From Hartmannibacter diazotrophicus (GTDB lineage Bacteria; Pseudomonadota; Alphaproteobacteria; Rhizobiales; Pleomorphomonadaceae): DNA of 64,000 nucleotides. Location of the stretch: the NCBI RefSeq assembly GCF_900231165.1, contig NZ_LT960614.1, forward strand, positions 1,300,550-1,364,549, given 5' to 3'. Shown here one piece after another: positions 1 through 64,000 of the stretch. The notes under the pieces are model-generated. The model was given only the letters and a program-made list of their open reading frames with translations, made no database searches and was not told the origin of the DNA. A program made the position numbers and the translations under genes. How positions within the stretch are numbered: position 1 is the stretch's first letter; each line of letters starts with the position of its first letter.

Positions 1-1059
1 GCCTGCCTCACGGCTGCCCTTGCATTGATGGTTTTCGCCTTTGGCGAAGGCACCGGCCTTCGCGCCAGATTGGGCAAGGCAGCGCTGCAGATCGCCATTT
101 TCGCGGCCGGCGTCGGGCTCGTCTTCTTTCCGGCCCTGATTGTCCTCCTGAAGGCGGCCGGCGTGCAGGACGTTGTCTTCAACCTCATTACGGCGCCGAG
201 CGCCATCTATCCCGCGGCGCGCGGCCTTCCATGGCCGTTCCCCTGGGATTCGGCCGTCTATATTCCGCTGCTGGGGATCCCGATCCTGGCGGCGATCGGC
301 CTCGGACTGGCCCAGCATTCCGAAACGTCGGAACAAAGCTTTGCCGACCGAATGCTGATCACCTTGTCCCTTGCCGCCGTTGTCTTCATGGCCAAGGGAG
401 CCGTGCGCGTCGAGAGCCTGCACATGGCGCCGGCTCTCGTCTTCGCCTTCCTGGCGCTCTTCACCTATCGCGGTGCCTACTGGCGCGAGAATCGCCGTGC
501 TCTCGTCATGACGGTTCTGGTCATCGGCGGCATTTCCTATTCCGCCCTTTATGCCGCGACGGGTTTTCGCAACTCCGCCAGCAATGTCATGAAGATCGCC
601 CGGGCGGAGCATCCTTTCCAGGCGCTGGATTGCCTGACCAGGATCGGCGAGGATCGTGTCGCGTGCCTGGAAATTCCGGCGCGCTACCAGCAGGCGGTGG
701 CGTTCATCAAGGAAAACACGACCCAGGATGACCTGATCTACGTGGGGCCGAAGCACCACGACAAGGTCTTCGCCAACTATCTCGCGTTCTATTTCTTTGC
801 CGACCGCAGGTCGCCGACGAAATGGGAGGAGACTCACCCCGGAATCCAGACGTCGCCGGAAGTCCAGATGGCGATGATCATCGATTTCACGGCGCGTCCC
901 CCCAAATACATCCTGCTCGATGCCGCCTGGGGAGACATTCACGAACCGAACCAGTCATCCAGGAGCTCGGGGGTGTTCGCGCTCGATAACTTCATTCGCG
1001 ACCACTACCGCAAGGTCACAAGCTACGGCAGCCTGGACGTCTGGGCCGAGAACAGCTGA
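1..1059 (+). CDS. Membrane glycosyltransferase-like protein, C-terminal part (5' end outside window)
   Basis: The reading frame is open to the left edge of the window, so the N-terminus is missing; the TTG/ATG at 25-30 is probably internal. The visible part has several hydrophobic segments in its first ~190 residues, then a soluble tail. The tail pattern (IKENTTQDDLIYVG, then a YFFADRRSPT-like stretch, a PGIQT turn and a PPKYILLD strand) resembles the C-terminus of GT39/ArnT-like membrane glycosyltransferases that use polyprenyl-linked sugars. The family is inferred from overall pattern only; the catalytic N-terminal loop is not visible. It is convergent with dxs and followed by a good intrinsic terminator. 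Confidence 0.6.
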   Translation, partial: ACLTAALALMVFAFGEGTGLRARLGKAALQIAIFAAGVGLVFFPALIVLLKAAGVQDVVFNLITAPSAIYPAARGLPWPFPWDSAVYIPLLGIPILAAIGLGLAQHSETSEQSFADRMLITLSLAAVVFMAKGAVRVESLHMAPALVFAFLALFTYRGAYWRENRRALVMTVLVIGGISYSALYAATGFRNSASNVMKIARAEHPFQALDCLTRIGEDRVACLEIPARYQQAVAFIKENTTQDDLIYVGPKHHDKVFANYLAFYFFADRRSPTKWEETHPGIQTSPEVQMAMIIDFTARPPKYILLDAAWGDIHEPNQSSRSSGVFALDNFIRDHYRKVTSYGSLDVWAENS

Positions 1060-1068
1060 GCCGAAGCA

Positions 1069-1096
1069 GTGCCCGCAGGAGCGGGCACCGGCTTTT
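1069..1096 (+). terminator. Intrinsic terminator of the first gene
   Basis: A perfect 8-bp stem GTGCCCGC/GCGGGCAC with an AGGA loop lies 10 nt after the stop codon, followed closely by CGGCTTTT. Confidence 0.75.
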
Positions 1097-1163
1097 GCGC
1101 CGGGATCGGGATCGGAGCAGGGGATCGGCGTGATGCCGGGAACGACGCAAATCGTCCCGGCTG

Positions 1164-3083
1164 TTACTCGCCTGCCTTCACGGGGACGACCGGAACTTCC
1201 GAGCCGAGCGACGAGAAGACGGCCTTCACGATGCCTTCGGCGTCGAGGCCTGCGGCCGCATAGAGCGCGTCCGGCTTGCCGTGGTCCAGATAGAGGTCCG
1301 GCAGGTGCAGGGTGCGGATCTTGAGGCCGCGGTCGAGCAGGCCTTCTTCGGCGAGCAACCCCAGCACATGGCTGCCGAAGCCGCCGATCGAGCCTTCCTC
1401 GATGGTGATCAGCACGTCGTGGCTGGACGCGAGGCGGATGACGAGGTCGCGGTCGAGCGGCTTGGCGAAGCGCGCGTCCGCCACCGTGGTCGAAAGACCG
1501 AAGGTCTCCAGTTCCTCGGCGGCTTTCAGGGATTCGGCAAGGCGCGTCCCCAGCGACAGGATCGCGACGCGGCTGCCTTCGCGCAAGATGCGGCCCTTGC
1601 CGATCTCCAGAACCTCGCCCTTCTCGGGCAGCTCAACGCCGACACCTTCGCCGCGCGGATAGCGGAAGGCGATCGGGCCGGCATCATGGGCGGTGGCCGT
1701 CGCCACCATGTGGACAAGTTCGGCCTCGTCGCTTGCGGCCATCACCACCATGTTCGGCAGGCAGGCGAGATAGGCGATGTCGAAGGCGCCCGCGTGCGTC
1801 GGTCCGTCGGCGCCGACGAGCCCGGCCCGGTCGATCGGGAAGCGCACGGGCAGGTTCTGGATCGCGACGTCGTGGACGACCTGGTCGTAACCGCGCTGCA
1901 AAAAGGTGGAATAGAGGGCGCAGAAGGGCCGGTAGCCTTCGGCGGCGAGCCCGGCGGCGAAGGTCACCGCATGCTGTTCGGCAATGCCGACGTCGAAGCA
2001 GCGCCGGGGAAAGGCCTGCGCGAAAAGATCGAGCCCGGTGCCGTCCGGCATCGCGGCGGTGATGGCGACCACCTTTTCGTCGATCTCGGCCTCGCGGACG
2101 AGCGCCTTGGCGAAGACCGAGGTGTAGGAGGGGGCGTTGGATTTCGGCTTGGACTGCTCGCCGGTCACCACGTCGAACCGGGCGACGCCGTGATACTTGT
2201 CGTCGGAGGCTTCCGCCGGCGCATAGCCCTTGCCCTTCTGGGTCACGACGTGGACGAGGATCGGTCCCTCACCGTCGTCGCGCACATTGCGCAGGACGGG
2301 CAGCATGTGCTCCAGGTTATGGCCGTCGATCGGGCCGACGTAGAAGAAGCCGAGCTCCTCGAACAGCGTGCCTCCGGTCCAGAAACCGCGCGCGAACTCC
2401 TCCGCCCGCGCGGCCTTGTCCTTCCAGAAGCGGGGCAGGCGGAAGGCGAGCTGCTTGGCGGTCTCGCGCAGGGTCCGGTAGGTGCGTCCCGAAACCAGCC
2501 TTGCCAGATAGGCGCTCATCGCGCCCGTCGGCGGGGCGATCGACATGTCGTTGTCGTTGAGGACGACGATCAGGCGGCTGTCCATGGCGCCGGCGTTGTT
2601 CATGGCCTCGTAGACCATGCCGGCGCTCATGGCTCCGTCGCCGATGACGCAGACGACGTTGCGCTTCTCTCGGGAAAGATCCCGCGCGACCGCCATGCCG
2701 AGGCCGGCCGAAATCGACGTCGACGAATGGCCCGTGCCGAAGGCGTCGTATTCGCTCTCGGCGCGCTTGGTAAAGCCGGAAAGGCCGCCCGGCTGGCGAA
2801 GCGTGCGGATGCGCTCCCGCCGGCCGGTGAGAATCTTGTGCGGATAGGCCTGATGGCCGACATCCCAGATCAGCCGGTCGTGCGGCGTATCGAAGACCGC
2901 GTGGAGCGCGACCGTGAGTTCGACCACACCGAGCCCGGCGCCGAGATGTCCGCCCGTCACAGACACGGCGTCAATGGTCTCCTTGCGCAATTCATGGGCA
3001 AGCTGGACCAGCTCGGTATCGCTGAGGGACTTCAGGTCCGCCGGCGAAGCAATCGTGTCGAGAAGGGGCGTTTGGGGGCGCAT
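1164..3083 (-). CDS. dxs: 1-deoxy-D-xylulose-5-phosphate synthase
   Basis: First enzyme of the MEP isoprenoid pathway; it condenses pyruvate and glyceraldehyde 3-phosphate using thiamine diphosphate. The 639 residues show the transketolase-type order: N-terminal ThDP domain with the GDGAMSAG motif (about residue 155), pyrimidine-binding middle domain ([12 protein letters not shown]), and C-terminal domain (EEGSIGGFG). The start is placed at MRPQTPLLD because family conservation begins there; 25 upstream in-frame codons are probably untranslated. It lies 116 nt downstream of xseB on the same strand. A later MEP gene, ispH, is at 51.9 kb in this window. Confidence 0.96.
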
Positions 3084-3199
3084 TCTGTCCTGCAGTCGTC
3101 CTGTCTGTCCTTGCCGCCCAAGTCGTCCGGCTTCGGGGCTGATGAAGTCCTGAAACAAATGCGATACAGGATGCTTCGACTTGCTTCAATCAGGCAATG

Positions 3200-3445
3200 T
3201 CATTCGACGTCAAGAGGTTCCACACCCTCTGCGGAACCATCCTGTCCGATGCGGATTTTCTCGACCTTGGCCTCGGCGGCCTTCAAGAGCTTGTCGCAGT
3301 GGGTGCGCAGTGCATCGCCGCGCTCGTAGATCGTGATGGATTCTTCAAGGGCGACGCTGCCCTGTTCCAGGCGGCTCACAATACCTTCGAGTTCCTTCAG
3401 GGCCGCTTCGAAGGGGAGCGCGGCAATATCATTGTCATTGGCCAA
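3200..3445 (-). CDS. xseB: Exodeoxyribonuclease VII small subunit
   Basis: Small subunit that binds XseA to form exonuclease VII, which degrades single-stranded DNA. The 81-residue acidic, helical protein has the family signature F-E-A-A-L-K-E-L-E-x-I-V-x-x-L-E-x-G near the N-terminus, followed by L-E-E-S-I. The start codon is TTG, with a GAGGAT-like ribosome site upstream. It sits between the HDAC-like gene and dxs, an order common in Rhizobiales. Confidence 0.93.
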
Positions 3446-3631
3446 GTCAACACATCCTCAGGCAAGGTCATCCCGATTTTTACCTAGGGTCACCTGACCT
3501 AGAAGTGACGCCAAAGGGCCGGCAGGGCAACCCCGCAACGTCGGAAAGACGACGGGGAATTGCAGCCCATGGTGAACGTCGCTCCGCCGCCGCTGCCGGC
3601 TTCCGATCGCCGCCTCGCGGATCGAGCAGGC

Positions 3632-4558
3632 CTATTCTCCCATGAGAGCTCTCACGTGATGAGTCACAGATTTTGACAACCCCGTGAGGTCATAGCCTCC
3701 TTCGAGCATGGAAACGAGCCGGCCCTTGGCGTAGCCGTCGGCCTTTTCCATCAGCTTCCGGGTGATCCACCCATAATCCTGTTCGACGAGTTGCAGGCTC
3801 GCCAGCGGATCGCGGTGATGGGCGTCGAAACCGGCGGAAATAAGGATGATGTCCGGCCGGAAATTGTCGATGGACGGCAGGATCACCGTTTCCATCGCCT
3901 CGCGGAAGGCGTCCGACCCGTCGCCCGGCGAGAGCGGCGCGTTGAAGATGTTGCCGACGCCGCGCTCGCGCGCCGCGCCGGTGCCCGGGAACAGCGGCAT
4001 CTGATGCGTCGAGGCATAAAGCACGTTCGGGTCGGACCAGAAGATATCCTGGGTGCCATTGCCGTGGTGGACGTCGAAATCGACGATGGCGACGCGTTCG
4101 AGGCCGTGGACCGCCTGGGCGTGGCGGGCGGCGACGGCAACGTGGTTGAAGAAGCAGAAGCCCATGGCGGTCGCCACTTCCGCATGGTGTCCCGGCGGGC
4201 GGTGGGCGCAGAAGGCGTTGTCGACCTTACCGGCCATCACCTCGTCGATCGCATGACAGGCGGCGCCAGAGGCGCGCATGCCGGCCTCCCAGCTTCCCTT
4301 GGACAGCACGGTGTCGCCATCGATGCCGACGAGACCCTCGGAGGGAACCGCCTCGCGTATCGCCTCGACATAGGCATCCGGATGGGCACGCTCGATCTGC
4401 GCGACCTCGGCCATCGGCGACTGTTCGCGGATCAGATGCTGGAACTCCTCCGCCTCCATCGCCTGCTCGACCGCGCGCATGCGATCCGGCCGCTCGGGGT
4501 GGCCCGCCGGCGTCTGATGGTCGAGAAAGGCCGAGTGGTGGAGGTAGAGTGTGCGCAA
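3632..4558 (-). CDS. HDAC-like deacetylase family protein
   Basis: Zn-dependent amidohydrolase of the arginase/histone deacetylase superfamily (308 aa). The catalytic elements are visible: HRPPGHHAE (His124-His125 pair), DFDVHHGNG (Asp/His metal ligands, residues ~160-167) and ISAGFDAH with the third metal Asp near residue 246. Bacterial members deacetylate acetylpolyamines, acetoin-related substrates or proteins; the substrate here cannot be told. The start is TTG (MRTLYLHHSAF), where family similarity begins. It precedes xseB and dxs on the same strand. Confidence 0.9.
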   Translation of the reverse strand: MRTLYLHHSAFLDHQTPAGHPERPDRMRAVEQAMEAEEFQHLIREQSPMAEVAQIERAHPDAYVEAIREAVPSEGLVGIDGDTVLSKGSWEAGMRASGAACHAIDEVMAGKVDNAFCAHRPPGHHAEVATAMGFCFFNHVAVAARHAQAVHGLERVAIVDFDVHHGNGTQDIFWSDPNVLYASTHQMPLFPGTGAARERGVGNIFNAPLSPGDGSDAFREAMETVILPSIDNFRPDIILISAGFDAHHRDPLASLQLVEQDYGWITRKLMEKADGYAKGRLVSMLEGGYDLTGLSKSVTHHVRALMGE

Positions 4559-4693
4559 GATCCCGCTCCCATGCCGCTTTATCGTTCTGAGTTTTTGATT
4601 ATGCCAATGTCGGGACGGACCCGTGCCCTGTCAATCGCACTTCTCAGTACAACAGCTTTCATCCCGTGGACGGATCGGCTCCGAGAGCAACGC

Positions 4694-5689
4694 TCATGAC
4701 CTTGGCGCTGCCGCGCGGGCAAGACGATCGTTGATCGCCTCGCCGAGACCTTCCTGTGGAATCGGCGCCACGGCAATGGCTGCGATGCCGGGCCGGTCGA
4801 GCCGCCGCAGCGCGGCAAAGAGGTTGGCTGCCGCCTCGGCCGGATCGCCGCGCTCGCTCAGGGATTCGAACGCGGCCGCCTGGCTGCCGATCTCGCTGGC
4901 AACCGGTCCGAAACCGAGATAGGCCTCATCGGCGCGAACGTCGTCGGCGTTGAGCCGGACCCGTGCCTTTGGCGCGTAATGCGAGGTGAGAAGGCCAGGC
5001 GAGATCGGCGCCGCATCGTCGACGACCGGTTGATCGGCGATGATCGGCCGGCCGGCGATGGCCTCCAGGTCTCCGCGCGACACGCCGCCATGGCGCAGCA
5101 GCCGGACGTCATCGCCAGTCACGGCGACGATGGTGCTTTCAACACCGATTCGCGTGGAGCCGCCGTCGAGGACCGCGGCGATGCGGCCGTCGAGATCGGC
5201 CATCACATGGGCGGCCGTCGTCGGGCTGACGCGGCCGGACCGGTTAGCGCTCGGAGCCGCGATGGCAAGGCCGGAGGTCTCGATCAGACGGCGGGCGAGG
5301 GGATGCGCCGGCACGCGCAACGCAATGGTGTCGAGCCCGGCGGTGACAAGGCTAGAAATGCCGGCGGTGTCCTTGAGGGGGAGGACAAGCGTCAGCGCTC
5401 CCGGCCAGAAGGCCTCGGCGAACCGGCGCGACAGGGGATCGAATGTCGCGATCTCCTCGGCGGCCTCAAGCGAGGCGACATGGACGATCAGCGGATTGAA
5501 GGACGGCCGGCCCTTGGCCTCGTAGATTCGCGCCACCGCCTTGCCATCGCGTGCATTGGCTCCAAGACCGTAGACCGTCTCGGTCGGAAAGGCGGCGACC
5601 TCGCCGGCCTTCAGCAACGCCGCGACGCGCTCGACGGAACCAACGTCTTCGGCATCGATCAGCAGTGTTGTTTTCGGCGAAGAGGACAC
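4694..5689 (-). CDS. sua5: L-threonylcarbamoyladenylate synthase (Sua5 type)
   Basis: Makes threonylcarbamoyl-AMP from threonine, bicarbonate and ATP for the t6A37 tRNA modification. The YrdC-type domain fills residues ~10-200 with FPTETVYGLGANA and the KGRPSFNPL motif that binds ATP; ANRSGRVSPT follows. A C-terminal Sua5 domain (~210-331) makes it the long form rather than the short TsaC form. The start is GTG (MSSSPKTTLL). It is transcribed away from the DnaJ-like gene's stop with an 80-nt gap. Confidence 0.93.
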   Translation of the reverse strand: MSSSPKTTLLIDAEDVGSVERVAALLKAGEVAAFPTETVYGLGANARDGKAVARIYEAKGRPSFNPLIVHVASLEAAEEIATFDPLSRRFAEAFWPGALTLVLPLKDTAGISSLVTAGLDTIALRVPAHPLARRLIETSGLAIAAPSANRSGRVSPTTAAHVMADLDGRIAAVLDGGSTRIGVESTIVAVTGDDVRLLRHGGVSRGDLEAIAGRPIIADQPVVDDAAPISPGLLTSHYAPKARVRLNADDVRADEAYLGFGPVASEIGSQAAAFESLSERGDPAEAAANLFAALRRLDRPGIAAIAVAPIPQEGLGEAINDRLARAAAPRS

Positions 5690-5769
5690 GGGCGCGCAAT
5701 CCTGGCGAACGGCGGATCTTTGCGGCAGGGGGGGGCGGCGGCGGATCAGAGCCGTCCGCCGCCGACCTC

Positions 5770-6762
5770 TCAGCCGAACTCCGGCCCGCGCGGGGTGTAG
5801 GGTTTCATCTCCCGCCAGCGGGTCATGAGCTGCTCCAGACCGCCGTCGGTGCCGTCTGGCAGGACGATGCGCGGCGTGACGATCAGGTCGCCGCGTCCGC
5901 CCTCGCGGGTCGGCAGGCCCCTGGCGCGCACGCGCAGGGACTTTCCGCCGGTCGTGCCGGGCGGGATCGTCAGTTCGACCGAGCCCTCCAGCGTCGGCAC
6001 GCGCACCTTGCCGCCAAGGACCGCCTCGTCGAGGCTGAGCGGCAGGTCGAGCTTCAGGTTGTGTCCTTCGGGGCGGAAGAGGGGGTGGATGTCGTAGACG
6101 AGAACGACGATCGCATCGCCCGCGACGGTGCCCTGCGCACCCTGGCCCTTGAGCCGGATCGGCTGTCCGGGCTCGAAGCCCGGCGGAATCTTGACGTCGA
6201 GCGTCTTGCCCGAGGGCAGCGTCACGCGAACCTTGCCGGACCCGACGATGTCTTCCAGCTTCACCTTGGCCGTGGTCACCGTGTCGCTTCCCTTTGCCGT
6301 TGTCGCGCCGGCACCCGTCTGAGTGAAGACATCTTCGAAGGACGCTCCGCCGCCAGCGCCGCCGAAACGGCTGCTTGACGCCCGCCCCGCGCCGCGTCCG
6401 CCGCGGCCAAACCCGGAAAAGGCATCGCCGAAGATATCGTTGAGGATATCCTCCGTGTTGCGCCCGCCGAAGCCGCCGCCACCGGCGCGTCGCCCGGCGC
6501 CGCCTGCACCGGTGAAACCCTCGAAGCCGGTAAAGCGCGGCTTGCCGTCCGGGCCGATTTCGCCGGCGTCGAACTTCTTGCGTTTTTCCGGCTCGCCGAG
6601 AATCTCGTAGGCCGAATTGATCTCTGAAAACAGTTCCTGCGCCTTCGGGTCGTTGGCGTTGGCATCCGGATGATAAGCCTTTGCCAGCTTTCGGAACGCC
6701 TTCTTGATTTCGCCCTCGTTCGCCGAGCGCGAAACGCCGAGGACGTCATAGGGATCGCGCAT
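5770..6762 (-). CDS. DnaJ-like co-chaperone (CbpA type, no zinc finger)
   Basis: Hsp40 co-chaperone predicted to stimulate DnaK ATPase activity. The J domain occupies residues 1-70 with the diagnostic HPD tripeptide (KAYHPDANAND); a Gly/Phe-rich linker follows (~75-150) and then the DnaJ C-terminal substrate-binding barrels (~165-315). There is no CXXCXGXG cysteine-rich region, so it is CbpA-like rather than true DnaJ. The start is set at MRDPYDVLGVSR, the universal J-domain beginning, not at upstream in-frame codons. It is divergent from pdxH, an arrangement frequent in Rhizobiales. Confidence 0.93.
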   Translation of the reverse strand: MRDPYDVLGVSRSANEGEIKKAFRKLAKAYHPDANANDPKAQELFSEINSAYEILGEPEKRKKFDAGEIGPDGKPRFTGFEGFTGAGGAGRRAGGGGFGGRNTEDILNDIFGDAFSGFGRGGRGAGRASSSRFGGAGGGASFEDVFTQTGAGATTAKGSDTVTTAKVKLEDIVGSGKVRVTLPSGKTLDVKIPPGFEPGQPIRLKGQGAQGTVAGDAIVVLVYDIHPLFRPEGHNLKLDLPLSLDEAVLGGKVRVPTLEGSVELTIPPGTTGGKSLRVRARGLPTREGGRGDLIVTPRIVLPDGTDGGLEQLMTRWREMKPYTPRGPEFG

Positions 6763-6919
6763 CTTCACCCCTTCGAAAACCAGATATCGGGAAAGCTTGC
6801 CTTGTCGGCCACGTGGCCGCAAGTCAGTGTGTTGACTGGCATATGGGAAGTCATAGGAATAAAATCCAGACCTGCCACCTTTGCCGGCAAGGCAGAAATT
6901 CTCCGCCCCGCCTGACGCA

Positions 6920-7027
6920 TGACGCGTTCGAGCGGGTGCGCTTGAACGAGACCGTCATGCTCCAAAGTCATCAGCCTCGAGCGGCGTGAATGGCGCGTAT
7001 TTGAATCCACATGACCGCACGCCGCTC
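6920..7027. repeat. Dispersed intergenic repeat, copy 1
   Basis: This ~108-bp stretch is clearly related to 45737-45842. Its 49-bp core (6979-7027) is bounded by the inverted termini GAGCGGCGTG and CACGCCGCTC and contains the shared string GAATCCACATGACCG. The upstream part shares GCGTTC-AGCG and TGAACGAGA blocks with copy 2. It lies in the 395-nt region between the DnaJ-like gene and pdxH, which otherwise holds the 12-bp palindrome GGCCACGTGGCC at 6807-6818 and a TTGACT box at 6831. Confidence 0.75.
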
Positions 7028-7157
7028 CAGTGTACACCCGAATGCCTTCGCCGTTCCCAATTGATGTGACGGGCTCTATATCAATGCTGGCGCCGCGTAT
7101 AAAGAGCCGCGTGACCTTTGCTTGATCCGAAAATGCCAGACGAATGGAAGGCCTGAG

Positions 7158-7784
7158 ATGGACGAAGCCGGCAAGCCGCTTCCCGAGGATGATTTCACCA
7201 AGGCTGACGAGCCCCTGCGCCTGTTCGGCAGCTGGCTGAAGGAGGCCGAGGCAAGCGAGCCGAACGATCCCAATGCCATGGCGGTGGCGACTGTCGATGC
7301 CGACGGCCTGCCGCACGTGCGCATGGTGCTGCTCAAGGACTTCGACAAGGACGGCTTTGTCTTCTACACCAACTTCGGCAGCCAGAAGGGCCAGGAAATC
7401 CTGGCCAACCCCAAGGCCGCGCTGCTCTTTCACTGGAAGTCGCTGCGCCGCCAGGTTCGCATTCGCGGTCCGGTCGAGGTGGTGAGCGATGCCGAGGCCG
7501 ACGCCTATTTTGCCTCGCGCCATAGGGGGAGCCGCATCGGCGCCTGGGCGTCGAAGCAGTCGAAGCCGCTGGAAAGCCGCTTCGCTCTGGAAAAGGCGGT
7601 CGCCGAGTTCACGCTGAAATTCGGCGTCAGCGAGGTGCCCCGTCCCGAATGGTGGTCGGGGTTTCGCGTGCGGCCTGTCTCTTTCGAGTTCTGGCAGAAC
7701 GGCCTCTTCCGCCTGCATGACCGCATCGTCTTTGCACGGGATGCCGAAGGCGAGCCATGGTCGAAGACCCGGCTCTATCCGTGA
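7158..7784 (+). CDS. pdxH: Pyridoxamine 5'-phosphate oxidase
   Basis: FMN-dependent oxidase that makes pyridoxal 5'-phosphate from PNP or PMP. The 208 residues have the split-barrel family markers: an [11 protein letters not shown] strand, [26 protein letters not shown], and the C-terminal [16 protein letters not shown] with a closing RLYP. The start is MDEAGKPLP because GGAAGG lies 8 nt upstream. Its product is used by PLP enzymes in this window, such as GcvP and the class III aminotransferase. Confidence 0.96.
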
Positions 7785-7790
7785 GGGGCA

Positions 7791-8756
7791 TCAGAGCCAT
7801 TTCCGCCATCGAAACAGCACGAAGGTGCCGACGGCCGACAGCAGCATGAGGCCGAGGGCCATCGGATAGCCGTAGGCCCAGTCGAGTTCGGGCATGAGGC
7901 GGAAATTCATGCCGTAGATCGACGCGATCAGTGTCGGTGGCATGAAGACGACGGCAAGAACGGAAAAGATCTTGATCGTCGCGTTCTGCTCGATGCTGAC
8001 GAATCCTAGTGTCGCGTCGAGCAGGAAGGTCACGCGGTCTTCGAGGCCCCGTGCGTGTTCCGCCAGTGCCTGCGCATCGCGCGCCAGCGTCTTCAGCCGC
8101 GCCTTGTCTGTCTTGGGAAAGCTGAGGGAGTCGGCCTTCTCGAGCAGGAACAGCAGCATCCGCGACAGGCTGGTGAGGCTTTCCTGGATATGGCCGATGC
8201 GCATGCCCTCCCGGCCGATCTGGCTGAGGATATCCTGATGCGCACGCCCGGCCACGCCACTTTCGAAGATGCGGCGGGCAAGTTTTTCGATCCGGGCGCC
8301 GGTCCGCTCCAGAACGTCGGCGATCCGGTCGATCGCGACATCCAGAAGGAAGATCAGCGCGCCCCCGGCCGTCGTGACGCCGGCCCCCGGCTTGCCGACG
8401 CGCGAGCGGGCCATCGGCATCGTTCCCGGTTCGTCGTAGCGAACCGTGACGAGATGCCGGGGCGTCAGGATGAAGGTGACTTCCGTCGTGTCGGGGGAGG
8501 AGGACTCCGACCGGCAGAGCAAAAGGGCCGTGAGATAGAGCACGCCATCCTCGATGGAGAGGCGGCTCGAAGGCTCGATCTCCTCCATTTCCTCGCGGGT
8601 GATGAGGTCGGCGCCGATGAAGCGCGAAACGGCCGCATCCTCCTCACGGGTTGGATTTGAAAGATCGATCCAGACGATGTCGTCGTGAAGCCGGTCGTTG
8701 CCGCAGTCGGGCTCTCGCAGAAGGTGGCCGTTTCCGGGGCGGAAGAGATCGATCAT
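7791..8756 (-). CDS. corA: CorA-family divalent metal ion transporter
   Basis: Pentameric Mg2+/Co2+ channel of the inner membrane. The 321-aa protein has a soluble N-terminal funnel domain (~1-255) with long charged helices, then two C-terminal membrane segments. The selectivity motif Y-G-M-N is at residues 281-284, just after the first transmembrane helix (SVLAVVFMPPTLIASI), and the protein ends in the basic RWRKWL. The start is MIDLFRPGNG; the longer upstream frame is low-complexity and not coding. It is convergent with pdxH, 6 nt apart. Confidence 0.93.
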   Translation of the reverse strand: MIDLFRPGNGHLLREPDCGNDRLHDDIVWIDLSNPTREEDAAVSRFIGADLITREEMEEIEPSSRLSIEDGVLYLTALLLCRSESSSPDTTEVTFILTPRHLVTVRYDEPGTMPMARSRVGKPGAGVTTAGGALIFLLDVAIDRIADVLERTGARIEKLARRIFESGVAGRAHQDILSQIGREGMRIGHIQESLTSLSRMLLFLLEKADSLSFPKTDKARLKTLARDAQALAEHARGLEDRVTFLLDATLGFVSIEQNATIKIFSVLAVVFMPPTLIASIYGMNFRLMPELDWAYGYPMALGLMLLSAVGTFVLFRWRKWL

Positions 8757-9339
8757 GGAGGGCTCCGGCGAGGGGGTCTTGAGGCCTAAACGCCATTGAG
8801 ACCACTTTGTGCCGGAAGACAACCCACCACCTGATCCGGATGTCGGCAAGGCACCGGATGAGCGCCATGGTCCTGGGGCGGAAGAAGGGAAACGCGAAGG
8901 GCATTGCAGGGGGGAGGAACCGGACGCCCCTCGGAGGGAGGCGCGCACGGAGGTCGTGAAACCGGCCACACGCGACGGTCGCTCCGACCGGCATGAACCG
9001 TCACGATCATCGGGCCCGGCGAGATGATCCGCCGAACCGTGTCAGTGGGCATGGAAGTGCGGGGTGCAATGTCGGGGCGGATCGAAACCGCAAGGTCTCA
9101 TCGCGATCCGGCGGCGACGCCGCCGGACACCCCGTTCGGCGAAGCTTGGCTCCGCCGGAAACGTTCCATGAAGACCCGGCACGAAACGGGCTGTTCATCC
9201 GGCGGCAGGGCAAAAGCCCACCTTTGCCAAAACGACCCTCACGGTCGCGGCAGGAGTGACCCGTTAGATTGAATGTGCCCCTTCATCACGCCGGCCAAAT
9301 GCGCCGGGCGCTATTGCCCCGAGTGGGCCCCAGCCAATA
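8757..9339. other. Intergenic region without a convincing gene
   Basis: Several overlapping short frames exist here on both strands, but they are Arg/Pro/Ser-rich and typical of noncoding frames in high-G+C DNA. I see no tRNA or recognisable riboswitch. It carries the corA promoter region on the minus strand. Confidence 0.5.
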
Positions 9340-9540
9340 TCAGCCGTCGTCGCGATCTGCGAACTGGTCGGCGGTCATTGCCTTCGACTTCGGCTTCGTC
9401 GCCTTGGTCATCATGGCCGCCGAGTTCACTGCCTTGATTCCGATGGAGCGATACTGCTCACAAAGGTCGTGCTGCGATTGCTGCTGTTGCTGCGGATGTT
9501 CCTGGTTGTCCGCGGGAGACATGACCGAATTCACTTTCAT
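9340..9540 (-). CDS. Small glutamine-rich hypothetical protein
   Basis: This 66-codon frame has codon use like its neighbours (G/C third positions, AAG for Lys). It encodes a plausible soluble protein: a Gln-rich N-terminal part (HPQQQQQSQH), a middle segment CEQYRSIGIKAV that looks helical, and a Lys-rich tail ending in DQFADRDDG. There is no membrane segment or signal peptide. I do not recognise a family, although short alphaproteobacterial proteins with a YRSIGIKAV-like segment seem familiar. No strong ribosome site is seen, and the internal Met7 is an alternative start. Confidence 0.5.
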   Translation of the reverse strand: MKVNSVMSPADNQEHPQQQQQSQHDLCEQYRSIGIKAVNSAAMMTKATKPKSKAMTADQFADRDDG

Positions 9541-10047
9541 AAAAGCTGTTGCGTTGCTGGAGTCGACTTTCGACGCCAGTTCTTCGCGACCACACCCGAC
9601 TGGATGCGATCACCCCAAACTACATGGGGCAATTTTGACTTTATTAGGACTCACAGCGCTTTTCCATGCGACATCAAAGTCAAAATCGACCATCGGAATC
9701 ACATAATATTTTCGACTGTTACAGAACAGCACCAAAAACTGGCATACCAAACAAAGTCGATGTCGATTTTTTCCTTAAACATCGGGTTTGCGCTCTGAAA
9801 TGGTTAATTTCCATCAAGTAATGTGACGAAATGTTGCACTCGGAAGGCTCGGACCTCTTCATTGACGACTCCAGCCGCATCCGGTCCGGGGACGCCGACG
9901 CGGCCGGATTCATCAATCCTGTCAGTGTGCTGACGGTTGTTTGGGCCTTCGGATGGTCGCCGGGTGATTCGGATCGATTCGAAGTCACCCGGCCAGGCCG
10001 GTCGAAGCCGGAGGGGCCTTGCCGGTAAGGATACCCGGCGCCGGACC
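9541..10047. other. AT-richer intergenic region
   Basis: This 507-nt region contains no convincing gene. Its middle (about 9620-9830) is markedly AT-richer than its surroundings. The notable structure is the 33-bp inverted repeat at 9960-9992, described separately, and a short GTCAG-TGTG-CTGAC palindrome at 9920-9933. Confidence 0.5.
9960..9992. other. Inverted repeat / hairpin downstream of the aminotransferase gene
   Basis: The arms CCGGGTGA and TCACCCGG are perfect 8-bp complements. The 17-nt interior contains a second palindromic set, TTCG-GATCGATT-CGAA. It lies 55 nt past the aminotransferase stop codon. No T-run follows on the minus strand, so it is either a weak terminator or an operator-like site. 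Confidence 0.45.
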
Positions 10048-11433
10048 TCAGGTTGCGGTTCTGAGCCCCTCGCGGGACACCACCGCCTCGCCGTCGTCGA
10101 GTGCCTTGATCGTGCGGTCGAAGAGCTCGTCGAGTTCGGCCTCCGAAATGATCATCGGCGGGCAGACGGCCAGCGTGTCGCCGATGGCGCGCAGGATGAG
10201 GCCATGGCCCTCGCCGAGGCGGGCGACCTTGGCGCCGACACCCTGCGCAGCCTCGAACGACCGCTTCGTCGCCTTGTCGGCCACGAGTTCGATGCCGCCG
10301 ACGAGGCCCTTACAGCGAACGTTGCCGACAAGCGGATGATCGGCGAGCGCCATCATGCGCTTTTCGAACTGCGGCGCCAGCGAGCGCACGCGGCCGACGA
10401 TATCCATCCGCTGGTAGATCTCGATGGTCTTGACGCCGATGGCGCAGCCGAGCGGGTGGCCGCCATAGGTGAAGCCGTGGCCGAAGACGCCGATCTTGGC
10501 GGACTGGGCCTCCAGCGCCTCGACCATGAACTTCGGCAGCATGACAGCCGACAGCGGCGCATAGGCGGCCGTCATCTGCTTGGCGACGGAAACGGTCGCC
10601 GGCTTCATGCCCATGGTCGTCGCGCCGAACCAGTTGCCGGTCCGCCCGAAGCCGCAGATAACCTCGTCGTCAATGAGCAGGATGTCATGTTCGTCGAGGA
10701 TTGGCTGGATGGTCGGGAAATAGCTTTCCGGCGGGATCACCACGCCGCCGGCGCCCATGATCGGCTCGGCGATCATCGCGGCGATCGTCTCCGGCCCCTC
10801 GGTCTCGATCAGGGTGCGAAGGTTGCCGGCAAGCCGCTGGACGAACTCCTCCTCGCTCTCGCCGGGCTGCGAGAAGCGGTAATACTGCGGGCAGTCGGTG
10901 TGGCGCACGTTCGCAACCGGCAGGTCGAAGTCGCGGTGGTTGTTGGGAAGGCCCGTCAGCGAGGCGGTCATCACCGTGACGCCGTGATAGGCCTTCACGC
11001 GGCTGATGATCTTCTTCTTCTCAGGCCGGCCCATGGCATTGTTGTAGTACCAGATCAGCTTGATCTGGGTGTCGTTGGCCTCCGAGCCGGACGAGGAATA
11101 GAGCACCTTATCGATCTCGCAGGGCGCGATTTCCTTCAGCTTCTCGGCGAGCTCGATCGCCGGCTCCATGCCCTTGCCGCCGAAGAGGTGGTAGTAGGGC
11201 AGGCGCCTGAGTTGTTCCGTCGCAGCCTCGACAAGTTCCTCGTTGCCGAAACCGAGACCGGCGCACCAGAGGCCCGACATGCCCTCGATATATTCCTTGC
11301 CCTGCGTGTCGTAGACATAGACGCCCTTGCCGTGGTCCAGCACGAGCGGGCCGATCTCGCGGATCTTGTGCAGCGGCGTATAGGGGTGGATGACCGCGTC
11401 GAGATCACGAGCCTGAACGTTGGTAAGGGGCAT
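10048..11433 (-). CDS. Class III omega-aminotransferase (PLP-dependent)
   Basis: Transfers an amino group from a terminal amine donor to a keto acid such as pyruvate; the putrescine/beta-alanine/omega-amino acid:pyruvate group fits best. The 461 residues show SSSGSEANDTQIKL (PLP phosphate loop), KAYHGVTVMTASLTG, a Glu-Pro-(I)-M-G-A-G-G-V segment, and the IDDEVICGFGRTG metal-like Asp motif. The Schiff-base Lys lies in SVAKQMTAAYAPLSAV. The start MPLTNVQARDLD is preceded by GGAGA. A much longer upstream frame was rejected as noncoding. The exact substrate is not determinable. Confidence 0.9.
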   Translation of the reverse strand: MPLTNVQARDLDAVIHPYTPLHKIREIGPLVLDHGKGVYVYDTQGKEYIEGMSGLWCAGLGFGNEELVEAATEQLRRLPYYHLFGGKGMEPAIELAEKLKEIAPCEIDKVLYSSSGSEANDTQIKLIWYYNNAMGRPEKKKIISRVKAYHGVTVMTASLTGLPNNHRDFDLPVANVRHTDCPQYYRFSQPGESEEEFVQRLAGNLRTLIETEGPETIAAMIAEPIMGAGGVVIPPESYFPTIQPILDEHDILLIDDEVICGFGRTGNWFGATTMGMKPATVSVAKQMTAAYAPLSAVMLPKFMVEALEAQSAKIGVFGHGFTYGGHPLGCAIGVKTIEIYQRMDIVGRVRSLAPQFEKRMMALADHPLVGNVRCKGLVGGIELVADKATKRSFEAAQGVGAKVARLGEGHGLILRAIGDTLAVCPPMIISEAELDELFDRTIKALDDGEAVVSREGLRTAT

Positions 11434-11643
11434 GGAAATTCTCCGCACTCGAAGGATCGATGTCTGGTGTCTGGTGAGGCCGGAAGGGTCGATACCGGAC
11501 CTTAATCGCTGAGAAGCCGTTTGGGCAGTTGCAAAATCTGCTGGGCAGGGTCGCACGGGAAAACGTCTTGTCGCCATTGGCGATTTGGCGGATGGTTCGC
11601 AGGTGGCGGCGGTCCGTGACCGGCGGCAGGGGGGAGGGCAAAC

Positions 11644-12432
11644 GTGCCGATCAGGGCCGAGCATCTGATGTCGGCGCCGATCGTCTGGCGCGCGAGAGGG
11701 CTGAAAAGCGCCCGCCGGCTCGTCCTGTTCGCGCTGCTCATGGTGCTCGAGACGGAACTTGCCCGCCGGTTCGGCCTTATCGACGTGCCGACCGCGCTGA
11801 CTGCACTTGCCGTTGGCCTTGCGGCGACGCTGCTCGCCGCGGCGATCCAGTTCGCGACTTACGGCCAGATCTGGAGCGAGGGCGCCAGGGGCTTCGGTCA
11901 TGCGCTTGCGACCAGTCTCCTTGCGCTCTTCATCCTCGTCCCGTTCCTGTTCGGCCTCGCGATGCTCCTGCTGCTGCCGCGGGCAAATGGCGAAACGACG
12001 GATGCGGCCGATCCTCCCGTGATCGCCGGCGAAGGTCCGGTTGTCCTGCGCACGTCCCACCCCGCCGGCCTTGGGTTTCTCGGCGCGGTCGCGGGCCGGC
12101 GTTATCCGCTCTCCTCGGTGGAACTCTATGCCGCCGCGAAATCGGCTGCCGTCGATCTCGGCTGGTCGATCCGGACCGAGGACGAGCCGGGCAACGAGGA
12201 GACGGGCGGCGGCTTCGCGGCGGCGGCGCCGACAGAGCTCTTTCTGCTTCCGGGCGAGGTCGCGGTGCGGGTTCAGCCGGTCGATGAGGGCGACGCCACC
12301 ACCGTACAGGCGCGGATCGACCTGACGGCGGCGCTTCCCGTGCTTTCCGACGACCTCGGCTTCGACAGCCTGCGCATCCGGCTTTTTTACCGGGCACTGG
12401 ATGCAAGGCTCGCCCAGTCCGCCGATGAATGA
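11644..12432 (+). CDS. DUF1499-type membrane-anchored protein
   Basis: A 262-aa protein of unknown function. Three N-terminal hydrophobic segments (~25-45, 50-72, 85-110) precede a soluble domain (~125-255). The soluble part follows the DUF1499 pattern: a GRRYPLSSVELYAAA start, a central TELFLLPGEVAVRVQ strand, and a closing DLGFDSLRIRLFYRALD helix. The GTG start has a strong GGGGGAGGG ribosome site 6 nt upstream. It is divergent from the aminotransferase and convergent with the next metallo-hydrolase. Confidence 0.72.
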   Translation: MPIRAEHLMSAPIVWRARGLKSARRLVLFALLMVLETELARRFGLIDVPTALTALAVGLAATLLAAAIQFATYGQIWSEGARGFGHALATSLLALFILVPFLFGLAMLLLLPRANGETTDAADPPVIAGEGPVVLRTSHPAGLGFLGAVAGRRYPLSSVELYAAAKSAAVDLGWSIRTEDEPGNEETGGGFAAAAPTELFLLPGEVAVRVQPVDEGDATTVQARIDLTAALPVLSDDLGFDSLRIRLFYRALDARLAQSADE

Positions 12433-12447
12433 CGCGCTGGTGGACGA

Positions 12448-13356
12448 TTACGGCGGCTCGAAACGTCCCTCCAGCCGGACCGCCCCCTCGGTTGCGACAA
12501 GGCCGCGCGCGGCGAGATCCTCCAGATGGGCGAGCACCGACAGCCTTGCCGCGCCAAAGAGCGACGGGTCGAGCCCGACATAAACGGCGGAGACGATGTC
12601 GGCGGTTGACCGGGCGCCCATTGTAATGGCCGCAAGGATGGCCACCTCGCGGCCGCGCCGGTGTTCGATGAGCCCGCGCACGAAGTCATGGGCCTGACGC
12701 AGTTCACCGCCGTGGCCGGGCAGGTAGGTTGTCTCGGGCGCGGCAAGCAGCCTGTCGAGCGAGGCCATGTAGTTGGCCATCGATCCGTCCGGCGGTGCGA
12801 CGATCGTGGTCGACCAGGCCATGACATGGTCGCCGGAAAAAAGAACGTCACCGCCCTCAAGGGCAAAGGCGAGATGGTTTTCCGTGTGTCCGGGCGTTGC
12901 GACGACGCGAAAGCGGCCGGCCGGGGTTTCGATCAGATCGGCATCGCCGGCGACGAGATCGGGATGAAAGTCGCGGTCGCCGGAGGCGTCCATCGGGTTG
13001 CTTTCGCCCGGCGGCAACGGATGGGCGGGACGGTGCGGCCCTTCGCCGACGGTGAGCGCGCCGGTCCTCTCCTTCAGCCGCGCGGCAAGCGGCGAGTGGT
13101 CGCGGTGTGTGTGGGTGACGAGGATGTGGCTCACCGGTCGCCCGCCGCAGGCGGCGAGGATTGCCTCAAGATGACCGTCGTCCTCCGGACCCGGATCGAC
13201 GACCGCAAGCTCCGACGTGCCGACGAGATAGGTGTTCGTGCCCCGGAAGGTGAAGGGGCTGGCATTCGGGGCCGTGATGCGCCGGAGACCCGGGGCAATC
13301 TCCACGGCCTCGCCATGCCTTGGATCGAAGTCGCGGTTGAAGGAAAGGGTCGTCAT
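12448..13356 (-). CDS. MBL-fold metallo-hydrolase (LACTB2-like)
   Basis: Metallo-beta-lactamase superfamily hydrolase of 302 aa. The dinuclear zinc motif THTHRDHSP is at about residue 100, with further ligands in ATPGHTENHLAF (His) and FSGDHVMAW (Asp/His) and the late His in YLPGHGG. The C-terminal ~70 residues form a winged-helix-like extension (STADIVSAVYVGL), as in LACTB2-like thioesterase/nuclease relatives. The start is MTTLSFNRDFD. The substrate is unknown. It is convergent with the DUF1499 gene. Confidence 0.87.
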   Translation of the reverse strand: MTTLSFNRDFDPRHGEAVEIAPGLRRITAPNASPFTFRGTNTYLVGTSELAVVDPGPEDDGHLEAILAACGGRPVSHILVTHTHRDHSPLAARLKERTGALTVGEGPHRPAHPLPPGESNPMDASGDRDFHPDLVAGDADLIETPAGRFRVVATPGHTENHLAFALEGGDVLFSGDHVMAWSTTIVAPPDGSMANYMASLDRLLAAPETTYLPGHGGELRQAHDFVRGLIEHRRGREVAILAAITMGARSTADIVSAVYVGLDPSLFGAARLSVLAHLEDLAARGLVATEGAVRLEGRFEPP

Positions 13357-13506
13357 GGCGGCACGCTTGCACCGCGCCTTTGAATTGGCAAGACCGTCCG
13401 CCTGAGACAGAAGCGCCGGCAAATGTGATTTGGGCGCAACTGGCCCGGCTGAAATGATAAGGAAAACGCCGAGCCGCCCATCTTGGCCCGGGCAGGGGGA
13501 GAACTG

Positions 13507-14325
13507 ATGCAGGAAGCGAGCCTTCGGCTGCTGATCTTTCTGGGGATCTTCACGGTTGTCGCGCTCATCGAGTGGTTCCTACCGAAACGCGTGCCGCGCG
13601 AAAGCCGCTGGACGCGCTGGAAGGTGAACCTGTCGATTCTCCTGCTCGATGTCGTCATCCAGCGTCTGACATTGGGAGCGGCTGCCTACGTGACGGCGAT
13701 TTACGCCGAGGAACACGGCTGGGGCCTGTTTCACCTTCTGGACTGGCCGCCGCTGCTGGAGGGACTTCTCGGCTTCCTGATTCTCGATTTCGCCATCTAC
13801 CTCCAGCATGTGCTGAGCCATGCCCTGCCGGTGTTCTGGCGGCTGCATCAGGTGCATCACACCGATCTCGACGTGGACCTGACCACCGGAACCCGCTTCC
13901 ACCCGATCGAAATCCTCGTCTCGCTCCTGTGGAAGATCGGTCTGGTCGCGGCCCTCGGTATCGGGCCCTGGACCGTCGTCATCTTCGAGGCGACGCTGAA
14001 CGGCGCTGCCGTCTTCAGCCACGCAAACGTGCGGATCCCTGAACGGATCGACAGGGTCCTGCGCTGGTTCGTGGTCACGCCCGACATGCACCGGGTGCAC
14101 CATTCCGTCTATCCGCGTGAAACCAACTCGAACTTCGGTTTCTTTCTCTCCGTCTGGGACCGCCTGTGCGGCACCTTCATCGACCAGCCGAAGGATGGTC
14201 ACGAGGCCATGACCATCGGACTTCCGGCCTATCGAAATCAGGCAAAGCTGGGTCTTGGCACGCTCCTCGCCATGCCCTTCTGGCGGCGGCTGATACGGAG
14301 CAGCGGGAAGGCGGATCGGGATTGA
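13507..14325 (+). CDS. Sterol desaturase / fatty acid hydroxylase family protein
   Basis: Integral-membrane di-iron oxygenase. Three or four hydrophobic helices carry the histidine cluster: LQHVLSHALP, WRLHQVHHTD, HP(IE) and MHRVHHSVYP, which together fit the family's HX3H, HX2HH and HX2HH pattern. The protein (272 aa) would hydroxylate or desaturate a lipid at the membrane face; the substrate is not inferable. The start is chosen at MQEASLRLL because GGGGGAG lies 6 nt upstream. It is divergent from the metallo-hydrolase gene. Confidence 0.88.
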   Translation: MQEASLRLLIFLGIFTVVALIEWFLPKRVPRESRWTRWKVNLSILLLDVVIQRLTLGAAAYVTAIYAEEHGWGLFHLLDWPPLLEGLLGFLILDFAIYLQHVLSHALPVFWRLHQVHHTDLDVDLTTGTRFHPIEILVSLLWKIGLVAALGIGPWTVVIFEATLNGAAVFSHANVRIPERIDRVLRWFVVTPDMHRVHHSVYPRETNSNFGFFLSVWDRLCGTFIDQPKDGHEAMTIGLPAYRNQAKLGLGTLLAMPFWRRLIRSSGKADRD

Positions 14326-14370
14326 AGCCGGCAAAGGCTGCGATCATCTAAAATCGGCTCAAAAAGTCTC

Positions 14371-14399
14371 TTGCGGCAATGGGAGGCACCCGCTATAAG
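14371..14399 (+). promoter_or_regulatory. Promoter of tRNA-Pro
   Basis: TTGCGG (14371-14376) and TATAAG (14394-14399) are separated by exactly 17 nt and end 16 nt before the mature tRNA 5' end, the expected geometry for a sigma-70-type promoter. Confidence 0.65.
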
Positions 14400-14415
14400 G
14401 CCGCCACCAGCGGTT

Positions 14416-14492
14416 CGGAGTGTAGCGCAGCCTGGTAGCGCACCTCGTTCGGGACGAGGGGGTCGAGTGTTCGAATCACTCCACTCCGACCA
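14416..14492 (+). tRNA. tRNA-Pro (anticodon CGG)
   Basis: A 77-nt cloverleaf. The acceptor stem CGGAGTG/CACTCCG is perfect. The D arm contains AGCGCAGCCTGGTAGCGC, the anticodon stem CCTCG/CGAGG encloses the loop TTCGGGA (anticodon CGG, reads CCG), and the T loop is TTCGAAT. The ACCA end is encoded. A T-run at 14494-14499 acts as terminator. Confidence 0.96.
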
Positions 14493-14632
14493 ATTTTTTC
14501 CTTCATCTGAAGTGGATCTGCGCGGCTCGGCCGGCCCACCACTCGTGAGCGGCGATGAACGGCATTGCCGGCGTCATGTGGTCGCCGCCGCTCCGGTTTG
14601 CCCGTGCGACGGCCACCGCCGGTGTTCGACCA

Positions 14633-15559
14633 TCACCAGTTCGGCGTGATGCCGAATCGCTCCTGCAGGTCACGGCCTTCGCTGCTGAAATGCGCCTGCA
14701 GTTTCCGGAAGGCCTCCGGGTACTGCTCGGCCCCGTCGCTCTTGGACGGAACGATGTTCCACATCTGGTACATGTAGGCGAGCTTCGGCGGCAGGCGCGA
14801 GAAGAACCAGCGCAGCGATGTCTTGACGCCCGGCAGGGCCTTGAGAACCGGCGGCAGGGAGACCTTCTTCTTGTCGCCGCCGACATGGAATTTCTGGTGC
14901 GCGATCTCGCTTCTCCAGGCCGGGTCGAGCCCGAGGTGCGTCATGATCTTGCTGATCGTCTCGTCAGGATGGCCTTCAAGATCCTCGGTCAGCACGACCA
15001 GCAGCGACTCCTTCGGGAAGACCGCCAGATAGCGGTCCAGCATCCGGCTGTACTCGCTCCAGACGACGCAGCAGTCAGCCTCGTTGGCGTCCTCGTGCGG
15101 CAACTCCCTGGCGCGGATGAGTTCTTCCCGATTCAGCCAGCGGTCGACATGCGCATCGAAATTGTCGTCCAGCATGCCGCGCCGGACGCACATGCGGTAG
15201 TGCGAGAAGGTGCGGGCGACCGGATTGCGCAGAATGGCGATGAGCCGCACATCCGGAAACATCGCGCGGATGCGCGGGGCAACGCCCGGTGCGCTGATAT
15301 ACTGCGGTGTCGCCTTGCCGATCAGCACGCCGGCCGGCCGGTCCTTTTCGAACACCTCGTCCGCGAACTGATCCCAGTCGCCGTCGTCCCTGTCGAAGAA
15401 CGTCCGCTCCTTGCCGATGGCCATCTGTATTTGAGGATGCGTCGCCAGAATTTCGTGGAGTGCCGTCGTGCCGCCCTCCTGGGCTCCGATGATGAGGAAG
15501 TCCAATTCGTTCTGTTGCATGAAGACCGTTGCTTGCAAGAATGATTCGGCGGCGGCCAT
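14633..15559 (-). CDS. PAPS-dependent sulfotransferase
   Basis: Predicted to transfer sulfate from PAPS to an acceptor, here probably a surface glycan given the neighbouring genes. The 5'-phosphosulfate loop is LIIGAQEGGTT near the N-terminus, and the 3'-phosphate-binding motif is LRNPVARTFSHYR (~115). A conserved late K-F-H-V-G-G-D-K-K region follows. The start at 15559 has a GGAGAG upstream; an internal Met at 15520 (MQQNELDFLI) is equally possible. It is about 308 aa and transcribed away from the AT-rich polysaccharide cassette. Confidence 0.87.
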   Translation of the reverse strand: MAAAESFLQATVFMQQNELDFLIIGAQEGGTTALHEILATHPQIQMAIGKERTFFDRDDGDWDQFADEVFEKDRPAGVLIGKATPQYISAPGVAPRIRAMFPDVRLIAILRNPVARTFSHYRMCVRRGMLDDNFDAHVDRWLNREELIRARELPHEDANEADCCVVWSEYSRMLDRYLAVFPKESLLVVLTEDLEGHPDETISKIMTHLGLDPAWRSEIAHQKFHVGGDKKKVSLPPVLKALPGVKTSLRWFFSRLPPKLAYMYQMWNIVPSKSDGAEQYPEAFRKLQAHFSSEGRDLQERFGITPNW

Positions 15560-15850
15560 GGAGGCCGAACTCTCCGGATGGCACCCAATGGCTCGGGCCC
15601 GGATGCCAGCACGCTTGCGAGCGACATCAGGTGCTTCCTTCGGCGGCGTGCACGGGAGGCAGAGTACAGGAGAAAACACTGACCGCCTTTAATGCGATGG
15701 TCACCGCAGGACCAACATTGCCGCGAGGGAAGCCAGAAATTGGCGCCGTCGACGCAACCCGAGGGGGGTGTCCACGACGCTCAACGCGAATGGATCGGCG
15801 CTGCTCTGCTATGATTGTCCCCTCATCGTTACGCCCTCAAACGAAGATCG

Positions 15851-17233
15851 ATGGACATAAAATCGTCCCATCTTTATCACGAACTGAGCCTCGCTGTGAT
15901 TTGGCCGGAGATCGATTTGAAGATTGATACGAGACTTTTAAGGCTGCTCGATGCGTCCATCTCGGTGGGCATTCGTGGAGCTGCCGCAATCAGTGCATTT
16001 TTGCTACAAATTTTGATTTCCCGTACAACTGGCGCTGCCGGAATTGGGCAATTTCAAATATTACTGACTTCAGCAACTGTAATTTCAACATTTTCTACAT
16101 TTGGTATGGGTTTAAGCATTACAAGAATTGTAGCCCAAAAAAGACTATCGAAAAGTGCTATATTTAAAACAATTGGAAATGCAACCATAGCATCATTGTT
16201 TATTCTATCAATTATTGTAACAATAATTACTGTAAATATAGATTATCTTAATAATATTATAGACGATCTAAATACCGCAACAATATTATCAATAGTCATT
16301 GCGTCGGCGTTTCTTAGTCAGACGGAAATATTTGGAGGGGCCGCTCGAGGTGCGGGGTTGCACTCAGTAGCGCAAGCGACATCCTACTTAACTACGCCGT
16401 TAATCGCTGGCATACTAATATTCAGTTCAAGTTACTCGAACGCTGACGTTGATCCGTGGAAATCATACTTAATTGGATGTTGCCTATCTTCTATAGCCAT
16501 AGCGTTTATATCTGTATATTGGATCGGTATTCGGAAGGGAGCTACTTCAGGAAGTAGCGACAAATCCATAAAGTCAATGGATATACTGAAAAACAGTTCG
16601 GGATTTTTCTTTGCTGGATTTGCGCAGCTGGCAGGAATTTGGATCGTTACATATACGTTGAGTGCAGTGGCGACGCTCGGAGATGTAGGTATATTTAAGG
16701 CGGCAGAGAGATTTGCTTTTATCATTGCTTCGATAGGGCAATCTGTATCGGTTACTGTGGCAGCAAAGTATGCGCTTGCCCATGTAGAGGGAAATCATAG
16801 GAAACTAGTAACACTAGCGCAGGGGGCAACCTTAACAACTTTCTTAATGACATTTCCATTGATACTTGTTTTGTTCGTATTTTCAGACTTTTTTATGGGA
16901 TTGTTCGGTGATGAATTTTCTCAAAAGGGAGAAGTTTTAAGAATATTGATTTCGGGTCAACTGTTTGCATCTCTTTCTGGCGGCGTATTCCAGCTCCTAG
17001 GGATGACGGGGAATGCATATATAGTCGGAAGAACCAGTGTGATATCAACTATCGTCACGTCAATTTTGGTATTTGTTCTGATTCCTTTTGGTGTAACTGG
17101 CGCAGCGATTGCTCTATCTGTTGGCAACGCAATTCAAATGCTTATGCTGAATTGGGCAGCAAGGAGATTCTTGAATGTAAGATGCGATATTTTTCATGTC
17201 ATAGGTGCCCGGTTTAAAGAGAGGATCAAATGA
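15851..17233 (+). CDS. Polysaccharide flippase (Wzx/MATE-like)
   Basis: An integral-membrane protein of ~460 aa with about 12-14 hydrophobic segments, resembling lipid-linked oligosaccharide flippases of the polysaccharide synthase family. Visible features include the N-terminal RTTGAAGIGQFQ turn, the central AAERFAFIIASIGQS helix pair, and the late LGMTGNAYIVGRTS loop. Base composition is far richer in A+T than flanking genes, and AT-ending codons (ATA, AAT, TTA) are common, suggesting recent transfer. The start is uncertain: ATG 15851 was chosen, with TTG 15815 upstream as an alternative. It overlaps the next gene by 4 bp. Confidence 0.85.
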   Translation: MDIKSSHLYHELSLAVIWPEIDLKIDTRLLRLLDASISVGIRGAAAISAFLLQILISRTTGAAGIGQFQILLTSATVISTFSTFGMGLSITRIVAQKRLSKSAIFKTIGNATIASLFILSIIVTIITVNIDYLNNIIDDLNTATILSIVIASAFLSQTEIFGGAARGAGLHSVAQATSYLTTPLIAGILIFSSSYSNADVDPWKSYLIGCCLSSIAIAFISVYWIGIRKGATSGSSDKSIKSMDILKNSSGFFFAGFAQLAGIWIVTYTLSAVATLGDVGIFKAAERFAFIIASIGQSVSVTVAAKYALAHVEGNHRKLVTLAQGATLTTFLMTFPLILVLFVFSDFFMGLFGDEFSQKGEVLRILISGQLFASLSGGVFQLLGMTGNAYIVGRTSVISTIVTSILVFVLIPFGVTGAAIALSVGNAIQMLMLNWAARRFLNVRCDIFHVIGARFKERIK

Positions 17234-18450
17234 AATCAGAGGACTTCTGCCCAAGAGTTGCTATTATTAATCAGCATGGAAACAATTATGGTGATGATAT
17301 TGCTTGCTATGCGGCGGTAGAGCAGGTGAGAAATATCTTCAGAGATGCAGAAATTACTCTGATTTTCAATAATCCAAACGAGGTAATTCTAGGTGCGCAG
17401 CCGATAGTTATTGAAAATGTGCAACAAATTGATGATATTCTGTTCAAAAAATCAGATATTATAGCGCTATTGCTAGATGTTTTTGGCCTAAGAATGTTCG
17501 GAGGTCTATTAAAGTCCAGCGGAATGAAGCGTTTTGAGAGAGAAATAGAAAAAAATGATGTTGTTATTGTTAGTCCAGGTGGTCAGAATATTGGCAAATA
17601 TAAGGACTGGTGGTACCTGATGCAGGTATTGTCATCTATAAATGGTGGAAAAAGCCCAATTTTCTTCCTAAATACAATAGCTAGATCCGGAAACGCTCTA
17701 TTCGATTGGCTGGCGCGGTTTTGTCTGAAAAATTCTGAAGTGTTTGTTCGTCAGAAAGACAGCTATGACTATGTAAAAAGCGTTGGTGCATCGGTGTCTC
17801 TCGGCGTTGATACGGCTTTTTCTTTTTTGCCTCGTCATGGCGAGTTAGGTCCCGTGGAGAGGTTAAACGAAATTGTATTTATTCCAACTAATCTGAGCAA
17901 ATTTTTTCGAGGATTCAATGCGGAAACTGTCGAAGGAGTTGTCTCCGATATAGCCGACACCTTGTCTTCAGAGTCGGTACCGCAGGCATTTCGAATTAGA
18001 ATTGTACCTCATTTGCATTCGTCGAGTGCAGAGAGCGATTTTTTGAACCAGATCAAACTGAAAATTGAAAAAAATGGAAGAGAAGTAGTAGTCGATCATG
18101 ATGTAAGGACGTTTTTTGACTATTCCGACCGTATAGCGGCGGCCCGTGTTGTCATAAGTATGCGGTATCATGGAGTAGTTCTGTCCGGCGTGCATCGCAC
18201 TCCATTTGTTGGAGTCGCCTATGAAGAGAAAATGCAATATGCCGCTGCCTACCTTGGGCAGTCGGATTTCTCGATACCTGTTTCTAAATGGTCTGGAGAT
18301 GCATTTAAGTCTGCTGTGGAGAAGGTTCTAGAGAAGGAACTAAATATTCGAGACGAAATTGGTGGTAAACTTCCTTTGCTCCGAAGGCTTTCTAGGTTGC
18401 CAGTGGATTTCTTGGCGATTAAATACGCCGTCGAAGATGTAGGAAAGTGA
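17230..18450 (+). CDS. Polysaccharide pyruvyl transferase family protein
   Basis: Predicted to add pyruvate ketals (from PEP) to a glycan or its lipid-linked precursor. The 406-aa protein shows the N-terminal NQHGNNYGDD motif, a central VSPGGQNIGKYKDWW loop, and the late SMRYHGVVLSGVHRTPFVGV segment diagnostic of the family. It starts within the stop of the flippase gene (ATGA overlap), so the two are translationally coupled. Codon use is AT-rich like the flippase. The frame starting on its own stop (GTGA) is truncated; see the following entry. Confidence 0.87.
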   Translation: MKSEDFCPRVAIINQHGNNYGDDIACYAAVEQVRNIFRDAEITLIFNNPNEVILGAQPIVIENVQQIDDILFKKSDIIALLLDVFGLRMFGGLLKSSGMKRFEREIEKNDVVIVSPGGQNIGKYKDWWYLMQVLSSINGGKSPIFFLNTIARSGNALFDWLARFCLKNSEVFVRQKDSYDYVKSVGASVSLGVDTAFSFLPRHGELGPVERLNEIVFIPTNLSKFFRGFNAETVEGVVSDIADTLSSESVPQAFRIRIVPHLHSSSAESDFLNQIKLKIEKNGREVVVDHDVRTFFDYSDRIAAARVVISMRYHGVVLSGVHRTPFVGVAYEEKMQYAAAYLGQSDFSIPVSKWSGDAFKSAVEKVLEKELNIRDEIGGKLPLLRRLSRLPVDFLAIKYAVEDVGK

Positions 18451-18540
18451 TATATATTGATGAAATAATACGCGAGGCGATTTGTCTTCCGAATGGAAAC
18501 ATCGTGTTTTCATTGAATGTGAGAAGCTCGAAGGATCGAC
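18447..18540 (+). pseudogene. Truncated start of a third coupled gene (remnant)
   Basis: A GTG at 18447 overlaps the stop of the pyruvyltransferase gene (GTGA) and has AGGAAA just upstream. It opens a frame of about 31 AT-rich, protein-like codons beginning MIYIDEIIREAI. At about 18540 the composition switches to high G+C and the frame continues only as an out-of-frame shadow of the GT2 gene. The parsimonious reading is the 5' remnant of a gene lost at the right edge of the transferred cassette. The family is not recognisable. Confidence 0.45.
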
Positions 18541-18543
18541 AAT

Positions 18544-19518
18544 TTGAGCAAAAAAATTTCGGTTGTCATTGTCACATACAATTCCAAGTCCTTCATCGAC
18601 GAGTGCCTGAAGCCGATCGTTGGATCGATCGGTCCGGATCTGGAAGTGATCGTCTGGGACAACGAAAGTCCCGACGGCAGCCTCGGCTATGTCCGCGAGA
18701 ACTATCCCTCGGTTCTGGCGTTCGGCGAAAATGGCAACCGTGGTTTTGCCGCCGGAAACAATGCGGCCTTCAGGCATTGCACCGGGGACTATGTTCTTCT
18801 GCTCAACCCCGACGCCTTCCTGGAGAATGCCGGCCAGATCGCCGAAATGGCCGCCGTTCTGGACCGGCGGGCGGACGTTTGCGCCGTCTCGCCGATGCTG
18901 CTCAATGCCGACGGCAGCCATCAGGTCGGCGACTGCGGCTGGCGGCATTCGATTGCGAACACCATCGGCCACTTCCTTTTCCTGCATCACCTCTTCCCCG
19001 ACATCAGGGGAATCTATCTGACGAATGCCAAGCTCTTCTCCCGCCCGAGCGTCGAGGTCGACTGGCTTTGCGGCGCCTGCATGATGGTCCGTAAGTCGAC
19101 GATCGACACGGTCGGAGGTCTCGACGAAGAGATTTTCATGTATGGAGAGGATGTCGAATGGGGCGAGCGCATGCGCGCGGCGGGGGCGAAGCTGCTTTAC
19201 CTGCCCGGCATCAGGGTGACCCATCTTCAAGGGGCGACGCAGAAGGGCGAGAAGGGCAGCTATTTCATTTCGACAAAATGGCTGGACGCCTTGTCCGACC
19301 AGATCGGGCGAACCCAGTCCGGCTGGCAGTTCACGCTCTTCAAGGGCATTGCCTTCGCGGGAATGGCGCTGAGATTTCTGATCTATTCGACGCTCGATCT
19401 CGTCCGCGGACGGAAGATTTCAGCCAGGGCGAAAGCCATGAAGGCCTATGCCTGCCATGCCCTCAAGCTGCGGCGCGGGCAAGCGGTCGAATTTCCGGGA
19501 GTTCGCAACCGTCAATAG
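18544..19518 (+). CDS. Family 2 glycosyltransferase (rhamnosyltransferase-like)
   Basis: GT-A fold transferase of 324 aa. It opens with KKISVVIVTYNSKSF, then VWDNESPDGS, NRGFAAGNN, and the metal-binding LLLNPDAFL motif. The acceptor-side motifs are CGACMMVRK, GGLDEEIFMYGEDVEW and HLQGAT, as in rhamnosyl- and related transferases of polysaccharide loci. The start codon is TTG, with AAGGA about 10 nt upstream. Composition returns to the genomic norm here, unlike the two genes before it. Confidence 0.9.
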   Translation: MSKKISVVIVTYNSKSFIDECLKPIVGSIGPDLEVIVWDNESPDGSLGYVRENYPSVLAFGENGNRGFAAGNNAAFRHCTGDYVLLLNPDAFLENAGQIAEMAAVLDRRADVCAVSPMLLNADGSHQVGDCGWRHSIANTIGHFLFLHHLFPDIRGIYLTNAKLFSRPSVEVDWLCGACMMVRKSTIDTVGGLDEEIFMYGEDVEWGERMRAAGAKLLYLPGIRVTHLQGATQKGEKGSYFISTKWLDALSDQIGRTQSGWQFTLFKGIAFAGMALRFLIYSTLDLVRGRKISARAKAMKAYACHALKLRRGQAVEFPGVRNRQ

Positions 19519-19608
19519 TCTTGCGACGGCAGCAAGTAGAAGACAGCAGGTTCTAGGTGCAGTCGCGATTCCGCGGGAATCCGTTGCTCATGCAAAGGAG
19601 AACACATC

Positions 19609-20691
19609 ATGGAACTCACTCGACGGGATGTTGTTAGGTCCTGGCTGCTCGGGTCAGGTTGCCTCTTTGCCATGCCCAGCTTGGCCGAAGACAATACAGT
19701 GGGGAAGCCTGTTGTCTTTGCCGAAAAGATCCATCCGAAGAGCGACATTACCGACCTGCTCGATGATGCGCTTGAGGAGTGTTCGAAAAAACGTCTTGGT
19801 GCGGTGGTGCTTCCCGCCGGCGAATATTACGCCAAGTCTATTAAGCTTCGTCACAACACGAAGTTGATTGGAATGGGGGCTAGTTCAACGCGACTTATCG
19901 CAAGAAGTCGCAGCGAGGCATCTGCCTTTTTGACCATCGACGAAGGTCCAGTTGTCCGCTCTGGTGCCAAAGGATTGTCGCTGATTGGCGGTACCAACGC
20001 AAAACCATTCAATCCCGGTCAATGGGCGTTCCATGCCGAGGCTCGGCCAGAGCCGGGTGCAAAGTTGGCTCATGGCGGTTTATGGCAGTCGCTGTTCGAA
20101 GACATTGAAATTCGGGGATTTTCTCAGGGGGTACATTTAGATGGCGGTGGTAGCAGCACCCTTCTACCCAACCAGTTTCTGAGTTTCCGCGAGTTCTTCG
20201 TCTTCCTAACCCCAGAGCCGACTGGTCCGAGCATGAAAGTAACCGGACAGTCGGCACAGACTATCTTCCAACAGTGCCAGTTCGATTGCCAAGGCAGTAG
20301 GTCACCATATCCAACGGTTGAAATTGGTCCCAGTGAGAGATCTGGACGTGTTGCACCTGCAGTCCTGCGCTTCGAAGTGTGCACCTTTCAGAACGCCCGT
20401 TACGGTGCTCTCTTGAAGAACACGCAGAACGTCTCATTTGAAACGTGCTGGTTCGAGCAGCTCGACGGCGGCGTCGAGGTTGGCGAGGGCTGTTCCGCCG
20501 TGACGATCGAGGGATGCCGTTTTGCCAATGCGGGAAACATCGATCCGGCCGTTTCATTCGCGCCGGGAACGCAGGGTGCGGTGCGCTCCAATGTCTTTGC
20601 CGGCAAGGAAACGCGCGTCTCGCGGCGGTTTGGCGCCAAGGCGGATGTCGTGGACGAAAACAACTCGTTCTTCTGGGGTGCGGGCAAGTGA
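19609..20691 (+). CDS. Exported right-handed beta-helix protein (pectate-lyase-like fold)
   Basis: A 360-aa protein with a Tat-like N-terminal signal: twin arginines in LTRRDVV, then a hydrophobic stretch ending in AMPSLA. The body begins with DITDLLDDAL and VVLPAGEYYA, typical of the beta-helix start in pectate-lyase superfamily proteins. Repeating short strands (N-x-S-F-E-T-C-x-F, A-V-T-I-E-G-C-R-F) support a parallel helix. It likely binds, cleaves or modifies the glycan made by this locus. AAAGGAG lies close to the ATG. Composition is intermediate between the AT-rich cassette and the genome. It overlaps the polymerase gene by 4 bp. Confidence 0.72.
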   Translation: MELTRRDVVRSWLLGSGCLFAMPSLAEDNTVGKPVVFAEKIHPKSDITDLLDDALEECSKKRLGAVVLPAGEYYAKSIKLRHNTKLIGMGASSTRLIARSRSEASAFLTIDEGPVVRSGAKGLSLIGGTNAKPFNPGQWAFHAEARPEPGAKLAHGGLWQSLFEDIEIRGFSQGVHLDGGGSSTLLPNQFLSFREFFVFLTPEPTGPSMKVTGQSAQTIFQQCQFDCQGSRSPYPTVEIGPSERSGRVAPAVLRFEVCTFQNARYGALLKNTQNVSFETCWFEQLDGGVEVGEGCSAVTIEGCRFANAGNIDPAVSFAPGTQGAVRSNVFAGKETRVSRRFGAKADVVDENNSFFWGAGK

Positions 20692-22022
20692 CAGGCGCGC
20701 ATGTCGCCAGACGTCAGATCCGGCTGCCGATCCGGCCCTATGTCATACCGGTCACTCTGCTGTTCTGCGCGGAGGTGATGTCGGGCGAGACTGTCTTCGT
20801 TCTGGCGGTCGCCTACGTCGCGGTCACCAGCGTGCTGCGCCATCGCTTCGTGACGCCGCCCCCCCTGTTCTTTCCGCTGGCCATGATTGCAGGGGTCGGC
20901 TTCTTCGTGACCATTTATGACTCGGCCTTTTCGAGAGACGCCGTCAAGGGCTTCTACTACATGATCCGCCCGGTGGTGTTTCTGTATGTCGGGTTCTACC
21001 TGAGCAGAACGCAGATGCGGTACCGGACGCTGGTGAACGCCGCGCTGATCGTGGCCGGTGTGCTGAGCCTCTATTATGCTGCTGGTTACGTGCTCAATCC
21101 GGAAGTCGCCGACGCCGGGCGCTATGCCCTGCGCGAGGCGCTCGGAACCGGGTACATGGTTGTCCCGATCGCTCTTTTTCTGGTCTTGTCGCATTACAAG
21201 ATCGAGCGGGACATCGTCCTGATCGGCGCTCTGTCCGCGGTCTACGTCGGAGCCATCCTGCTGTCGGACTCACGCTCCGCGATCATCGTCTTCATGACCC
21301 TCATGATCGCCAAATATTTCCCGAAGCCGCTCTTTTCGCTGGGCGCCGTGCTGCTGGCAGTCCTCCTCTACTTCATAACCACGCCCTACATCGACTCGTT
21401 CTTCACCACCACGTCCCTGACGACGATGCTGGACAAGCTGCCAAGCGGCGTTGCCGAACTCGTCCCGGTCGAGCGCTATTTCGACAAGGACGTGAACGAC
21501 GGCTGGCGTGGCTACGAGGTCTACCGCGCATTCACCTTCGTCTGGGAGCACCCGGTGCTCTATCGGATCTTCGGAACCGGATGGCACTCGCAGGTGCCGA
21601 TCTTGTGGAAGATTCTTCTCGGAGACGAATTGCTCGACGCGATCCCGGTCTTCCACAGCGGGTTTTCGACGCTCCTGGTCCGCGCCGGATATTTCGGCAT
21701 CTTCATGTTCGTCGTTCAGATCGCGCTGCTGGGCTCGTTCTTTTCCTCCACGAAGGTCGAGAACGATCATGCGCGGGAGATCCAGACATTGGGGCTCGGC
21801 ATTGCCGGCAGCCTCGTGGTGCTGACCCCGCTCATCGGCGGAATTTACAATCCCGGCTCGACGAGCCAGGTCTTCCTGCTGTTCCTCGGCTACTGCGTCG
21901 GCCGGCACCAGCTCGACATCCGGGAGGTTCCGCGGCGGAAGAAAACCTATCGGCTGTTCAAGACCGGGCCGAGGCGGCGGATGCCGCGCGCAGGCTTCGC
22001 GGGCCGCCGCGTCGAATATTGA
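20688..22022 (+). CDS. O-antigen polymerase/ligase-like membrane protein
   Basis: A 444-aa membrane protein with about 10-12 hydrophobic segments and the Wzy/ligase layout: a large periplasmic loop (~215-300) ending in GTGWHSQVP and FHSGFSTLLVRAGYFG, where polymerases carry a conserved His and Gly-rich motif. The GTG start overlaps the stop of the beta-helix gene (GTGA), with GGGGTG upstream; the longer frame further upstream is out of context. The C-terminal ~30 residues are basic and cytosolic. It is convergent with cydC, 13 nt away. Confidence 0.78.
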   Translation: MTGAHVARRQIRLPIRPYVIPVTLLFCAEVMSGETVFVLAVAYVAVTSVLRHRFVTPPPLFFPLAMIAGVGFFVTIYDSAFSRDAVKGFYYMIRPVVFLYVGFYLSRTQMRYRTLVNAALIVAGVLSLYYAAGYVLNPEVADAGRYALREALGTGYMVVPIALFLVLSHYKIERDIVLIGALSAVYVGAILLSDSRSAIIVFMTLMIAKYFPKPLFSLGAVLLAVLLYFITTPYIDSFFTTTSLTTMLDKLPSGVAELVPVERYFDKDVNDGWRGYEVYRAFTFVWEHPVLYRIFGTGWHSQVPILWKILLGDELLDAIPVFHSGFSTLLVRAGYFGIFMFVVQIALLGSFFSSTKVENDHAREIQTLGLGIAGSLVVLTPLIGGIYNPGSTSQVFLLFLGYCVGRHQLDIREVPRRKKTYRLFKTGPRRRMPRAGFAGRRVEY

Positions 22023-22035
22023 GGCGCGCCGCCGT

Positions 22036-23748
22036 CTATCGCAGCCCCTTTTGAAGCGCCTCGAAGGTCGCTTCGCCGCGCGCCGCGCTCGCCTCCAGAG
22101 AACCGTCCGGGCCGAGCCGCCAGATCGCATCGGCCAGTCGCGCCTCGCGGTGGAGGTGGGTCACGAGCACGACCGTGGCGCCACGGGTTACGTGATCGAG
22201 GCCGGCGAGCACCATCGCCGCGCTCTCCTCGTCCAGGCCCTCGGTGGGCTCATCGAGCACGAAGACGTCCGGTTTTGCGACGAGCAGGCGGGCGAGCGCC
22301 AGCCGCCGGCGCTCGCCGCCGGATAGTCCGCTGCCACCGTCGCCGAGGCGGCTGGCAAGACCGGCTTCAAGGCGTGCCAGCACCGGCGTGAAGCCCGCCG
22401 TCTGACAGGCCTCCATGAGGTCGCCATCCGTTGCGTCAGGTCGCCCGAGACGAAGATTGTCGGCGATCGATCCTGAAAAGAGCCGGGTCTCCTGCGACAG
22501 GAGCCCGACGCGAAGCCCGTTCGCGGCAAGGCCCGGGCGGACGAGGCCTGCCCCGCCGATCCGCACCGTCCCCTCCGTCGGATGGAGGAGGCCGGAGGCA
22601 AGACCCGCCACCGTCGACTTGCCGCAGCCGCTCGGGCCGATGATGGCAACGCGCCGGCCTTCGGGGATGCTGAGGCTGAGGCCGCCGAGCACCGGCGGGC
22701 GGTCCCCGGCGTAGGCAAAGCGGACCGCGTCGAAGTCGAGATCGGCCGTCGTGCCGGGGCAAGGCATCTTCGGTACGCCATCGTCCGCGAGACGGTCATC
22801 GTCCAGCATCAGCGGCGCGATCCGTCGTCCCGCGACCGCCATGCGGCCGAGATCGAGCGCGGCCGCCCGGATCGGCGCGCCGAGTTCGGCGGCCGTGAAG
22901 GCGCCAAGGACGATCAGGCCAAAGAGCGGCCCGTCGATGATCCCCTGCGCGAGAAGAGGCGCGCCGGCAAGGGCCGCCAGAGCGATCGAGACCTGTCCGC
23001 CAAGGCCCGCGACAAAGCGGATGCCGGCTTCCTGACGGGCGAGGCGGCGGTCTGTCTCGCTGGCCCGGTCGGCGGCGTCGATCACATGGCTGGTGGCCTG
23101 TCCGAGCCGGCCGGCGAGCGCCAGTTCCGTCCGCCCACGGTCGAGGTCGATCAGCCGCACGCGCAGCGCGTCGAGGGCGACGACCCGCCGCCGCGCATCC
23201 TTGCGGGCACGAAAGCCGAGAAGCAGCGGCAGCAGAAGGCCGAGGAGGAGCGCTGGCGCCAGGATCGCCAGCATCAGCGTGACCGACAAAAGACCGAGAG
23301 CCACCGCCGCCAGAAGGGTGGCGAGGAGCGCTGCCGCCAGCGGCCCGGCGATGCGGATCGTCAGCCCGTCAAGTGCGTCGACGTCGCTCGAAAGACGGTT
23401 CAGCATCAGGCCGTGGCGTTGCTTTGCACCGCTCGCCATCAGGCCGCGAAAAATCGAGACGCGAAGCGCGGAGAGCAGCCTCAGCGTCGCGTCGTGGGTC
23501 ACGAGCCGCTCGCCATAGCGCCCGAAGGGGCGCAGCAGCGCGAAGAGGCGGATGCCGCTGCTCGGCACCAGCGTGTTGAAGGCGATGAGACCCAGCCCGG
23601 CAAGTCCGGCCCCGGCGATCAGGTAGCCGGCGCTCGCCATCAGGCCGGCGCCGGCGGCGAGCGTCAGCAGCAGCAGGAGGGCGCCGACGATCAGCCGCTT
23701 TGCCTGCTGGCGGAGAGAGAAGCGAAGGATGGCAAGGAGCGCCGTCAT
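22036..23748 (-). CDS. cydC: Thiol reductant ABC exporter subunit CydC
   Basis: Half of the CydDC heterodimer that exports glutathione/cysteine to the periplasm and is required to assemble cytochrome bd. The 570 residues consist of a six-helix ABC membrane domain (~1-300) and a nucleotide-binding domain with Walker A GPSGCGKST, signature LSGGERRRLAL and Walker B VFVLDEPTEG. It overlaps cydD by 4 bp (ATGA), so the pair is translationally coupled. Its client oxidase, cydABX, lies 3.6 kb away on the same strand. Confidence 0.94.
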   Translation of the reverse strand: MTALLAILRFSLRQQAKRLIVGALLLLLTLAAGAGLMASAGYLIAGAGLAGLGLIAFNTLVPSSGIRLFALLRPFGRYGERLVTHDATLRLLSALRVSIFRGLMASGAKQRHGLMLNRLSSDVDALDGLTIRIAGPLAAALLATLLAAVALGLLSVTLMLAILAPALLLGLLLPLLLGFRARKDARRRVVALDALRVRLIDLDRGRTELALAGRLGQATSHVIDAADRASETDRRLARQEAGIRFVAGLGGQVSIALAALAGAPLLAQGIIDGPLFGLIVLGAFTAAELGAPIRAAALDLGRMAVAGRRIAPLMLDDDRLADDGVPKMPCPGTTADLDFDAVRFAYAGDRPPVLGGLSLSIPEGRRVAIIGPSGCGKSTVAGLASGLLHPTEGTVRIGGAGLVRPGLAANGLRVGLLSQETRLFSGSIADNLRLGRPDATDGDLMEACQTAGFTPVLARLEAGLASRLGDGGSGLSGGERRRLALARLLVAKPDVFVLDEPTEGLDEESAAMVLAGLDHVTRGATVVLVTHLHREARLADAIWRLGPDGSLEASAARGEATFEALQKGLR

Positions 23749-25496
23749 GCCGGTGTCTCCTGGCCGAGGACCAGGGCGGCATCATTGTTCTCGACCGGGC
23801 GCAGTCCGACAACGCCAGCTTCGATCCGGACGATCCGGTCCATCTGCCGGGCGAGTGCCTCGTCGTGGGTCGCGACCAGAAGCGTGCGGCCGGCGGCAAG
23901 CTCCAGCAGCCCGCGGCGCACCCAGTCGGCGGTTTCGGCATCGAGGCTTGCGGTCGGCTCGTCGGCAAGGATCAGCCGCGGCGAGGAGAGGGCGGCCCGC
24001 GCCACGGCGATCCGGCGCATTTCGCCGCCGGAAAGGCCGGCTCCCGTTTCTCCAACCGGCGTTGCCAGTCCACGCGGAAGGCGATCCGCGAAGGCACAGG
24101 CGGCAAGATCGAGCGCGCGGGCAATCGCCTCGGGGGTAGCGTCGGGTGCGGCGAGCGTGAGATTGGCCTTGAGGCTTGCCGCCAGAACATGGGGGCTCTG
24201 CCCGATCCAGGCCGTCTGGCGGCGAAGACGCGCCGCCGTTTCGGGCGACAGCGTCTCGCCGTTGAACGCGATGCTGCCCTCATCGGTCTCGATCAGTCCC
24301 GCGAGGGCGGCAAGCAACGTCGATTTGCCGGCACCGCTCGGGCCCATCAGCGCCACATGCTCGCCGGGGCGAAGGTCGAGGCTCACCGGCGCGAGCATCA
24401 CGCGGCCGGTCTGCGGCGCCACGACCGAGACGGACCGGGCGGTCAGGCCAATGGCCGGACCAACTTCGCGCGCGCGGCCTTCGATGGCTGCATCGGCTGA
24501 ACCGACGATGCGGGCACCGTCCCTCTCGATGAGGTTCTGGAACCGGTCCATCGCCGCCGTCGCTGCGGCCTTGTCGTGATAGGCGGCGGCAAAGTCCCTC
24601 AGCGGCTGGAAGAAGTCCGGCGCGAGCAGGAGAACGAAGAGGCCGGATGTCAGGGTCAATGGGGCAAGCGTTGCGCCGAAGGTGATCCAGCCGAGCAGGC
24701 TGAAGCCGACATAGACGGCGACGAGGCCGACGCCGATGGCGCTGAAGAGTTCGAGGACCGCCGACGACAGAAAGGCAAGGCGCAGCACCGACATGGTGCG
24801 AAGCCGGATCGACTCGCCCGTTGCGGCAAGGTCGCCTGTCATGCGGTCGCTGGCGCCGAAGAGCCGGATGGTATCGAGCCCGGCCACGCGGTCGAGCAGC
24901 GTTCCGGTCATGCTGCCGACTTCCGTCAGTTGCGCTGCGCTGCGCTGCTTTGCCGACGCGCCGATGATGGACATGAAAACGGGGATCAGCGGTCCGGCGA
25001 CCATCAGCAGCAGCCCGGCAACCCACGAGACGGTGAAGACCGCAACGACGATGACGATGGGCAGCACGCTCATCCTGACCCGGGCCGGCGCATAACGCAG
25101 GAGATATGGGTCGAGGCTTTCGATCTCGGAACTGATCAGGTTCGCCAGTTCACCGGACTTGGGGCGCGTCGTGTCCATCGGCGAGAAACGGGCGATGCGT
25201 TCGGCCGCCCGCGCCCTCAACCGCTGCTTGGCGGCGGTCGCCGTTTTCGCGGCGGCCAGGTGCGATGCGGCATCGAGCCCGGAACGAAGCACGGCGATCA
25301 GCAGGAACGCAGCGACCATCGGAACCAGCGAGGCCGCCGGCTGCATGGCCGTGACGCTGTCGCCGATGACGAACGCAAGCAGGCCGGCCTGCGGCAGCCA
25401 GAGAATGCCCGACGCCAGCGTCAGTGCGATGGCTGCGCTCGACGTACCGAGAGTATGAAGCGATGACCCGTCCGGCCTTTTTTTGCGTTCCCCCAT
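23745..25496 (-). CDS. cydD: Thiol reductant ABC exporter subunit CydD
   Basis: The other half of CydDC. The protein is about 583 aa with an ABC membrane domain (~30-330) and a nucleotide-binding domain: Walker A GPSGAGKST, signature LSGGEMRR, Walker B LILADEPT and a switch His in VATHDEALA. The start MGERKKRPDGSS is preferred over an in-frame ATG at 25547 because the upstream residues look noncoding; this is uncertain. The promoter region upstream carries an operator-like palindrome and faces the ArsR-family gene. Confidence 0.93.
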   Translation of the reverse strand: MGERKKRPDGSSLHTLGTSSAAIALTLASGILWLPQAGLLAFVIGDSVTAMQPAASLVPMVAAFLLIAVLRSGLDAASHLAAAKTATAAKQRLRARAAERIARFSPMDTTRPKSGELANLISSEIESLDPYLLRYAPARVRMSVLPIVIVVAVFTVSWVAGLLLMVAGPLIPVFMSIIGASAKQRSAAQLTEVGSMTGTLLDRVAGLDTIRLFGASDRMTGDLAATGESIRLRTMSVLRLAFLSSAVLELFSAIGVGLVAVYVGFSLLGWITFGATLAPLTLTSGLFVLLLAPDFFQPLRDFAAAYHDKAAATAAMDRFQNLIERDGARIVGSADAAIEGRAREVGPAIGLTARSVSVVAPQTGRVMLAPVSLDLRPGEHVALMGPSGAGKSTLLAALAGLIETDEGSIAFNGETLSPETAARLRRQTAWIGQSPHVLAASLKANLTLAAPDATPEAIARALDLAACAFADRLPRGLATPVGETGAGLSGGEMRRIAVARAALSSPRLILADEPTASLDAETADWVRRGLLELAAGRTLLVATHDEALARQMDRIVRIEAGVVGLRPVENNDAALVLGQETPA

Positions 25497-25588
25497 GCCG
25501 AACACATAGAGCCTTGAGCGGGAATTCCAAAGAGGGCAATTGGCCATGGGGTTCGGGGCCTCGCTCGGGGTGCCGAAGAACGCGGATC

Positions 25589-25615
25589 TTGAAATTTAGT
25601 AATTTCGCATATAAA
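25589..25615 (+). promoter_or_regulatory. Promoter/operator candidate between cydD and the ArsR gene
   Basis: TTGAAA (25589-25594) and TATAAA (25610-25615) bracket the inverted repeat GAAATT-TAGT-AATTTC (25591-25606), so a bound repressor would block the promoter. GTAATTTCG in this site recurs in the sqr/rhodanese promoter at 33091-33099. The region 25497-25823 otherwise holds no gene. The ArsR start is ~200 nt away, so the site may serve cydDC, the ArsR-trxC pair, or both. Confidence 0.4.
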
Positions 25616-25823
25616 AAGATACAAGAAGGAAAGGTGCATGCGCATGCGCGATCCGGCGTGGCGCGCAAAGAAAAGAGTTCGAATGAACCCGCGTGACCCA
25701 TGGCGGAAACGGGTGGGACGATGCGCCTGCCTCAGGGCGCCGCGCGATCATGCCTTTCCGCAAGGACCAATAAGCCCGTCACGACGTGCCGTTTGCTTTC
25801 CCCGTGGCGCTTGAGAGACCAAC

Positions 25824-26171
25824 ATGCAGAATGATCGGCAGACTGAGCCCCCGGCGATTTTGTGCCCCGTCGTCCCAAGCGATCTCGACCGCCTGCACGA
25901 CAAGGCCGATGAGGCCTCGCGCCTTCTGGCGGTCCTCGGGCAGTCCAAGCGGCTGATCGTTCTGTGCCGCCTGATCGACGGCGAGATGTCCGTCGGTGCC
26001 CTTGCCGAGGCGGTCGGCCTCAGCCAGTCGGCGCTGTCGCAGCACCTTGCCCGCTTGCGCCATCTCGGCATTGTGGCGACCCGGCGCGACGGCCAGACGA
26101 TCCATTACCGTCTCGTCTCGGAGGACGTGAAGCGGCTGATCGCCGTCCTCCAGGAAATCTACTGTCGTTGA
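25824..26171 (+). CDS. ArsR-family regulator, SqrR/BigR-like persulfide sensor candidate
   Basis: A 115-aa winged-helix repressor. The recognition helix region is VGLSQSALSQHLARLRHLG, followed by the wing TRRDGQTIHYRL. Two cysteines, Cys48 (in RLIVLCRLIDGEMSVG) and Cys114 (in EIYCR, next to the C-terminus), align with the redox pair of BigR and SqrR. In those proteins a tetrasulfide bridge forms between the two cysteines in response to sulfane sulfur. A third Cys (14) is near the N-terminus. The ATG start has GAGAG upstream. trxC follows after 9 nt, so they are probably co-transcribed. Persulfide sensing is inferred from the cysteines and the neighbourhood. Confidence 0.85.
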   Translation: MQNDRQTEPPAILCPVVPSDLDRLHDKADEASRLLAVLGQSKRLIVLCRLIDGEMSVGALAEAVGLSQSALSQHLARLRHLGIVATRRDGQTIHYRLVSEDVKRLIAVLQEIYCR

Positions 26172-26180
26172 GAAGGACCC

Positions 26181-26621
26181 ATGCCCGTGCATGTCGTTTG
26201 CCCCACCTGCAGCACCGTCAACCGCCTGTCCGAGGAACGGCTCCAGTCGGACTGGAAGGCCGCCAAATGCCCGAAATGCGGTGGGCCGCTGTTTCCAGCA
26301 AAACCGGTCGACGTCAGTGCACCGGTGCTGAGCCGCCATGTCGAGCGGTCGGATTTGCCCGTCGTCGTCGACTTCTGGGCCGCCTGGTGCGGTCCGTGCA
26401 AGATGATGGCGCCGCATTTCGCCGAAGCCGCCGGTCAGCTTGCCTCCAAGGCCCGCTTCCTGAAGGTGAACACGGAAGAGGCGCCCGAACTGTCCGGCTC
26501 ACTGGGCATCCGCTCGATCCCGACGATGGTTCTCTTCAGGAACGGACGCGAGGTCGCCCGGCAGGCCGGCGCGATGGGGTCGGGTCAGATCGTGCGCTGG
26601 GTCATGGACCACGCCGGCTGA
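26181..26621 (+). CDS. trxC: Thioredoxin 2 (TrxC)
   Basis: A cytosolic thioredoxin of 146 aa with the extra N-terminal zinc-binding module of TrxC: CPTC at residues 8-11 and CPKCGG at ~34-38. The thioredoxin fold carries the active site WCGPCK near residue 71 and the cis-Pro loop RSIPTMVLF. It reduces protein disulfides and, by family knowledge, can reduce persulfides, which fits the SqrR-like regulator immediately upstream. The ribosome site AAGGA precedes the ATG. Confidence 0.95.
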   Translation: MPVHVVCPTCSTVNRLSEERLQSDWKAAKCPKCGGPLFPAKPVDVSAPVLSRHVERSDLPVVVDFWAAWCGPCKMMAPHFAEAAGQLASKARFLKVNTEEAPELSGSLGIRSIPTMVLFRNGREVARQAGAMGSGQIVRWVMDHAG

Positions 26622-26655
26622 TCGTGCCGGCAATTCCGCATCGCAAGGCGGGACG

Positions 26656-27132
26656 TCAGCGACGCTGCCGGCCGAGCCAGCGCGGCGTGCGGTCCTTGTA
26701 GGCCGTCCAGTCGGCACCGAAGCGCTCGGCGAGATGCTGTTCCTCGCGCAGGACGGCGAGATGATGGACGGCGAAGGCCATGGCGAAGGCGGCCATGATC
26801 ATCCACGCGGAATCGAAGATGATGGCAAGGCCCAAGAGCAGGGTCGTGTTGCCGACATAGATCGGATTGCGCGACCAGCGGTAGGGCCCCCGCGTGACAA
26901 GCCGGTCGGCCGCCCTGTTGGGAAGAATGTTGGTGCGTGCCCGCCGCAAGGTCAGCATCGCCCAGATATCCAGGGCAAGACCCAGGATAAACAGCAGGAG
27001 CCCGAGCAGCCCCGATATCCCGGTTCGCGTCGGCAGCACCGCCTCGATGAACAGGCTGCAGAAAAATGCGCCGGCCAGAAGGACGGGCGGCCAGGGAAAC
27101 TGGTTCGGACGAACGGCGTAATCGATATGCAT
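26656..27132 (-). CDS. Isoprenylcysteine carboxyl methyltransferase family (PEMT-like) protein
   Basis: A small integral-membrane methyltransferase-family protein (158 aa, 4-5 helices). It has the family's SAM-binding signature near residue 85 (TRGPYRWSRNPIYVG) and the terminal REEQHLAERFG-W-x-x-Y motif. Bacterial members methylate lipids or isoprenylated compounds, or are uncharacterised; the substrate is unknown. Its ATG lies 1 nt after the stop of a possible 50-codon frame on the same strand. It is convergent with trxC. Confidence 0.85.
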   Translation of the reverse strand: MHIDYAVRPNQFPWPPVLLAGAFFCSLFIEAVLPTRTGISGLLGLLLFILGLALDIWAMLTLRRARTNILPNRAADRLVTRGPYRWSRNPIYVGNTTLLLGLAIIFDSAWMIMAAFAMAFAVHHLAVLREEQHLAERFGADWTAYKDRTPRWLGRQRR

Positions 27133-27133
27133 G

Positions 27134-27286
27134 TTACTTCATGAACTTCGTGACGCCGCTCTCAATAGCGAAAATTCCCGCAGCGGCAAAGGTGGCCGTG
27201 CGGTCCATTTCGGCCCCCGACGCGATGAGGTCTGATCTGGCCCCGATCAAAGCCCGCAGCGGTCCTGCGCGTTTACCATAGATCAT
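27134..27286 (-). CDS. Possible 50-aa small protein upstream of the methyltransferase gene
   Basis: A frame from ATG (27284-27286) to TAA (27134-27136) encodes about 50 residues, starting MIYGKRAGPLRALIG and ending GVTKFMK. The stop is followed by one base and then the ATG of the methyltransferase gene, a spacing typical of coupled genes. The middle segment RTATFAAAGIFAIES is mildly hydrophobic. No good ribosome site and no known family are visible. It may be chance. Confidence 0.3.
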   Translation of the reverse strand: MIYGKRAGPLRALIGARSDLIASGAEMDRTATFAAAGIFAIESGVTKFMK

Positions 27287-27330
27287 CGGATACGAAAGTG
27301 TGAGCGCTTTTGCGCTGGAGCGGCGTCATG

Positions 27331-27365
27331 GCCGAAGGCGCGCGGAAAGGCCATTCGCCTTCGGC
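27331..27365 (-). terminator. Hairpin downstream of cydX
   Basis: The arms GCCGAAGGCG (27331-27340) and CGCCTTCGGC (27356-27365) are perfectly complementary with a 15-nt loop, 38 nt past the cydX stop. No T-run follows on the minus strand, so it may be Rho-assisted or only stabilising. Confidence 0.4.
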
Positions 27366-27402
27366 GTTGCCGGGGACGTCGTGAGGCTGTCCTGGCCGGG
27401 TA

Positions 27403-27516
27403 TCACTGCTGCTTGCGGCGCAGATCCTCGTCCGACATCATCTCGAACCACATGGCGTTGAGGACGGCGAATGTCGCGGCGAGCGGCAGGCCGAGCAACC
27501 AAGAAAAATACCACAT
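27403..27516 (-). CDS. cydX: Cytochrome bd oxidase small subunit CydX
   Basis: A 37-aa single-helix protein, MWYFSWLLGLPLAATF onward, continuing LNAMWFEM and ending in the charged tail DEDLRRKQQ. The MWYFxWxLG start, one hydrophobic helix and the Trp-Glu pair after it are diagnostic of CydX/YbgT. CydX packs against CydA and stabilises the hemes of cytochrome bd. GGGAGA lies 8 nt upstream of the ATG. It is the last gene of cydABX. Confidence 0.92.
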   Translation of the reverse strand: MWYFSWLLGLPLAATFAVLNAMWFEMMSDEDLRRKQQ

Positions 27517-27568
27517 CGAAACATCTCCCTTCACGAGGGGCTGATCGCCTGACGGCGACGGTGTCGAT

Positions 27569-27591
27569 GGCGCCCGGGCAAGCCGGGCGCC
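27569..27591 (-). other. Intercistronic hairpin between cydB and cydX
   Basis: GGCGCCCGG and CCGGGCGCC (9-bp stem, 5-nt loop) fill the gap between cydB and cydX. There is no T-run, so it is more likely an mRNA-stability or processing element than a terminator. Confidence 0.5.
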
Positions 27592-27598
27592 GGGTTCG

Positions 27599-28753
27599 TC
27601 AGTAGGCGTGGTCCTGATCGCGCACGATCGCTTCCTCGTCGACCTTGCCCCACAGCACCTTGTAGACCCAGGCCGTATAGGCCAGCACGATGGGCATGAA
27701 GATCACGGTCACGACCAGCATGTTGAACAGCGTCGCGTGGCTGGACGAGGCATCCCAGACCGTGAGGCTCGCCTTCGGCTCGATGGAGGACGGCAGCAGG
27801 AAGGGGAACATCGAGACGCCGACCGTCGAGACGATGCCAAGCACCGAGAGCTTGGAGGAAACGAAGGTCAGGCCCTCGTAGCGCGTGCGGATGCCGAAGA
27901 AGACGCCGATGGCCCCGAGGAAGCCGAGCGCCGGCGCCAGCATGAAGACCGGATAGGTCTCGTAGTTGGCGAGCCACGCACCGGACTGGACGGCAACCTC
28001 CTTGGCGAGCGGGTTCGAAGGACCATTCGGATCGATGGCCGACGTGATCACGTAGCCGTCGACGAAGGCCCAGAGAGACAATCCGCCAAGCGCGAAGAGG
28101 ACGATGGTCGCAAGCGCCGCCATCTGACCGTAAATGCGCGCCCGCTGCGCCACCGGCCCGTCGGCCTTGAGCCCGAGCCACGCGCCGCCGTGCATGACCA
28201 GCATTGCGACGGAGGTCAGACCCGTCAGCAGGGCATAGGGGTTGAGGAGGCCGAAGAAGCTGCCCTCGTAGGTCATCCTGAGATCGGCATCAAAGCGGAA
28301 GGGAACGCCCTGAAGCACGTTGCCGATGGCGACGCCGAAGATGAGGGCGGGAACGAAGCCGCCGATGAAGAGCGCCCAGTCCCAGGTTTCGCGCCAGCGC
28401 ATGTCCTCGCGCTTGGAGCGGTACTTGAAGGCGACCGGACGCAGGATCAGCGCCGCGAGCACCACGAACATGGCCAGATAGAAGCCGGAGAAGCTGACCG
28501 CGTAGAGCGGCGGCCAGGCGGCGAAGATGGCACCGCCGCCGAGAATGAACCAGACCTGGTTGCCTTCCCAGACCGGACCGATGGTGTTGATGGCGACCCG
28601 CCGTTCCGTGTCGCTCTTGGCGACGAAGGGCAGGAGGGCGCCGACGCCCATGTCGAAGCCGTCAGTCGCCGCAAAGCCGATCAGCAGGACGCCGAGAAGG
28701 ACCCACCAGATGACCCTGAGAAGGTCGTAGGGAACGAGTTCGAAAAGGATCAT
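27599..28753 (-). CDS. cydB: Cytochrome bd ubiquinol oxidase subunit II
   Basis: Subunit II of the quinol:O2 oxidoreductase in the inner membrane. The 384-aa protein has about eight or nine helices. Conserved family features are VWWVLLGVLLIGFAATDGFDMG near the N-terminus and GPVWEGNQVWFILGGGAIFAAWP, with the DGFD and WEGNQVW motifs clear. It is 6 nt downstream of cydA and 82 nt upstream of cydX on the same strand. Cytochrome bd is high-affinity for O2 and resistant to sulfide, which fits the sqr gene nearby. Confidence 0.96.
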   Translation of the reverse strand: MILFELVPYDLLRVIWWVLLGVLLIGFAATDGFDMGVGALLPFVAKSDTERRVAINTIGPVWEGNQVWFILGGGAIFAAWPPLYAVSFSGFYLAMFVVLAALILRPVAFKYRSKREDMRWRETWDWALFIGGFVPALIFGVAIGNVLQGVPFRFDADLRMTYEGSFFGLLNPYALLTGLTSVAMLVMHGGAWLGLKADGPVAQRARIYGQMAALATIVLFALGGLSLWAFVDGYVITSAIDPNGPSNPLAKEVAVQSGAWLANYETYPVFMLAPALGFLGAIGVFFGIRTRYEGLTFVSSKLSVLGIVSTVGVSMFPFLLPSSIEPKASLTVWDASSSHATLFNMLVVTVIFMPIVLAYTAWVYKVLWGKVDEEAIVRDQDHAY

Positions 28754-28759
28754 GGCTGG

Positions 28760-30355
28760 TTACTCCGCGGCGGTCGGATGCGGGACGGCCGCATGGCCGG
28801 ACGGGCTGAGAATGCCGGCGCCGGCCGGTTCGGGCGTGTCGGATGGGCCGATGCGGATGAATTTCAGCAACAGGCCGACCTCGACCACCGCAAGCGCCGA
28901 ATAGAGGACGACGAAGAGCAAGAGCGTCAGCGCCACTTCCCAAACGCCCAGCGACGAGACGGCGACGGCGGTCGGCAAGAGGCCCTCGATGGCCCAGGGC
29001 TGACGGCCGTGTTCGGCAACGAACCAGCCGAGTTCGGCCGCAAGCCAGGGGAGCGGGATCGCATAGACCGCGACCCAGAGGAGCCAGCGGTGACGGTCGA
29101 GCTGCCGCTTGGAGGCAAGCCAGAAGAAGGTGGCCGTCAGCGCGATGAAGAAGAAGCCGAGACCGACCATGACGCGGAAGGACCAGAACAGCGGCAGGAC
29201 GTTGGGCACGGTGTCCCAGGCGGCCTTCGCGATCATGTCGTCCGTTGCCTGGCGTGGGTCGTCGACATAGCGCTTCAGGAGATAGGCATAGCCGAGCAGG
29301 TGATCCTTCTCGGCAAAGTCGGCGCGGAGAGCTGCCTCGTCCGGCGCATTGCCGGCGCGGATCTTCTGGAGCTCGTCATAGGCCGTGATGCCGGTGCGGA
29401 TGCGGCCTTCGGCATCGGCCACGAGTTCCTTGATGCCCGGAATCTCCTCGGTCAGCGACCGCGTCGCGATCAGGCCCATGACCCAGGGGATGTGGATGGC
29501 GTAGCGGTTCTCGCGCGCTTCCTGATCCGGAATGGCGAAGAGCGTGAAATTCGCCGGCGCCGGCTCGGTCTCCCACATGCCCTCCATGGCGGCGAGCTTC
29601 ATCTTCTGGTGGGCCGTGGCCTCGTAGCCGCTTTCGTCGCCGAGCACGACGACGGACAGCGAGGAGAGCAGGCCGAAGCTTGCGGCGACCGCCATCGACC
29701 GCTTGGCGATCTCGGTGTGGCGATGCTTGAGGAGATAGAAGGCGGAGACGCCGAGGACGAAGAGCGAGGCCGTCACATAGCCCGCCGAGACGGTGTGGAC
29801 GAATTTTGCCTGGGCGACCTCGTTGAAGATGACGTCATAGAAGCTGGTCACCTCCATGCGCATCGTGTCGGGGTTGAAGCGCGAGCCGACCGGGTTCTGC
29901 ATCCAGCCGTTAGCGATCAGGATCCAGAGCGCCGACATGTTGGAGCCGATCGCGACCAGCCACGTGACCACCAGATGCTGCAGCCGCGACAGCTTCTCCC
30001 AGCCGAAGAAGAAGAGGCCGATGAAGGTCGCCTCGAGGAAGAAGGCGACGATGCCCTCGATCGCCAGCGGCGCGCCGAAGACGTCGCCGACATAGTGGCT
30101 GTAGTAGCTCCAGTTCATGCCGAACTGGAACTCCATGGTGATACCGGTCGCCACGCCGAGCGCGAAGTTGATGCCGAAGAGCGTGCCCCAGAACTTCACC
30201 ATGCGCCGCCAGATCTCGCGGCCAGTCATGACGTAGGTCGTTTCCATGATCGCGAGCAGGATCGACAGCCCAAGCGTCAGCGGCACGAAAAGAAAATGGT
30301 ACATCGCCGTTGCGGCGAACTGCAGCCGCGACAGCGAGACGACGTCTATTTCCAT
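28760..30355 (-). CDS. cydA: Cytochrome bd ubiquinol oxidase subunit I (long Q-loop type)
   Basis: Subunit I, carrying hemes b558, b595 and d and the quinol site. The 531 residues start MEIDVVSLSRLQF with the heme ligand His20 in MYHFLFVPLT; GWMQNPVGS and SGYVTASLFVLGVSAF are also visible. The Q-loop region (~270-360: IPWVMGLIATRSL through GYAYLLKRYVDD) is long, as in E. coli CydA rather than the short-loop CioA type. The start was chosen by GGGAGA 8 nt upstream. It is the first gene of cydABX. A TTGAT half-site at ~30475 in the upstream region is too weak to call an FNR box. Confidence 0.96.
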   Translation of the reverse strand: MEIDVVSLSRLQFAATAMYHFLFVPLTLGLSILLAIMETTYVMTGREIWRRMVKFWGTLFGINFALGVATGITMEFQFGMNWSYYSHYVGDVFGAPLAIEGIVAFFLEATFIGLFFFGWEKLSRLQHLVVTWLVAIGSNMSALWILIANGWMQNPVGSRFNPDTMRMEVTSFYDVIFNEVAQAKFVHTVSAGYVTASLFVLGVSAFYLLKHRHTEIAKRSMAVAASFGLLSSLSVVVLGDESGYEATAHQKMKLAAMEGMWETEPAPANFTLFAIPDQEARENRYAIHIPWVMGLIATRSLTEEIPGIKELVADAEGRIRTGITAYDELQKIRAGNAPDEAALRADFAEKDHLLGYAYLLKRYVDDPRQATDDMIAKAAWDTVPNVLPLFWSFRVMVGLGFFFIALTATFFWLASKRQLDRHRWLLWVAVYAIPLPWLAAELGWFVAEHGRQPWAIEGLLPTAVAVSSLGVWEVALTLLLFVVLYSALAVVEVGLLLKFIRIGPSDTPEPAGAGILSPSGHAAVPHPTAAE

Positions 30356-30548
30356 GATCAGGTCTCCCGATTTGGGAAAGGGCATCCACGCATCATTGGG
30401 CGCGGATGTCCGTAAGGTCTAGGGCCGGTTTCGCGTTGTCGGTCCGGCATGCCGACCGAAACAGGCTCAAGATATTGATTTTGTGGCATTCCCGTGTGGT
30501 CCAGGCAGTTCAGCCTGATCGGGAAATACTCAAGAGGTGGTTCTGCGA

Positions 30549-31532
30549 TTATTCCGGTCGGCAGATTTCCCGGCGGTGGATGGCAAGGCCTGTCCGGGCG
30601 AGCAATCCACAGATCACGATAGTGGTAAGAACTGCCAGCGCAAGTCCAGTGTTGCGATGCACAATCGAGTTGGACATTTCGGCATACGTGAAAGTGGCGA
30701 TGGTGAGGGCCGCCAGAGGGAAGGAATAGGCCCAGAAGGACATGACAAATCCAAGACGCCGGAGCTTTCCGGCCTGCGTCAGCACGATCAGCGCGAAGAG
30801 GATCGCGGCGCCGAATAGGATGCGCCCGAAAGGATCGAGGGTGCCGGTCAGGCGTGCCCAGGCGACAAAGCCGACCGAGGGCGGCGCGACGAGAATCATC
30901 AGCGTCGGCAGGAGGCGTCCGGGCAGGGGATCGTGGAACACCATCCGGTTGAAGACGAGGGTGAGCAGCACGATCCAGAAGACGAGGCCGACGGAAAAGA
31001 AGAACCAGGAGATTTCGGTCATGCCGAACTCGACCCCGGCAATGGGGACGATGATGTTGCCGACGGCCGGAATGAACCAGGCCGGCGTCATCTGCTTCGG
31101 CTCGAAGGGGCGCTGGCCGATCCAGGCCGAGACGACCGCGAGCGTCGCGACAATTTGCAGGCCCGCGCCGAATGCCCAGAGCGCAAAGGCCGCCTGCGGG
31201 TGAATGGCCCTGAAGGCCGTTCCGATCAGGATGAGGGAGATGCTGACCGCCGGAAAGAAGGAGAGGCGCACCGGATGGTGCCACTCCTCGGTCACGGCAT
31301 GGGGATAGCGGATGGCCTTGGCCGCATAGAGGATTGCGAGAACCACGAAGACGGCGAGGGCGACAACGGCAACGGCGGGCCCGATGGCCGGGCTTCGCCC
31401 GAGAACATGCTCCGCCTTCATGATGGCCAGTGCGAGGCCGGAAAGCCCCATCACCGTCGCGAAGAAGACGATCGGAAAATTCTCCAGCCGGACCGGTGCC
31501 ACGGTCTCCGGCTGCACGACTTCTGCGGTCAT
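30549..31532 (-). CDS. SLAC1/TehA-family anion channel
   Basis: An integral-membrane protein of 327 aa with ten hydrophobic helices in the paired arrangement of the TehA/SLAC1/Mae1 family, which moves small anions or dicarboxylates. Recognisable segments are NFPIVFFATVMGLSGLALA at the start, the FEPKQMTPAWFIPAVGNI loop and VFNRMVFHDPLP. The start at the second ATG is preferred because GGAG lies 8 nt before it. A strong hairpin (31550-31575) separates it from sqr. Given the sulfur genes on both sides, a sulfur anion is a reasonable guess but not proven. Confidence 0.85.
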   Translation of the reverse strand: MTAEVVQPETVAPVRLENFPIVFFATVMGLSGLALAIMKAEHVLGRSPAIGPAVAVVALAVFVVLAILYAAKAIRYPHAVTEEWHHPVRLSFFPAVSISLILIGTAFRAIHPQAAFALWAFGAGLQIVATLAVVSAWIGQRPFEPKQMTPAWFIPAVGNIIVPIAGVEFGMTEISWFFFSVGLVFWIVLLTLVFNRMVFHDPLPGRLLPTLMILVAPPSVGFVAWARLTGTLDPFGRILFGAAILFALIVLTQAGKLRRLGFVMSFWAYSFPLAALTIATFTYAEMSNSIVHRNTGLALAVLTTIVICGLLARTGLAIHRREICRPE

Positions 31533-31549
31533 CACTGTCTCCATGGGTT

Positions 31550-31575
31550 GCCCCGCCGCGCGTTCGCGGCGGGGC
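31550..31575. terminator. Strong hairpin between sqr and the SLAC1 gene
   Basis: GCCCCGCCGCG and CGCGGCGGGGC form a perfect 11-bp stem with a CGTT loop. TTTT follows on the plus strand only. For the minus-strand transcript coming from sqr it would be a T-less hairpin 18 nt before the SLAC1 start, perhaps attenuating or processing. Confidence 0.5.
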
Positions 31576-31608
31576 TTTTCGTACGCGTTGACTGATCCGA
31601 CCTGCGCG

Positions 31609-32901
31609 TCAGGCGTCTTCGTCGAGCTTGATCGACTTCAGCTTGTCGATGCCGAGGGCCTGAAGGGCGAGCTTCTCGTAGAAGGGCTCGGACTTGCCGA
31701 TCCGCACCTTGCGCAGGAAATATTTCTCGAAGCCGATCTTGGCCGCATGCACCCACTTGCCCGACGACGACCAGTTGACGTTGCGCGGCGGGATCTGCGG
31801 CTGGGCCACGAAGGCGACGCCGCCGTCGCCGAAGTCGGCAAGGCAGACCGCGTTCCAGGAGCCCTGGGCGTCCGGTTCCTTGCCGTCCAGGATACGGGCG
31901 ATGTTGTGGGCCGTGGCCGTCACCATCGATTCGATCATGAAGCCCGTCTTCGGCACGCCGACCGGAACCGGCGTCTTGCCGACCGGCGGAATGGCGACGC
32001 ACACGCCGACCGAGAAGATGTTCGAGAAGGTCGGATTGCGCTGATGCTTGTCGGCGAGAATGAAACCGCGCGGATTGGTGAGGCCCTCGATGTCGCGGAC
32101 GGCGGAAACGCCGCGGAAGGCCGGCAGGATCATCGAATAGGCAAAGGGCAGGTCGTGCGTCGCCTTGACGCTGCCGTCCTCGGCCAGCTCGGTGACATGC
32201 ATCATGTCGCTGTCGACCTTGTCGATCTTGGCGTTGTTGATCCATTTCACGTGATGCTGGCGCATCTCGGCCTCCAGGAGACCCTTGGTATCGCCAACGC
32301 CGTCAAGACCGAGGTGCCCGATATAGGGCTCGGCAGTCACGAAGGTCATGGGCACCTGATCGCGGATGCGGGCATCGCGCAGCGCCTTGTCGAGAACGAA
32401 GGTGAACTCGTAGGCCGGGCCGTAGCAGGAGGCTCCCTGCGCCGCGCCGACGATGACGGGGCCGGGCTTGCGGACGAGCTGCTGAAAGGCTTCCTTGGCC
32501 TTGAGGGCGTGGCCCACCTCGCAGATCGACTGGGTGTGCCCCTCGGGGCCGAGCCCTTCGATCTCGTCGAAGGCGAGTTCCGGTCCGGTCGCGATCACCA
32601 GGAAATCATAGGACACCGAACTGCCATCGGTCAGGTCGATGCGGTTTTCCTGCGGGTGCAGGCGCGCGGCCCCTTGAGGATGAAGCTTGATGTCGCGGCG
32701 CGCGAAAACGGGGCCGAGTTCGACCTCGATATCCTCCCGCTCGCGCCAGCCGACCGCCACCCACGGATTGGAGGGCACGAAGGAATAGCGATCGCCCTTG
32801 TTGACGACCACGATCTCGTGCTCCTTGCCGAGAATGTCGCGTAATTCGTAGGCCATGATGACGCCGCCCAGACCGGCGCCGAGAACTGCGATTTTTGCCA
32901 T
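31609..32901 (-). CDS. sqr: Sulfide:quinone oxidoreductase (type I)
   Basis: FAD enzyme at the membrane face that oxidises sulfide to sulfane sulfur and passes electrons to quinone. The 430-aa protein opens with the dinucleotide motif GAGLGGVIMAYEL. Three cysteines, Cys127 (QSICEVGHA), Cys159 (GASCYGPAYE) and Cys353 (WNAVCLADFG), match the spacing and context of the three catalytic cysteines of Acidithiobacillus ferrooxidans SQR. EPYIGHLGL, PPVGKTPVPVG and the C-terminal FEKYFLRKVR-G-SEPFYEK membrane-binding tail also match. GGGAGG precedes the ATG. Confidence 0.94.
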   Translation of the reverse strand: MAKIAVLGAGLGGVIMAYELRDILGKEHEIVVVNKGDRYSFVPSNPWVAVGWREREDIEVELGPVFARRDIKLHPQGAARLHPQENRIDLTDGSSVSYDFLVIATGPELAFDEIEGLGPEGHTQSICEVGHALKAKEAFQQLVRKPGPVIVGAAQGASCYGPAYEFTFVLDKALRDARIRDQVPMTFVTAEPYIGHLGLDGVGDTKGLLEAEMRQHHVKWINNAKIDKVDSDMMHVTELAEDGSVKATHDLPFAYSMILPAFRGVSAVRDIEGLTNPRGFILADKHQRNPTFSNIFSVGVCVAIPPVGKTPVPVGVPKTGFMIESMVTATAHNIARILDGKEPDAQGSWNAVCLADFGDGGVAFVAQPQIPPRNVNWSSSGKWVHAAKIGFEKYFLRKVRIGKSEPFYEKLALQALGIDKLKSIKLDEDA

Positions 32902-33079
32902 AGGGTCATCCTCCCGGAATGTTTCTATGATGCTCGCCGCAGGCGGGCCGCCTCCGTTTTCGCGGTCCTTTCAAATGCTTGCGGTCGGGCAACCATCCTT
33001 CCTGTCGTACTACGATAGCGTGCAAGGCTGCGGCCGGAGAGTTCGTAGGAAGGCCGACAATCTTGCGTACATCGAGATT

Positions 33080-33108
33080 ATTGTATATTCGTAATTTCGA
33101 AAACACAA
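33080..33108 (-). promoter_or_regulatory. sqr promoter with SqrR-like operator inside
   Basis: On the minus strand, TTGTGT (33103-33108) and TACAAT (33080-33085) are separated by exactly 17 nt. The spacer contains ATTC-N8-GAAA (33087-33102), one base from ATTC-N8-GAAT, the operator pattern I recall for SqrR. For the rhodanese gene on the plus strand, TTGCGT (33063) and TATATT (33084) give a weaker promoter overlapped by the same site. Confidence 0.5.
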
Positions 33109-33126
33109 ATAGATTTGGAGGGCGCA

Positions 33127-33462
33127 ATGTTCGGTTTCGGCTCGCGGGGACAGACGAAGACGCTGTCGCCGCCTGACGTCTTCAAGTCCGTCAAGTCGGG
33201 CGAGATCTGGCTGATCGATGTCAGGGAAGCATCGGAATGGAAATCAGGCCGGATTCCCGGGGCGTTGCACCGGCCGCTGTCGCGATTTGCGGACTGGGCA
33301 GACAACCTGCCCAAAGACAGGCCCATCGTGCTCTATTGCCTCTCCGGCGCACGCTCCGCCAAGGCGCTGTCTCTCTGCCGGAAAAGGGGGCTCGGCCACG
33401 ACACGCACATGGCGGGCGGCATCAACGCCTGGCTTGCTCACGGCTTGCCGCTGGAGCGCTGA
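33127..33462 (+). CDS. Rhodanese-like sulfurtransferase, single domain
   Basis: A 111-aa single rhodanese domain. The pattern LIDVREASEWKSGRIPGA is the CH2 entry, and the active-site loop is CLSGARS with the persulfide-forming Cys71. The start is the ATG at 33127, with GGAGG 6 nt upstream. It is divergent from sqr across a shared regulatory region, so it probably accepts SQR-derived sulfane sulfur. It is convergent with the LysR gene with only 27 nt between them. Confidence 0.92.
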   Translation: MFGFGSRGQTKTLSPPDVFKSVKSGEIWLIDVREASEWKSGRIPGALHRPLSRFADWADNLPKDRPIVLYCLSGARSAKALSLCRKRGLGHDTHMAGGINAWLAHGLPLER

Positions 33463-33489
33463 GTCTCACGGCAAGCGAGAGGGGGCTCC

Positions 33490-34392
33490 TCACTTGGCGA
33501 GGCATTTCTCCGGATTTTCGAGACAGGCGAGAAATTGCCGGACGGCTCCCGTCCGGTAGCGCTCGCGGTGGCTGAGCGCCGAGAACGTCCGCCGGCCGAG
33601 GTCGGGCGCCAGTGCGATGACGCTGCCGGCGGCAATCGCTGGATCGGCGGCAAGATGCGAGGCCACGGTGGCGCAGCGGCCGGCCGCGACCGCCGCAAGG
33701 ACCGCTTCGTTGGACGGCAGTTCGAGCGTCACCTCCAGGTCGGCAAGAGCGAGCCCCTTTTCCGCGAGGATGGCCTGGAAGGCGGCGCGCGTACCGGAGC
33801 CGCGTTCGCGCAGGATCCATGCTGTCCTGCCGAACTCGGCCGCCTTGATCGGCGTCGATCTTTCCGCCCAGTCATGAGCCTTGCCGACGACAAGCACGAG
33901 GTCGTCGTGACCGACGGCCGTGATGTCGAGATCCGGCTGGGCCACCAGTCCCTCCACGACGCCGACATCGGCGGCGCCTTCCGTGACGGCCCGCGCGACA
34001 TCGGCGGTGTTGCCGACGGAAAGGCTGATCGCGACGCGCGGAAACTGCTCGTGGAAGCGGACGAGGCGAGGCGGGAGCCAGTAGCTGGCGACCGTCTGGC
34101 TCGCATGGATGCGCAGATGCCCCATCACCTGACCGCCGAGGTCTTCCAGCACGAGGGTCGCGGCCTCGGCGCGGGCAAGCGTTGCCCGTGCCTCCGGGAC
34201 GAAGAGCCGGCCGGCCTCCGTCAGCGCGATGCGCCGCCCGATCCGGTCGAACAGCTTCACGCCGTGGCGCTCCTCCAGCGCCGCGATCGACGCACTGACC
34301 GCCGACTGCGTCAGGTGCAACGCCTCAGCGGCGCGGGTGACATGCAGCCGCTCGGCGACGACGAGGAAAATACGAAGCTGCTCCAGTGTCAT
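33490..34392 (-). CDS. LysR-family transcriptional regulator (YeiE/CbbR-like)
   Basis: A 300-aa LysR regulator. The N-terminal helix-turn-helix is TLEQLRIFLVVAERLHVTRAAEALHLTQSAVSASI; the effector domain (~90-295) contains ASQTVASYWLPPRLVRF and RERGSGTRAAFQ, typical of the CysB/CbbR/YeiE branch. It is divergent from the yeiH-type gene, as YeiE is in enterobacteria, where sulfite has been reported as an effector. The ATG start at 34392 is preferred over an upstream TTG. The effector here is inferred from context. Confidence 0.9.
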   Translation of the reverse strand: MTLEQLRIFLVVAERLHVTRAAEALHLTQSAVSASIAALEERHGVKLFDRIGRRIALTEAGRLFVPEARATLARAEAATLVLEDLGGQVMGHLRIHASQTVASYWLPPRLVRFHEQFPRVAISLSVGNTADVARAVTEGAADVGVVEGLVAQPDLDITAVGHDDLVLVVGKAHDWAERSTPIKAAEFGRTAWILRERGSGTRAAFQAILAEKGLALADLEVTLELPSNEAVLAAVAAGRCATVASHLAADPAIAAGSVIALAPDLGRRTFSALSHRERYRTGAVRQFLACLENPEKCLAK

Positions 34393-34445
34393 GACCCGCA
34401 AAAACTCCCCGCGGCGGTCTATCCGCAGTTAACAAGTAAAATCGA

Positions 34446-34463
34446 TTGTTTTGAAAAGAACAA
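34446..34463. promoter_or_regulatory. LysR-type operator candidate in the yeiH-lysR intergenic region
   Basis: TTGTT-N8-AACAA is a dyad in the only gap between the two divergent genes, consistent with a T-N11-A LysR box. It is flanked by a second inverted pair, AATCGAT (34440-34446) and ATCGATT (34472-34478). Confidence 0.45.
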
Positions 34464-34530
34464 GTCGTTGGATCGATTATTCAGGCATCTCTAGAGTACC
34501 GCCAACATGGTCACGGATCAGGAGGCGGTT

Positions 34531-35586
34531 ATGGCGTCGGATATCGGCAGCGCAGCGGAGATGAGTGCCGCAGAGAAGGACATCCCGCAAGGAGCAGGCC
34601 TGTCACCCTTGCTGGGGTTGGTACCGGGTCTCGTCCTCACCTGCGCGATCGCCGCCATTGCCCTCGGGCTTCACAACGAACTCGGCATCGCGACGTTGAG
34701 CCCGCTTCTGCTGTCCATCGTGATCGGCATCGGGGTCGGCAATCTCATGCCCCTGCCGGCGGTGGTGCGGCCCGGCATCTCGTTTTCGCTGAAGCGCGTT
34801 CTGCGGCTCGCGGTCATCCTGCTCGGCCTTCAGCTGACCTTCTCCGAAATCGGCGCGATCGGCCTGCGCGGTATCCTCATCGTCACCGTGACGCTGGGCG
34901 CGACCTTCATGGCCACCAAGGCAATGGGGCAACTCCTCGGTGTCGAGCGCCGGCTTTCCGAACTGATCGCGGCAGGCACCTCGGTCTGCGGCGCGTCGGC
35001 GGTGCTCGCCACCAATCTCGTGACCGGAGGCAGGGATGAGGACGTCGCCTATGCGGTCGCCTGCGTCACGGTCTTCGGCACGCTCGCCATGCTGCTCGAT
35101 CCTGTGATTGCCCATGCCATCGGCCTCGGCGCCGTCGACTATGGCCTCTGGACCGGCGGAACCATTCATGAGGTGGCGCAGGTCGTCGCGGCGGCTTTCC
35201 AGGACGGCACGGAGGCCGGACATGTCGCGACGGTCGCCAAGCTTGGCCGCGTCATCCTGCTTGCCCCGCTGGTGCTCTGGATCGGCTTCATCCGTTTTCG
35301 CGACACGACCGGCCCGGTCGGCCAGCGCCCGCCGCTGCCCTGGTTCGTCTTCGGCTTTCTCGCGATGGTGGGATTCAACAGCCTCGTTTCGCTGCCGGCC
35401 GAGGCGCATCAGGTGATGGTCACGGTCACGACCTTCCTGCTCGGAGCGGCGCTGGCGGCGATGGGACTGGAGACGAACATCGTCAAGCTCAAGGCTGAGG
35501 GCTTGCGCCCACTGCTGCTCGGGGCACTCGCCTGGGTCTTCATTTCAGTCTTTGGTCTGGCACTCGTGATGGCGACGGCGGGCTGA
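34531..35586 (+). CDS. yeiH: YeiH-family putative sulfate/sulfur-oxyanion exporter
   Basis: Inner-membrane transporter of 351 aa with about 10-11 helices, of the UPF0324/PSE (putative sulfate exporter) family. Characteristic pieces are KRVLRLAVILLGLQLT, the Gly-rich AAGTSVCGASAVLAT and GTIHEVAQVVAAA. The start at MASDIGSAAEM is set by GGAGG 6 nt upstream. Together with sqr and the rhodanese it could remove oxidised sulfur. The family assignment is firm; the transported ion is not. Confidence 0.88.
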   Translation: MASDIGSAAEMSAAEKDIPQGAGLSPLLGLVPGLVLTCAIAAIALGLHNELGIATLSPLLLSIVIGIGVGNLMPLPAVVRPGISFSLKRVLRLAVILLGLQLTFSEIGAIGLRGILIVTVTLGATFMATKAMGQLLGVERRLSELIAAGTSVCGASAVLATNLVTGGRDEDVAYAVACVTVFGTLAMLLDPVIAHAIGLGAVDYGLWTGGTIHEVAQVVAAAFQDGTEAGHVATVAKLGRVILLAPLVLWIGFIRFRDTTGPVGQRPPLPWFVFGFLAMVGFNSLVSLPAEAHQVMVTVTTFLLGAALAAMGLETNIVKLKAEGLRPLLLGALAWVFISVFGLALVMATAG

Positions 35587-35672
35587 CCGATACGGATTTG
35601 CGGGAGAGGGGACCGATCCCTTCATCGGGAATTCGCGCGTTTCCTCGAAGGTTCCTTTTCCCGCAATACCTC

Positions 35673-36323
35673 TCAATCCCACTCGACATCGAAGCGGCGC
35701 ACCAGCGTATCGATCTGCTCCGAACTCAGGAACCGCGCGCCGAGACCACGGGTGAGCAATGTCAGCTTTGCAGTCTCCTCCAGTTCCTCCATCGCGTAGA
35801 CGGCTGCCTCCAGATCCTTGCCCGCGACGACCGGTCCGTGATGGGCGAGCACCACCGCGCTGCGACGGCCGGCAAGGCCCCGGATCGCGTCGCCCATCGC
35901 CGGATCGCCCGGCATGTAATAGGGCAGGAGCTTGACCTTGCCGAGCCGCATGATGCCGTAGGCGGTGAGAGGCGGCAGCAGGTTGTCCGGGTCCGTGTCC
36001 GGCAGGACGGAGAGGGCGACCGAATGGGCCGAGTGCAGGTGGACGACGGCGCCGGCCTTTGCCCCCCGCGTCTCGTAGAAGGCGCTGTGTAGCGGCATTT
36101 CCTTCGTCGGCTTGTCGCCGGAAACGAGCGTCATCGAGGCATCGAAAAGGCTGAGCCGTGACGGATCGAGACGGCCGAAGCTCGACCCGGTGGGCGTCAC
36201 CAGCAGCCGTCCATCCGAAAGCCGGGCCGAGATGTTGCCGCTCGACCCGCCGGTCAGCCCCCGGTCGTAGATGGACTTCGCCATTTCGCAGATCTGCTCG
36301 CGCAGGCGCGCTTCCTCGCTCAT
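35673..36323 (-). CDS. otnC: 3-oxo-tetronate 4-phosphate decarboxylase (class II aldolase family)
   Basis: Class II aldolase/adducin-fold, Zn-dependent enzyme of 216 aa, predicted to decarboxylate 3-oxo-tetronate 4-phosphate to dihydroxyacetone phosphate. Visible elements: GGSSGNISARL (phosphate loop), VHLHSAHS with two zinc His residues, and LAHHGPVVAG with the third. It starts at MSEEARLREQ and overlaps otnK by 4 bp. The order ltnD-otnK-otnC matches L-threonate catabolic operons. Confidence 0.88.
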   Translation of the reverse strand: MSEEARLREQICEMAKSIYDRGLTGGSSGNISARLSDGRLLVTPTGSSFGRLDPSRLSLFDASMTLVSGDKPTKEMPLHSAFYETRGAKAGAVVHLHSAHSVALSVLPDTDPDNLLPPLTAYGIMRLGKVKLLPYYMPGDPAMGDAIRGLAGRRSAVVLAHHGPVVAGKDLEAAVYAMEELEETAKLTLLTRGLGARFLSSEQIDTLVRRFDVEWD

Positions 36324-37594
36324 CGCTCGTCCAGCCTTTCGAACGCGTCGGTGAAGAAGGTCTCCTTGCCGAAGTTGCCGGATTTGAGGGCCAGCGCCAC
36401 CGGCTCGCCGGAAATCTCGGCGAACGTCCATGGAACTCCGGGCGCGATTTCCGCGTCGACCGCAAGGCGGCTGACGCCAAGCGCCTTCGTGACCGCTCCC
36501 GATGTCTCGCCGCCGGCAACGACGAACCGGCGCACGCCATGCGCAAAGGCGTCGACGGCGATGTCTGCCAGCGCCTCTTCGACGATCTGGCCCGCGCGGC
36601 CGACACCGAGCGCCTCCTGCGCTGCGCGGACCTCATCGGGCTCCGCCGTGGCATAGATGAGCGGCGCGCGTCCGGATGGCTGGTCGGCAAGCCAGGCCCG
36701 CGCCGCCGCCGTGCCGTCCTTCGCCAGCGCGAGAGGGTCAAGCTTGAAGCCCGGCGCCCGGTCCAGATAGGCCGCGACCTGTGCCCGGCTCATCGCCGAG
36801 CAGCTGCCGGAAAGAACGACGGCCTTCTCCGCAATCGGGGGATGGTTCGCCTCGCCGCTGTCGCGCGAGAGCAGCCCGTCCTCCCGGTAGAGGGTGGGTA
36901 GCGGCCGGGCGATGGCGCTGCCGCCCGTTACCAGCGTCATGTCTTTGCAGGCGCGGGCGATGGTTTCGAGGTCGGCATCCGAGATGGCATCGGTGATGAC
37001 ATGCGCAATGCCGTCGTGACGAAGCTGCGCCAGATACCCCCCCAGCGCCGTGGGGCCTGCGGCGACAACGGCCCGGTCGGCCAAACCGACCTTGCCCTCC
37101 ACCTGAGGATCGAGAAGACGCATGAGATTGCTGTCGCGCATCGGCGTCAGCGGATGGTCCTTCATCGGGCTTTCGGAAAGCAGCTGCCGGCCGACGAAGA
37201 GGTGGCCCATGTAGACGCTGCGCCCGTTTTCCGGGAAGGCGGGACAGTAGATCGTTTGCTCCGCGCCAAGGTCGGCCATCAGCGCTTCGGCGACGGGACC
37301 GATATTGCCCTCGGGCGTACTGTCGAAGGTCGAGCAGTATTTCCAGAAGAACCGCCGGGCGCCGGCCTGCCGCAGCCAGGCAAGGGCCGCACGGCAGTCG
37401 CGGATCGCCTCGTCCACGGGCGCTGTCCGGCATTTCAGGGCGATGACCTCGAAGGGGGCGCAGTCCTCGGGACGGGCCGGCTCGCCCGGCACGCCGATGC
37501 GGAGCGAAACCTTGGCTCCGCTTCGCGCCAGAAGCCCGGCAAGGTCCGTTGCGCCGGTGAAATCGTCGGCGATGCAGCCGAGCAGCGTCGTCAT
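36320..37594 (-). CDS. otnK: 3-oxo-tetronate kinase (DUF1537 four-carbon acid sugar kinase)
   Basis: ATP-dependent kinase of 424 aa that phosphorylates 3-oxo-tetronate. It begins MTTLLGCIADDFTGATD, the family's N-terminal signature; KYCSTFDSTPEGNIG lies near residue 100, and the C-terminal domain has VVAGGETSGAV, the ATP-binding Gly motif. It overlaps otnC and ltnD by 4 bp each, so all three are translationally coupled. Four-carbon specificity is by family and operon. Confidence 0.9.
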   Translation of the reverse strand: MTTLLGCIADDFTGATDLAGLLARSGAKVSLRIGVPGEPARPEDCAPFEVIALKCRTAPVDEAIRDCRAALAWLRQAGARRFFWKYCSTFDSTPEGNIGPVAEALMADLGAEQTIYCPAFPENGRSVYMGHLFVGRQLLSESPMKDHPLTPMRDSNLMRLLDPQVEGKVGLADRAVVAAGPTALGGYLAQLRHDGIAHVITDAISDADLETIARACKDMTLVTGGSAIARPLPTLYREDGLLSRDSGEANHPPIAEKAVVLSGSCSAMSRAQVAAYLDRAPGFKLDPLALAKDGTAAARAWLADQPSGRAPLIYATAEPDEVRAAQEALGVGRAGQIVEEALADIAVDAFAHGVRRFVVAGGETSGAVTKALGVSRLAVDAEIAPGVPWTFAEISGEPVALALKSGNFGKETFFTDAFERLDER

Positions 37595-38517
37595 GACGCC
37601 TTGTCCTTCTCCGGCGCGCGGCCGGGCGCCGGCATGCCGACCTTGTCGGCCAGCATCTTGGCGAGCATTGCGTCGTCCTCGCGGCCCATGCCGGCCGCGC
37701 TTGCTTCCTGGAAAAGCGACAAGGCGGCCTCGGTGATGACGGTGGGAAAGCCGAAGGCGGCCGCCTCGTCCCGCACGATGCCGAGATCCTTGACGAAGAT
37801 GTCGACCGCCGAATGGGTCGCGTAGTCGCCGTCGACGATATGAATGCCCCGGTTCTCGAACATCCATGAATTGCCGGCGCTGGCGCTGATCACCTCGTGC
37901 ATGGTCTTCAGATCGATGCCGAGCCGTGCGGCGAGCGTGATCGCCTCGGCGGCCGTCGCCATGTGCACGCCCGCGAGCAACTGGTTGATCATCTTGACCC
38001 GCGCCGCCGTGCCGACCTCTTCGCCCAGCCGGAAAACGCGGGCGGAAATGGCCTCGATCGCGGGGGCAATGGCGTCGAAAGCGGCGGACGGTCCTGAGGC
38101 CATGATGGTGATTTCGCCGGCCGCGGCCCGGACGGCACCGCCCGAAACGGGCGTGTCGAGGGCGACCATACCGGCCGCTTCGAGACGCCTGGCGATGGCA
38201 ATTGCCGCGCTTGGCGCAACGGTCACGCAGTTGGCGAAGATGGTGCCGGGGCGGGCCGTCGTGACCGCGCCATTGTCGCCGAAGAGCACCGCTTCGGCCT
38301 GGGCCGCGTTGACGACATAGACAAACACGACATCAGCATCCGCGACGGCGTCTGCCGGCGAGGCGAAAGCCTTGCCGCCCTCGGCGTCGAAACGCGCGAG
38401 CACATCGGGCCGGATGTCGACCCCTCGGGTGGGTAGGCCGGCGCGCAGCAGGGAGACGGCCGCCCCCCAGCCCATGGCACCAAGGCCGATCACGGTCGAG
38501 GTCAACGGCTTGGACAT
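37591..38517 (-). CDS. ltnD: L-threonate dehydrogenase (beta-hydroxyacid dehydrogenase family)
   Basis: NAD-dependent dehydrogenase of 308 aa, predicted to oxidise L-threonate to 2-oxo-tetronate. It has the Rossmann motif VIGLGAMGWGAAV at residue 9, the DTPVSGGAVRAAAG substrate loop and the catalytic Lys in KMINQLL. It is the first gene of the operon. otnI, the isomerase that links its product to OtnK, is not found downstream in this window. D-erythronate (DenD-like) remains a possible alternative substrate. Confidence 0.83.
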   Translation of the reverse strand: MSKPLTSTVIGLGAMGWGAAVSLLRAGLPTRGVDIRPDVLARFDAEGGKAFASPADAVADADVVFVYVVNAAQAEAVLFGDNGAVTTARPGTIFANCVTVAPSAAIAIARRLEAAGMVALDTPVSGGAVRAAAGEITIMASGPSAAFDAIAPAIEAISARVFRLGEEVGTAARVKMINQLLAGVHMATAAEAITLAARLGIDLKTMHEVISASAGNSWMFENRGIHIVDGDYATHSAVDIFVKDLGIVRDEAAAFGFPTVITEAALSLFQEASAAGMGREDDAMLAKMLADKVGMPAPGRAPEKDKAS

Positions 38518-38591
38518 GATGGCTCCCCCAGCCTTTGGTCAGGCACAACGGGTTTGCCCGCAGGCCGACATGGCGATGTGTTTGTTGATCA

Positions 38592-38608
38592 GGTCCGGTA
38601 TCCAGACC
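38592..38608 (-). promoter_or_regulatory. Operator-like dyad upstream of ltnD
   Basis: The 17-bp GGTC-C-GG-TAT-CC-A-GACC is an imperfect palindrome 75 nt before the ltnD start, resembling GntR-family operators. No regulator gene is adjacent inside the window. The rest of 38518-38719 has no gene. Confidence 0.35.
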
Positions 38609-38719
38609 AGTTTCCGTCCAATAGACTGGGAGTGCCGTGGATTGTCAATCCATGCCTGCTGCACGGCTATGCCGCTGGCCTCCGGCAGAGCCAATGCCGT
38701 CAGGCCCGAACATGAAGAA

Positions 38720-38747
38720 CCCCGGTCCTGCGTTGGCAGGACCGGGG
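38720..38747 (-). terminator. Terminator of csbD
   Basis: CCCCGGTCCTGC and GCAGGACCGGGG form a perfect 12-bp stem with a GTTG loop, 26 nt after the csbD stop codon. On the minus strand TTCTTCATGTT follows. Confidence 0.75.
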
Positions 38748-38773
38748 TCATTCAAACAAACAGGAACGGAATG

Positions 38774-38971
38774 TCAGTGACGCGACATCCAGCGGTCGAT
38801 TTCCTCCTCGACCTCTTCCTTCGTCTTGCCGTATTCGGCCTGCAACTTGCCGGCCAGCTTCTCACGGTTGCCGTTGATTTCGGTGATATCGTCGTCGGTC
38901 AACTTGCCCCACTGGGCCTTTGCCGAGCCGGTCATCTCGCGCCACTTGCCTTCAATCTGATCCCAATTCAT
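38774..38971 (-). CDS. CsbD-family stress protein
   Basis: A 65-aa hydrophilic, helical protein with the CsbD pattern MNWDQIEGKWREMTGSAK, then W-G-K-L-T-D-D-D and the closing EEEIDRWMSRH. Members are abundant general-stress proteins of unknown mechanism. AAGGAG precedes the ATG. It has its own strong terminator. Confidence 0.93.
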   Translation of the reverse strand: MNWDQIEGKWREMTGSAKAQWGKLTDDDITEINGNREKLAGKLQAEYGKTKEEVEEEIDRWMSRH

Positions 38972-39085
38972 GTCGAAGCTCCTTCCTTGTCTTTTACTTC
39001 GACCATAAAACGTCGGGACCTGCCGAGAAGTTCCGCGCCCTGTGCCATGAGCGCGGGCATCCGGTCGACAATGGGGCTCGGCTGT

Positions 39086-39541
39086 TCAGCCGAAGAGGCG
39101 GGCGAAAAGGCCCTTCTTCGGCTCGGCCACGGGAACCTTGGCCGCCGCGTCCTTCATGACCGTCGCAACGGTGACGTAGGTCTCCGTCCACGCATCCTTG
39201 AGTTCCGGCGTCCAGGCGTCGCCAAGACCTTTTTCGAGCGTGTAGAGCAGCGTCGATCCGACCGTGTCGTAGTGCTCCGGCTTGACGCCGTAGGCGACAT
39301 GCTTGGCGCCGAGTTCCTGCACCACCGGCAGGATGGTCTGGACCTGATGCAGGTTCTGGACGGCAACGCCCAGCGTCTTCATCAGCTTGCCCTTCTGGTC
39401 CGACATGTCGGCCGGAAACATCGAGCGAACCTCGGGGGCCACTTCGAAGAGGCGGTTGTAGAAGATGTCGGCGGCGGCGTCGGCGATCGGAGCGACTTTC
39501 TGGAAGCTCTCCTGGACGAGTTTGACTTGTTCGGGGGTCAT
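39086..39541 (-). CDS. Single-domain bacterial globin
   Basis: A 151-aa heme protein of the Vitreoscilla hemoglobin/flavohemoglobin-globin type. Features: ESFQKVAPIADAAADIFYNRLF (A-B helices, Tyr28 near B10), Phe42 at CD1 in MFPADM, and the proximal His81 in GAKHVAYGVKPEHY followed by a conserved Tyr-Val-Glu-type helix. There is no reductase domain. It may bind O2 or NO. GAGGAT precedes the ATG. It sits next to a c-heme redox operon on the same strand. Confidence 0.9.
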   Translation of the reverse strand: MTPEQVKLVQESFQKVAPIADAAADIFYNRLFEVAPEVRSMFPADMSDQKGKLMKTLGVAVQNLHQVQTILPVVQELGAKHVAYGVKPEHYDTVGSTLLYTLEKGLGDAWTPELKDAWTETYVTVATVMKDAAAKVPVAEPKKGLFARLFG

Positions 39542-39646
39542 GTCGGGATCCTCTTGGGTCTCATGGCATCGGCCTTGCGGCAGTTGGCGTCGGGGTGCCC
39601 CGCGGCTGGGAGAACCGCGGAGCGGAATGTTTCCTTCTGGCGGCGA

Positions 39647-40225
39647 TCAACTGTCGACGGGAATGCGAATCACGACACCGCCCATCACGTCATCGAGCTT
39701 GAAGTCGGTCTTCGGCGAATCCTTGTGAGAATTGTGGCAGGAGACGCAGCCCTTGGCGACGGCGACATCGGCATACACGGCGGTGAAATACTTTTGCCCG
39801 CCGAGTTCTTCTTCGCCGTAGTAGGCCTCTCCCGGATTGTCGTTGACGAATTCGAGGCCTGCCTTCTCGACATCGGTGCGCGGGCCGTTCTGCTTGTTGA
39901 TCGGCCAGAGCGATAGCAGTGAGTAGGAGAAGGCGTCGGTCTTGTCGGCGACCAGTTCCGCGCCGAAGCGGAACATCTGCGCCGGCAGCGGCGCGGCGAC
40001 GTCATCCTCGAAGAACTCGGACGCCTTGATGACCTTGTGGTCGATCGTCAGGCGCCCGATGATCATCTTGGTGTAGACCTCGCGGTCGGAGGCCATCACC
40101 GCATGCAGCATGTCGGTGACGAGCTTCGGCTCGATGCCGTCCGCGAACACGGTGTTCGAAAGTCCGACCAGCATGCCGGCACCGACGGTGGTGCCGACGA
40201 GTGTCTTGAATACGGTCCTCTTCAT
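39647..40225 (-). CDS. Periplasmic c-heme protein, Tll0287-like (DUF3365)
   Basis: A 192-aa exported protein with a signal peptide ending ...NTVFA and one heme-c motif, CVSCH (160-164), followed by NSH. Flanking residues (a YFTAVYADVAVAKGC strand before, GGVVIRIPV after) follow the Tll0287-like heme domain pattern of DUF3365. Heme is probably attached in the periplasm. AGGAGGGG precedes the ATG. It is the last gene of an operon with the multiheme cytochrome and the fused flavoprotein, 65 nt downstream of the cytochrome gene. Confidence 0.82.
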   Translation of the reverse strand: MKRTVFKTLVGTTVGAGMLVGLSNTVFADGIEPKLVTDMLHAVMASDREVYTKMIIGRLTIDHKVIKASEFFEDDVAAPLPAQMFRFGAELVADKTDAFSYSLLSLWPINKQNGPRTDVEKAGLEFVNDNPGEAYYGEEELGGQKYFTAVYADVAVAKGCVSCHNSHKDSPKTDFKLDDVMGGVVIRIPVDS

Positions 40226-40290
40226 CACTATCCCCTCCTGATTGCACCTAGTGTGCGATAGTGCACGGGGAAGACCCTGGGGTTTGGCGA

Positions 40291-41853
40291 TCACTTGGTC
40301 TTCTCCGTGCGGCTGACTGCCCAATCGATGCTTTCGATGTGCAGCGTTGGATGCCCGTTGAAATTGCTGGCAACGAGCCCCGGGTCGGCAAGCGCGTCGA
40401 GCGAGTACTGCAGGCTGTGACAGCTGAGGCAGACCGGCCGGATCATCTTCTCGTTCGGGCGCAGGGTTGTGTTCTGATTGTGCTCGGTGGTGACGCCGCG
40501 CCGGCTCTCGATCTTCGGCATGTGGCAGTCGGCGCAGGAAACCCCGCTTCCCGGCTCGCCCGTTCCGACAAGCTCCGCCTGCCAGAGCCGGTAGTGCGGC
40601 GAGGTGAAATAGGCACGGGTGTGGTCGTCGTCGTGGCAGGAGGCGCAGGCCTCGACGGCCGCCACCTTCAGGTCCACCTCGTGCGGCTTGTGACAGGCGT
40701 TGCAGGTGCCGGTCATGCGGTCCTGGGCGTCCGGCTTCATCGGGATTAGCGCCTCCGAAACCGGCATGGCGCCGAGCGGTTCATCCTTGAAGACTTTGGC
40801 CGCAACCTCGGTGAGGACGCCGAGATCCGGTGCGTCCTCGCGGGGGCCGGGCAGCTTCGGGTGGAAGCGCATGCCATGCTTGCCCTCGCGGAAGCTGGCG
40901 GCCTCGGGCTTGTGACAGCTCTGGCAGACGTCGAGGCCGGGGCTTTCGATCCAGTTCGCCGCGATCACAGCAACGTCGCCGGCCTCCGTGCCCTCCAGCT
41001 TCGGCGCATGGCAGCCGGCGCAGTTGACGCCGCCGCGCGCGTGCCCGGAGCCCGCCCAGGCGGCAACGGCCTCTTGGGTGAGCAAGGCCGGCGGGGCCAC
41101 GGCATCGCCGGCAAGAAGGACCTTGGCGAGCGCCTCCTTGGCGGCCTCCGCCGGGTCGTCGCCATCGTCGGACTTGGCCTTTTCCAGATAGGCGGTCAGT
41201 GCCGCGAGCGGATCGTCGCTCTTCATGGCCGTCAACACGGCCGGAACGGCCCGGCTCTGCGCGGCAAACGGCATCACCGGATGGTCTGCGAAGTCCGGCA
41301 TGCCGGCATGCTTGACGAGGAATTCCTCGTAGAGCGCCGTGTTGTCGTGGAAGTTGTGGCACCCGGCGCTGGCGCATGAGGTGAACTCGAGGCCCTTGTG
41401 GGTCGGCCGCTCCTTTTCGATGTCGTCGTGGCAGGCGAGGCAGTAGTCCATCGGCTGGGTGACGGCGATCGCGCGGGTCACCTCCGGCACGTGCTCGGCG
41501 TGGCAGGTGGTGCAGAAGAGGGCGTCGAGCTTCTCGCGCCGGTCGGCGTTGCGCGGGTCGCGGAATTTCTTCACCGGGTGGGAATCGTTGGCAAGCTTCA
41601 GCTCCGCCTCGTGGCAGGTGAGGCAGGCCTTGTTCATGTCCTTCTCGACCTTCGCCTTGTCGGCGAAGAAGCCGGAGGTGTGGCAGGCACCGCATTCCAT
41701 CTCGATCTGGTGATGCGCGCCGGTCGTCTTGCCGATCAGCAGGAACTGCCGTCCGCCGCCGACGAAGACGATGCCGGCGACCGCCGTGCCGGCAACGAGT
41801 GTTGCCAGCAGCCAGATGGTCCAGAGGAGCTTGTTGGCGGGAAGACGCAACAC
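40291..41853 (-). CDS. Membrane-anchored multiheme cytochrome c (11 heme motifs)
   Basis: A 520-aa protein with one N-terminal membrane helix (~10-32) and no cleavage site, then a periplasmic body. Ten canonical CXXCH motifs start at residues 54, 77, 114, 138, 278, 310, 384, 403, 440 and 475; an unusual CX4CH (CASAGCH) is at 160. A heme-free, Ala/Lys-rich segment (~185-270) separates the first five from the last six, suggesting two modules. It resembles NapC-like and octaheme cytochromes only in general layout; I cannot name the substrate. It starts 6 nt after the flavoprotein gene ends. Confidence 0.85.
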   Translation of the reverse strand: MLRLPANKLLWTIWLLATLVAGTAVAGIVFVGGGRQFLLIGKTTGAHHQIEMECGACHTSGFFADKAKVEKDMNKACLTCHEAELKLANDSHPVKKFRDPRNADRREKLDALFCTTCHAEHVPEVTRAIAVTQPMDYCLACHDDIEKERPTHKGLEFTSCASAGCHNFHDNTALYEEFLVKHAGMPDFADHPVMPFAAQSRAVPAVLTAMKSDDPLAALTAYLEKAKSDDGDDPAEAAKEALAKVLLAGDAVAPPALLTQEAVAAWAGSGHARGGVNCAGCHAPKLEGTEAGDVAVIAANWIESPGLDVCQSCHKPEAASFREGKHGMRFHPKLPGPREDAPDLGVLTEVAAKVFKDEPLGAMPVSEALIPMKPDAQDRMTGTCNACHKPHEVDLKVAAVEACASCHDDDHTRAYFTSPHYRLWQAELVGTGEPGSGVSCADCHMPKIESRRGVTTEHNQNTTLRPNEKMIRPVCLSCHSLQYSLDALADPGLVASNFNGHPTLHIESIDWAVSRTEKTK

Positions 41854-41859
41854 CGGACC

Positions 41860-43899
41860 TCAGTAGCTGTAGACGGCGAGAATGTGGGCGAGGATCAGGA
41901 CGGGCAGGGGCCAGAGCGCGAGGATGTGGATCCAGGTCGGTAGCTTCTGCGGTGCGCTCTTGGACCCGACGAGATCGCGTTCCCTGAGTTCGTGCTCGCC
42001 GCCAGTGACGAGACCGGCGAGAGCGCCGAAGAGAAGCGCCGTCAGGAAACTCGCCATCAGCCAGAAATTGAGGTTCGAGCCGAGCCGGAAGCCCGTATGC
42101 CAGACGAGCACGCCGGCGGCGGAAAGACCGATGGCAAGATGGACGAGCCGCCAGCCGTTGTAGCCGCCAAGTTTGGAGAAGAGCCGGATGCGCTTGCGCA
42201 GGCCGAGGATCGCGGCGGCGGCCGTCAGGCCAAGCAGGATATAGCCCGACCATTGCTTGAAGATCGTGTCGAACCAGAGCTTGGTCAGCAGTTCGCCGAT
42301 GACGAAATGCTCCGGCAGGGCGATGCGCGGCAAGGTCCAGGAGGCGAGCGCCATGATGCCGGCCGCCGAGGAAAGGCCGACCAGCCATTTCCACCACCGG
42401 ACCGGTTCCGGTCTGGCGTCGCCCGCTCCCAAAAGATCCTGCACGTGCATGGTGCAGGTGCCGCAGACCGAATTGGCGCTGGTGGCGCTGCGCACCTCGT
42501 CGAGGGTCGTCGCTCCCATGGTGACCGCATCGAGGATCGCGCCCTTGGTCACCCCGGTGCAGTTGCACACGATCGCCTCGCGCGGCCAGGCTCCAGGACC
42601 GTCCTCCGCCTCGCGCCAGAGCCGCCCGGTGCGCGAAAAGGAACGCAGGGTCAGGAAGCCGATCCGGGCGCGGCGGGTGACGGCCTGCTGCAACCGCGTT
42701 GCCTCCGGCCAGTCGCCGACGCCGAGCGCGGCGACGATCCGTCCACGGTCGACGAAGAGGCGGCGATAGAGACCCTGCTCTGCATCTGCGAAGACATGAC
42801 TGCCGACGCCCGGCTGCTGCGCGATCGACTCAAAGTCGCCGATGGAGAAGACGTCGACGCCGAGGATCTTGAGCTTGGTGGCAAGCACGGACCCTTCATA
42901 GGGCACGGGCTGACCCGTGATCGAGGCGGCAGCGGCGATCGCCTGGTCGAAGCCGGGGCCGACGAGCCCGTAGACCATGCCGGCATGCTCGGCGCATTCG
43001 CCGACGGCATAGATGTCCGGATCGGATGTCCGCATTTCGTCGTCGACCATGACGCCGCGATTGAAGTGAAGGCCGATCGCGGAGGGAAGCTGGGTGTTGG
43101 CACGCACGCCGGTGCACACGATCACGGTGTCGGCGGCAAGGCTGCTGTCGTCGCCAAGCGTGACGCCCTCGACGCGCGCCGTACCGTCGATCGACTTGAT
43201 CCGCTCGCCGGTTCGGACCGTGACGCCGAGTGCCTCGATGCGGGCCTTCAGGGCCGCGCCGCCAGCTTCGTCGAGCTGGCGCGGCATCAGGCGGCTTTCA
43301 TGTTCGACGACGGTGACATGGGCGCCGCGCCGGCTCATGCCCCGCGCGGCTTCAAGGCCGAGCAGCCCGCCGCCGATGACGATCACCTTCCGGGCGGACA
43401 TCGAGCGGGCGATCAGCGCCTCGGTGTCGGAAAGGTTGCGGAAGGCGTAGACGCCGGTGAGATCCTTGCCCGGAATGCCGGGAATGAAGGCGCGCGAACC
43501 GAGCGCCAGCACCAGCTTGGAATAGTCCATCGTCCGGCCGGTGGAGGTCAGGATCCGATGGTTCTCGCGGTCGACGTCGACGATCGAGACGCCGTCGTAG
43601 CGGTCCACGCGTCCGGGGCCGGGAAAGCGTTCGGGCAGGTTGACCTGGCCGAGCTGGGAATCGCCGGCCAGCAGCGGCGTCAGCTTGACCCGATTGTAGG
43701 GTTTCCAGCGCTCGGCATTGAAGATGACGACCCGCTTGCCCTTGCGCGAGAGCTCCTGCGCGATGCGCACGCCAACGGGACCGGCACCGGCCACGATCAC
43801 GGGGGCATCCGGTGCCGCGGTGATAGCACCGGCGTCGACGAACGCCGGCGGCGCCACGTCGGGCGTAATATCGATGCCAAGGGATGCGGCCATGGTCAT
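41860..43899 (-). CDS. NirB-like FAD/NAD(P) oxidoreductase fused to [2Fe-2S] and membrane cytochrome-b-like domains
   Basis: A 679-aa fusion in three parts. Residues ~33-420 are a pyridine nucleotide-disulfide oxidoreductase with VAGAGPVGVR (FAD, ~37) and VIGGGLLGLEAA (NAD(P), ~174), like the N-terminus of NirB. Residues ~443-490 are a BFD-type [2Fe-2S] domain with Cys445, Cys447, Cys479 and Cys482 (CNC...CGTC). Residues ~503-679 hold five membrane helices with His587, His601, His658 and His672 as possible heme b ligands. It would link cytosolic NAD(P)H to a membrane electron path and the multiheme cytochrome. No sulfite/nitrite reductase domain follows. It is the first gene of the operon. 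Confidence 0.82.
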   Translation of the reverse strand: MTMAASLGIDITPDVAPPAFVDAGAITAAPDAPVIVAGAGPVGVRIAQELSRKGKRVVIFNAERWKPYNRVKLTPLLAGDSQLGQVNLPERFPGPGRVDRYDGVSIVDVDRENHRILTSTGRTMDYSKLVLALGSRAFIPGIPGKDLTGVYAFRNLSDTEALIARSMSARKVIVIGGGLLGLEAARGMSRRGAHVTVVEHESRLMPRQLDEAGGAALKARIEALGVTVRTGERIKSIDGTARVEGVTLGDDSSLAADTVIVCTGVRANTQLPSAIGLHFNRGVMVDDEMRTSDPDIYAVGECAEHAGMVYGLVGPGFDQAIAAAASITGQPVPYEGSVLATKLKILGVDVFSIGDFESIAQQPGVGSHVFADAEQGLYRRLFVDRGRIVAALGVGDWPEATRLQQAVTRRARIGFLTLRSFSRTGRLWREAEDGPGAWPREAIVCNCTGVTKGAILDAVTMGATTLDEVRSATSANSVCGTCTMHVQDLLGAGDARPEPVRWWKWLVGLSSAAGIMALASWTLPRIALPEHFVIGELLTKLWFDTIFKQWSGYILLGLTAAAAILGLRKRIRLFSKLGGYNGWRLVHLAIGLSAAGVLVWHTGFRLGSNLNFWLMASFLTALLFGALAGLVTGGEHELRERDLVGSKSAPQKLPTWIHILALWPLPVLILAHILAVYSY

Positions 43900-44281
43900 G
43901 GAGCAGTCTCACCCAGGGTTCGTCAGATGGGAGGGGTCCGAAAACGCCACCGTCCGTGCGCGACCGGAAAGGGTCGGCACGACATGTGGCAGCGTTGCCT
44001 TTTTGGGACGCCCCCCGTTGGGCGAGACCTCGACGACCCGGCCTTGGGTGCGATGTCGCAGAGAAGGAAGCAAAGGTTGGGCCACCGGTTGGGTGGCTTA
44101 AAAACTATAATGATTTCAAACTGGCGTCGTTATGCCGGCTCATTCGGCTGGCAGGCCGGCGCTGCCAAAACATGCAGACGACCTGTGCATTCCGGTCAAA
44201 TTGCGAGCAATTTAGCATTTGCCGATTTTCTGGGCTTTCGAGCAATCGGTCGAACGCGTTGGCGTCGTGACCCGATGCGAA
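43900..44281. other. Leader/promoter region of the redox operon, no gene seen
   Basis: No convincing coding frame is present. The part from ~44100 to 44240 is AT-richer, with an AACTATAATG box at 44103 and a TTTGAAATCATTA stretch on the minus strand, likely containing the flavoprotein operon's promoter. A full FNR/ANR box (TTGAT-N4-ATCAA) is not present. Confidence 0.45.
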
Positions 44282-44310
44282 AAGGCCCGATCCTGATGGG
44301 ACCGGGCCTT
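44282..44310 (-). terminator. Terminator of dps
   Basis: AAGGCCCGATCC pairs with GGGACCGGGCCTT (one mismatch) around a TGAT loop. On the minus strand it is followed directly by TTTTCGC, 77 nt after the dps stop. Confidence 0.7.
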
Positions 44311-44386
44311 CGAGGGGGCTTGTTTTCATTGAGGAGCAAGGGGGGAGGGGACGTCCTCGATGTTTATCTGCCCCAAGATGCGGCGA

Positions 44387-44896
44387 TCAGGACGACTTGT
44401 GCGCCCGAAGCATCCAGATGGCCTTCTCATGCGCGCCGATGCGTTCGGTCAGCATGTCGTGGGTGACGAGGTCATGCATGTCCTCGGCCGCCTCCGCGAC
44501 TTCACGGGCCTTGCGGGCGCACTCCTCGTGGGTGGAGGCCAGCAGTTCGAGCATTTCGTCTGCCGAGGCCGACGGATCGACCTTGAAGCCCTTCGGGCTG
44601 AGGACGGTGCCGTTCTTCGAGGGCACATGGTAGCCAAGCGCGAGGATGCGTTCGGCCAGTTCGTCGATGGCGGCGAACAGCGCCTGATACTGCTGCTCCG
44701 TCAGCGTATGGATCGAAAGGAAGGCGCTGCTGCGCACGTTCCAGTGCACAATCTGCGTCTTGATCAGCAGGCTGTAGCTGTCCTCGAGAATTTCGGAGAG
44801 CTTTTCGCTGATCTGCTTGCGGTTCTGGTCTGTCAGACCCGTTTTCACGCCCTTGGCATTGTCAATCTTGGTGACGTTCGTCGCAGAGGCTTTCAT
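44387..44896 (-). CDS. dps: Dps-family ferritin-like DNA-protection protein
   Basis: A 169-aa four-helix protein that forms a dodecameric shell storing iron and detoxifying peroxide. The inter-subunit ferroxidase ligands are in place with Dps spacing: His51, His63, Asp78 and Glu82 (HWNVRSSAFLSIH...DELAERI). The basic N-terminal tail (MKASATNVTK) may bind DNA. The start is chosen by GGGAGA 7 nt upstream. It is divergent from the cupin regulator gene and followed by a good terminator. Confidence 0.95.
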   Translation of the reverse strand: MKASATNVTKIDNAKGVKTGLTDQNRKQISEKLSEILEDSYSLLIKTQIVHWNVRSSAFLSIHTLTEQQYQALFAAIDELAERILALGYHVPSKNGTVLSPKGFKVDPSASADEMLELLASTHEECARKAREVAEAAEDMHDLVTHDMLTERIGAHEKAIWMLRAHKSS

Positions 44897-45085
44897 GACG
44901 ATCTCCCGGTGTTTCTTGTTGGAAGTCTGGATGTGCGGGTAGAACGCGTCGGCCTCGGCGAGGTTCCGGCCATCATTTCCTTTCGCGGGCGCTGCGTCGG
45001 TGATCGTCATCCGCCTGTGACAGGTCAATTTCCGGCTGCTACTGTCGCTCCGCAGGCGATCAGGAAATGAAGCAACGGCGGGACG

Positions 45086-45718
45086 ATGAGCGAAGAGATT
45101 GGCGAGCTTGAAGACCTCGGCACCGGGTCCGGCGCCCCCCGGGAGCGCAGCCTGACGCTGGAGCAGGCGATCGGCACCAAGATCCGCCAGTACCGCAAGC
45201 AGCTGGAAATCACGAGCGCCGAACTGGCCGCTGCCGCCAAGGTTTCCTCGGGCATGATGTCGAAGATCGAGAACGGCCAGATTTCGGCGTCGCTTTCGAC
45301 GCTCAATGCCGTTTCAAGGGCGCTCAACGTGCCGCTGTCGGCGCTCTTCGCCGGCTACGAGGAACGGCGCGACTGTTCCTATGTGAAGGCGGGGCAGGGG
45401 GTCGGTATCGAGCGGCGCGGCACCAAGGCGGGCCATCACTACCAGCTTATCGGCCGCTCGCTCGGCTCCGACGTGGTCGTCGAGCCCTTCCTGATCACGC
45501 TCACCGAGGAGGCGCGCCCCTACGCGGCCTTCCAGCATGCCGGCCAGGAAATGATCTACATGCTGACCGGCAAGGTGGTCTATCGCCACGCGGACAAGAC
45601 CTATCTCATGGAGCCCGGCGACACGCTGTTTTTCGATGCTGCCGCGCCCCATGGACCGGAAGATCTGCTGGAGCTTCCGATGACCTATCTCTCGATCATC
45701 ATCTACCCCAAGGAGTGA
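45086..45718 (+). CDS. XRE-family regulator with C-terminal cupin domain
   Basis: A 210-aa regulator with an N-terminal helix-turn-helix (~28-85: IGTKIRQYRKQLEITSAELA, SSGMMSKIENGQISAS) and a C-terminal cupin barrel (~120-205) with HAGQEMIYMLTGKVVYR and the second motif PGDTLFFDAAAPHGPE. This layout is common in regulators of polyamine, amino acid or sulfur metabolism. The ligand is unknown. It lies between dps and the glycine cleavage operon and could act on either. Confidence 0.9.
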   Translation: MSEEIGELEDLGTGSGAPRERSLTLEQAIGTKIRQYRKQLEITSAELAAAAKVSSGMMSKIENGQISASLSTLNAVSRALNVPLSALFAGYEERRDCSYVKAGQGVGIERRGTKAGHHYQLIGRSLGSDVVVEPFLITLTEEARPYAAFQHAGQEMIYMLTGKVVYRHADKTYLMEPGDTLFFDAAAPHGPEDLLELPMTYLSIIIYPKE

Positions 45719-45736
45719 GGCGAGCCCTGAAGCACA

Positions 45737-45842
45737 ACGCGTTCAAGCGAATGCGCATGAACGAGAACGTTATGCTTCATTTTCAAGAGCATAGAGCGGC
45801 GTGAACGGCGCTCATATGAATCCACATGACCGCACGCCGCTC
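45737..45842. repeat. Dispersed intergenic repeat, copy 2
   Basis: Second copy of the element at 6920-7027. The 49-bp core (45794-45842) has the same termini, GAGCGGCGTG and CACGCCGCTC, and the same GAATCCACATGACCG interior. It directly abuts the gcvPB stop codon and may act as a structured transcript end for that operon. Confidence 0.75.
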
Positions 45843-47419
45843 TACTCGGCCGCCTCCTGCTGCTCCGGCCGTTCTCCGGTCCATTTCAGGATCGGATGGC
45901 GCGCCGCCCGCGTCTCGTCGAGGCGCCGCCGGGGCGCGTGGATTGGAGCGGCCTTGAAGCTTTCGGCATCGCCCGCCTTGGCACGGGCGACCAGAGACCG
46001 CAGCGCGCCGACGAACTGGTCGAGACCGGCCTTCGATTCCGATTCCGTCGGTTCGATCAGCATGGCCCCGTGGACGACCAGCGGGAAATACATGGTCATC
46101 GGGTGGAAGCCCTCGTCGATCATCGCCTTGGCGAAGTCGAGCGTGGTGACGCCGGTTCCTTCCAGGAAGCTGTCGTCGAAGAGCGCCTCGTGCATGACGT
46201 GGCGGTCGCCGAAGGGCAGGGACATGACGTCCTTGAGCCGCGCCTTGACGTAGTTGGCGTTGAGCACCGCGTCCTCGGCGGCCTGCTTCAGGCCGTCCGA
46301 GCCGTGCGACATCATGTAGGCGAGCGCCCGCACAAACATGCCCATCTGGCCGTGGAAGGCGGCGATGCGCCCGAAGGGCGTTGCCGTGTCGCCGGCCTGC
46401 TTGCGGGTTTCGATGAACTCCGCCTTGCCATCCGCATCGAAGCGCACGAAGGGCACCGGCGCGAAGGGGGCGAGCTTCTCCGACAGGACGACGGGGCCCG
46501 CGCCGGGGCCGCCGCCGCCGTGCGGCGTCGAGAAGGTCTTGTGCAGGTTGATGTGCATGGCGTCGACGCCGAGATCGCCCGGCCGCACCTTGCCCATGAT
46601 GGCGTTGAAGTTGGCGCCGTCCGCGTAGAAATAGGCGCCCGCCTCATGCACGGCCTCGGCGATGGCGACGATGTCGCGCTCAAAGAGGCCGCAGGTGTTG
46701 GGGTTGGTCAGCATCAGGGCGGCGACATCGGACGAGAGCTTCGCCTTCACCGCCTCAACGTCCACCGTGCCGTCCTCGCGCGCCGGGATGGCGACGACCT
46801 TGTAGCCGAGGAGGGCGGCGGTCGCCGGGTTGGTGCCATGCGCCGATTCCGGCACCAGCACGATGGACCGGGATTCGCCGCGCGCCGTGAGGGCTGCCTT
46901 GATCGCCATCATGCCGCAGGCCTCGCCATGGGCGCCGGCCTTCGGGCTCATGGCGACCGACGACATGCCGGTGAGTTCCAGCAGCCAGCGTCCGCAATCG
47001 GCGATGAGTTCGATCGCGCCGGGAACGGTGGCAAGCGGCTGCAGCGGATGAACGTCGGCAAAGCCCGGCAGCCGCGCCATCTTCTCGTTGAGACGCGGGT
47101 TGTGCTTCATCGTGCACGAGCCGAGCGGATAGACGCCGAGGTCGATGGCGTAGTTCTGCCGGCTGAGGCGCACGTAGTGCCGCATCGTCTCCGGCTCCTT
47201 GAGGCCGGGCAGGTCGATGGGAGTCTTGCGGGCGTGGGCGCCGAGCCGCGAGGCAACCTTGGGCGTTTCGGGCACGTCGACGCCAGTCACGTCATTGCGG
47301 CCGACCTCGAAGATCAGGCCGTCCTCGATGTCGAGGCCCCGGTTGCCGGTGAAGGTCTCGACGTCCGTGCCAGTGGTGGCCGAAGGAGCGGTCGGCCGGC
47401 CGATGCTGTTCATGGTCAT
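45842..47419 (-). CDS. gcvPB: Glycine dehydrogenase (decarboxylating) subunit 2
   Basis: C-terminal half of the split P-protein; it decarboxylates glycine with PLP and passes the aminomethyl group to GcvH. Length is 525 aa. The PLP Lys is in [32 protein letters not shown] and [10 protein letters not shown] are also typical. It starts with ATG overlapping the gcvPA stop by 4 bp. A dispersed repeat abuts its stop. Confidence 0.95.
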
Positions 47420-48762
47420 GCCAAAACCTCCTTCAGAGCCTCGACCAGGGCCTCGCGGTCCTCGTCCGTATTCAGTTCCGTCGACGCGACGACGATGAGG
47501 TCGTCGACGCCCTCTGCCGCCCATTCGAGCCGCGAGACCGGCACGCCGGCGAGGATGCCCCGTTCGGCGAGACGGTCGACCACATCGGCGGCCTTGTCGG
47601 AAACGCGGATGGTGAACTCGTTGAAGAAAGTCCGGTTCAGCACCTCGACATCCGGCAGTTCCGCCAGCTTGTCCGCGAGGAGGACCGCGTTGGCGTGGTT
47701 GGCCTTGGCCAGCCTTTCCAGCCCCGTGCCGCCAAGCAGCGTCATGTGGATGGAGAAGGCCGTCGCGCAAAGACCGGAGTTGGTGCAGATGTTCGAGGTC
47801 GCCTTGTCGCGGCGGATGTGCTGTTCGCGCGTTGAAAGCGTCAGCACGAAGCCGCGCTTGCCGTCGGCATCCACCGTCTCGCCGCAGACGCGGCCCGGCA
47901 TCTGGCGCAGGAATTTCTCGCGCGTCGCAAAGAGGCCGAGATAGGGGCCGCCGAAATTGAGCGCGTTGCCGATGGACTGGCCCTCGCCGACGACGATGTC
48001 CGCGCCTTGCGAACCGGGCGGCTCGATGGCGCCGAGTGCCACCACTTCCGTGAAGACGGCGATCAGCAGCGCGCCATTGGCATGCGCCTTCTCGGCGATC
48101 GGGCGAAGGTCGATGAGTTCGCCGTAAAAGTTGGGGCTCTGGACGACGACGCACGAGGTCTCGCCGTCGATCCGGGCAAGGATGCCCTCGGTGCCGTCCA
48201 CATCCGGCGGCAATGCGTCGACCGAATCCTCGGCCATGTCGCTGACCGTCTGGACGACGGCGCGATAATGCGGATGCAGGCCGCCGGAGAGCACGGCCTT
48301 GTTGCGGCGTGTCAGGCGATGGGCCATCAGCACGGCCTCGGCGGTCGCGGTCGAGCCGTCATACATGGAGGCATTGGCGACCTCCATGCCGGTGAGCCGG
48401 GCGACCTGGCTCTGGAACTCGAACAGCACCTGCAGCGTGCCCTGGGAAATCTCCGGCTGGTAGGGCGTATAGGCGGTGAGGAATTCCGAGCGCTGGATCA
48501 GGTGGTCGACGGTCGCCGGCACATGATGGCGATAGGCGCCGGCGCCGACGAAGAACGGCACCGAGCCGGCCGAAACATTCTTCGCGGCAAGTCGGGAAAG
48601 CTGGCGCTCGACTTCAAGCTCGCTCTTGGCGCGCGGCAGGTCGACGAGGCTCGTCAGGCGCTTGTCGGCCGGAATGTCGGCGAAGAAATCGTCGATCGAG
48701 GCCGCACCGGCCGCCGCCAGCATCGCGCTGCGATCATCGGGGGTCAGGGGGAGATAGCGCAT
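47416..48762 (-). CDS. gcvPA: Glycine dehydrogenase (decarboxylating) subunit 1
   Basis: N-terminal half of the split P-protein (448 aa), forming an alpha2beta2 enzyme with GcvPB. Typical segments: [48 protein letters not shown] and [11 protein letters not shown]. The start follows conservation. Its ATG is 13 nt after gcvH. The split form is common in alphaproteobacteria and Gram-positives. Confidence 0.95.
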
Positions 48763-48775
48763 GGGGAAACCTCGC

Positions 48776-49147
48776 TCAGAGGCCGGCGACGAAGGCGTCG
48801 TAGGTGGCCTTGTCCATGAGGCCATCCAGTTCGGCCGGGTTGGCAAGCGTCAGCTTCATGAACCAGCCGTCGGCCTCCGGTGAGGCATTGACGGTCTCGG
48901 GTGCATCGGCAAGAGCGGTATTCGCCTCGGTCACCGTGCCGGTTACCGGGGCATAGACCTCGCTCGCCGCCTTGACGGATTCCACCACGGCGGCCTCGTC
49001 GCCCTTCTTGAGAGCCTTGCCCACCTCGGGCACCTCGACGAAGACGATGTCGCCGAGCTGGGCCTGCGCATAGGTCGTGATCCCGACGGTGGCGGCCTCG
49101 CCGTCGACGGAGATCCATTCGTGGTCTTCGGTGAAATAGACGGTCAT
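48776..49147 (-). CDS. gcvH: Glycine cleavage system H protein
   Basis: A 123-aa lipoyl carrier that shuttles the aminomethyl intermediate between P, T and L proteins. Lipoate attaches to Lys59 in [12 protein letters not shown]. The start [12 protein letters not shown] and the [12 protein letters not shown] turn are diagnostic. It lies between gcvT and gcvPA on the same strand. The L protein is not encoded in this window. Confidence 0.97.
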
Positions 49148-49178
49148 GATGATGTCCCTGGTCGAAATAGGTCGTGGA

Positions 49179-50336
49179 TCAGGATTTGGGTTTGCGGAAA
49201 AAGCGGTTCGGCACGAAGGGCAGGGCGGTTACCTCGGCGGCGAGCGGCTTGCCGCGCACGATGAGATTGACCGCCGTTCCGGGCGCCGAGAAGGCGGGCG
49301 GCACGTAGCCCATGGCGATGGGCCCGCCGACGGTGGCGCCGAAGCCGCCCGAGGTGACGATGCCGATGACATTGCCGTTCGTGTCCTGGATTTCGGTGCC
49401 CTCGCGGGCCGGCGCGCGGCCCTGCGGCTTCAGGCCGACGCGAAGGCGCGAGGGGCCGTTGGCGATTTCGCCGGCGATGCGCGTAAAACCCGGAAAACCG
49501 CCTTCGGTGCGGCGGCGCTTCTGGATCGACCAGAGAAGGCCTGCCTCGATCGGCGAGGTCGTCTCGTCAAGCTCGTGACCGTAGAGGCAGAGCCCGGCCT
49601 CAAGGCGAAGGGAGTCGCGCGCGCCAAGACCAACGGGCTTGACGGCGGCGTCGGCCATCAGCAGCGACCAGAGCGCCTCAGCCTTGTCGTCGCGGACCGA
49701 AATCTCGAACCCGTCCTCGCCCGTGTAGCCTGAGCGGCTGACGTGGCAGTCGATCCCGCCGATGGCAATGGGGCCGGCCGACATGAAGGCCATGTCGGCG
49801 ACATTGGCGCCGAGCCGCGTTAGGACGAGGACCGCCTCCGGACCCTGCAAGGCGACGAGGGCGCGATCCTCAACGATCTGAAGGCTCACGGATGAAGGCA
49901 ATCCGCCTTGGAGAAGCGCGAAATCATCGGCCTTGCACGACGCGTTGACGACGAGGAACAGGCGGCCGTCGTCAGCCGGATCGGCAGAGCGATGGACCAT
50001 CAGGTCGTCGATCATGCCGCCGGCTTCGTTGAGGAACTGCGTATAGCGCTGCGCGCCGGGCGCAAGGTTGAGCATGTCGGCCGGCACGAAGGCTTCAAGC
50101 GCCTTGGCAGTGGTCTCATGGTCCGGCCCGACGAGAAAGGCCTGACCCATGTGCGAGACGTCGAAGAGGCCGGCGTGCTCGCGCGTCCAGGTGTGCTCGG
50201 CAAGAATGCCCTCGTATTGCACCGGCATGTCGTAGCCGGCGAAGGGCACCATGCGTGCGCCCAGCGCGACATGAGCCGCATGAAGCGGTGTCCGCAGGGG
50301 AAGGTCGTGCTCGGAAGTTTCTGCTGGCAGGGCCAT
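49179..50336 (-). CDS. gcvT: Aminomethyltransferase (glycine cleavage T protein)
   Basis: Tetrahydrofolate-dependent T protein of 385 aa that releases ammonia and forms 5,10-methylene-THF. Markers: [20 protein letters not shown]-like [20 protein letters not shown], and [18 protein letters not shown]. The C-terminal barrel ends [14 protein letters not shown]. The start is [11 protein letters not shown]; frame upstream overlaps the riboswitch and is not coding. It is the first gene of gcvTHP. Confidence 0.95.
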
Positions 50337-50390
50337 TGTCAGGATCCGTCGGTCAGAGTGCGTCATGGTCCCATGCATTGGAACCAACGC

Positions 50391-50612
50391 CCCCTCTGTC
50401 ATGGACCTGAGAGATTCCCGGTCACCCGTTCGGGCAGATCCGGTTTCGCCTTCGGTGAACAGCCGTGCATTGCACGCGGCTGCTGCTTTCCAGAGTTCAG
50501 TCGAGGCTGCCGCGGTCCATTTGCCTGAGAGTTTCCGGGGCGGTTGCTCCTTCGGCGCCGTTGTCGAACAGGAGCCTTGCCCTGCTGCCAACGATCTCTC
50601 CCGCGTAGCCTG
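50391..50612 (-). ncRNA. Tandem glycine riboswitch
   Basis: Two glycine aptamers in series precede gcvT. On the minus strand, aptamer 1 runs from GCGGGAGAGATC through GCCGAAGGAGCAAC to GAAACTCTCAGGCAAA. Aptamer 2 repeats the layout with CACCGAAGGCGAAAC and GAATCTCTCAGGTCC and ends near ACAGAGGGGG. The GAAGG-CAA and CTCTCAGG blocks are the conserved ligand-binding cores. It would couple gcvTHP expression to glycine. Confidence 0.95.
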
Positions 50613-50621
50613 CTAATTGGA

Positions 50622-50650
50622 ATGATCAATTATATGATCGGCGTTGTCAA
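50622..50650 (-). promoter_or_regulatory. Promoter of the glycine cleavage operon
   Basis: On the minus strand a perfect TTGACA (50645-50650) is 17 nt from GATCAT (50622-50627). The predicted start point, ~50615, coincides with the riboswitch 5' end. Confidence 0.6.
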
Positions 50651-51048
50651 TGGAAACTGCGCTGACATTCCAATGCGCAAGCGCCGATGAGCCGTGTCCG
50701 GCCCGGAGGATGAGGATCGGGTCGGCCAACGCCAACCGCATGGCCCGGATTTTCGGGCGAATGCACGATCCGCATCGCCGCATGCGGAAGGTGCTCGTCT
50801 TGATGCGGACGATATCTTGTCGCCGGCACAACACGATTTTCTGAAGGGCAAGTTCCGGATGATCAGCGTGTATCGGCGCAACGAGCAGGGGCGTGCGACG
50901 ACGCAAACAGCGTTCTGACGACGCTGCTCAAGTCGCTGACAGGGCGGTCATCCCATGCGCTCAAGCAAAATTCAATCGGGCGGCCGCGAACTCGGACACT
51001 CCTGTCCTCAATCGATCGCGGCGCCCGAAGAAACGGCGGGCGTCCGGC
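50651..51048. other. Intergenic region, nothing recognised
   Basis: About 400 nt between the gcv promoter and the lipoprotein stop. Short frames on both strands are Arg/Ser-rich and unconvincing. No tRNA or strong hairpin followed by a T-run is seen. Confidence 0.45.
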
Positions 51049-51618
51049 CTATTTGCCGCTCTCGTCGAAGCCGATCAGGATCTGCACGGCGCCGCTCGTC
51101 TTGTCCGGCGGAATGGAGATGCCGTCGACGACCTGGGTCCAGAGGGTATTGGCATCGGTTGGCGTCGCGGAAGCGGGGATCTTGAAGAGTTGCGAATAGA
51201 GGACCTCGCTGCCGTCGCGCAGGACGACGACACGCAGCGGCAATGTCGCGGATGCGGGGGTGCCCGTCGGACCCAGGATGAAATGGCCGCCGATGCCCAC
51301 CTTGATCGCCGTGTTTCCATCGGCGGGATTGGTGTGGCACTCGCGCGCCGTGTCGGTGATCGTCGCCTGATAGCGCAGCGCCTTCGGGTCGCCGTCCTTG
51401 CCGCGCTCATAGGAGGTGAGGACATTCGTTCCGTCGCGGACCAGCACGTTGGGGCAGATGGCGACGACCGCGAACTGCTGGCGAAGCTTGGCCTCTTCTG
51501 CGGGCGTCACGTTGCCCGGAATGAGAGACCGGACCGACTTGCCGGAGCAGCCCGACAACAGGGCGGCTGTTACAAGGACAAGGGCGGCGAACGCGGGGCG
51601 ACGGACAATAGAAACCAT
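51049..51618 (-). CDS. Hypothetical lipoprotein
   Basis: A 189-aa protein with a type II signal peptide: basic start VSIVRRP, hydrophobic core and the lipobox LLSGC at about residue 23. Asp is not at +2 (Ser follows Cys), so outer-membrane localisation is likely. The mature part has beta strands (FAVVAICPNVLVRDGTN, PLRVVVLRDGSEVLYSQLF) and two further Cys residues. No function is known to me. The ATG is preferred over a GTG 9 nt upstream because AGGAGG sits at proper distance only from the ATG. Confidence 0.82.
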   Translation of the reverse strand: MVSIVRRPAFAALVLVTAALLSGCSGKSVRSLIPGNVTPAEEAKLRQQFAVVAICPNVLVRDGTNVLTSYERGKDGDPKALRYQATITDTARECHTNPADGNTAIKVGIGGHFILGPTGTPASATLPLRVVVLRDGSEVLYSQLFKIPASATPTDANTLWTQVVDGISIPPDKTSGAVQILIGFDESGK

Positions 51619-51862
51619 TCGTGACACTCCTCCTGGCAGCGCCTATAGCAGAGGCGCGCCGACTTGGCGACCACTTGCATACATCGCGCTGCAGGGGGCT
51701 GTGGAGGACCGCACGTGCGGCCGCCGCCTTGCCTGCCTGGCCAGCGGCCTCTTGACAGGTTGAGCGACTGACCGCCAATACGGACGGAACAGTGATCAGG
51801 TGGCCGGCTCTGACCCGGTCATGACCCGGTCATGCCTGACGGATCAACACTCGAGGCTCGAT

Positions 51863-52834
51863 GTGACCCTATCCGCGACCAAGTCTCCGCTGACCATCAA
51901 GCTTTGCGCACCGCGCGGCTTCTGTGCCGGCGTCGACCGGGCGATCCAGATCGTGGAACTGGCAATCGAGCGCTTCGGTCCCCCCGTCTATGTGCGCCAC
52001 GAGATCGTCCACAACAAATACGTGGTGGAGGAGCTGCGCCGGAAGGGCGCCGTCTTCGTGGAGGAACTCGACGAGATCCCGGTGACCGAAAAGCCGGTGG
52101 TCTTTTCCGCGCACGGCGTGCCGAAGTCGGTCCCCGCGGCGGCGAGCGCCCGAGACATGTTCTTCCTCGACGCGACCTGTCCGCTCGTCTCCAAGGTGCA
52201 CCGCGAGGCCGAGATTCACTTTCGCCGCAACCGGCACATCATCCTGATCGGCCATGCGGGTCATCCGGAAGTGATCGGCACCATGGGCCAGCTTCCCGTC
52301 GGCGCCGTGACGCTGGTGGAAACGGAAGCCGATGCCGAAACGGTCACGCCGCCGGAGGGCAAGGAACTCGCCTGGATCACGCAGACGACGCTCTCGGTGG
52401 AGGACACGCGTGCGGTCGTTGCCGTGCTCACACGCCGTTTTCCGGGCATCCACGCCCCGCACAAGGACGACATCTGCTATGCCACCACCAACCGGCAGGA
52501 AGCGGTCAGCCAGATCGCGCCGGACGTGGAGGCAATGATCGTCGTCGGCGCTCCCAATTCCTCCAATTCCCAGCGTCTGCGCGAGGTGGCCGAGCGGGCC
52601 GGCTGCGCCCATGCCGTGCTGATCCAGCGGGCCGATGAGATCAACTGGGAACGTCTTGCCGGCATTCGCACGGTCGGTATCACGGCGGGCGCCTCGGCGC
52701 CGGAAGTGCTGGTGGAAGAGGTCATCGACGCCTTTGCCGAACGCTTCGACATCACGGTCGAGACGGTGCGGACTGCCGACGAGACCATTGCCTTCAACCT
52801 GCCGCGCGAATTGCGCCAGCCCGCAGCCGAGTGA
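51863..52834 (+). CDS. ispH: 4-hydroxy-3-methylbut-2-enyl diphosphate reductase
   Basis: Iron-sulfur enzyme completing the MEP pathway (IPP and DMAPP formation). The three cluster cysteines lie in [20 protein letters not shown] and [11 protein letters not shown]; substrate His residues are in GHAGHPEV and SAHGVP. The GTG start gives 323 aa and agrees with family length; ATG 51821 and the codon at 51800 are upstream alternatives. It is followed by thrB after 12 nt. Confidence 0.94.
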
Positions 52835-52846
52835 CCGGAACCCGAT

Positions 52847-53809
52847 ATGGCGGTCTACACCGATGTTTCCGACGAGGAACTGGCCGCTTTCGTGGCCGGC
52901 TATGATCTCGGCACTCTCGTCTCCTTCAAGGGCATCGCGGAGGGGGTGGAAAATTCGAACTTCCTGCTGCGCACGCAGGCCGGCCAGTACATCCTGACGC
53001 TTTACGAGAAGCGGGTGAACGAAGGCGATCTGCCGTTCTTCCTGGGTCTCATGGACCATCTCGCCGCCAAGGGTCTGAATTGCCCGACGCCGGTCAAGGC
53101 GAAATCCGGAGAGGCACTCGGGCGCCTTGCCGACCGGCCGGCGGCCATCGTCACCTTTCTCGACGGTATGTCGGTGCGTCGGCCGCGCGTCAGCCATTGC
53201 ACTCAGGTTGGCGAGGTGCTGGCGGATTTTCATGCCGCGGGCCGCGATTTCGACCTGACGCGCGAGAATGCGCTGTCGGTGTCTGGTTGGCGACCGCTGT
53301 TCGACCTGTCGCGCGAGCGGGCGGACGAGGTCCTGCCGGGGCTTCGCAACGAACTGGAACGCGAACTCGACGCTCTGGAGGCGTGCTGGCCGCGCGATCT
53401 GCCGACGGGTGTGATCCACGCCGATCTCTTCCCCGACAACGTTTTCTTCCTCGGCGAGACACTGTCGGGGCTGATCGACTTCTATTTCGCCTGCAACGAC
53501 CTGCTCGCCTACGATCTTGCCATCTGCATCAACGCGTGGTGCTTCGAGCCGGATCGCCAGTTCAATGTCACCAAGGCAAGGGCGATGGTCGCCGGTTATC
53601 AGCGCCGCCGCCCGCTGAGCAAGGCCGAGCAGGAGGCATTGCCGCTGCTGGCCCGGGGCTCGGCGCTGCGATTCCTCCTCACCCGCCTCTACGACTGGCT
53701 GAGCGTTCCGCCGGGCGCGTTGGTGGTGCCGAAGAACCCGTTGGAATACCTCTATAAACTGCGCTTTCATCGCGATGTCACAAGTCTTGCTGCCTATGGG
53801 GTCGCATGA
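52847..53809 (+). CDS. thrB: Homoserine kinase (choline-kinase-like type)
   Basis: ATP-dependent kinase of the aminoglycoside phosphotransferase fold (320 aa) that phosphorylates homoserine for threonine synthesis, the alphaproteobacterial ThrB type rather than the GHMP type. Visible: [12 protein letters not shown] with the early Asn pair, the catalytic loop [13 protein letters not shown] and the metal-binding [16 protein letters not shown]. It overlaps rnhA by 4 bp. Confidence 0.93.
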
Positions 53810-54300
53810 TGAGCGGCGGTGAGGACGCAAAAACCGTGGTGATCTATACGGACGGGGCCTGTTCCGGAAATCCGGGACCCGGCGGCTGGGGCGCAATCCT
53901 CACCTATGGCGAGAAAACGCGCGAGCTTTGCGGCGGCGAGGCCCAGACGACCAACAATCGCATGGAGCTGACCGCGGCCATCGAGGCGCTCGACGCCCTG
54001 AAGCGCTCCTGCAAGGTCGAGCTTCACACCGACAGCCAGTATGTGAAGGGCGGCATCTCCGGCTGGATCCACAACTGGAAGCGCAACGGCTGGCGGACCG
54101 CAGACAAGAAGCCGGTCAAGAATGCGGATCTCTGGCAGCGCCTCGAAGAGGCCCGTGACCGGCATGACGTTAGCTGGCACTGGGTCAAGGGCCACGCGGG
54201 CCATGACATGAACGAGCGGGCCGACGAGCTTGCGCGCAAGGGCATGAAGCCGTTTCTCAAGTCTTCCGCCCGCGCTGCCGGGGGCGTTGCCGATGAATGA
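53806..54300 (+). CDS. rnhA: Ribonuclease HI
   Basis: Cleaves RNA in RNA-DNA hybrids. The acidic residues are in [31 protein letters not shown] and [11 protein letters not shown] (D-E-D-D). Basic-handle residues are present ([19 protein letters not shown]). The 164-aa protein has a short C-terminal extension beyond the usual ~155. ATG overlaps the thrB stop, and the next gene starts inside its end. Confidence 0.96.
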
Positions 54301-55219
54301 TCATTCGCAGGCCTTTGCGGACCGCCCCGACCTTCTGACCGGCAGCGAGACCGGAAGGACGCTCGTCGTCGCCAATCCCATATCCGGGACATTCCACCGG
54401 CGGCGGCTGGAAAAGATGATCGCTCAACTGCGCGCGAAGGGCGTCGCGGTCGACCTTCACCTGACGTCGCGGGCCGGGGAACTCAGGACGCTTGCGGAGA
54501 CGCTGCCGGAAGACGTAACGACACTGGTCGTTGCCGGCGGCGACGGCTCGCTCAACGAGGCGGTCAACGGTCTCGTGCGCCGGTCGGGCAGTCCGCCGGC
54601 TCTGGCGGTTCTGCCGTTCGGCACGGCCAATGTGCTCGCCCGGGAACTGAAGCTGCCGTTTCACGCCAGTCCGATCGCGCGGATGCTGCGCCGCCGCCGC
54701 CTGGCGCCCCTCCATCTCGGCCAGATCGGCGACCGTGCCTTTCTGCTGATGGCCTCGGCGGGCTTCGACGGCGCGGTCGTTCATGCGGTAGATCCGGCCT
54801 TGAAGCAGCGCTACGGCGCTCTGGCCTATGCCTTTGCGGCCCTACGTCTGGCAATGGCGCGCAAGGGCAGGGACGTGTTGGTGGATGCCGACGGCGAACG
54901 GATCGTGTGCCGGATTGCCGTCGCAACGACCGCCCGCTGCTACGGCGGGCCGATGTCGATCACCACGAAGACCGGCGTGACCATGCCCGGCCTGCGCCTC
55001 GTGACGCTCGCCGACGACCGCCCGCTCACCCTGCTGAAGGCGGCGGTGATGCTCGGCCTCGGGCGGCTTGACCGTCTCGCCTCGGTGGGAGACCGGCCGA
55101 TGACGGAAGTCCGGATGTCGGGGCAGGGGATCGCCATGCAGATCGACGGCGATGCCATGGACACAACCGACGCTCCGATCCGGGCCCATCCCCGTCTTCT
55201 CAGCGTGGTCGTCCCCTGA
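54293..55219 (+). CDS. Diacylglycerol kinase-family lipid kinase (YegS/LcbK-like)
   Basis: A 308-aa lipid kinase with the family's catalytic domain: [30 protein letters not shown] (nucleotide loop) and [17 protein letters not shown]-terminal beta-sandwich follows, ending [15 protein letters not shown]. It would phosphorylate diacylglycerol or a sphingoid/other lipid. The start overlaps rnhA by 8 bp (ATG 54293; TTG 54287 is possible). Its stop TGA is directly next to the opposite gene's stop, TGATCA. Confidence 0.9.
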
Positions 55220-57568
55220 TCAGACCGGTTCAGGGTCCAGCCGGGCGGATTCCTCGGCTTCTTCCTCGGTGCACAGAACGATCTGGCAGTGGCAGTCCTC
55301 GTGCGGCTCAAGCGCGGCGAGCGCACGCTCGGCAACCGGCGCCTCGGCTCCGGATCGCTTGACCATCATCACGGCATCCACCTGGCTGACGAGCGGACGC
55401 AGGGCCCGTTCGTTGCCGGTCGGCGGTGCGTCGAATACGATGACTTCGGCGTATCCCCTCAGCAACTCCATGAAATCGAGGAAGTCCACATCGCCAAGGC
55501 GGGCGATCGCCTTCTTGCTGGACTGGAAGTCGCCGAGCGGAAGGATCGACAGCGGCACATTCTTCTGCAGTTGCAGAGCTTCGAGCAGTTCGGCATTGCC
55601 GTCGATGACGTCGGCGAGCGTCGGTCTTTGCGTGGCAGCTTCGGGCTCGCCATTGGTGATCAACAGCGTCTCGAACCCTGAATTGGCGGCGCTGCGGGCA
55701 AGGCTCCGCGCGACCGCCGCATGCGGGGCCTTCGCCGTGGCGCCGGCCACGAGAATGAACTGGCGCGGGATCGCATCGTTGCCGGCACCGGCAATCAGAT
55801 CCATCCAGGGCCGGACGATCTCGCCGATCGGATCGGCATGGGCCCAGTCCCGCGTTTCGCGATTGGCGGCCGCCGACAGGGAATAGGGCGCCTGTTGACC
55901 TGCAGTGCCGTCGGCAACCCCGGCCTTCTCCCGCAGCTTCGAAAGGTGTGCGAGGAAACGTTCCTTCCGGCTGCCCGCCGGTGTCTCTGCTGCGCGCTCG
56001 GTCTCCGCCGCGCGCTCGGTCTCCGCCGCGGCGAACCGGCTCTTCTGGTCAGGCGCCTCCATCGTCGGTTTTGCCGCAGGCTCCGCCCGTTTGGGGGCCG
56101 TTGCCTCGGCCGTCTCCCGTCGGCCGGCCCGGTCACGCTCTGGCGCCGGCGGCGGCGTTCTGCCGCCGTTCCGGGTCTTCGCCGCGCGGCGTTTGAGCAG
56201 TCCGGCCGTCGTGAGGGCCTCGCCGAGAAGCGCCGAGCCATATCCGCCGGCGACGCCCAGCATCAGGCCGCCGATGGCGACGATGATCGGGCTGAAGCGG
56301 GTGGACTTGAGTGGCGGCGTCGCCGGCGAGACGACGCGGGCCTCGGAATTTTGCAGCGAACTCTGCTCATTGGCCTGCTTGAAGCGGGAGAGGAACTCTT
56401 CGTAGAGCCTGCGGTTGGCGTCAGCCTCCCGCTCGAGAGCCCGCACCTTGACCAGCGCTCCATCGGTATCGGAGGCCCTGGACTCAAGCGAAGCGAGTTG
56501 CTTTTCAAGGGCGAACTGCTGTTCGCGCGCGGCATTCGCGGCGCGCTCCGCCAGCGAGATCTGGCGATTGAGTTCCGCCGTGATCTGCTTTTCCGTACTG
56601 GAAAGCTGCGCCTTGAGCGCCAGGAGCTTGGGATGCCGGTCGCCGTAGATGAGGCTCTGGTCGGCGATCTGGCGCTGGATTTGCGCATGCTGCAGGCGAA
56701 GATTGGAGATGACGGACGACCCGGACGTATCGGCGCCCGTGTCGGCCAGCGGATTGCTGGCGTTGTCGCGGGCCTGCTGGTAGCGCGCCAGCGCCTGTTC
56801 CGCATTCGACCGCGCGAGGGCCACCTGCTGTACCAGATCGCTCATCTCCCGTTCGCGAACGGTCGTCGAGTTGCCGGCGTCGACGATGCCATATTCGGCG
56901 CGGGCGGCCGCAACCGCCGCTTCGGATGTGTTCACGGCGTTGGCGAGGCTGGACAGGCGTTCCTTCAGCCAGTCGGCGGCCTCGGTCGCCGCCTGGATGC
57001 GGGTGCCCGTCTGCTGGGACACGAAGGTTTCGGCGACCGCATTGGCATAGAGCGCCGCCTTCTCGCGATTTTTCGACGTAAACGTGACCTCGACCACATA
57101 GGTGATGCCGCGCCGCTCGATCGTCAGTTGCTTGGCAAAGCGGGAAAGGAGGGCGAGTTCGGTCGGAGCCTTGCCGGAGAGAAAGGACTTGCTGTTGAAT
57201 TCGGGATCGTCCGCGATCTTCAGCTTCTCGATCAACGGCCTCAGGAAGCCGTCCGACTTGGCGACCTGGACGAGACTTTCCAGCGCGATGGCATCGTTGC
57301 CGATGCCGGGCAGCACGTCCTCGTTGGCGGTGATGCGCGGCGTGCGCGGATCGACGAAGACGAGAGCTGTCGCGGAATACTTGACCGGCATCACGTAGTA
57401 GATGGCGAAGGCCAGGATGAGGGCGACGATGGAGAACTTGACCGCCCGCCAGAAATAGGTCGACAGGAAGCGCAGAAGGGCTAGCGGATCGATGAGACCG
57501 TCCGAGATGGTTGGCTCTGACTGCTCTGCAGCCGGGGACTCCCAATCGAAATTGTCCTGCCGACGCAT
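55220..57568 (-). CDS. GumC/Wzc-like polysaccharide co-polymerase with degenerate kinase domain
   Basis: A 782-aa inner-membrane chain-length determinant. A first membrane helix lies near 45-65 (VALILAFAIYYVMPVKYSAT), then a Wzz domain, long coiled coils (~190-420) with Arg/Glu/Ala heptads, and a second helix near 440-465 (SPIIVAIGGLMLGVAGGYGSALL). The C-terminal ~220 residues have the BY-kinase fold, but Walker A is GATAKAPHAAVA in place of GEGKS/T, Walker A' survives as VIVFDAPPT, and there is no C-terminal tyrosine cluster. It is thus probably a non-catalytic partner. A short repeated Glu/Ala/Arg linker precedes the domain. Confidence 0.85.
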   Translation of the reverse strand: MRRQDNFDWESPAAEQSEPTISDGLIDPLALLRFLSTYFWRAVKFSIVALILAFAIYYVMPVKYSATALVFVDPRTPRITANEDVLPGIGNDAIALESLVQVAKSDGFLRPLIEKLKIADDPEFNSKSFLSGKAPTELALLSRFAKQLTIERRGITYVVEVTFTSKNREKAALYANAVAETFVSQQTGTRIQAATEAADWLKERLSSLANAVNTSEAAVAAARAEYGIVDAGNSTTVREREMSDLVQQVALARSNAEQALARYQQARDNASNPLADTGADTSGSSVISNLRLQHAQIQRQIADQSLIYGDRHPKLLALKAQLSSTEKQITAELNRQISLAERAANAAREQQFALEKQLASLESRASDTDGALVKVRALEREADANRRLYEEFLSRFKQANEQSSLQNSEARVVSPATPPLKSTRFSPIIVAIGGLMLGVAGGYGSALLGEALTTAGLLKRRAAKTRNGGRTPPPAPERDRAGRRETAEATAPKRAEPAAKPTMEAPDQKSRFAAAETERAAETERAAETPAGSRKERFLAHLSKLREKAGVADGTAGQQAPYSLSAAANRETRDWAHADPIGEIVRPWMDLIAGAGNDAIPRQFILVAGATAKAPHAAVARSLARSAANSGFETLLITNGEPEAATQRPTLADVIDGNAELLEALQLQKNVPLSILPLGDFQSSKKAIARLGDVDFLDFMELLRGYAEVIVFDAPPTGNERALRPLVSQVDAVMMVKRSGAEAPVAERALAALEPHEDCHCQIVLCTEEEAEESARLDPEPV
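55984..56031 (-). repeat. 18-bp tandem repeat inside the GumC-like gene
   Basis: The unit TCTCCGCCGCGCGCTCGG is repeated about 2.5 times (the first copy has changes), encoding the in-frame hexapeptide repeat AAETER in the linker before the kinase-like domain. Confidence 0.8.
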
Positions 57569-57902
57569 GACTTAGCCCCTCACCAAATCCGATCAGGCGG
57601 AAGAGTACCGCCTGTTTGCAAGTATCTTTTGTCCGTCGATGGCGACGGGCCCTTCGCCGGGTGGCCGAAATTCAGTTCCGACATGCAAATCCGCCTCGCG
57701 GCGGCAATGCCGTGATGACCAGCTTTATGGTGAATAAAACACTGCGCTGTTAAGATTCAGTTATCCATGCCGAACGGTTGATGAACACTGGCAACGTGAC
57801 ATTAAATGCGCGCGTAGGTGAATGACGACAGTTCAATTGCGCTTCGCCTGACCGGCCTTCGGATGCCGGCGGGGAACGCGGTTCTTGCCTGGAGTTGGCC
57901 GC
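57569..57902. other. Divergent promoter region of the second polysaccharide locus
   Basis: The 334-nt gap between the GumC-like gene and the polymerase gene has no coding frame. An AT-rich part at ~57715-57790 (AATAAAAC and similar) is the likely promoter area. No specific operator was recognised. Confidence 0.4.
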
Positions 57903-59516
57903 GTGTTCGCCGCAGGTATCCATTCCGCTGCCGAAAAGGCACCGCGTATCGATGGGCGCTTCGGCCTTCTCGGGTACCATTTCGTCCATTCCCTGGCCGT
58001 TCTCTCGATCGGCTTCTTCGTGACGGCGCTGCCGATCGTCCTCAGCGACATCAACAAGATCTTCGCCATCCTGATGGCCGTCATCGTGGCGCTGCTGGTC
58101 GCCAACTTCATCCCGAAGTCGATCCCGGCGGTCATCCTGATCTCCGCGCTCTTCCAGAATCTCTTCGTTTCCATGACGTCGCCGTTGATCCAGTCGCTCG
58201 AGACATTCAACTTCGTCCGCGGCTTCAACTTCCTGACGCTGGTGATCTTTTTCCTGTTCTACTGGTTCGGGGTGCTGTTTCAGCGGCAGCGCTACAACGC
58301 GCTGTTCATGCGCTATTTCTATGCCAGCACGATCGTTCTTCTGGTCGTCGGCGTCTATTTCGCATTTGGCCTCATCAAGAACGGGCAGGGCGCGATCATC
58401 TACCTGCGCAACATCGCCGTCCCGTTGATGGTCTTCCAGGTGACGATGACAATCGCCTATTCGCACCGCCCGAAGGTGACAGTCCCTTTCATCGTCGTCG
58501 CGGTACTGATCGTCTTGCTCGGGTATTTCGAGTTCTTTTTCCGCGATGAATGGCTCCAGCTCACAAACTACTCCAATTACGCCTACTGGAACACCACGGC
58601 TTTCCGTGAAGTCGGCTATTATTACCGTGTCGCCGCCATCCATCGGCAGGTCATGACCGGTCTGACGGACCAGTTCAGGGTCACGCTCTTCAACACCCCC
58701 TTGCTCGCCGATCTCGATTTGAGCGTTCTTCGCCTCAACGGGCCGAACATCCACTCGATCAGCTACGCCTACGCGCTCTGTTTCCTGTCTCTCTTCAGCT
58801 TCGCCAACCGCCGCTTCGGCCTCTTCATGCTGATCTTTCCGATCCTCGTCTTCACCAGCGCCAAGGGCGCCCTCGTCGTCGTGGCCGTGACGGTGTTCAT
58901 GGCGCTGCTGAACGGACTGTTCGAAGGCCGTTTCGCCCTCGTTTTGTTCGGACTGTTGATGATCGCCTACTGCACTTTCGTCATCATCAGTGGTATCAAG
59001 GTCAGGGATTATCATGTGCTGGGGTTGATCGGCGGCCTGAAAGGTTTTCTGTCCAATCCGATCGGACGAGGACTGGGTGCCGGCGGCAATCTTGCGGTCG
59101 ACTTCGGCAAGCTGGACTGGGAGGCGGCGCAGAACGAGGGCGAAACCGAAACTGCAGTGGAAAGCGCCATCGGCGTTATTCTGTTCCAGATGGGAATAGC
59201 CGCCTTCGTCGTCATCGGGTTCTATGGCTGGGTTGGGTTTACTGTGTGGCGGATGTTCGTGAAATTGCGGCATCCGCAATATTGCATTGCGGCTTACGGT
59301 CTGTTTGCCATTCTTGTGAACGGATTGTTTCAGGAGGAGGCGTTATTTTCGCCGCTGTCACTTGGGCTGATGATTTCATTTGCAGGACTTGCAATCGGTT
59401 CCGCCGCGCGGACCGGTGCTCTCGAGGTTGTCCTGCGTCCTTCCGATCATCGTGCCTTGTCCCCGCCGGTGCGCTCATCCGGGCGTGACGTGGCGGGGTA
59501 CCTGTCACCTGCCTGA
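57903..59516 (+). CDS. O-antigen/exopolysaccharide polymerase-like membrane protein
   Basis: A protein of ~537 aa with about 12 helices and Wzy/ExoQ-like layout. The large loop (~215-320) carries REVGYYYRVAA and HSISYAYALCFL; a later loop has the Gly-rich GRGLGAGGNLAV and ETAVESAIGVILFQ, as in polymerases of repeat-unit polysaccharides. The GTG start at 57903 has GGAG 9 nt upstream; TTG 57885 is possible. The C-terminal ~35 residues are cytosolic and basic. Confidence 0.78.
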   Translation: MFAAGIHSAAEKAPRIDGRFGLLGYHFVHSLAVLSIGFFVTALPIVLSDINKIFAILMAVIVALLVANFIPKSIPAVILISALFQNLFVSMTSPLIQSLETFNFVRGFNFLTLVIFFLFYWFGVLFQRQRYNALFMRYFYASTIVLLVVGVYFAFGLIKNGQGAIIYLRNIAVPLMVFQVTMTIAYSHRPKVTVPFIVVAVLIVLLGYFEFFFRDEWLQLTNYSNYAYWNTTAFREVGYYYRVAAIHRQVMTGLTDQFRVTLFNTPLLADLDLSVLRLNGPNIHSISYAYALCFLSLFSFANRRFGLFMLIFPILVFTSAKGALVVVAVTVFMALLNGLFEGRFALVLFGLLMIAYCTFVIISGIKVRDYHVLGLIGGLKGFLSNPIGRGLGAGGNLAVDFGKLDWEAAQNEGETETAVESAIGVILFQMGIAAFVVIGFYGWVGFTVWRMFVKLRHPQYCIAAYGLFAILVNGLFQEEALFSPLSLGLMISFAGLAIGSAARTGALEVVLRPSDHRALSPPVRSSGRDVAGYLSPA

Positions 59517-59643
59517 GCCAAAGCCGCGATACAAGCGCTGTCGCAGGGTTAGCGGCTGGTCTTGTGCGGACAATTTCGATTGCGCGATGACGATGACCGT
59601 CGTCAGGGTGTATCTGCGTGTCGGTTAGTAGAAACGGACCTGA

Positions 59644-61023
59644 ATGACCGAAGAAAGCCAACTGATAGGATCCCATCCGGGGGAGAAGGACCAGAGCGGG
59701 CTGCGCTCCTCACTTCAGGGTCTTCTTGCGATGGCGCGCGCCTATATTGCCGACAAGGGCAATCACGGCATCTTCGGCGTGATGCTGTTGAAGGTGGCGA
59801 GCGCGGTAGCCTCCATTCTCTTCCTGTCCGTTTCCGCGCGCGCTCTTGGCTCCTATGAATTCGGCCGCTTCGCCGTCTGGTTCTCGCTGGCTTCGATCGC
59901 CTCCGTCGTGGCCGTCTTCGGCCAGGAATTGCTGATCGTCAGGACCTGGAACGAATACGTCGCCTCAAGGCGCTGGGCTCTCGCCAAGGGAGCGCTGCTT
60001 TCGGGCTTCGTGATCACGATCGGCATGTCGCTGCTGGTCGGCCTGGCGCTGTTCGTCTTTCAGGACGAGCAGACCGGCGACATCGTCTTTGCGGCCGGGC
60101 TCGGCATCTTCCTCGTGATCAATACGCTGCAGCAGCATACCTCCTACGCCGCGCGGGCCATCGTCAATATCTTCGTGGCCAGCGGTCACCGCGAGATCAC
60201 CTGGCGGCTGCTGGTGGTCGTGGTGCTCATCGGGATGATGATCGGTGCGGTGAAACTGACGGCCGGCGAACTCTTCCTGATCTCGGCCGCCTGCATCGGC
60301 GTCGCGTTTGTCATCCAGTGCGTTGCCATTTGGCGCGCCGTTCCCGGCGCCGTCCGTGCCGCCAAGGCGGAATATGCCCGTGAGGAATGGATCTCGCGCT
60401 CCTGGAAGATGTGGCTCTCCACCATCATGGAGTCCCTGAACCAGTATATCGAGGTGCTGATCGTCGGTTATCTGATCGATCCGGTCGCCGCCGGCGCCTA
60501 TTTCTTCGCCTCCCGGCTGGCCAACAGCTTTGCTCTGGCCGCCGACAGCGTCGGCACGTTTGGCACCCGGCACGTTCCGAGGCTATACTATGCGCAGAAG
60601 CACGAAGAGCTTGCGCAGATCATGTACCGGATGGCGCAGTTCACGGCCATCATCGTGGGCGCGGGCATCGTCGGCGTCCTTCTGTTCGGCAAGCTGGCGC
60701 TGTGGCTTTGCGGCCCCGAATACGTCAGCCAGTTTCCGATCCTTCTCGTGCTGTCCATCGGCACGGCCGCCGCCGCGGCTGCGGGTCCGGCCCCGGCCAT
60801 CCTGATGCTGACTGGCCACGAGGGCCGCTACCTTACGATTATTGCCAGTAGTGTTGCTTTGCGTTGTCTCGGCTTCTACCTGCTGATCCCGCATTTCGGC
60901 ACAATGGGGGCTGCTATTTCGACCGCCGTAACTTTCGTTGGCATTACGCTCTTCATTAATAGTCAGTGCCGCAAACTGACGGGACTCGATCCCTCCGTGG
61001 CGCAGCTTATGAAGAAAGTCTGA
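59644..61023 (+). CDS. Oligosaccharide flippase
   Basis: A 459-aa flippase with about 12-14 hydrophobic helices and an N-terminal ~40-residue soluble tail. The N-terminal turn SVSARALGSYEFGRFAVW is typical of the polysaccharide synthase/Wzx family, and GPEYVSQFPILLVLS and a central FASRLANSFALAADSVG match its second half. Normal G+C, unlike the flippase at 15.9 kb. It is 2 nt from the next gene's start. Confidence 0.9.
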   Translation: MTEESQLIGSHPGEKDQSGLRSSLQGLLAMARAYIADKGNHGIFGVMLLKVASAVASILFLSVSARALGSYEFGRFAVWFSLASIASVVAVFGQELLIVRTWNEYVASRRWALAKGALLSGFVITIGMSLLVGLALFVFQDEQTGDIVFAAGLGIFLVINTLQQHTSYAARAIVNIFVASGHREITWRLLVVVVLIGMMIGAVKLTAGELFLISAACIGVAFVIQCVAIWRAVPGAVRAAKAEYAREEWISRSWKMWLSTIMESLNQYIEVLIVGYLIDPVAAGAYFFASRLANSFALAADSVGTFGTRHVPRLYYAQKHEELAQIMYRMAQFTAIIVGAGIVGVLLFGKLALWLCGPEYVSQFPILLVLSIGTAAAAAAGPAPAILMLTGHEGRYLTIIASSVALRCLGFYLLIPHFGTMGAAISTAVTFVGITLFINSQCRKLTGLDPSVAQLMKKV

Positions 61024-61025
61024 AA

Positions 61026-62273
61026 ATGACGATCTCCTATCCCTTGACCCGAAAAAAGAAAAACAGTCCGGGAGTCCTGCACGATATGCTCGTCGGACCA
61101 GAAGAACACGAGACCGTCCGGCCCACCGGCCCGCAAAGGATCATGCTGGTCCAGACACAGGCCGAAAATGGCGGGGCGCAGGAAATCTCGCGCCTGCTGA
61201 GCAAGGGGCTGGAGGCGCGCGGCTACGTCGTGCAGCAGCTCTTCTTCTTCCGGCGGACGGAGAGTTTCGACAATTTGCCGAACGCCGCCTTCTGCTGCCT
61301 GGAGCGTCCCAGCGGTCCGTGGACGTTCATGAAGTTCCTCGGGCGGCTCTGGAGCGAAATCCGCAAGTTCCGGCCGGACGTGCTGATGACCTTCCAGCAC
61401 TACGGCAATTTCTTCGGCGTGCCGATGGCGCATCTGGCGGGCGTGCGCCATGTGATCGCCAACCAGAACTCCGCGCCGACCCTCATGAATCGCATGCTGC
61501 GGCTGTCGGACAAGCTGGCCGGCATGCTTGGTCTCTATCACGCCAACGTCAGCAATTCCTGCGAGACGGAGCAGGAATTCAGCAACTATCCGGCAAGCTA
61601 TCGCCGCCGGGTCGTCCACGTGCCGCACGGGTTCCAGGACAAGAGCACCGATCTGTCCAAGACGGAGGCTCGCCGCCTGTTCGACCTGCCCGTCGACGTC
61701 GCCCTGATGGGCACCGTTTCGCGCCTGAACGTGCTGAAGAACATCGAGGCGCCGATCAAGTCTCTTGCCGATCTGCCTGATGTGCATCTGGCGGTGGCCG
61801 GGCAGGGCTGCCACAAGGCGGCGCTCGTCGAGCTGGCCACGTCGGTGGGCGTTGCCGACCGCGTTCATTTCATCGGTGAGGTGGCGTCCGGACGCGTCGG
61901 TGAGTTTCTGGCCGCGCTCGATCTCTTCGTCTTTCCATCGCTCGCGGAAACATTCGGTCTGGCGGGTGTCGAGGCGGCGCAGGCCGGCGTGCCCGTCGTT
62001 GCCAACCGGTTGCCTGTTCTGGAAGAGGTGCTTTCGGTCGACGGCAAGCCCTGTGCGCTTTTCGTCGATGCTTCCGATGTGCCCGCTCTGACGAACGGCA
62101 TCAGGCAGGTTCTCACCGACGAGGCTCTTGTCCGCTCCCTCGTCACGGCCGGCCGGCAACTGGAGGCGAAATATTCGTTGGACGCCATGGTCGACGGCTA
62201 CGTGCAACTGATCGACGATCTGGAGCGCAAGGCTCTTCGGCCCGGCAAGGGCATGTCGATCGCCAAGGCATGA
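61026..62273 (+). CDS. Family 4 glycosyltransferase
   Basis: GT-B transferase of 415 aa. The N-terminal domain has MLVQTQAENGGAQEISRLL with the Gly-rich donor-side loop; the C-terminal nucleotide-sugar domain has GTVSRLNVLKNIE, VAGQGCHKAAL and FPSLAETFGLAGVEAAQAGVPVVA (the EX7E motif). The ATG is just after the flippase stop. The donor sugar is unknown. It overlaps the next gene by 4 bp. Confidence 0.9.
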   Translation: MTISYPLTRKKKNSPGVLHDMLVGPEEHETVRPTGPQRIMLVQTQAENGGAQEISRLLSKGLEARGYVVQQLFFFRRTESFDNLPNAAFCCLERPSGPWTFMKFLGRLWSEIRKFRPDVLMTFQHYGNFFGVPMAHLAGVRHVIANQNSAPTLMNRMLRLSDKLAGMLGLYHANVSNSCETEQEFSNYPASYRRRVVHVPHGFQDKSTDLSKTEARRLFDLPVDVALMGTVSRLNVLKNIEAPIKSLADLPDVHLAVAGQGCHKAALVELATSVGVADRVHFIGEVASGRVGEFLAALDLFVFPSLAETFGLAGVEAAQAGVPVVANRLPVLEEVLSVDGKPCALFVDASDVPALTNGIRQVLTDEALVRSLVTAGRQLEAKYSLDAMVDGYVQLIDDLERKALRPGKGMSIAKA

Positions 62274-63802
62274 TCGTCGCCATTCACGGTTCGCCGGTCC
62301 GGCTGCGGCGCTGGCATGAAAGGCTGGCCGCGCGGCTTTCCGCGCTTGCGGACGTGGACCTGCGCTGGTCGGAAGGGGAGGGCGGATCGCCGCTTCCCGG
62401 CTCCGTTTCGCTGCTGCTCGAACTGGAGCGCCTCGTCCTGCATCGGCTGAAGCCGGGTCTTGCCGATCCCGATACGGCCAAGGACCCCGGCTGCCCGCCT
62501 GTCGGAACCGACAAGCCGGACATCGTCCTCGATCTTGGCGATGCCCCTTTGCAGGCGGCGCCCGGCTCGCGCCATCTGCGCGTTCTCTACGACGGCCTGC
62601 CGGGAGAAGACGCACTCTTTTCAGCCATTCTCTCCGGGCGCATCCCGGTCATCGAGATCGAGGACGTTGCTGCTGGAACGATCCTCGCCTTTGCCAATCC
62701 CTCGCCGGAAACATCCGGCGGGCTGCGCGGCGGTATCGATGCCGTCTGCTCGCGGGTCGTGACGCTGTCGGAACGGCTGCTGAAGGCCCTGGTCAGCGGC
62801 AGAGAGCCCGAGCCGCTGCTCAAGGCGACCCATCCGGGCCGCTCGCCGGCAAATCCTCTTGTCTCCGGTGCCAGGCACATCGCGGCATCCGCCGTCCGCG
62901 AGGCCTATCGCCTGTGCTGTCATGCGCCGCACTGGCGGATCGGCTGGCGCATGAACGACGGCGACGGCGTGCTGGACCGCGGCGACCTCATGGGACCGCG
63001 CTGGAACGTGCTTTCCGATCCGGGCGATCATTTCTACGCCGATCCGGTTCCAGTGACGTGGCAGGGCAAGACCGTCCTCTTTTTCGAGGACCTCGACCAC
63101 CGTGTCGGCAAGGGGATCATCTCGGCCGTCGAGCTCGATGACAAAGGTCCTGTCGGCCCGGTGCGGCCGGTTCTGGAGGACCCCTGGCATCTCTCCTACC
63201 CCTTCATGATCGAGCACGGCGGCGCGCTCTATATGATCCCGGAGACGGGCGGCAACCGCGACGTCGCGCTTTATCGCTGCGTCTCCTTCCCGGACCGCTG
63301 GGAACGTTGCGCGGTCCTGCTGGACAACATCGTCGCGGCCGATGTGACGATCATCCGGCACGGCGGGCGGATGTGGATGTTCTGCGCCACCTGGGACGAT
63401 TCCGGAGGCTGGTCGGACTGCCTGTCGATCTTCCACGCGCCCGATCTCTTCGGTCCCTGGACGCCGCTTGCCGGAAACCCGGTGCTGATCGACCGCGATA
63501 CGGCGCGGCCTGCCGGCGACATGGTGCTGCGGGAGGGCAAGATCTGGCGTCCCGTGCAGGACTGTTCCGGCGGCTACGGCTCCGCGCTCGGCGTCATGGA
63601 GGTGACGCGCCTCGATGAAGGGGGATTCGAGCAGATCCTACGCCACCACGTGCGTCCGGGGCCGCTGTGGCCGGGACGCAAGCTCCATACCTACAATCGC
63701 CTCGGCCGGCTCGAGGTGATCGACGGCACGACCTATCGGCCCAAGATCCCCTGGCTCGCTGCCAAGGTGGACGAGCGGATGGCGCCCGCCGCAAGCGTCT
63801 GA
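62270..63802 (+). CDS. GINT1-like beta-propeller transferase family protein
   Basis: A 510-aa protein. The first ~200 residues resemble a formyltransferase-like module (MIVAIHGSPVRLRRW...VLDLGDAP). The rest (~235-500) is a five-bladed beta-propeller with repeated F-Y-A-D-P and E-D-P-W-H-L-S-Y-P-F motifs, IPETGGNRDVALYRC, and GPWTPLAGNPV, as in glucosamine inositolphosphorylceramide transferase (GINT1)-like proteins. ATGA overlap couples it to the GT4. Its acceptor is unknown. Confidence 0.75.
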   Translation: MIVAIHGSPVRLRRWHERLAARLSALADVDLRWSEGEGGSPLPGSVSLLLELERLVLHRLKPGLADPDTAKDPGCPPVGTDKPDIVLDLGDAPLQAAPGSRHLRVLYDGLPGEDALFSAILSGRIPVIEIEDVAAGTILAFANPSPETSGGLRGGIDAVCSRVVTLSERLLKALVSGREPEPLLKATHPGRSPANPLVSGARHIAASAVREAYRLCCHAPHWRIGWRMNDGDGVLDRGDLMGPRWNVLSDPGDHFYADPVPVTWQGKTVLFFEDLDHRVGKGIISAVELDDKGPVGPVRPVLEDPWHLSYPFMIEHGGALYMIPETGGNRDVALYRCVSFPDRWERCAVLLDNIVAADVTIIRHGGRMWMFCATWDDSGGWSDCLSIFHAPDLFGPWTPLAGNPVLIDRDTARPAGDMVLREGKIWRPVQDCSGGYGSALGVMEVTRLDEGGFEQILRHHVRPGPLWPGRKLHTYNRLGRLEVIDGTTYRPKIPWLAAKVDERMAPAASV

Positions 63803-63834
63803 CGTGCGGCCAGCTTTCTGGTCGTCGTCTTGCC

Positions 63835-64000
63835 TCAGCCTCGCTTGGAGATTGATGCCGCGATCCGTCGCCCGAGCGCGATCATCGGGGCTTCGAGCCA
63901 TGTCCAAGTGATCGCGCTCAGAAGCAGGGTGACGAGCGTCGTCGCGACGAGCAGCCACGTGGCAAAGAGGCCGGTGTTCCGGGCAAGGACGTCATTGCCA
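63835..64000 (-). CDS. Acyltransferase 3 family protein, C-terminal end (5' part outside window)
   Basis: The last ~54 codons of a gene on the minus strand. Two features match the OafA/YrhL end: a hydrophobic helix GLFATWLLVATTLVTLLL and the WTWLEAPMIALGRRIAA motif that closes family members. It probably O-acetylates the glycan. It is convergent with the beta-propeller gene, 32 nt apart. Confidence 0.72.
   Translation of the reverse strand, partial: GNDVLARNTGLFATWLLVATTLVTLLLSAITWTWLEAPMIALGRRIAASISKRG

Follow-up and report, generated by a model that had tools for sequence, protein, structure and literature searches.

In the bacterium Hartmannibacter diazotrophicus, a four-gene operon encodes a fused flavoprotein, an 11-haem cytochrome, an sCache_heme protein and a single-domain globin. 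We propose, at a probability slightly below one half, that its products form an NADH-driven transmembrane relay handling nitric oxide (NO) and related nitrogen oxides formed during nitrate assimilation. The operon lies within a 64,000-nt stretch of DNA (the window), and its features are listed in Table 1. No description of it was found in the literature, the scope of the search being the open-access library alone.

Table 1. Genes of the operon, parts of the flavoprotein and elements of the leader in the window.
Feature	Position	Strand	Remarks
Fused flavoprotein, 679 aa	41860..43899	-	Pfam domains, NirB alignment, hydrophobic C-terminus
Membrane-anchored 11-haem cytochrome c, 520 aa	40291..41853	-	10 CxxCH + 1 CxxxxCH
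Stand-alone sCache_heme (Tll0287/DUF3365) protein, 192 aa	39647..40225	-	PF11845, one CxxCH
Single-domain globin, 151 aa	39086..39541	-	fourth gene of the unit
NirB-like FAD/NAD(P)H module	flavoprotein residues 34-314		Pfam
Rubredoxin_C domain	flavoprotein residues 340-410		Pfam
BFD-type [2Fe-2S] ligands	flavoprotein C445, C447, C479, C482		
C-terminal membrane domain, candidate b-haem His pairs	H587/H601 and H658/H672		14 apart
Sigma-54-like -24/-12 element TGGCCCAACCTTTGCTT	44068..44084	-	loose pattern only
ANTAR/NasT-type dual hexaloop hairpins CGCCC[AACGGG]GGGCG ... GGC[AACGCT]GCC	43987..44024	-	A1 and G4 in both loops
GTGGCGTTTT	43941..43950	-	predicted to base-pair with hairpin 2

Gene order and predicted products

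The genes are all located on the minus strand in the order flavoprotein, 11-haem cytochrome and sCache_heme protein, with gaps of 6 and 65 nt, which confirms the places, strand and spacing given by a sequence-only reading of this DNA. That reading described a three-gene operon; the triad stands, but its size has to be revised, since the globin gene, starting 105 nt past the sCache_heme gene on the same strand, is a fourth member. The 65-nt gap results from taking the ATG at 40225, behind AGGAGG, as the start of the sCache_heme gene; the start at 40324 in the list of open reading frames overlaps the cytochrome gene and was rejected.

The flavoprotein matched the Pfam families Pyr_redox_2 (E 1e-59), Rubredoxin_C (8.8e-15) and Fer2_BFD (1.3e-13), and its residues 35-492 align with positions 2-467 of the NirB profile at 392.6 bits. 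Assignment as a full NirB was rejected, the score being below the TIGR02374 cut-off of 578.35 and the siroheme catalytic domain missing. The protein shares with NirB the N-terminal electron-input module (FAD/NAD(P)H, Rubredoxin_C and BFD-type [2Fe-2S]), whereas a membrane domain is found in place of the siroheme reductase domain. Two H-x13-H pairs on predicted helices of this domain are invariant in 44/44 copies and would fit two b haems. A comparison of the membrane-domain model with solved cytochromes b (HyaC, bc1) by VIA-align gave Z 8.9 for 6g94_A (124 aligned, rmsd 4.9) and Z 7.2 for 2fyn_A, within the helical-bundle background. As talin-type bundles head the VIA-align list for the C-terminal model, and the confident Foldseek rows cover the BFD part only (none under E 0.001), the membrane domain is left without a fold assignment.

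The cytochrome has a hydrophobic stretch at residues 13-31 and 22 cysteines, every one inside the 11 haem motifs; all of these motifs end in His, and no CXXCK was found in the protein. Besides the haem histidines, nine His are present in all 42 complete cytochromes, and His182, His271 and His391 each occur in 40 of them, giving 12 invariant or nearly invariant spare His for 11 haems, a count that does not assign individual His to haems. The ten-motif cytochromes (L013, L082) lack haem 6 and also His271 and His391; L083 and L084 keep 10+1 motifs but have another residue in place of His182. With at least one conserved spare His per haem, the protein resembles a wire rather than an enzyme. It scored under the curated cut-offs of both the NrfA and DmsE models and was not assigned to either; it shares haem-packing motifs over short segments with eight-haem nitrite reductase, NrfA and DmsE-type cytochromes, but differs from them in having 11 haem motifs and no CXXCK.

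The sCache_heme protein matched the Tll0287-like family PF11845 (E 7.5e-19, 69 bits against the Pfam cut-off of 24.1) and contains one CxxCH and no other Cys. Likewise, none of 44 mature sCache regions searched for an axial Cys carries a Cys outside CxxCH. In a fold search the best match of the model was 5b82 (Z 13.7, rmsd 3.3, 146 aligned), followed by sensor domains, and a PDB sequence search with the sCache profile returned nothing useful. The fold, the CxxCH and the secreted stand-alone form are those of the Tll0287/sCache_heme family (PF11845; accessible part of PMC12889525); in contrast to the redox-type members (Tll0287, P. putida) there is no axial Cys, and in contrast to the family the protein would be a member of a transmembrane electron-transfer operon. 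Having no Cys ligand, its single c haem may therefore bind NO. In the accessible part of PMC12889525, an sCache_heme protein without axial Cys let go of NO slowly, the C59A variant of the stand-alone P. putida protein, which has lost its axial Cys, did not bind NO tightly, and stand-alone domains were assigned redox roles. The C59A result and these redox roles make the absent Cys weak evidence for NO binding, and another residue may occupy the axial site.

The sequence-only reading took the first gene to couple NAD(P)H to a membrane domain, and the second and third to encode a membrane-anchored multihaem protein and a secreted mono-haem protein; the sequence features described above support these assignments.

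Conservation, gene neighbours and regulatory signals

The analysis covered 45 copies from Alphaproteobacteria, other Pseudomonadota and Verrucomicrobia; L018 (same contig as L009), L016 and L017 (partial flavoprotein match only) and the matches G900:C20 and G901:C61 were left out. Among the copies covered, L009 (Acuticoccus yangtzensis JL1095) and L012 (Donghicola tyrosinivorans DSM 100212) are intact operons. The cytochrome is present in all 45 copies, in two of them truncated or cut, and the membrane domain in 44. The sCache gene also occurs in 44, the contig of L085 ending before its position, and in one genome it lies on a separate contig (L031/L038). In seven copies a GPP34 domain replaces the NirB-like module, so that the periplasmic part is kept and the NADH module is absent. 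The globin gene was found in 32 of the 37 copies with the NirB-like module and in 0/7 GPP34 copies; it is absent from three NirB-like copies on continuing contigs (L032, L073, L083).

Within the order, the BFD/membrane profile was detected in 11 of 249 genomes, the window's genome counted, and all 11 (the window and L018-L027) hold the triad and the globin in the same order, which points to an association of more than chance. In the reverse test, the sCache subfamily reached at least 240 bits in 13 of the 249 genomes, 11 of which are exactly those with the membrane domain; their scores were 318-337 bits, against 241 and 250 for the two orphans and at most 76.4 for the others. The possibility that the three genes are not conserved together, raised with the sequence-only reading, was examined and the opposite was found, both in the order and in the wider copy set.

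The earlier statement that no catalytic partner is adjacent holds for the window, but nrt- or nirA-type genes adjoin 7 of the 11 Verrucomicrobial copies (the other four stretches show none). The order in L079 is nrtA-like, nrtB-like, the operon, nrtC, nrtD and nirA, and L071 has NasS-like and ANTAR genes as neighbours. In the other alphaproteobacterial stretches, the Verrucomicrobial, L071 and Rrf2 queries gave generic ABC matches but no neighbour of nas type. Of 23 operon genomes, five, not including this one, have a Cu-nitrite reductase match above cut-off, as does 1 of 14 control genomes; a general link to denitrification was therefore dropped.

Sigma-54-like promoters, NasT/ANTAR-type leaders or NsrR-type boxes are each predicted in a subset of copies. 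In the window the -24/-12 element is weak, and the leader carries the dual hexaloop A1/G4 signature (accessible part of PMC3369931) which, together with an ANTAR gene in the genome, is as for a NasT (ANTAR) regulon; the pairing of GTGGCGTTTT is a possible terminator alternative in the modelled fold. Dual A1/G4 hexaloops were detected in 6 of the first 25 leaders versus 25 of 1646 background windows. Because the dual-hairpin rule was set after inspecting the first loci, the later leaders are a fairer test, with 4 of 8 positive among Alphaproteobacteria and 4 of 18 overall; p-values for leader signals are optimistic, since loci that are related were counted as independent. ANTAR genes occur in 12/23 operon genomes, among them all seven with clear leaders.

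A leader model (R1) built from seven leaders, the window's included, matched strongly only these training leaders. This genome's nas leader, with CTGC in place of TTGC in its promoter, scored 13.3 bits; among the 69 matches in its stretch it ranks third, behind two at other places in that stretch. Of the weaker R1 matches in 12 genomes, the 23 inspected (L046-L068) lie mostly in or near open frames and, except for one with a loose pattern, have no sigma-54 pattern upstream; they were therefore treated as chance. Rfam had no family at the window's leader at gathering score. In B. diazoefficiens, narK-bjgb-flp with a NasT hairpin rose in a nasT mutant under denitrification (accessible part of PMC6759348), and a predicted NasT hairpin is therefore no proof of NasT control.

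A perfect ATGCAT-N5-ATGCAT, which fits the NsrR consensus (accessible part of PMC1274295), is found in the four available ANTAR-less f206 leaders (L021, L025, L026, L027) and in 4 of 1498 segments overall, and the box gATGyAT-N5-ATrCATc is absent from the window's leader at up to two mismatches. The T-type NsrR-like palindrome is less specific, occurring in 9 of 1498 background segments at up to one mismatch and 57 at up to two, and the Rrf2 neighbour genes reach neither the NsrR nor the RirA cut-off. The sequence supports the earlier hint, taken from the globin, at NO chemistry. Many copies have nitrate- or NO-type regulatory signals.

Proposed electron relay and its alternatives

The four gene products would act as a single electron-transfer unit across the inner membrane, with about fourteen haems. 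Electrons would pass from NAD(P)H to FAD and the BFD-type [2Fe-2S] cluster, cross the membrane through the two b haems of the fused C-terminal domain, and arrive at the periplasmic bis-histidine 11-haem cytochrome and then at the sCache_heme protein. The cytoplasmic globin would probably be re-reduced by the flavoprotein and clear NO on the cytoplasmic side. Depending on the lineage, expression would follow nitrate assimilation (NasT, sigma-54) or respond to NO (NsrR), and the unit would protect the cell against NO and related nitrogen oxides leaking from nitrate and nitrite reduction. We infer the cofactors, the direction of flow, NO as the substrate and its reduction as distinct from mere binding. 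More specifically, and doubtfully, the unit may be an undescribed two-sided NO-consuming machine with one NADH source, in which the globin is re-reduced as in a split flavohaemoglobin and periplasmic NO is reduced at the cysteine-less sCache c haem via two b and eleven c haems.

An unlikely alternative is plain electron export or redox balancing, in which cells growing on nitrate would unload surplus NADH electrons onto periplasmic cytochromes, oxygen or extracellular acceptors, NO being incidental. This would suit the wire-like architecture, the GPP34 copies and the c5-type cytochrome gene detected by tblastn in 15/45 copies (two confirmed by Pfam); however, the NsrR-type boxes of some copies and the linkage to globin point to NO, and the first stretch set contains no further widely recurring neighbour family, apart from apparent reading-frame shadows of the core genes. 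It is quite unlikely that the multihaem protein is itself a periplasmic nitrite, NO or hydroxylamine-to-ammonia reductase feeding assimilation, as might be suggested by the NirA-type genes beside Verrucomicrobial copies and by the resemblance of its C-terminal segment to eight-haem nitrite reductases (best PDB rows E 2.8e-9 to 4.1e-9). That match covers the GVxCxxCHMP segment, the His-ended motifs and spare His leave no obvious free site, and a NirB-like 876-aa frame is present elsewhere in the genome, as is NirA in L079 and L087.

The sCache fold, together with the cysteine-less relative that acts as an NO sensor when fused to signalling parts (accessible part of PMC12889525), would also agree with a sensor or switch that gates the flow in response to NO or the redox state of the periplasm, instead of being the terminal acceptor. 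Such a role appears improbable for a stand-alone protein with no fused signalling output, the gene of which accompanies the electron-transfer genes in 44 of 45 copies. Inward flow, supplying periplasmic electrons to an assimilatory nitrate or nitrite reductase, would fit the Verrucomicrobial nitrate-assimilation clusters, some with DmsBC-like proteins that could serve that part too, but is very improbable given that the low potential would lie at a NirB-type FAD/NAD(P)H module and that the genome holds a separate NirB-like frame.

Relation to known systems

In NOX-type NADPH oxidases electrons pass from pyridine nucleotide through FAD to two b haems across the membrane. The proposed relay would resemble them in working principle, but would have a [2Fe-2S] cluster in between and outer c haems. 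The Bradyrhizobium narK-bjgb-flp-nasC operon (accessible part of PMC4724949) similarly unites a single-domain globin and an NAD(P)H flavoprotein, in the context of nitrate assimilation and under NasT control, but is without the membrane domain, 11-haem cytochrome and sCache_heme protein. According to the same part of that source, NO is a by-product in nitrate-assimilating Bradyrhizobium, Bjgb and Flp shield the bacterium from NO donors, and Flp serves NasC as well. On our best reading, the relay proposed here would resemble Bjgb-Flp in logic, with a new periplasmic arm.

To our knowledge, the known answers to NO arising from assimilation are either cytoplasmic (Hmp, Bjgb-Flp) or part of denitrification. 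A third would be a conserved haem relay leading from NADH to the periplasm and controlled together with nitrate assimilation or by NO. The two-sided machine, if true, would represent a new NO-reducing route coupled to nitrate assimilation and not to denitrification. The relay would also provide a context for some stand-alone sCache_heme proteins, and may bear on the release of NO and N2O by nitrate-using bacteria.

Gene layout and proposed electron path

The flavoprotein that opens the operon contains the electron-input half of NirB, comprising FAD/NAD(P)H, Rubredoxin_C and BFD-type [2Fe-2S] domains, and lacks the NirB sirohaem half, the position of which is occupied by a membrane domain. A second NirB-sized frame (876 aa) is found elsewhere in the same genome, with 39% identity over residues 34-492. 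The membrane domain carries two histidine pairs, the partners lying 14 residues apart, in 44 of 44 copies. This is the distance established in cytochrome b for a transmembrane stack of two b haems. The model of this domain is helical (mean pLDDT 85), and its structural matches include, amid a helical-bundle background, solved cytochromes b (6g94_A, Z 8.9; 4gd3_A, Z 8.6; 2fyn_A, Z 7.2).

The cytochrome of the window has ten CxxCH motifs and one CxxxxCH motif, and no further cysteines. Exactly this 10 + 1 set occurs in 39 of the 45 copies; of the other six, two have 9 + 1 motifs, one has 11 + 0, one has a split frame, and two are incomplete, being truncated or cut. Outside the motifs, nine histidines are invariant in the 42 complete cytochromes, and His182, His271 and His391 are each present in 40. 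Haem 6 is missing along with His271 and His391 in L013 and L082, which have ten motifs; His182 is missing in L083 and L084, which keep eleven. Conserved spare histidines equal or exceed the haems in every cytochrome (12 for 11, 10 for 10, and 11 for 11), which fits a wire of bis-His haems rather than an enzyme, individual His-haem pairs being putative.

The sCache_heme protein is similar in fold to Tll0287 (5b82, Z 13.7; next match 9.5) and has no cysteines beyond CxxCH in any of 44 copies. According to sections of a 2026 preprint (PMC12889525), NO is released slowly by an sCache_heme protein that lacks the axial cysteine and is fused to signalling parts, and fast by a stand-alone Cys/His protein and likewise by its Cys-to-Ala variant; on these sections, cysteine loss alone is therefore insufficient for tight NO binding. 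The proteins of the operon are stand-alone like the Cys/His protein described there, yet lack an axial cysteine, and their haem site, judged from sequence, may be open.

Coordinates of the operon genes and of other features in the window and in stretches fetched from other genomes
Feature	Stretch	Coordinates	Strand	Remark
Flavoprotein, 679 aa	window	43899..41860	-	gene 1
Cytochrome, 520 aa	window	41853..40291	-	gene 2, 6 nt after flavoprotein
sCache_heme protein, 192 aa	window	40225..39647	-	gene 3, 65 nt after cytochrome
Globin, 151 aa	window	39541..39086	-	gene 4, 105 nt after sCache_heme gene
Glycine riboswitch	window	50503-50613	-	Rfam RF00504, 56.7 bits
Low-GC stretch	window	16000-20000		GC 0.40 and 0.53 in two 2-kb bins
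tRNA-Pro	window	14416		near low-GC stretch
Seohaeicola copy	L014	7863-9319		flavoprotein end and cytochrome start absent
FAD/NAD module and membrane domain	L033	1-1692		third cytoplasmic arrangement
Orphan sCache relative	L089	7495-8130		
Orphan sCache relative	L090	5929-6537		
4Fe-4S/DmsC-like fusion	L082	12836-14377		adjoins NirA-type gene
4Fe-4S/DmsC-like fusion	L087	459-2087		adjoins NirA-type gene

Elsewhere in the window, the glycine riboswitch lies upstream of glycine-cleavage-like genes, and the low-GC stretch, perhaps a polysaccharide island, contains flippase-like, pyruvyl-transferase-like and glycosyltransferase-like ORFs; the genes at both sites were named by look.

Distribution and co-conservation

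A scan of named genomes returned nine loci, seven of which are true relatives: Acuticoccus yangtzensis, Donghicola tyrosinivorans, Seohaeicola saemankumensis, three Hyphomicrobiaceae MAGs and one Verrucomicrobiales MAG. The four-gene order is identical to that of the window across all seven; the gap in the Seohaeicola copy is either an internal deletion or an assembly fault. Within the class, the profile of the BFD and membrane parts matched 4 of 385 genomes; within the order, 11 of 249; and within the phylum, 3 of 299, the window's genome being counted within each of these figures. In one family it matched 4 of 28. An enlarged profile matched 9/295 genomes of the Donghicola family and 11/288 of the Verrucomicrobial order, counts that take in Donghicola and L013. 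In the window's own family, the other eight genomes listed gave no match to the BFD/membrane profile, so the distribution is patchy.

The sample comprised 45 copies on 46 stretches, one genome splitting the operon over two contigs. All copies have the cytochrome, though it is truncated in L014 and cut in L085. The sCache gene and the membrane domain are each present in 44, the exceptions being L085, where the contig ends, and L014, respectively; the globin is in 32. Since all copies except the seven loci of the named scan and the window were recruited by the membrane-domain profile, these figures are conditional on that profile. In a reverse search of the 249 genomes with the sCache profile, 11 scored 318-337 bits, and these coincide with the 11 carrying the membrane domain. 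Two further genomes, those of the orphan relatives, scored 241 and 250 bits; the stretches fetched from them (6.7 and 15 kb) contain neither such a cytochrome nor such a membrane domain. Remaining scores were at most 76.4 bits, leaving a clean gap, and came from frames of at least 524 aa except one of 184 aa. It is very probable that the operon is one conserved transmembrane redox unit.

The periplasmic part does not vary, and the cytoplasmic part is exchanged between copies. The NirB-like module was found in 37 copies (in L023 and L084 the contig begins inside the flavoprotein gene and the BFD part alone is visible; L014 is truncated). The globin accompanies it in 32 of these; among the five others, contigs L080 and L085 end before the globin position. 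Seven copies, belonging to two other families (L029, L030, L031, L034-L037), have GPP34 (Golgi phosphoprotein 3, PF05719) fused to the di-haem-type membrane domain, replacing the NADH module; it passes the Pfam cut-off in all seven, although partial in L036, and no globin was found in them. L033 has a ferredoxin-reductase-like FAD/NAD module after the BFD domain, fused to the membrane domain, and no globin. By this distribution the globin goes with the NirB-like module, and the GPP34 and L033 arrangements suggest that the membrane domain can receive electrons by an alternative route, perhaps from quinol. By tblastn, 15 of the 45 copies have a c5-type cytochrome gene, which Pfam confirmed in two; all 15 copies are Rhodobacteraceae-like or Verrucomicrobial.

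Leader elements

Upstream of the operon in the window are a sigma-54-like element of the loose type and a pair of small hairpins, each with a six-base loop that begins with A and has G as its fourth base, described as the ANTAR signature in part of PMC3369931. Such pairs occur in 6/25 operon leaders and, among leaders fetched later, in 4/8 alphaproteobacterial ones (4/18 including Verrucomicrobia), vs 25/1646 background windows. The strict sigma-54 pattern was found in 10/25 leaders vs 15/1892 background windows, and the looser one, to which the window's element conforms, in 12/25 vs 100/1892. In the predicted fold of the window leader (z -2.9) the second hairpin is paired with GTGGCG, which has TTTT after it, an arrangement expected of an ANTAR terminator. 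The seven strong matches of R1, the covariance model of the leader, are all its own training set; independent weaker matches (20-23 bits) lie at the correct position in L024, L074 and L075. Of 23 operon genomes, 12 have ANTAR genes, and every one of the seven with a clear leader is among them.

The putative nas cluster of the same genome (L069) contains a NirB-like frame, a molybdenum enzyme and transporter genes, named by look; the enzyme is nearest formate dehydrogenase and NasC, below both cut-offs. By eye, a -24/-12-like element and two A1/G4 loops, joined by a long linker, can be made out in its leader, which R1 scores at only 13.3 bits, ranking it third among 69 matches.

The four f206 genomes without ANTAR genes for which a leader was available all carry a perfect ATGCAT-N5-ATGCAT after the sigma-54 element, found in 4 of 1498 segments overall; it matches the NsrR consensus given in a portion of PMC1274295. 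An Rrf2 regulator adjoins four Rhodobacteraceae-like copies, with an ATTCAT-N5-ATGAAT-like palindrome at two mismatches in L012, one in L014 and L075, and none in L077 (background 9/1498 segments at one mismatch or fewer), similar to the Neisseria-type NsrR variant in the same portion. By profile the Rrf2 proteins of L012 and L014 are closest to NsrR, under its cut-off. An Rrf2 gene also accompanies the GPP34-type copies L031 and L034; it is nearest RirA in the former and NsrR in the latter, in both cases below cut-off.

Nitrate-assimilation neighbours and function

Genes of nrt or nirA type adjoin the operon in seven of 11 Verrucomicrobial copies (L013, L079, L081, L082, L085, L087, L088); none were found beside L080, L083, L084 and L086. 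In L079 the order is nrtA-like, one ORF, nrtB-like (150 bits, cut-off 209), the operon, nrtC and nrtD (both passing the TIGR01184 cut-off) and nirA (815, cut-off 523). The 4Fe-4S/DmsC-like fusions of L082 and L087 are a possible quinol-linked donor. Among alphaproteobacterial stretches, L071 has an adjoining NMT1-like (NasS-like) gene and an ANTAR gene; the queries used found no such neighbours in the others.

Nitrate/nitrite control, an unrelated NO control and, in another phylum, the nitrate-assimilation genes nearby together point to nitrogen oxides, and the operon probably belongs to their metabolism. Rival explanations of its role are electron export or redox balancing, ammonia-forming reduction in the periplasm, sensing, and inward electron flow. 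The favoured reading, with a probability slightly below one half, is that the operon handles NO in the cytoplasm as well as in the periplasm. In Bradyrhizobium grown under denitrifying conditions, a nasT mutant showed increased expression of narK-bjgb-flp, so that NasT control is not simple, as far as the relevant part of PMC6759348 describes it. The globin Bjgb and flavoprotein Flp of Bradyrhizobium are, according to an excerpt of PMC4724949, members of a nitrate-assimilation operon that protect against NO; compared with this closest precedent, as described there, the present operon has such a globin/flavoprotein pair plus a transmembrane arm.
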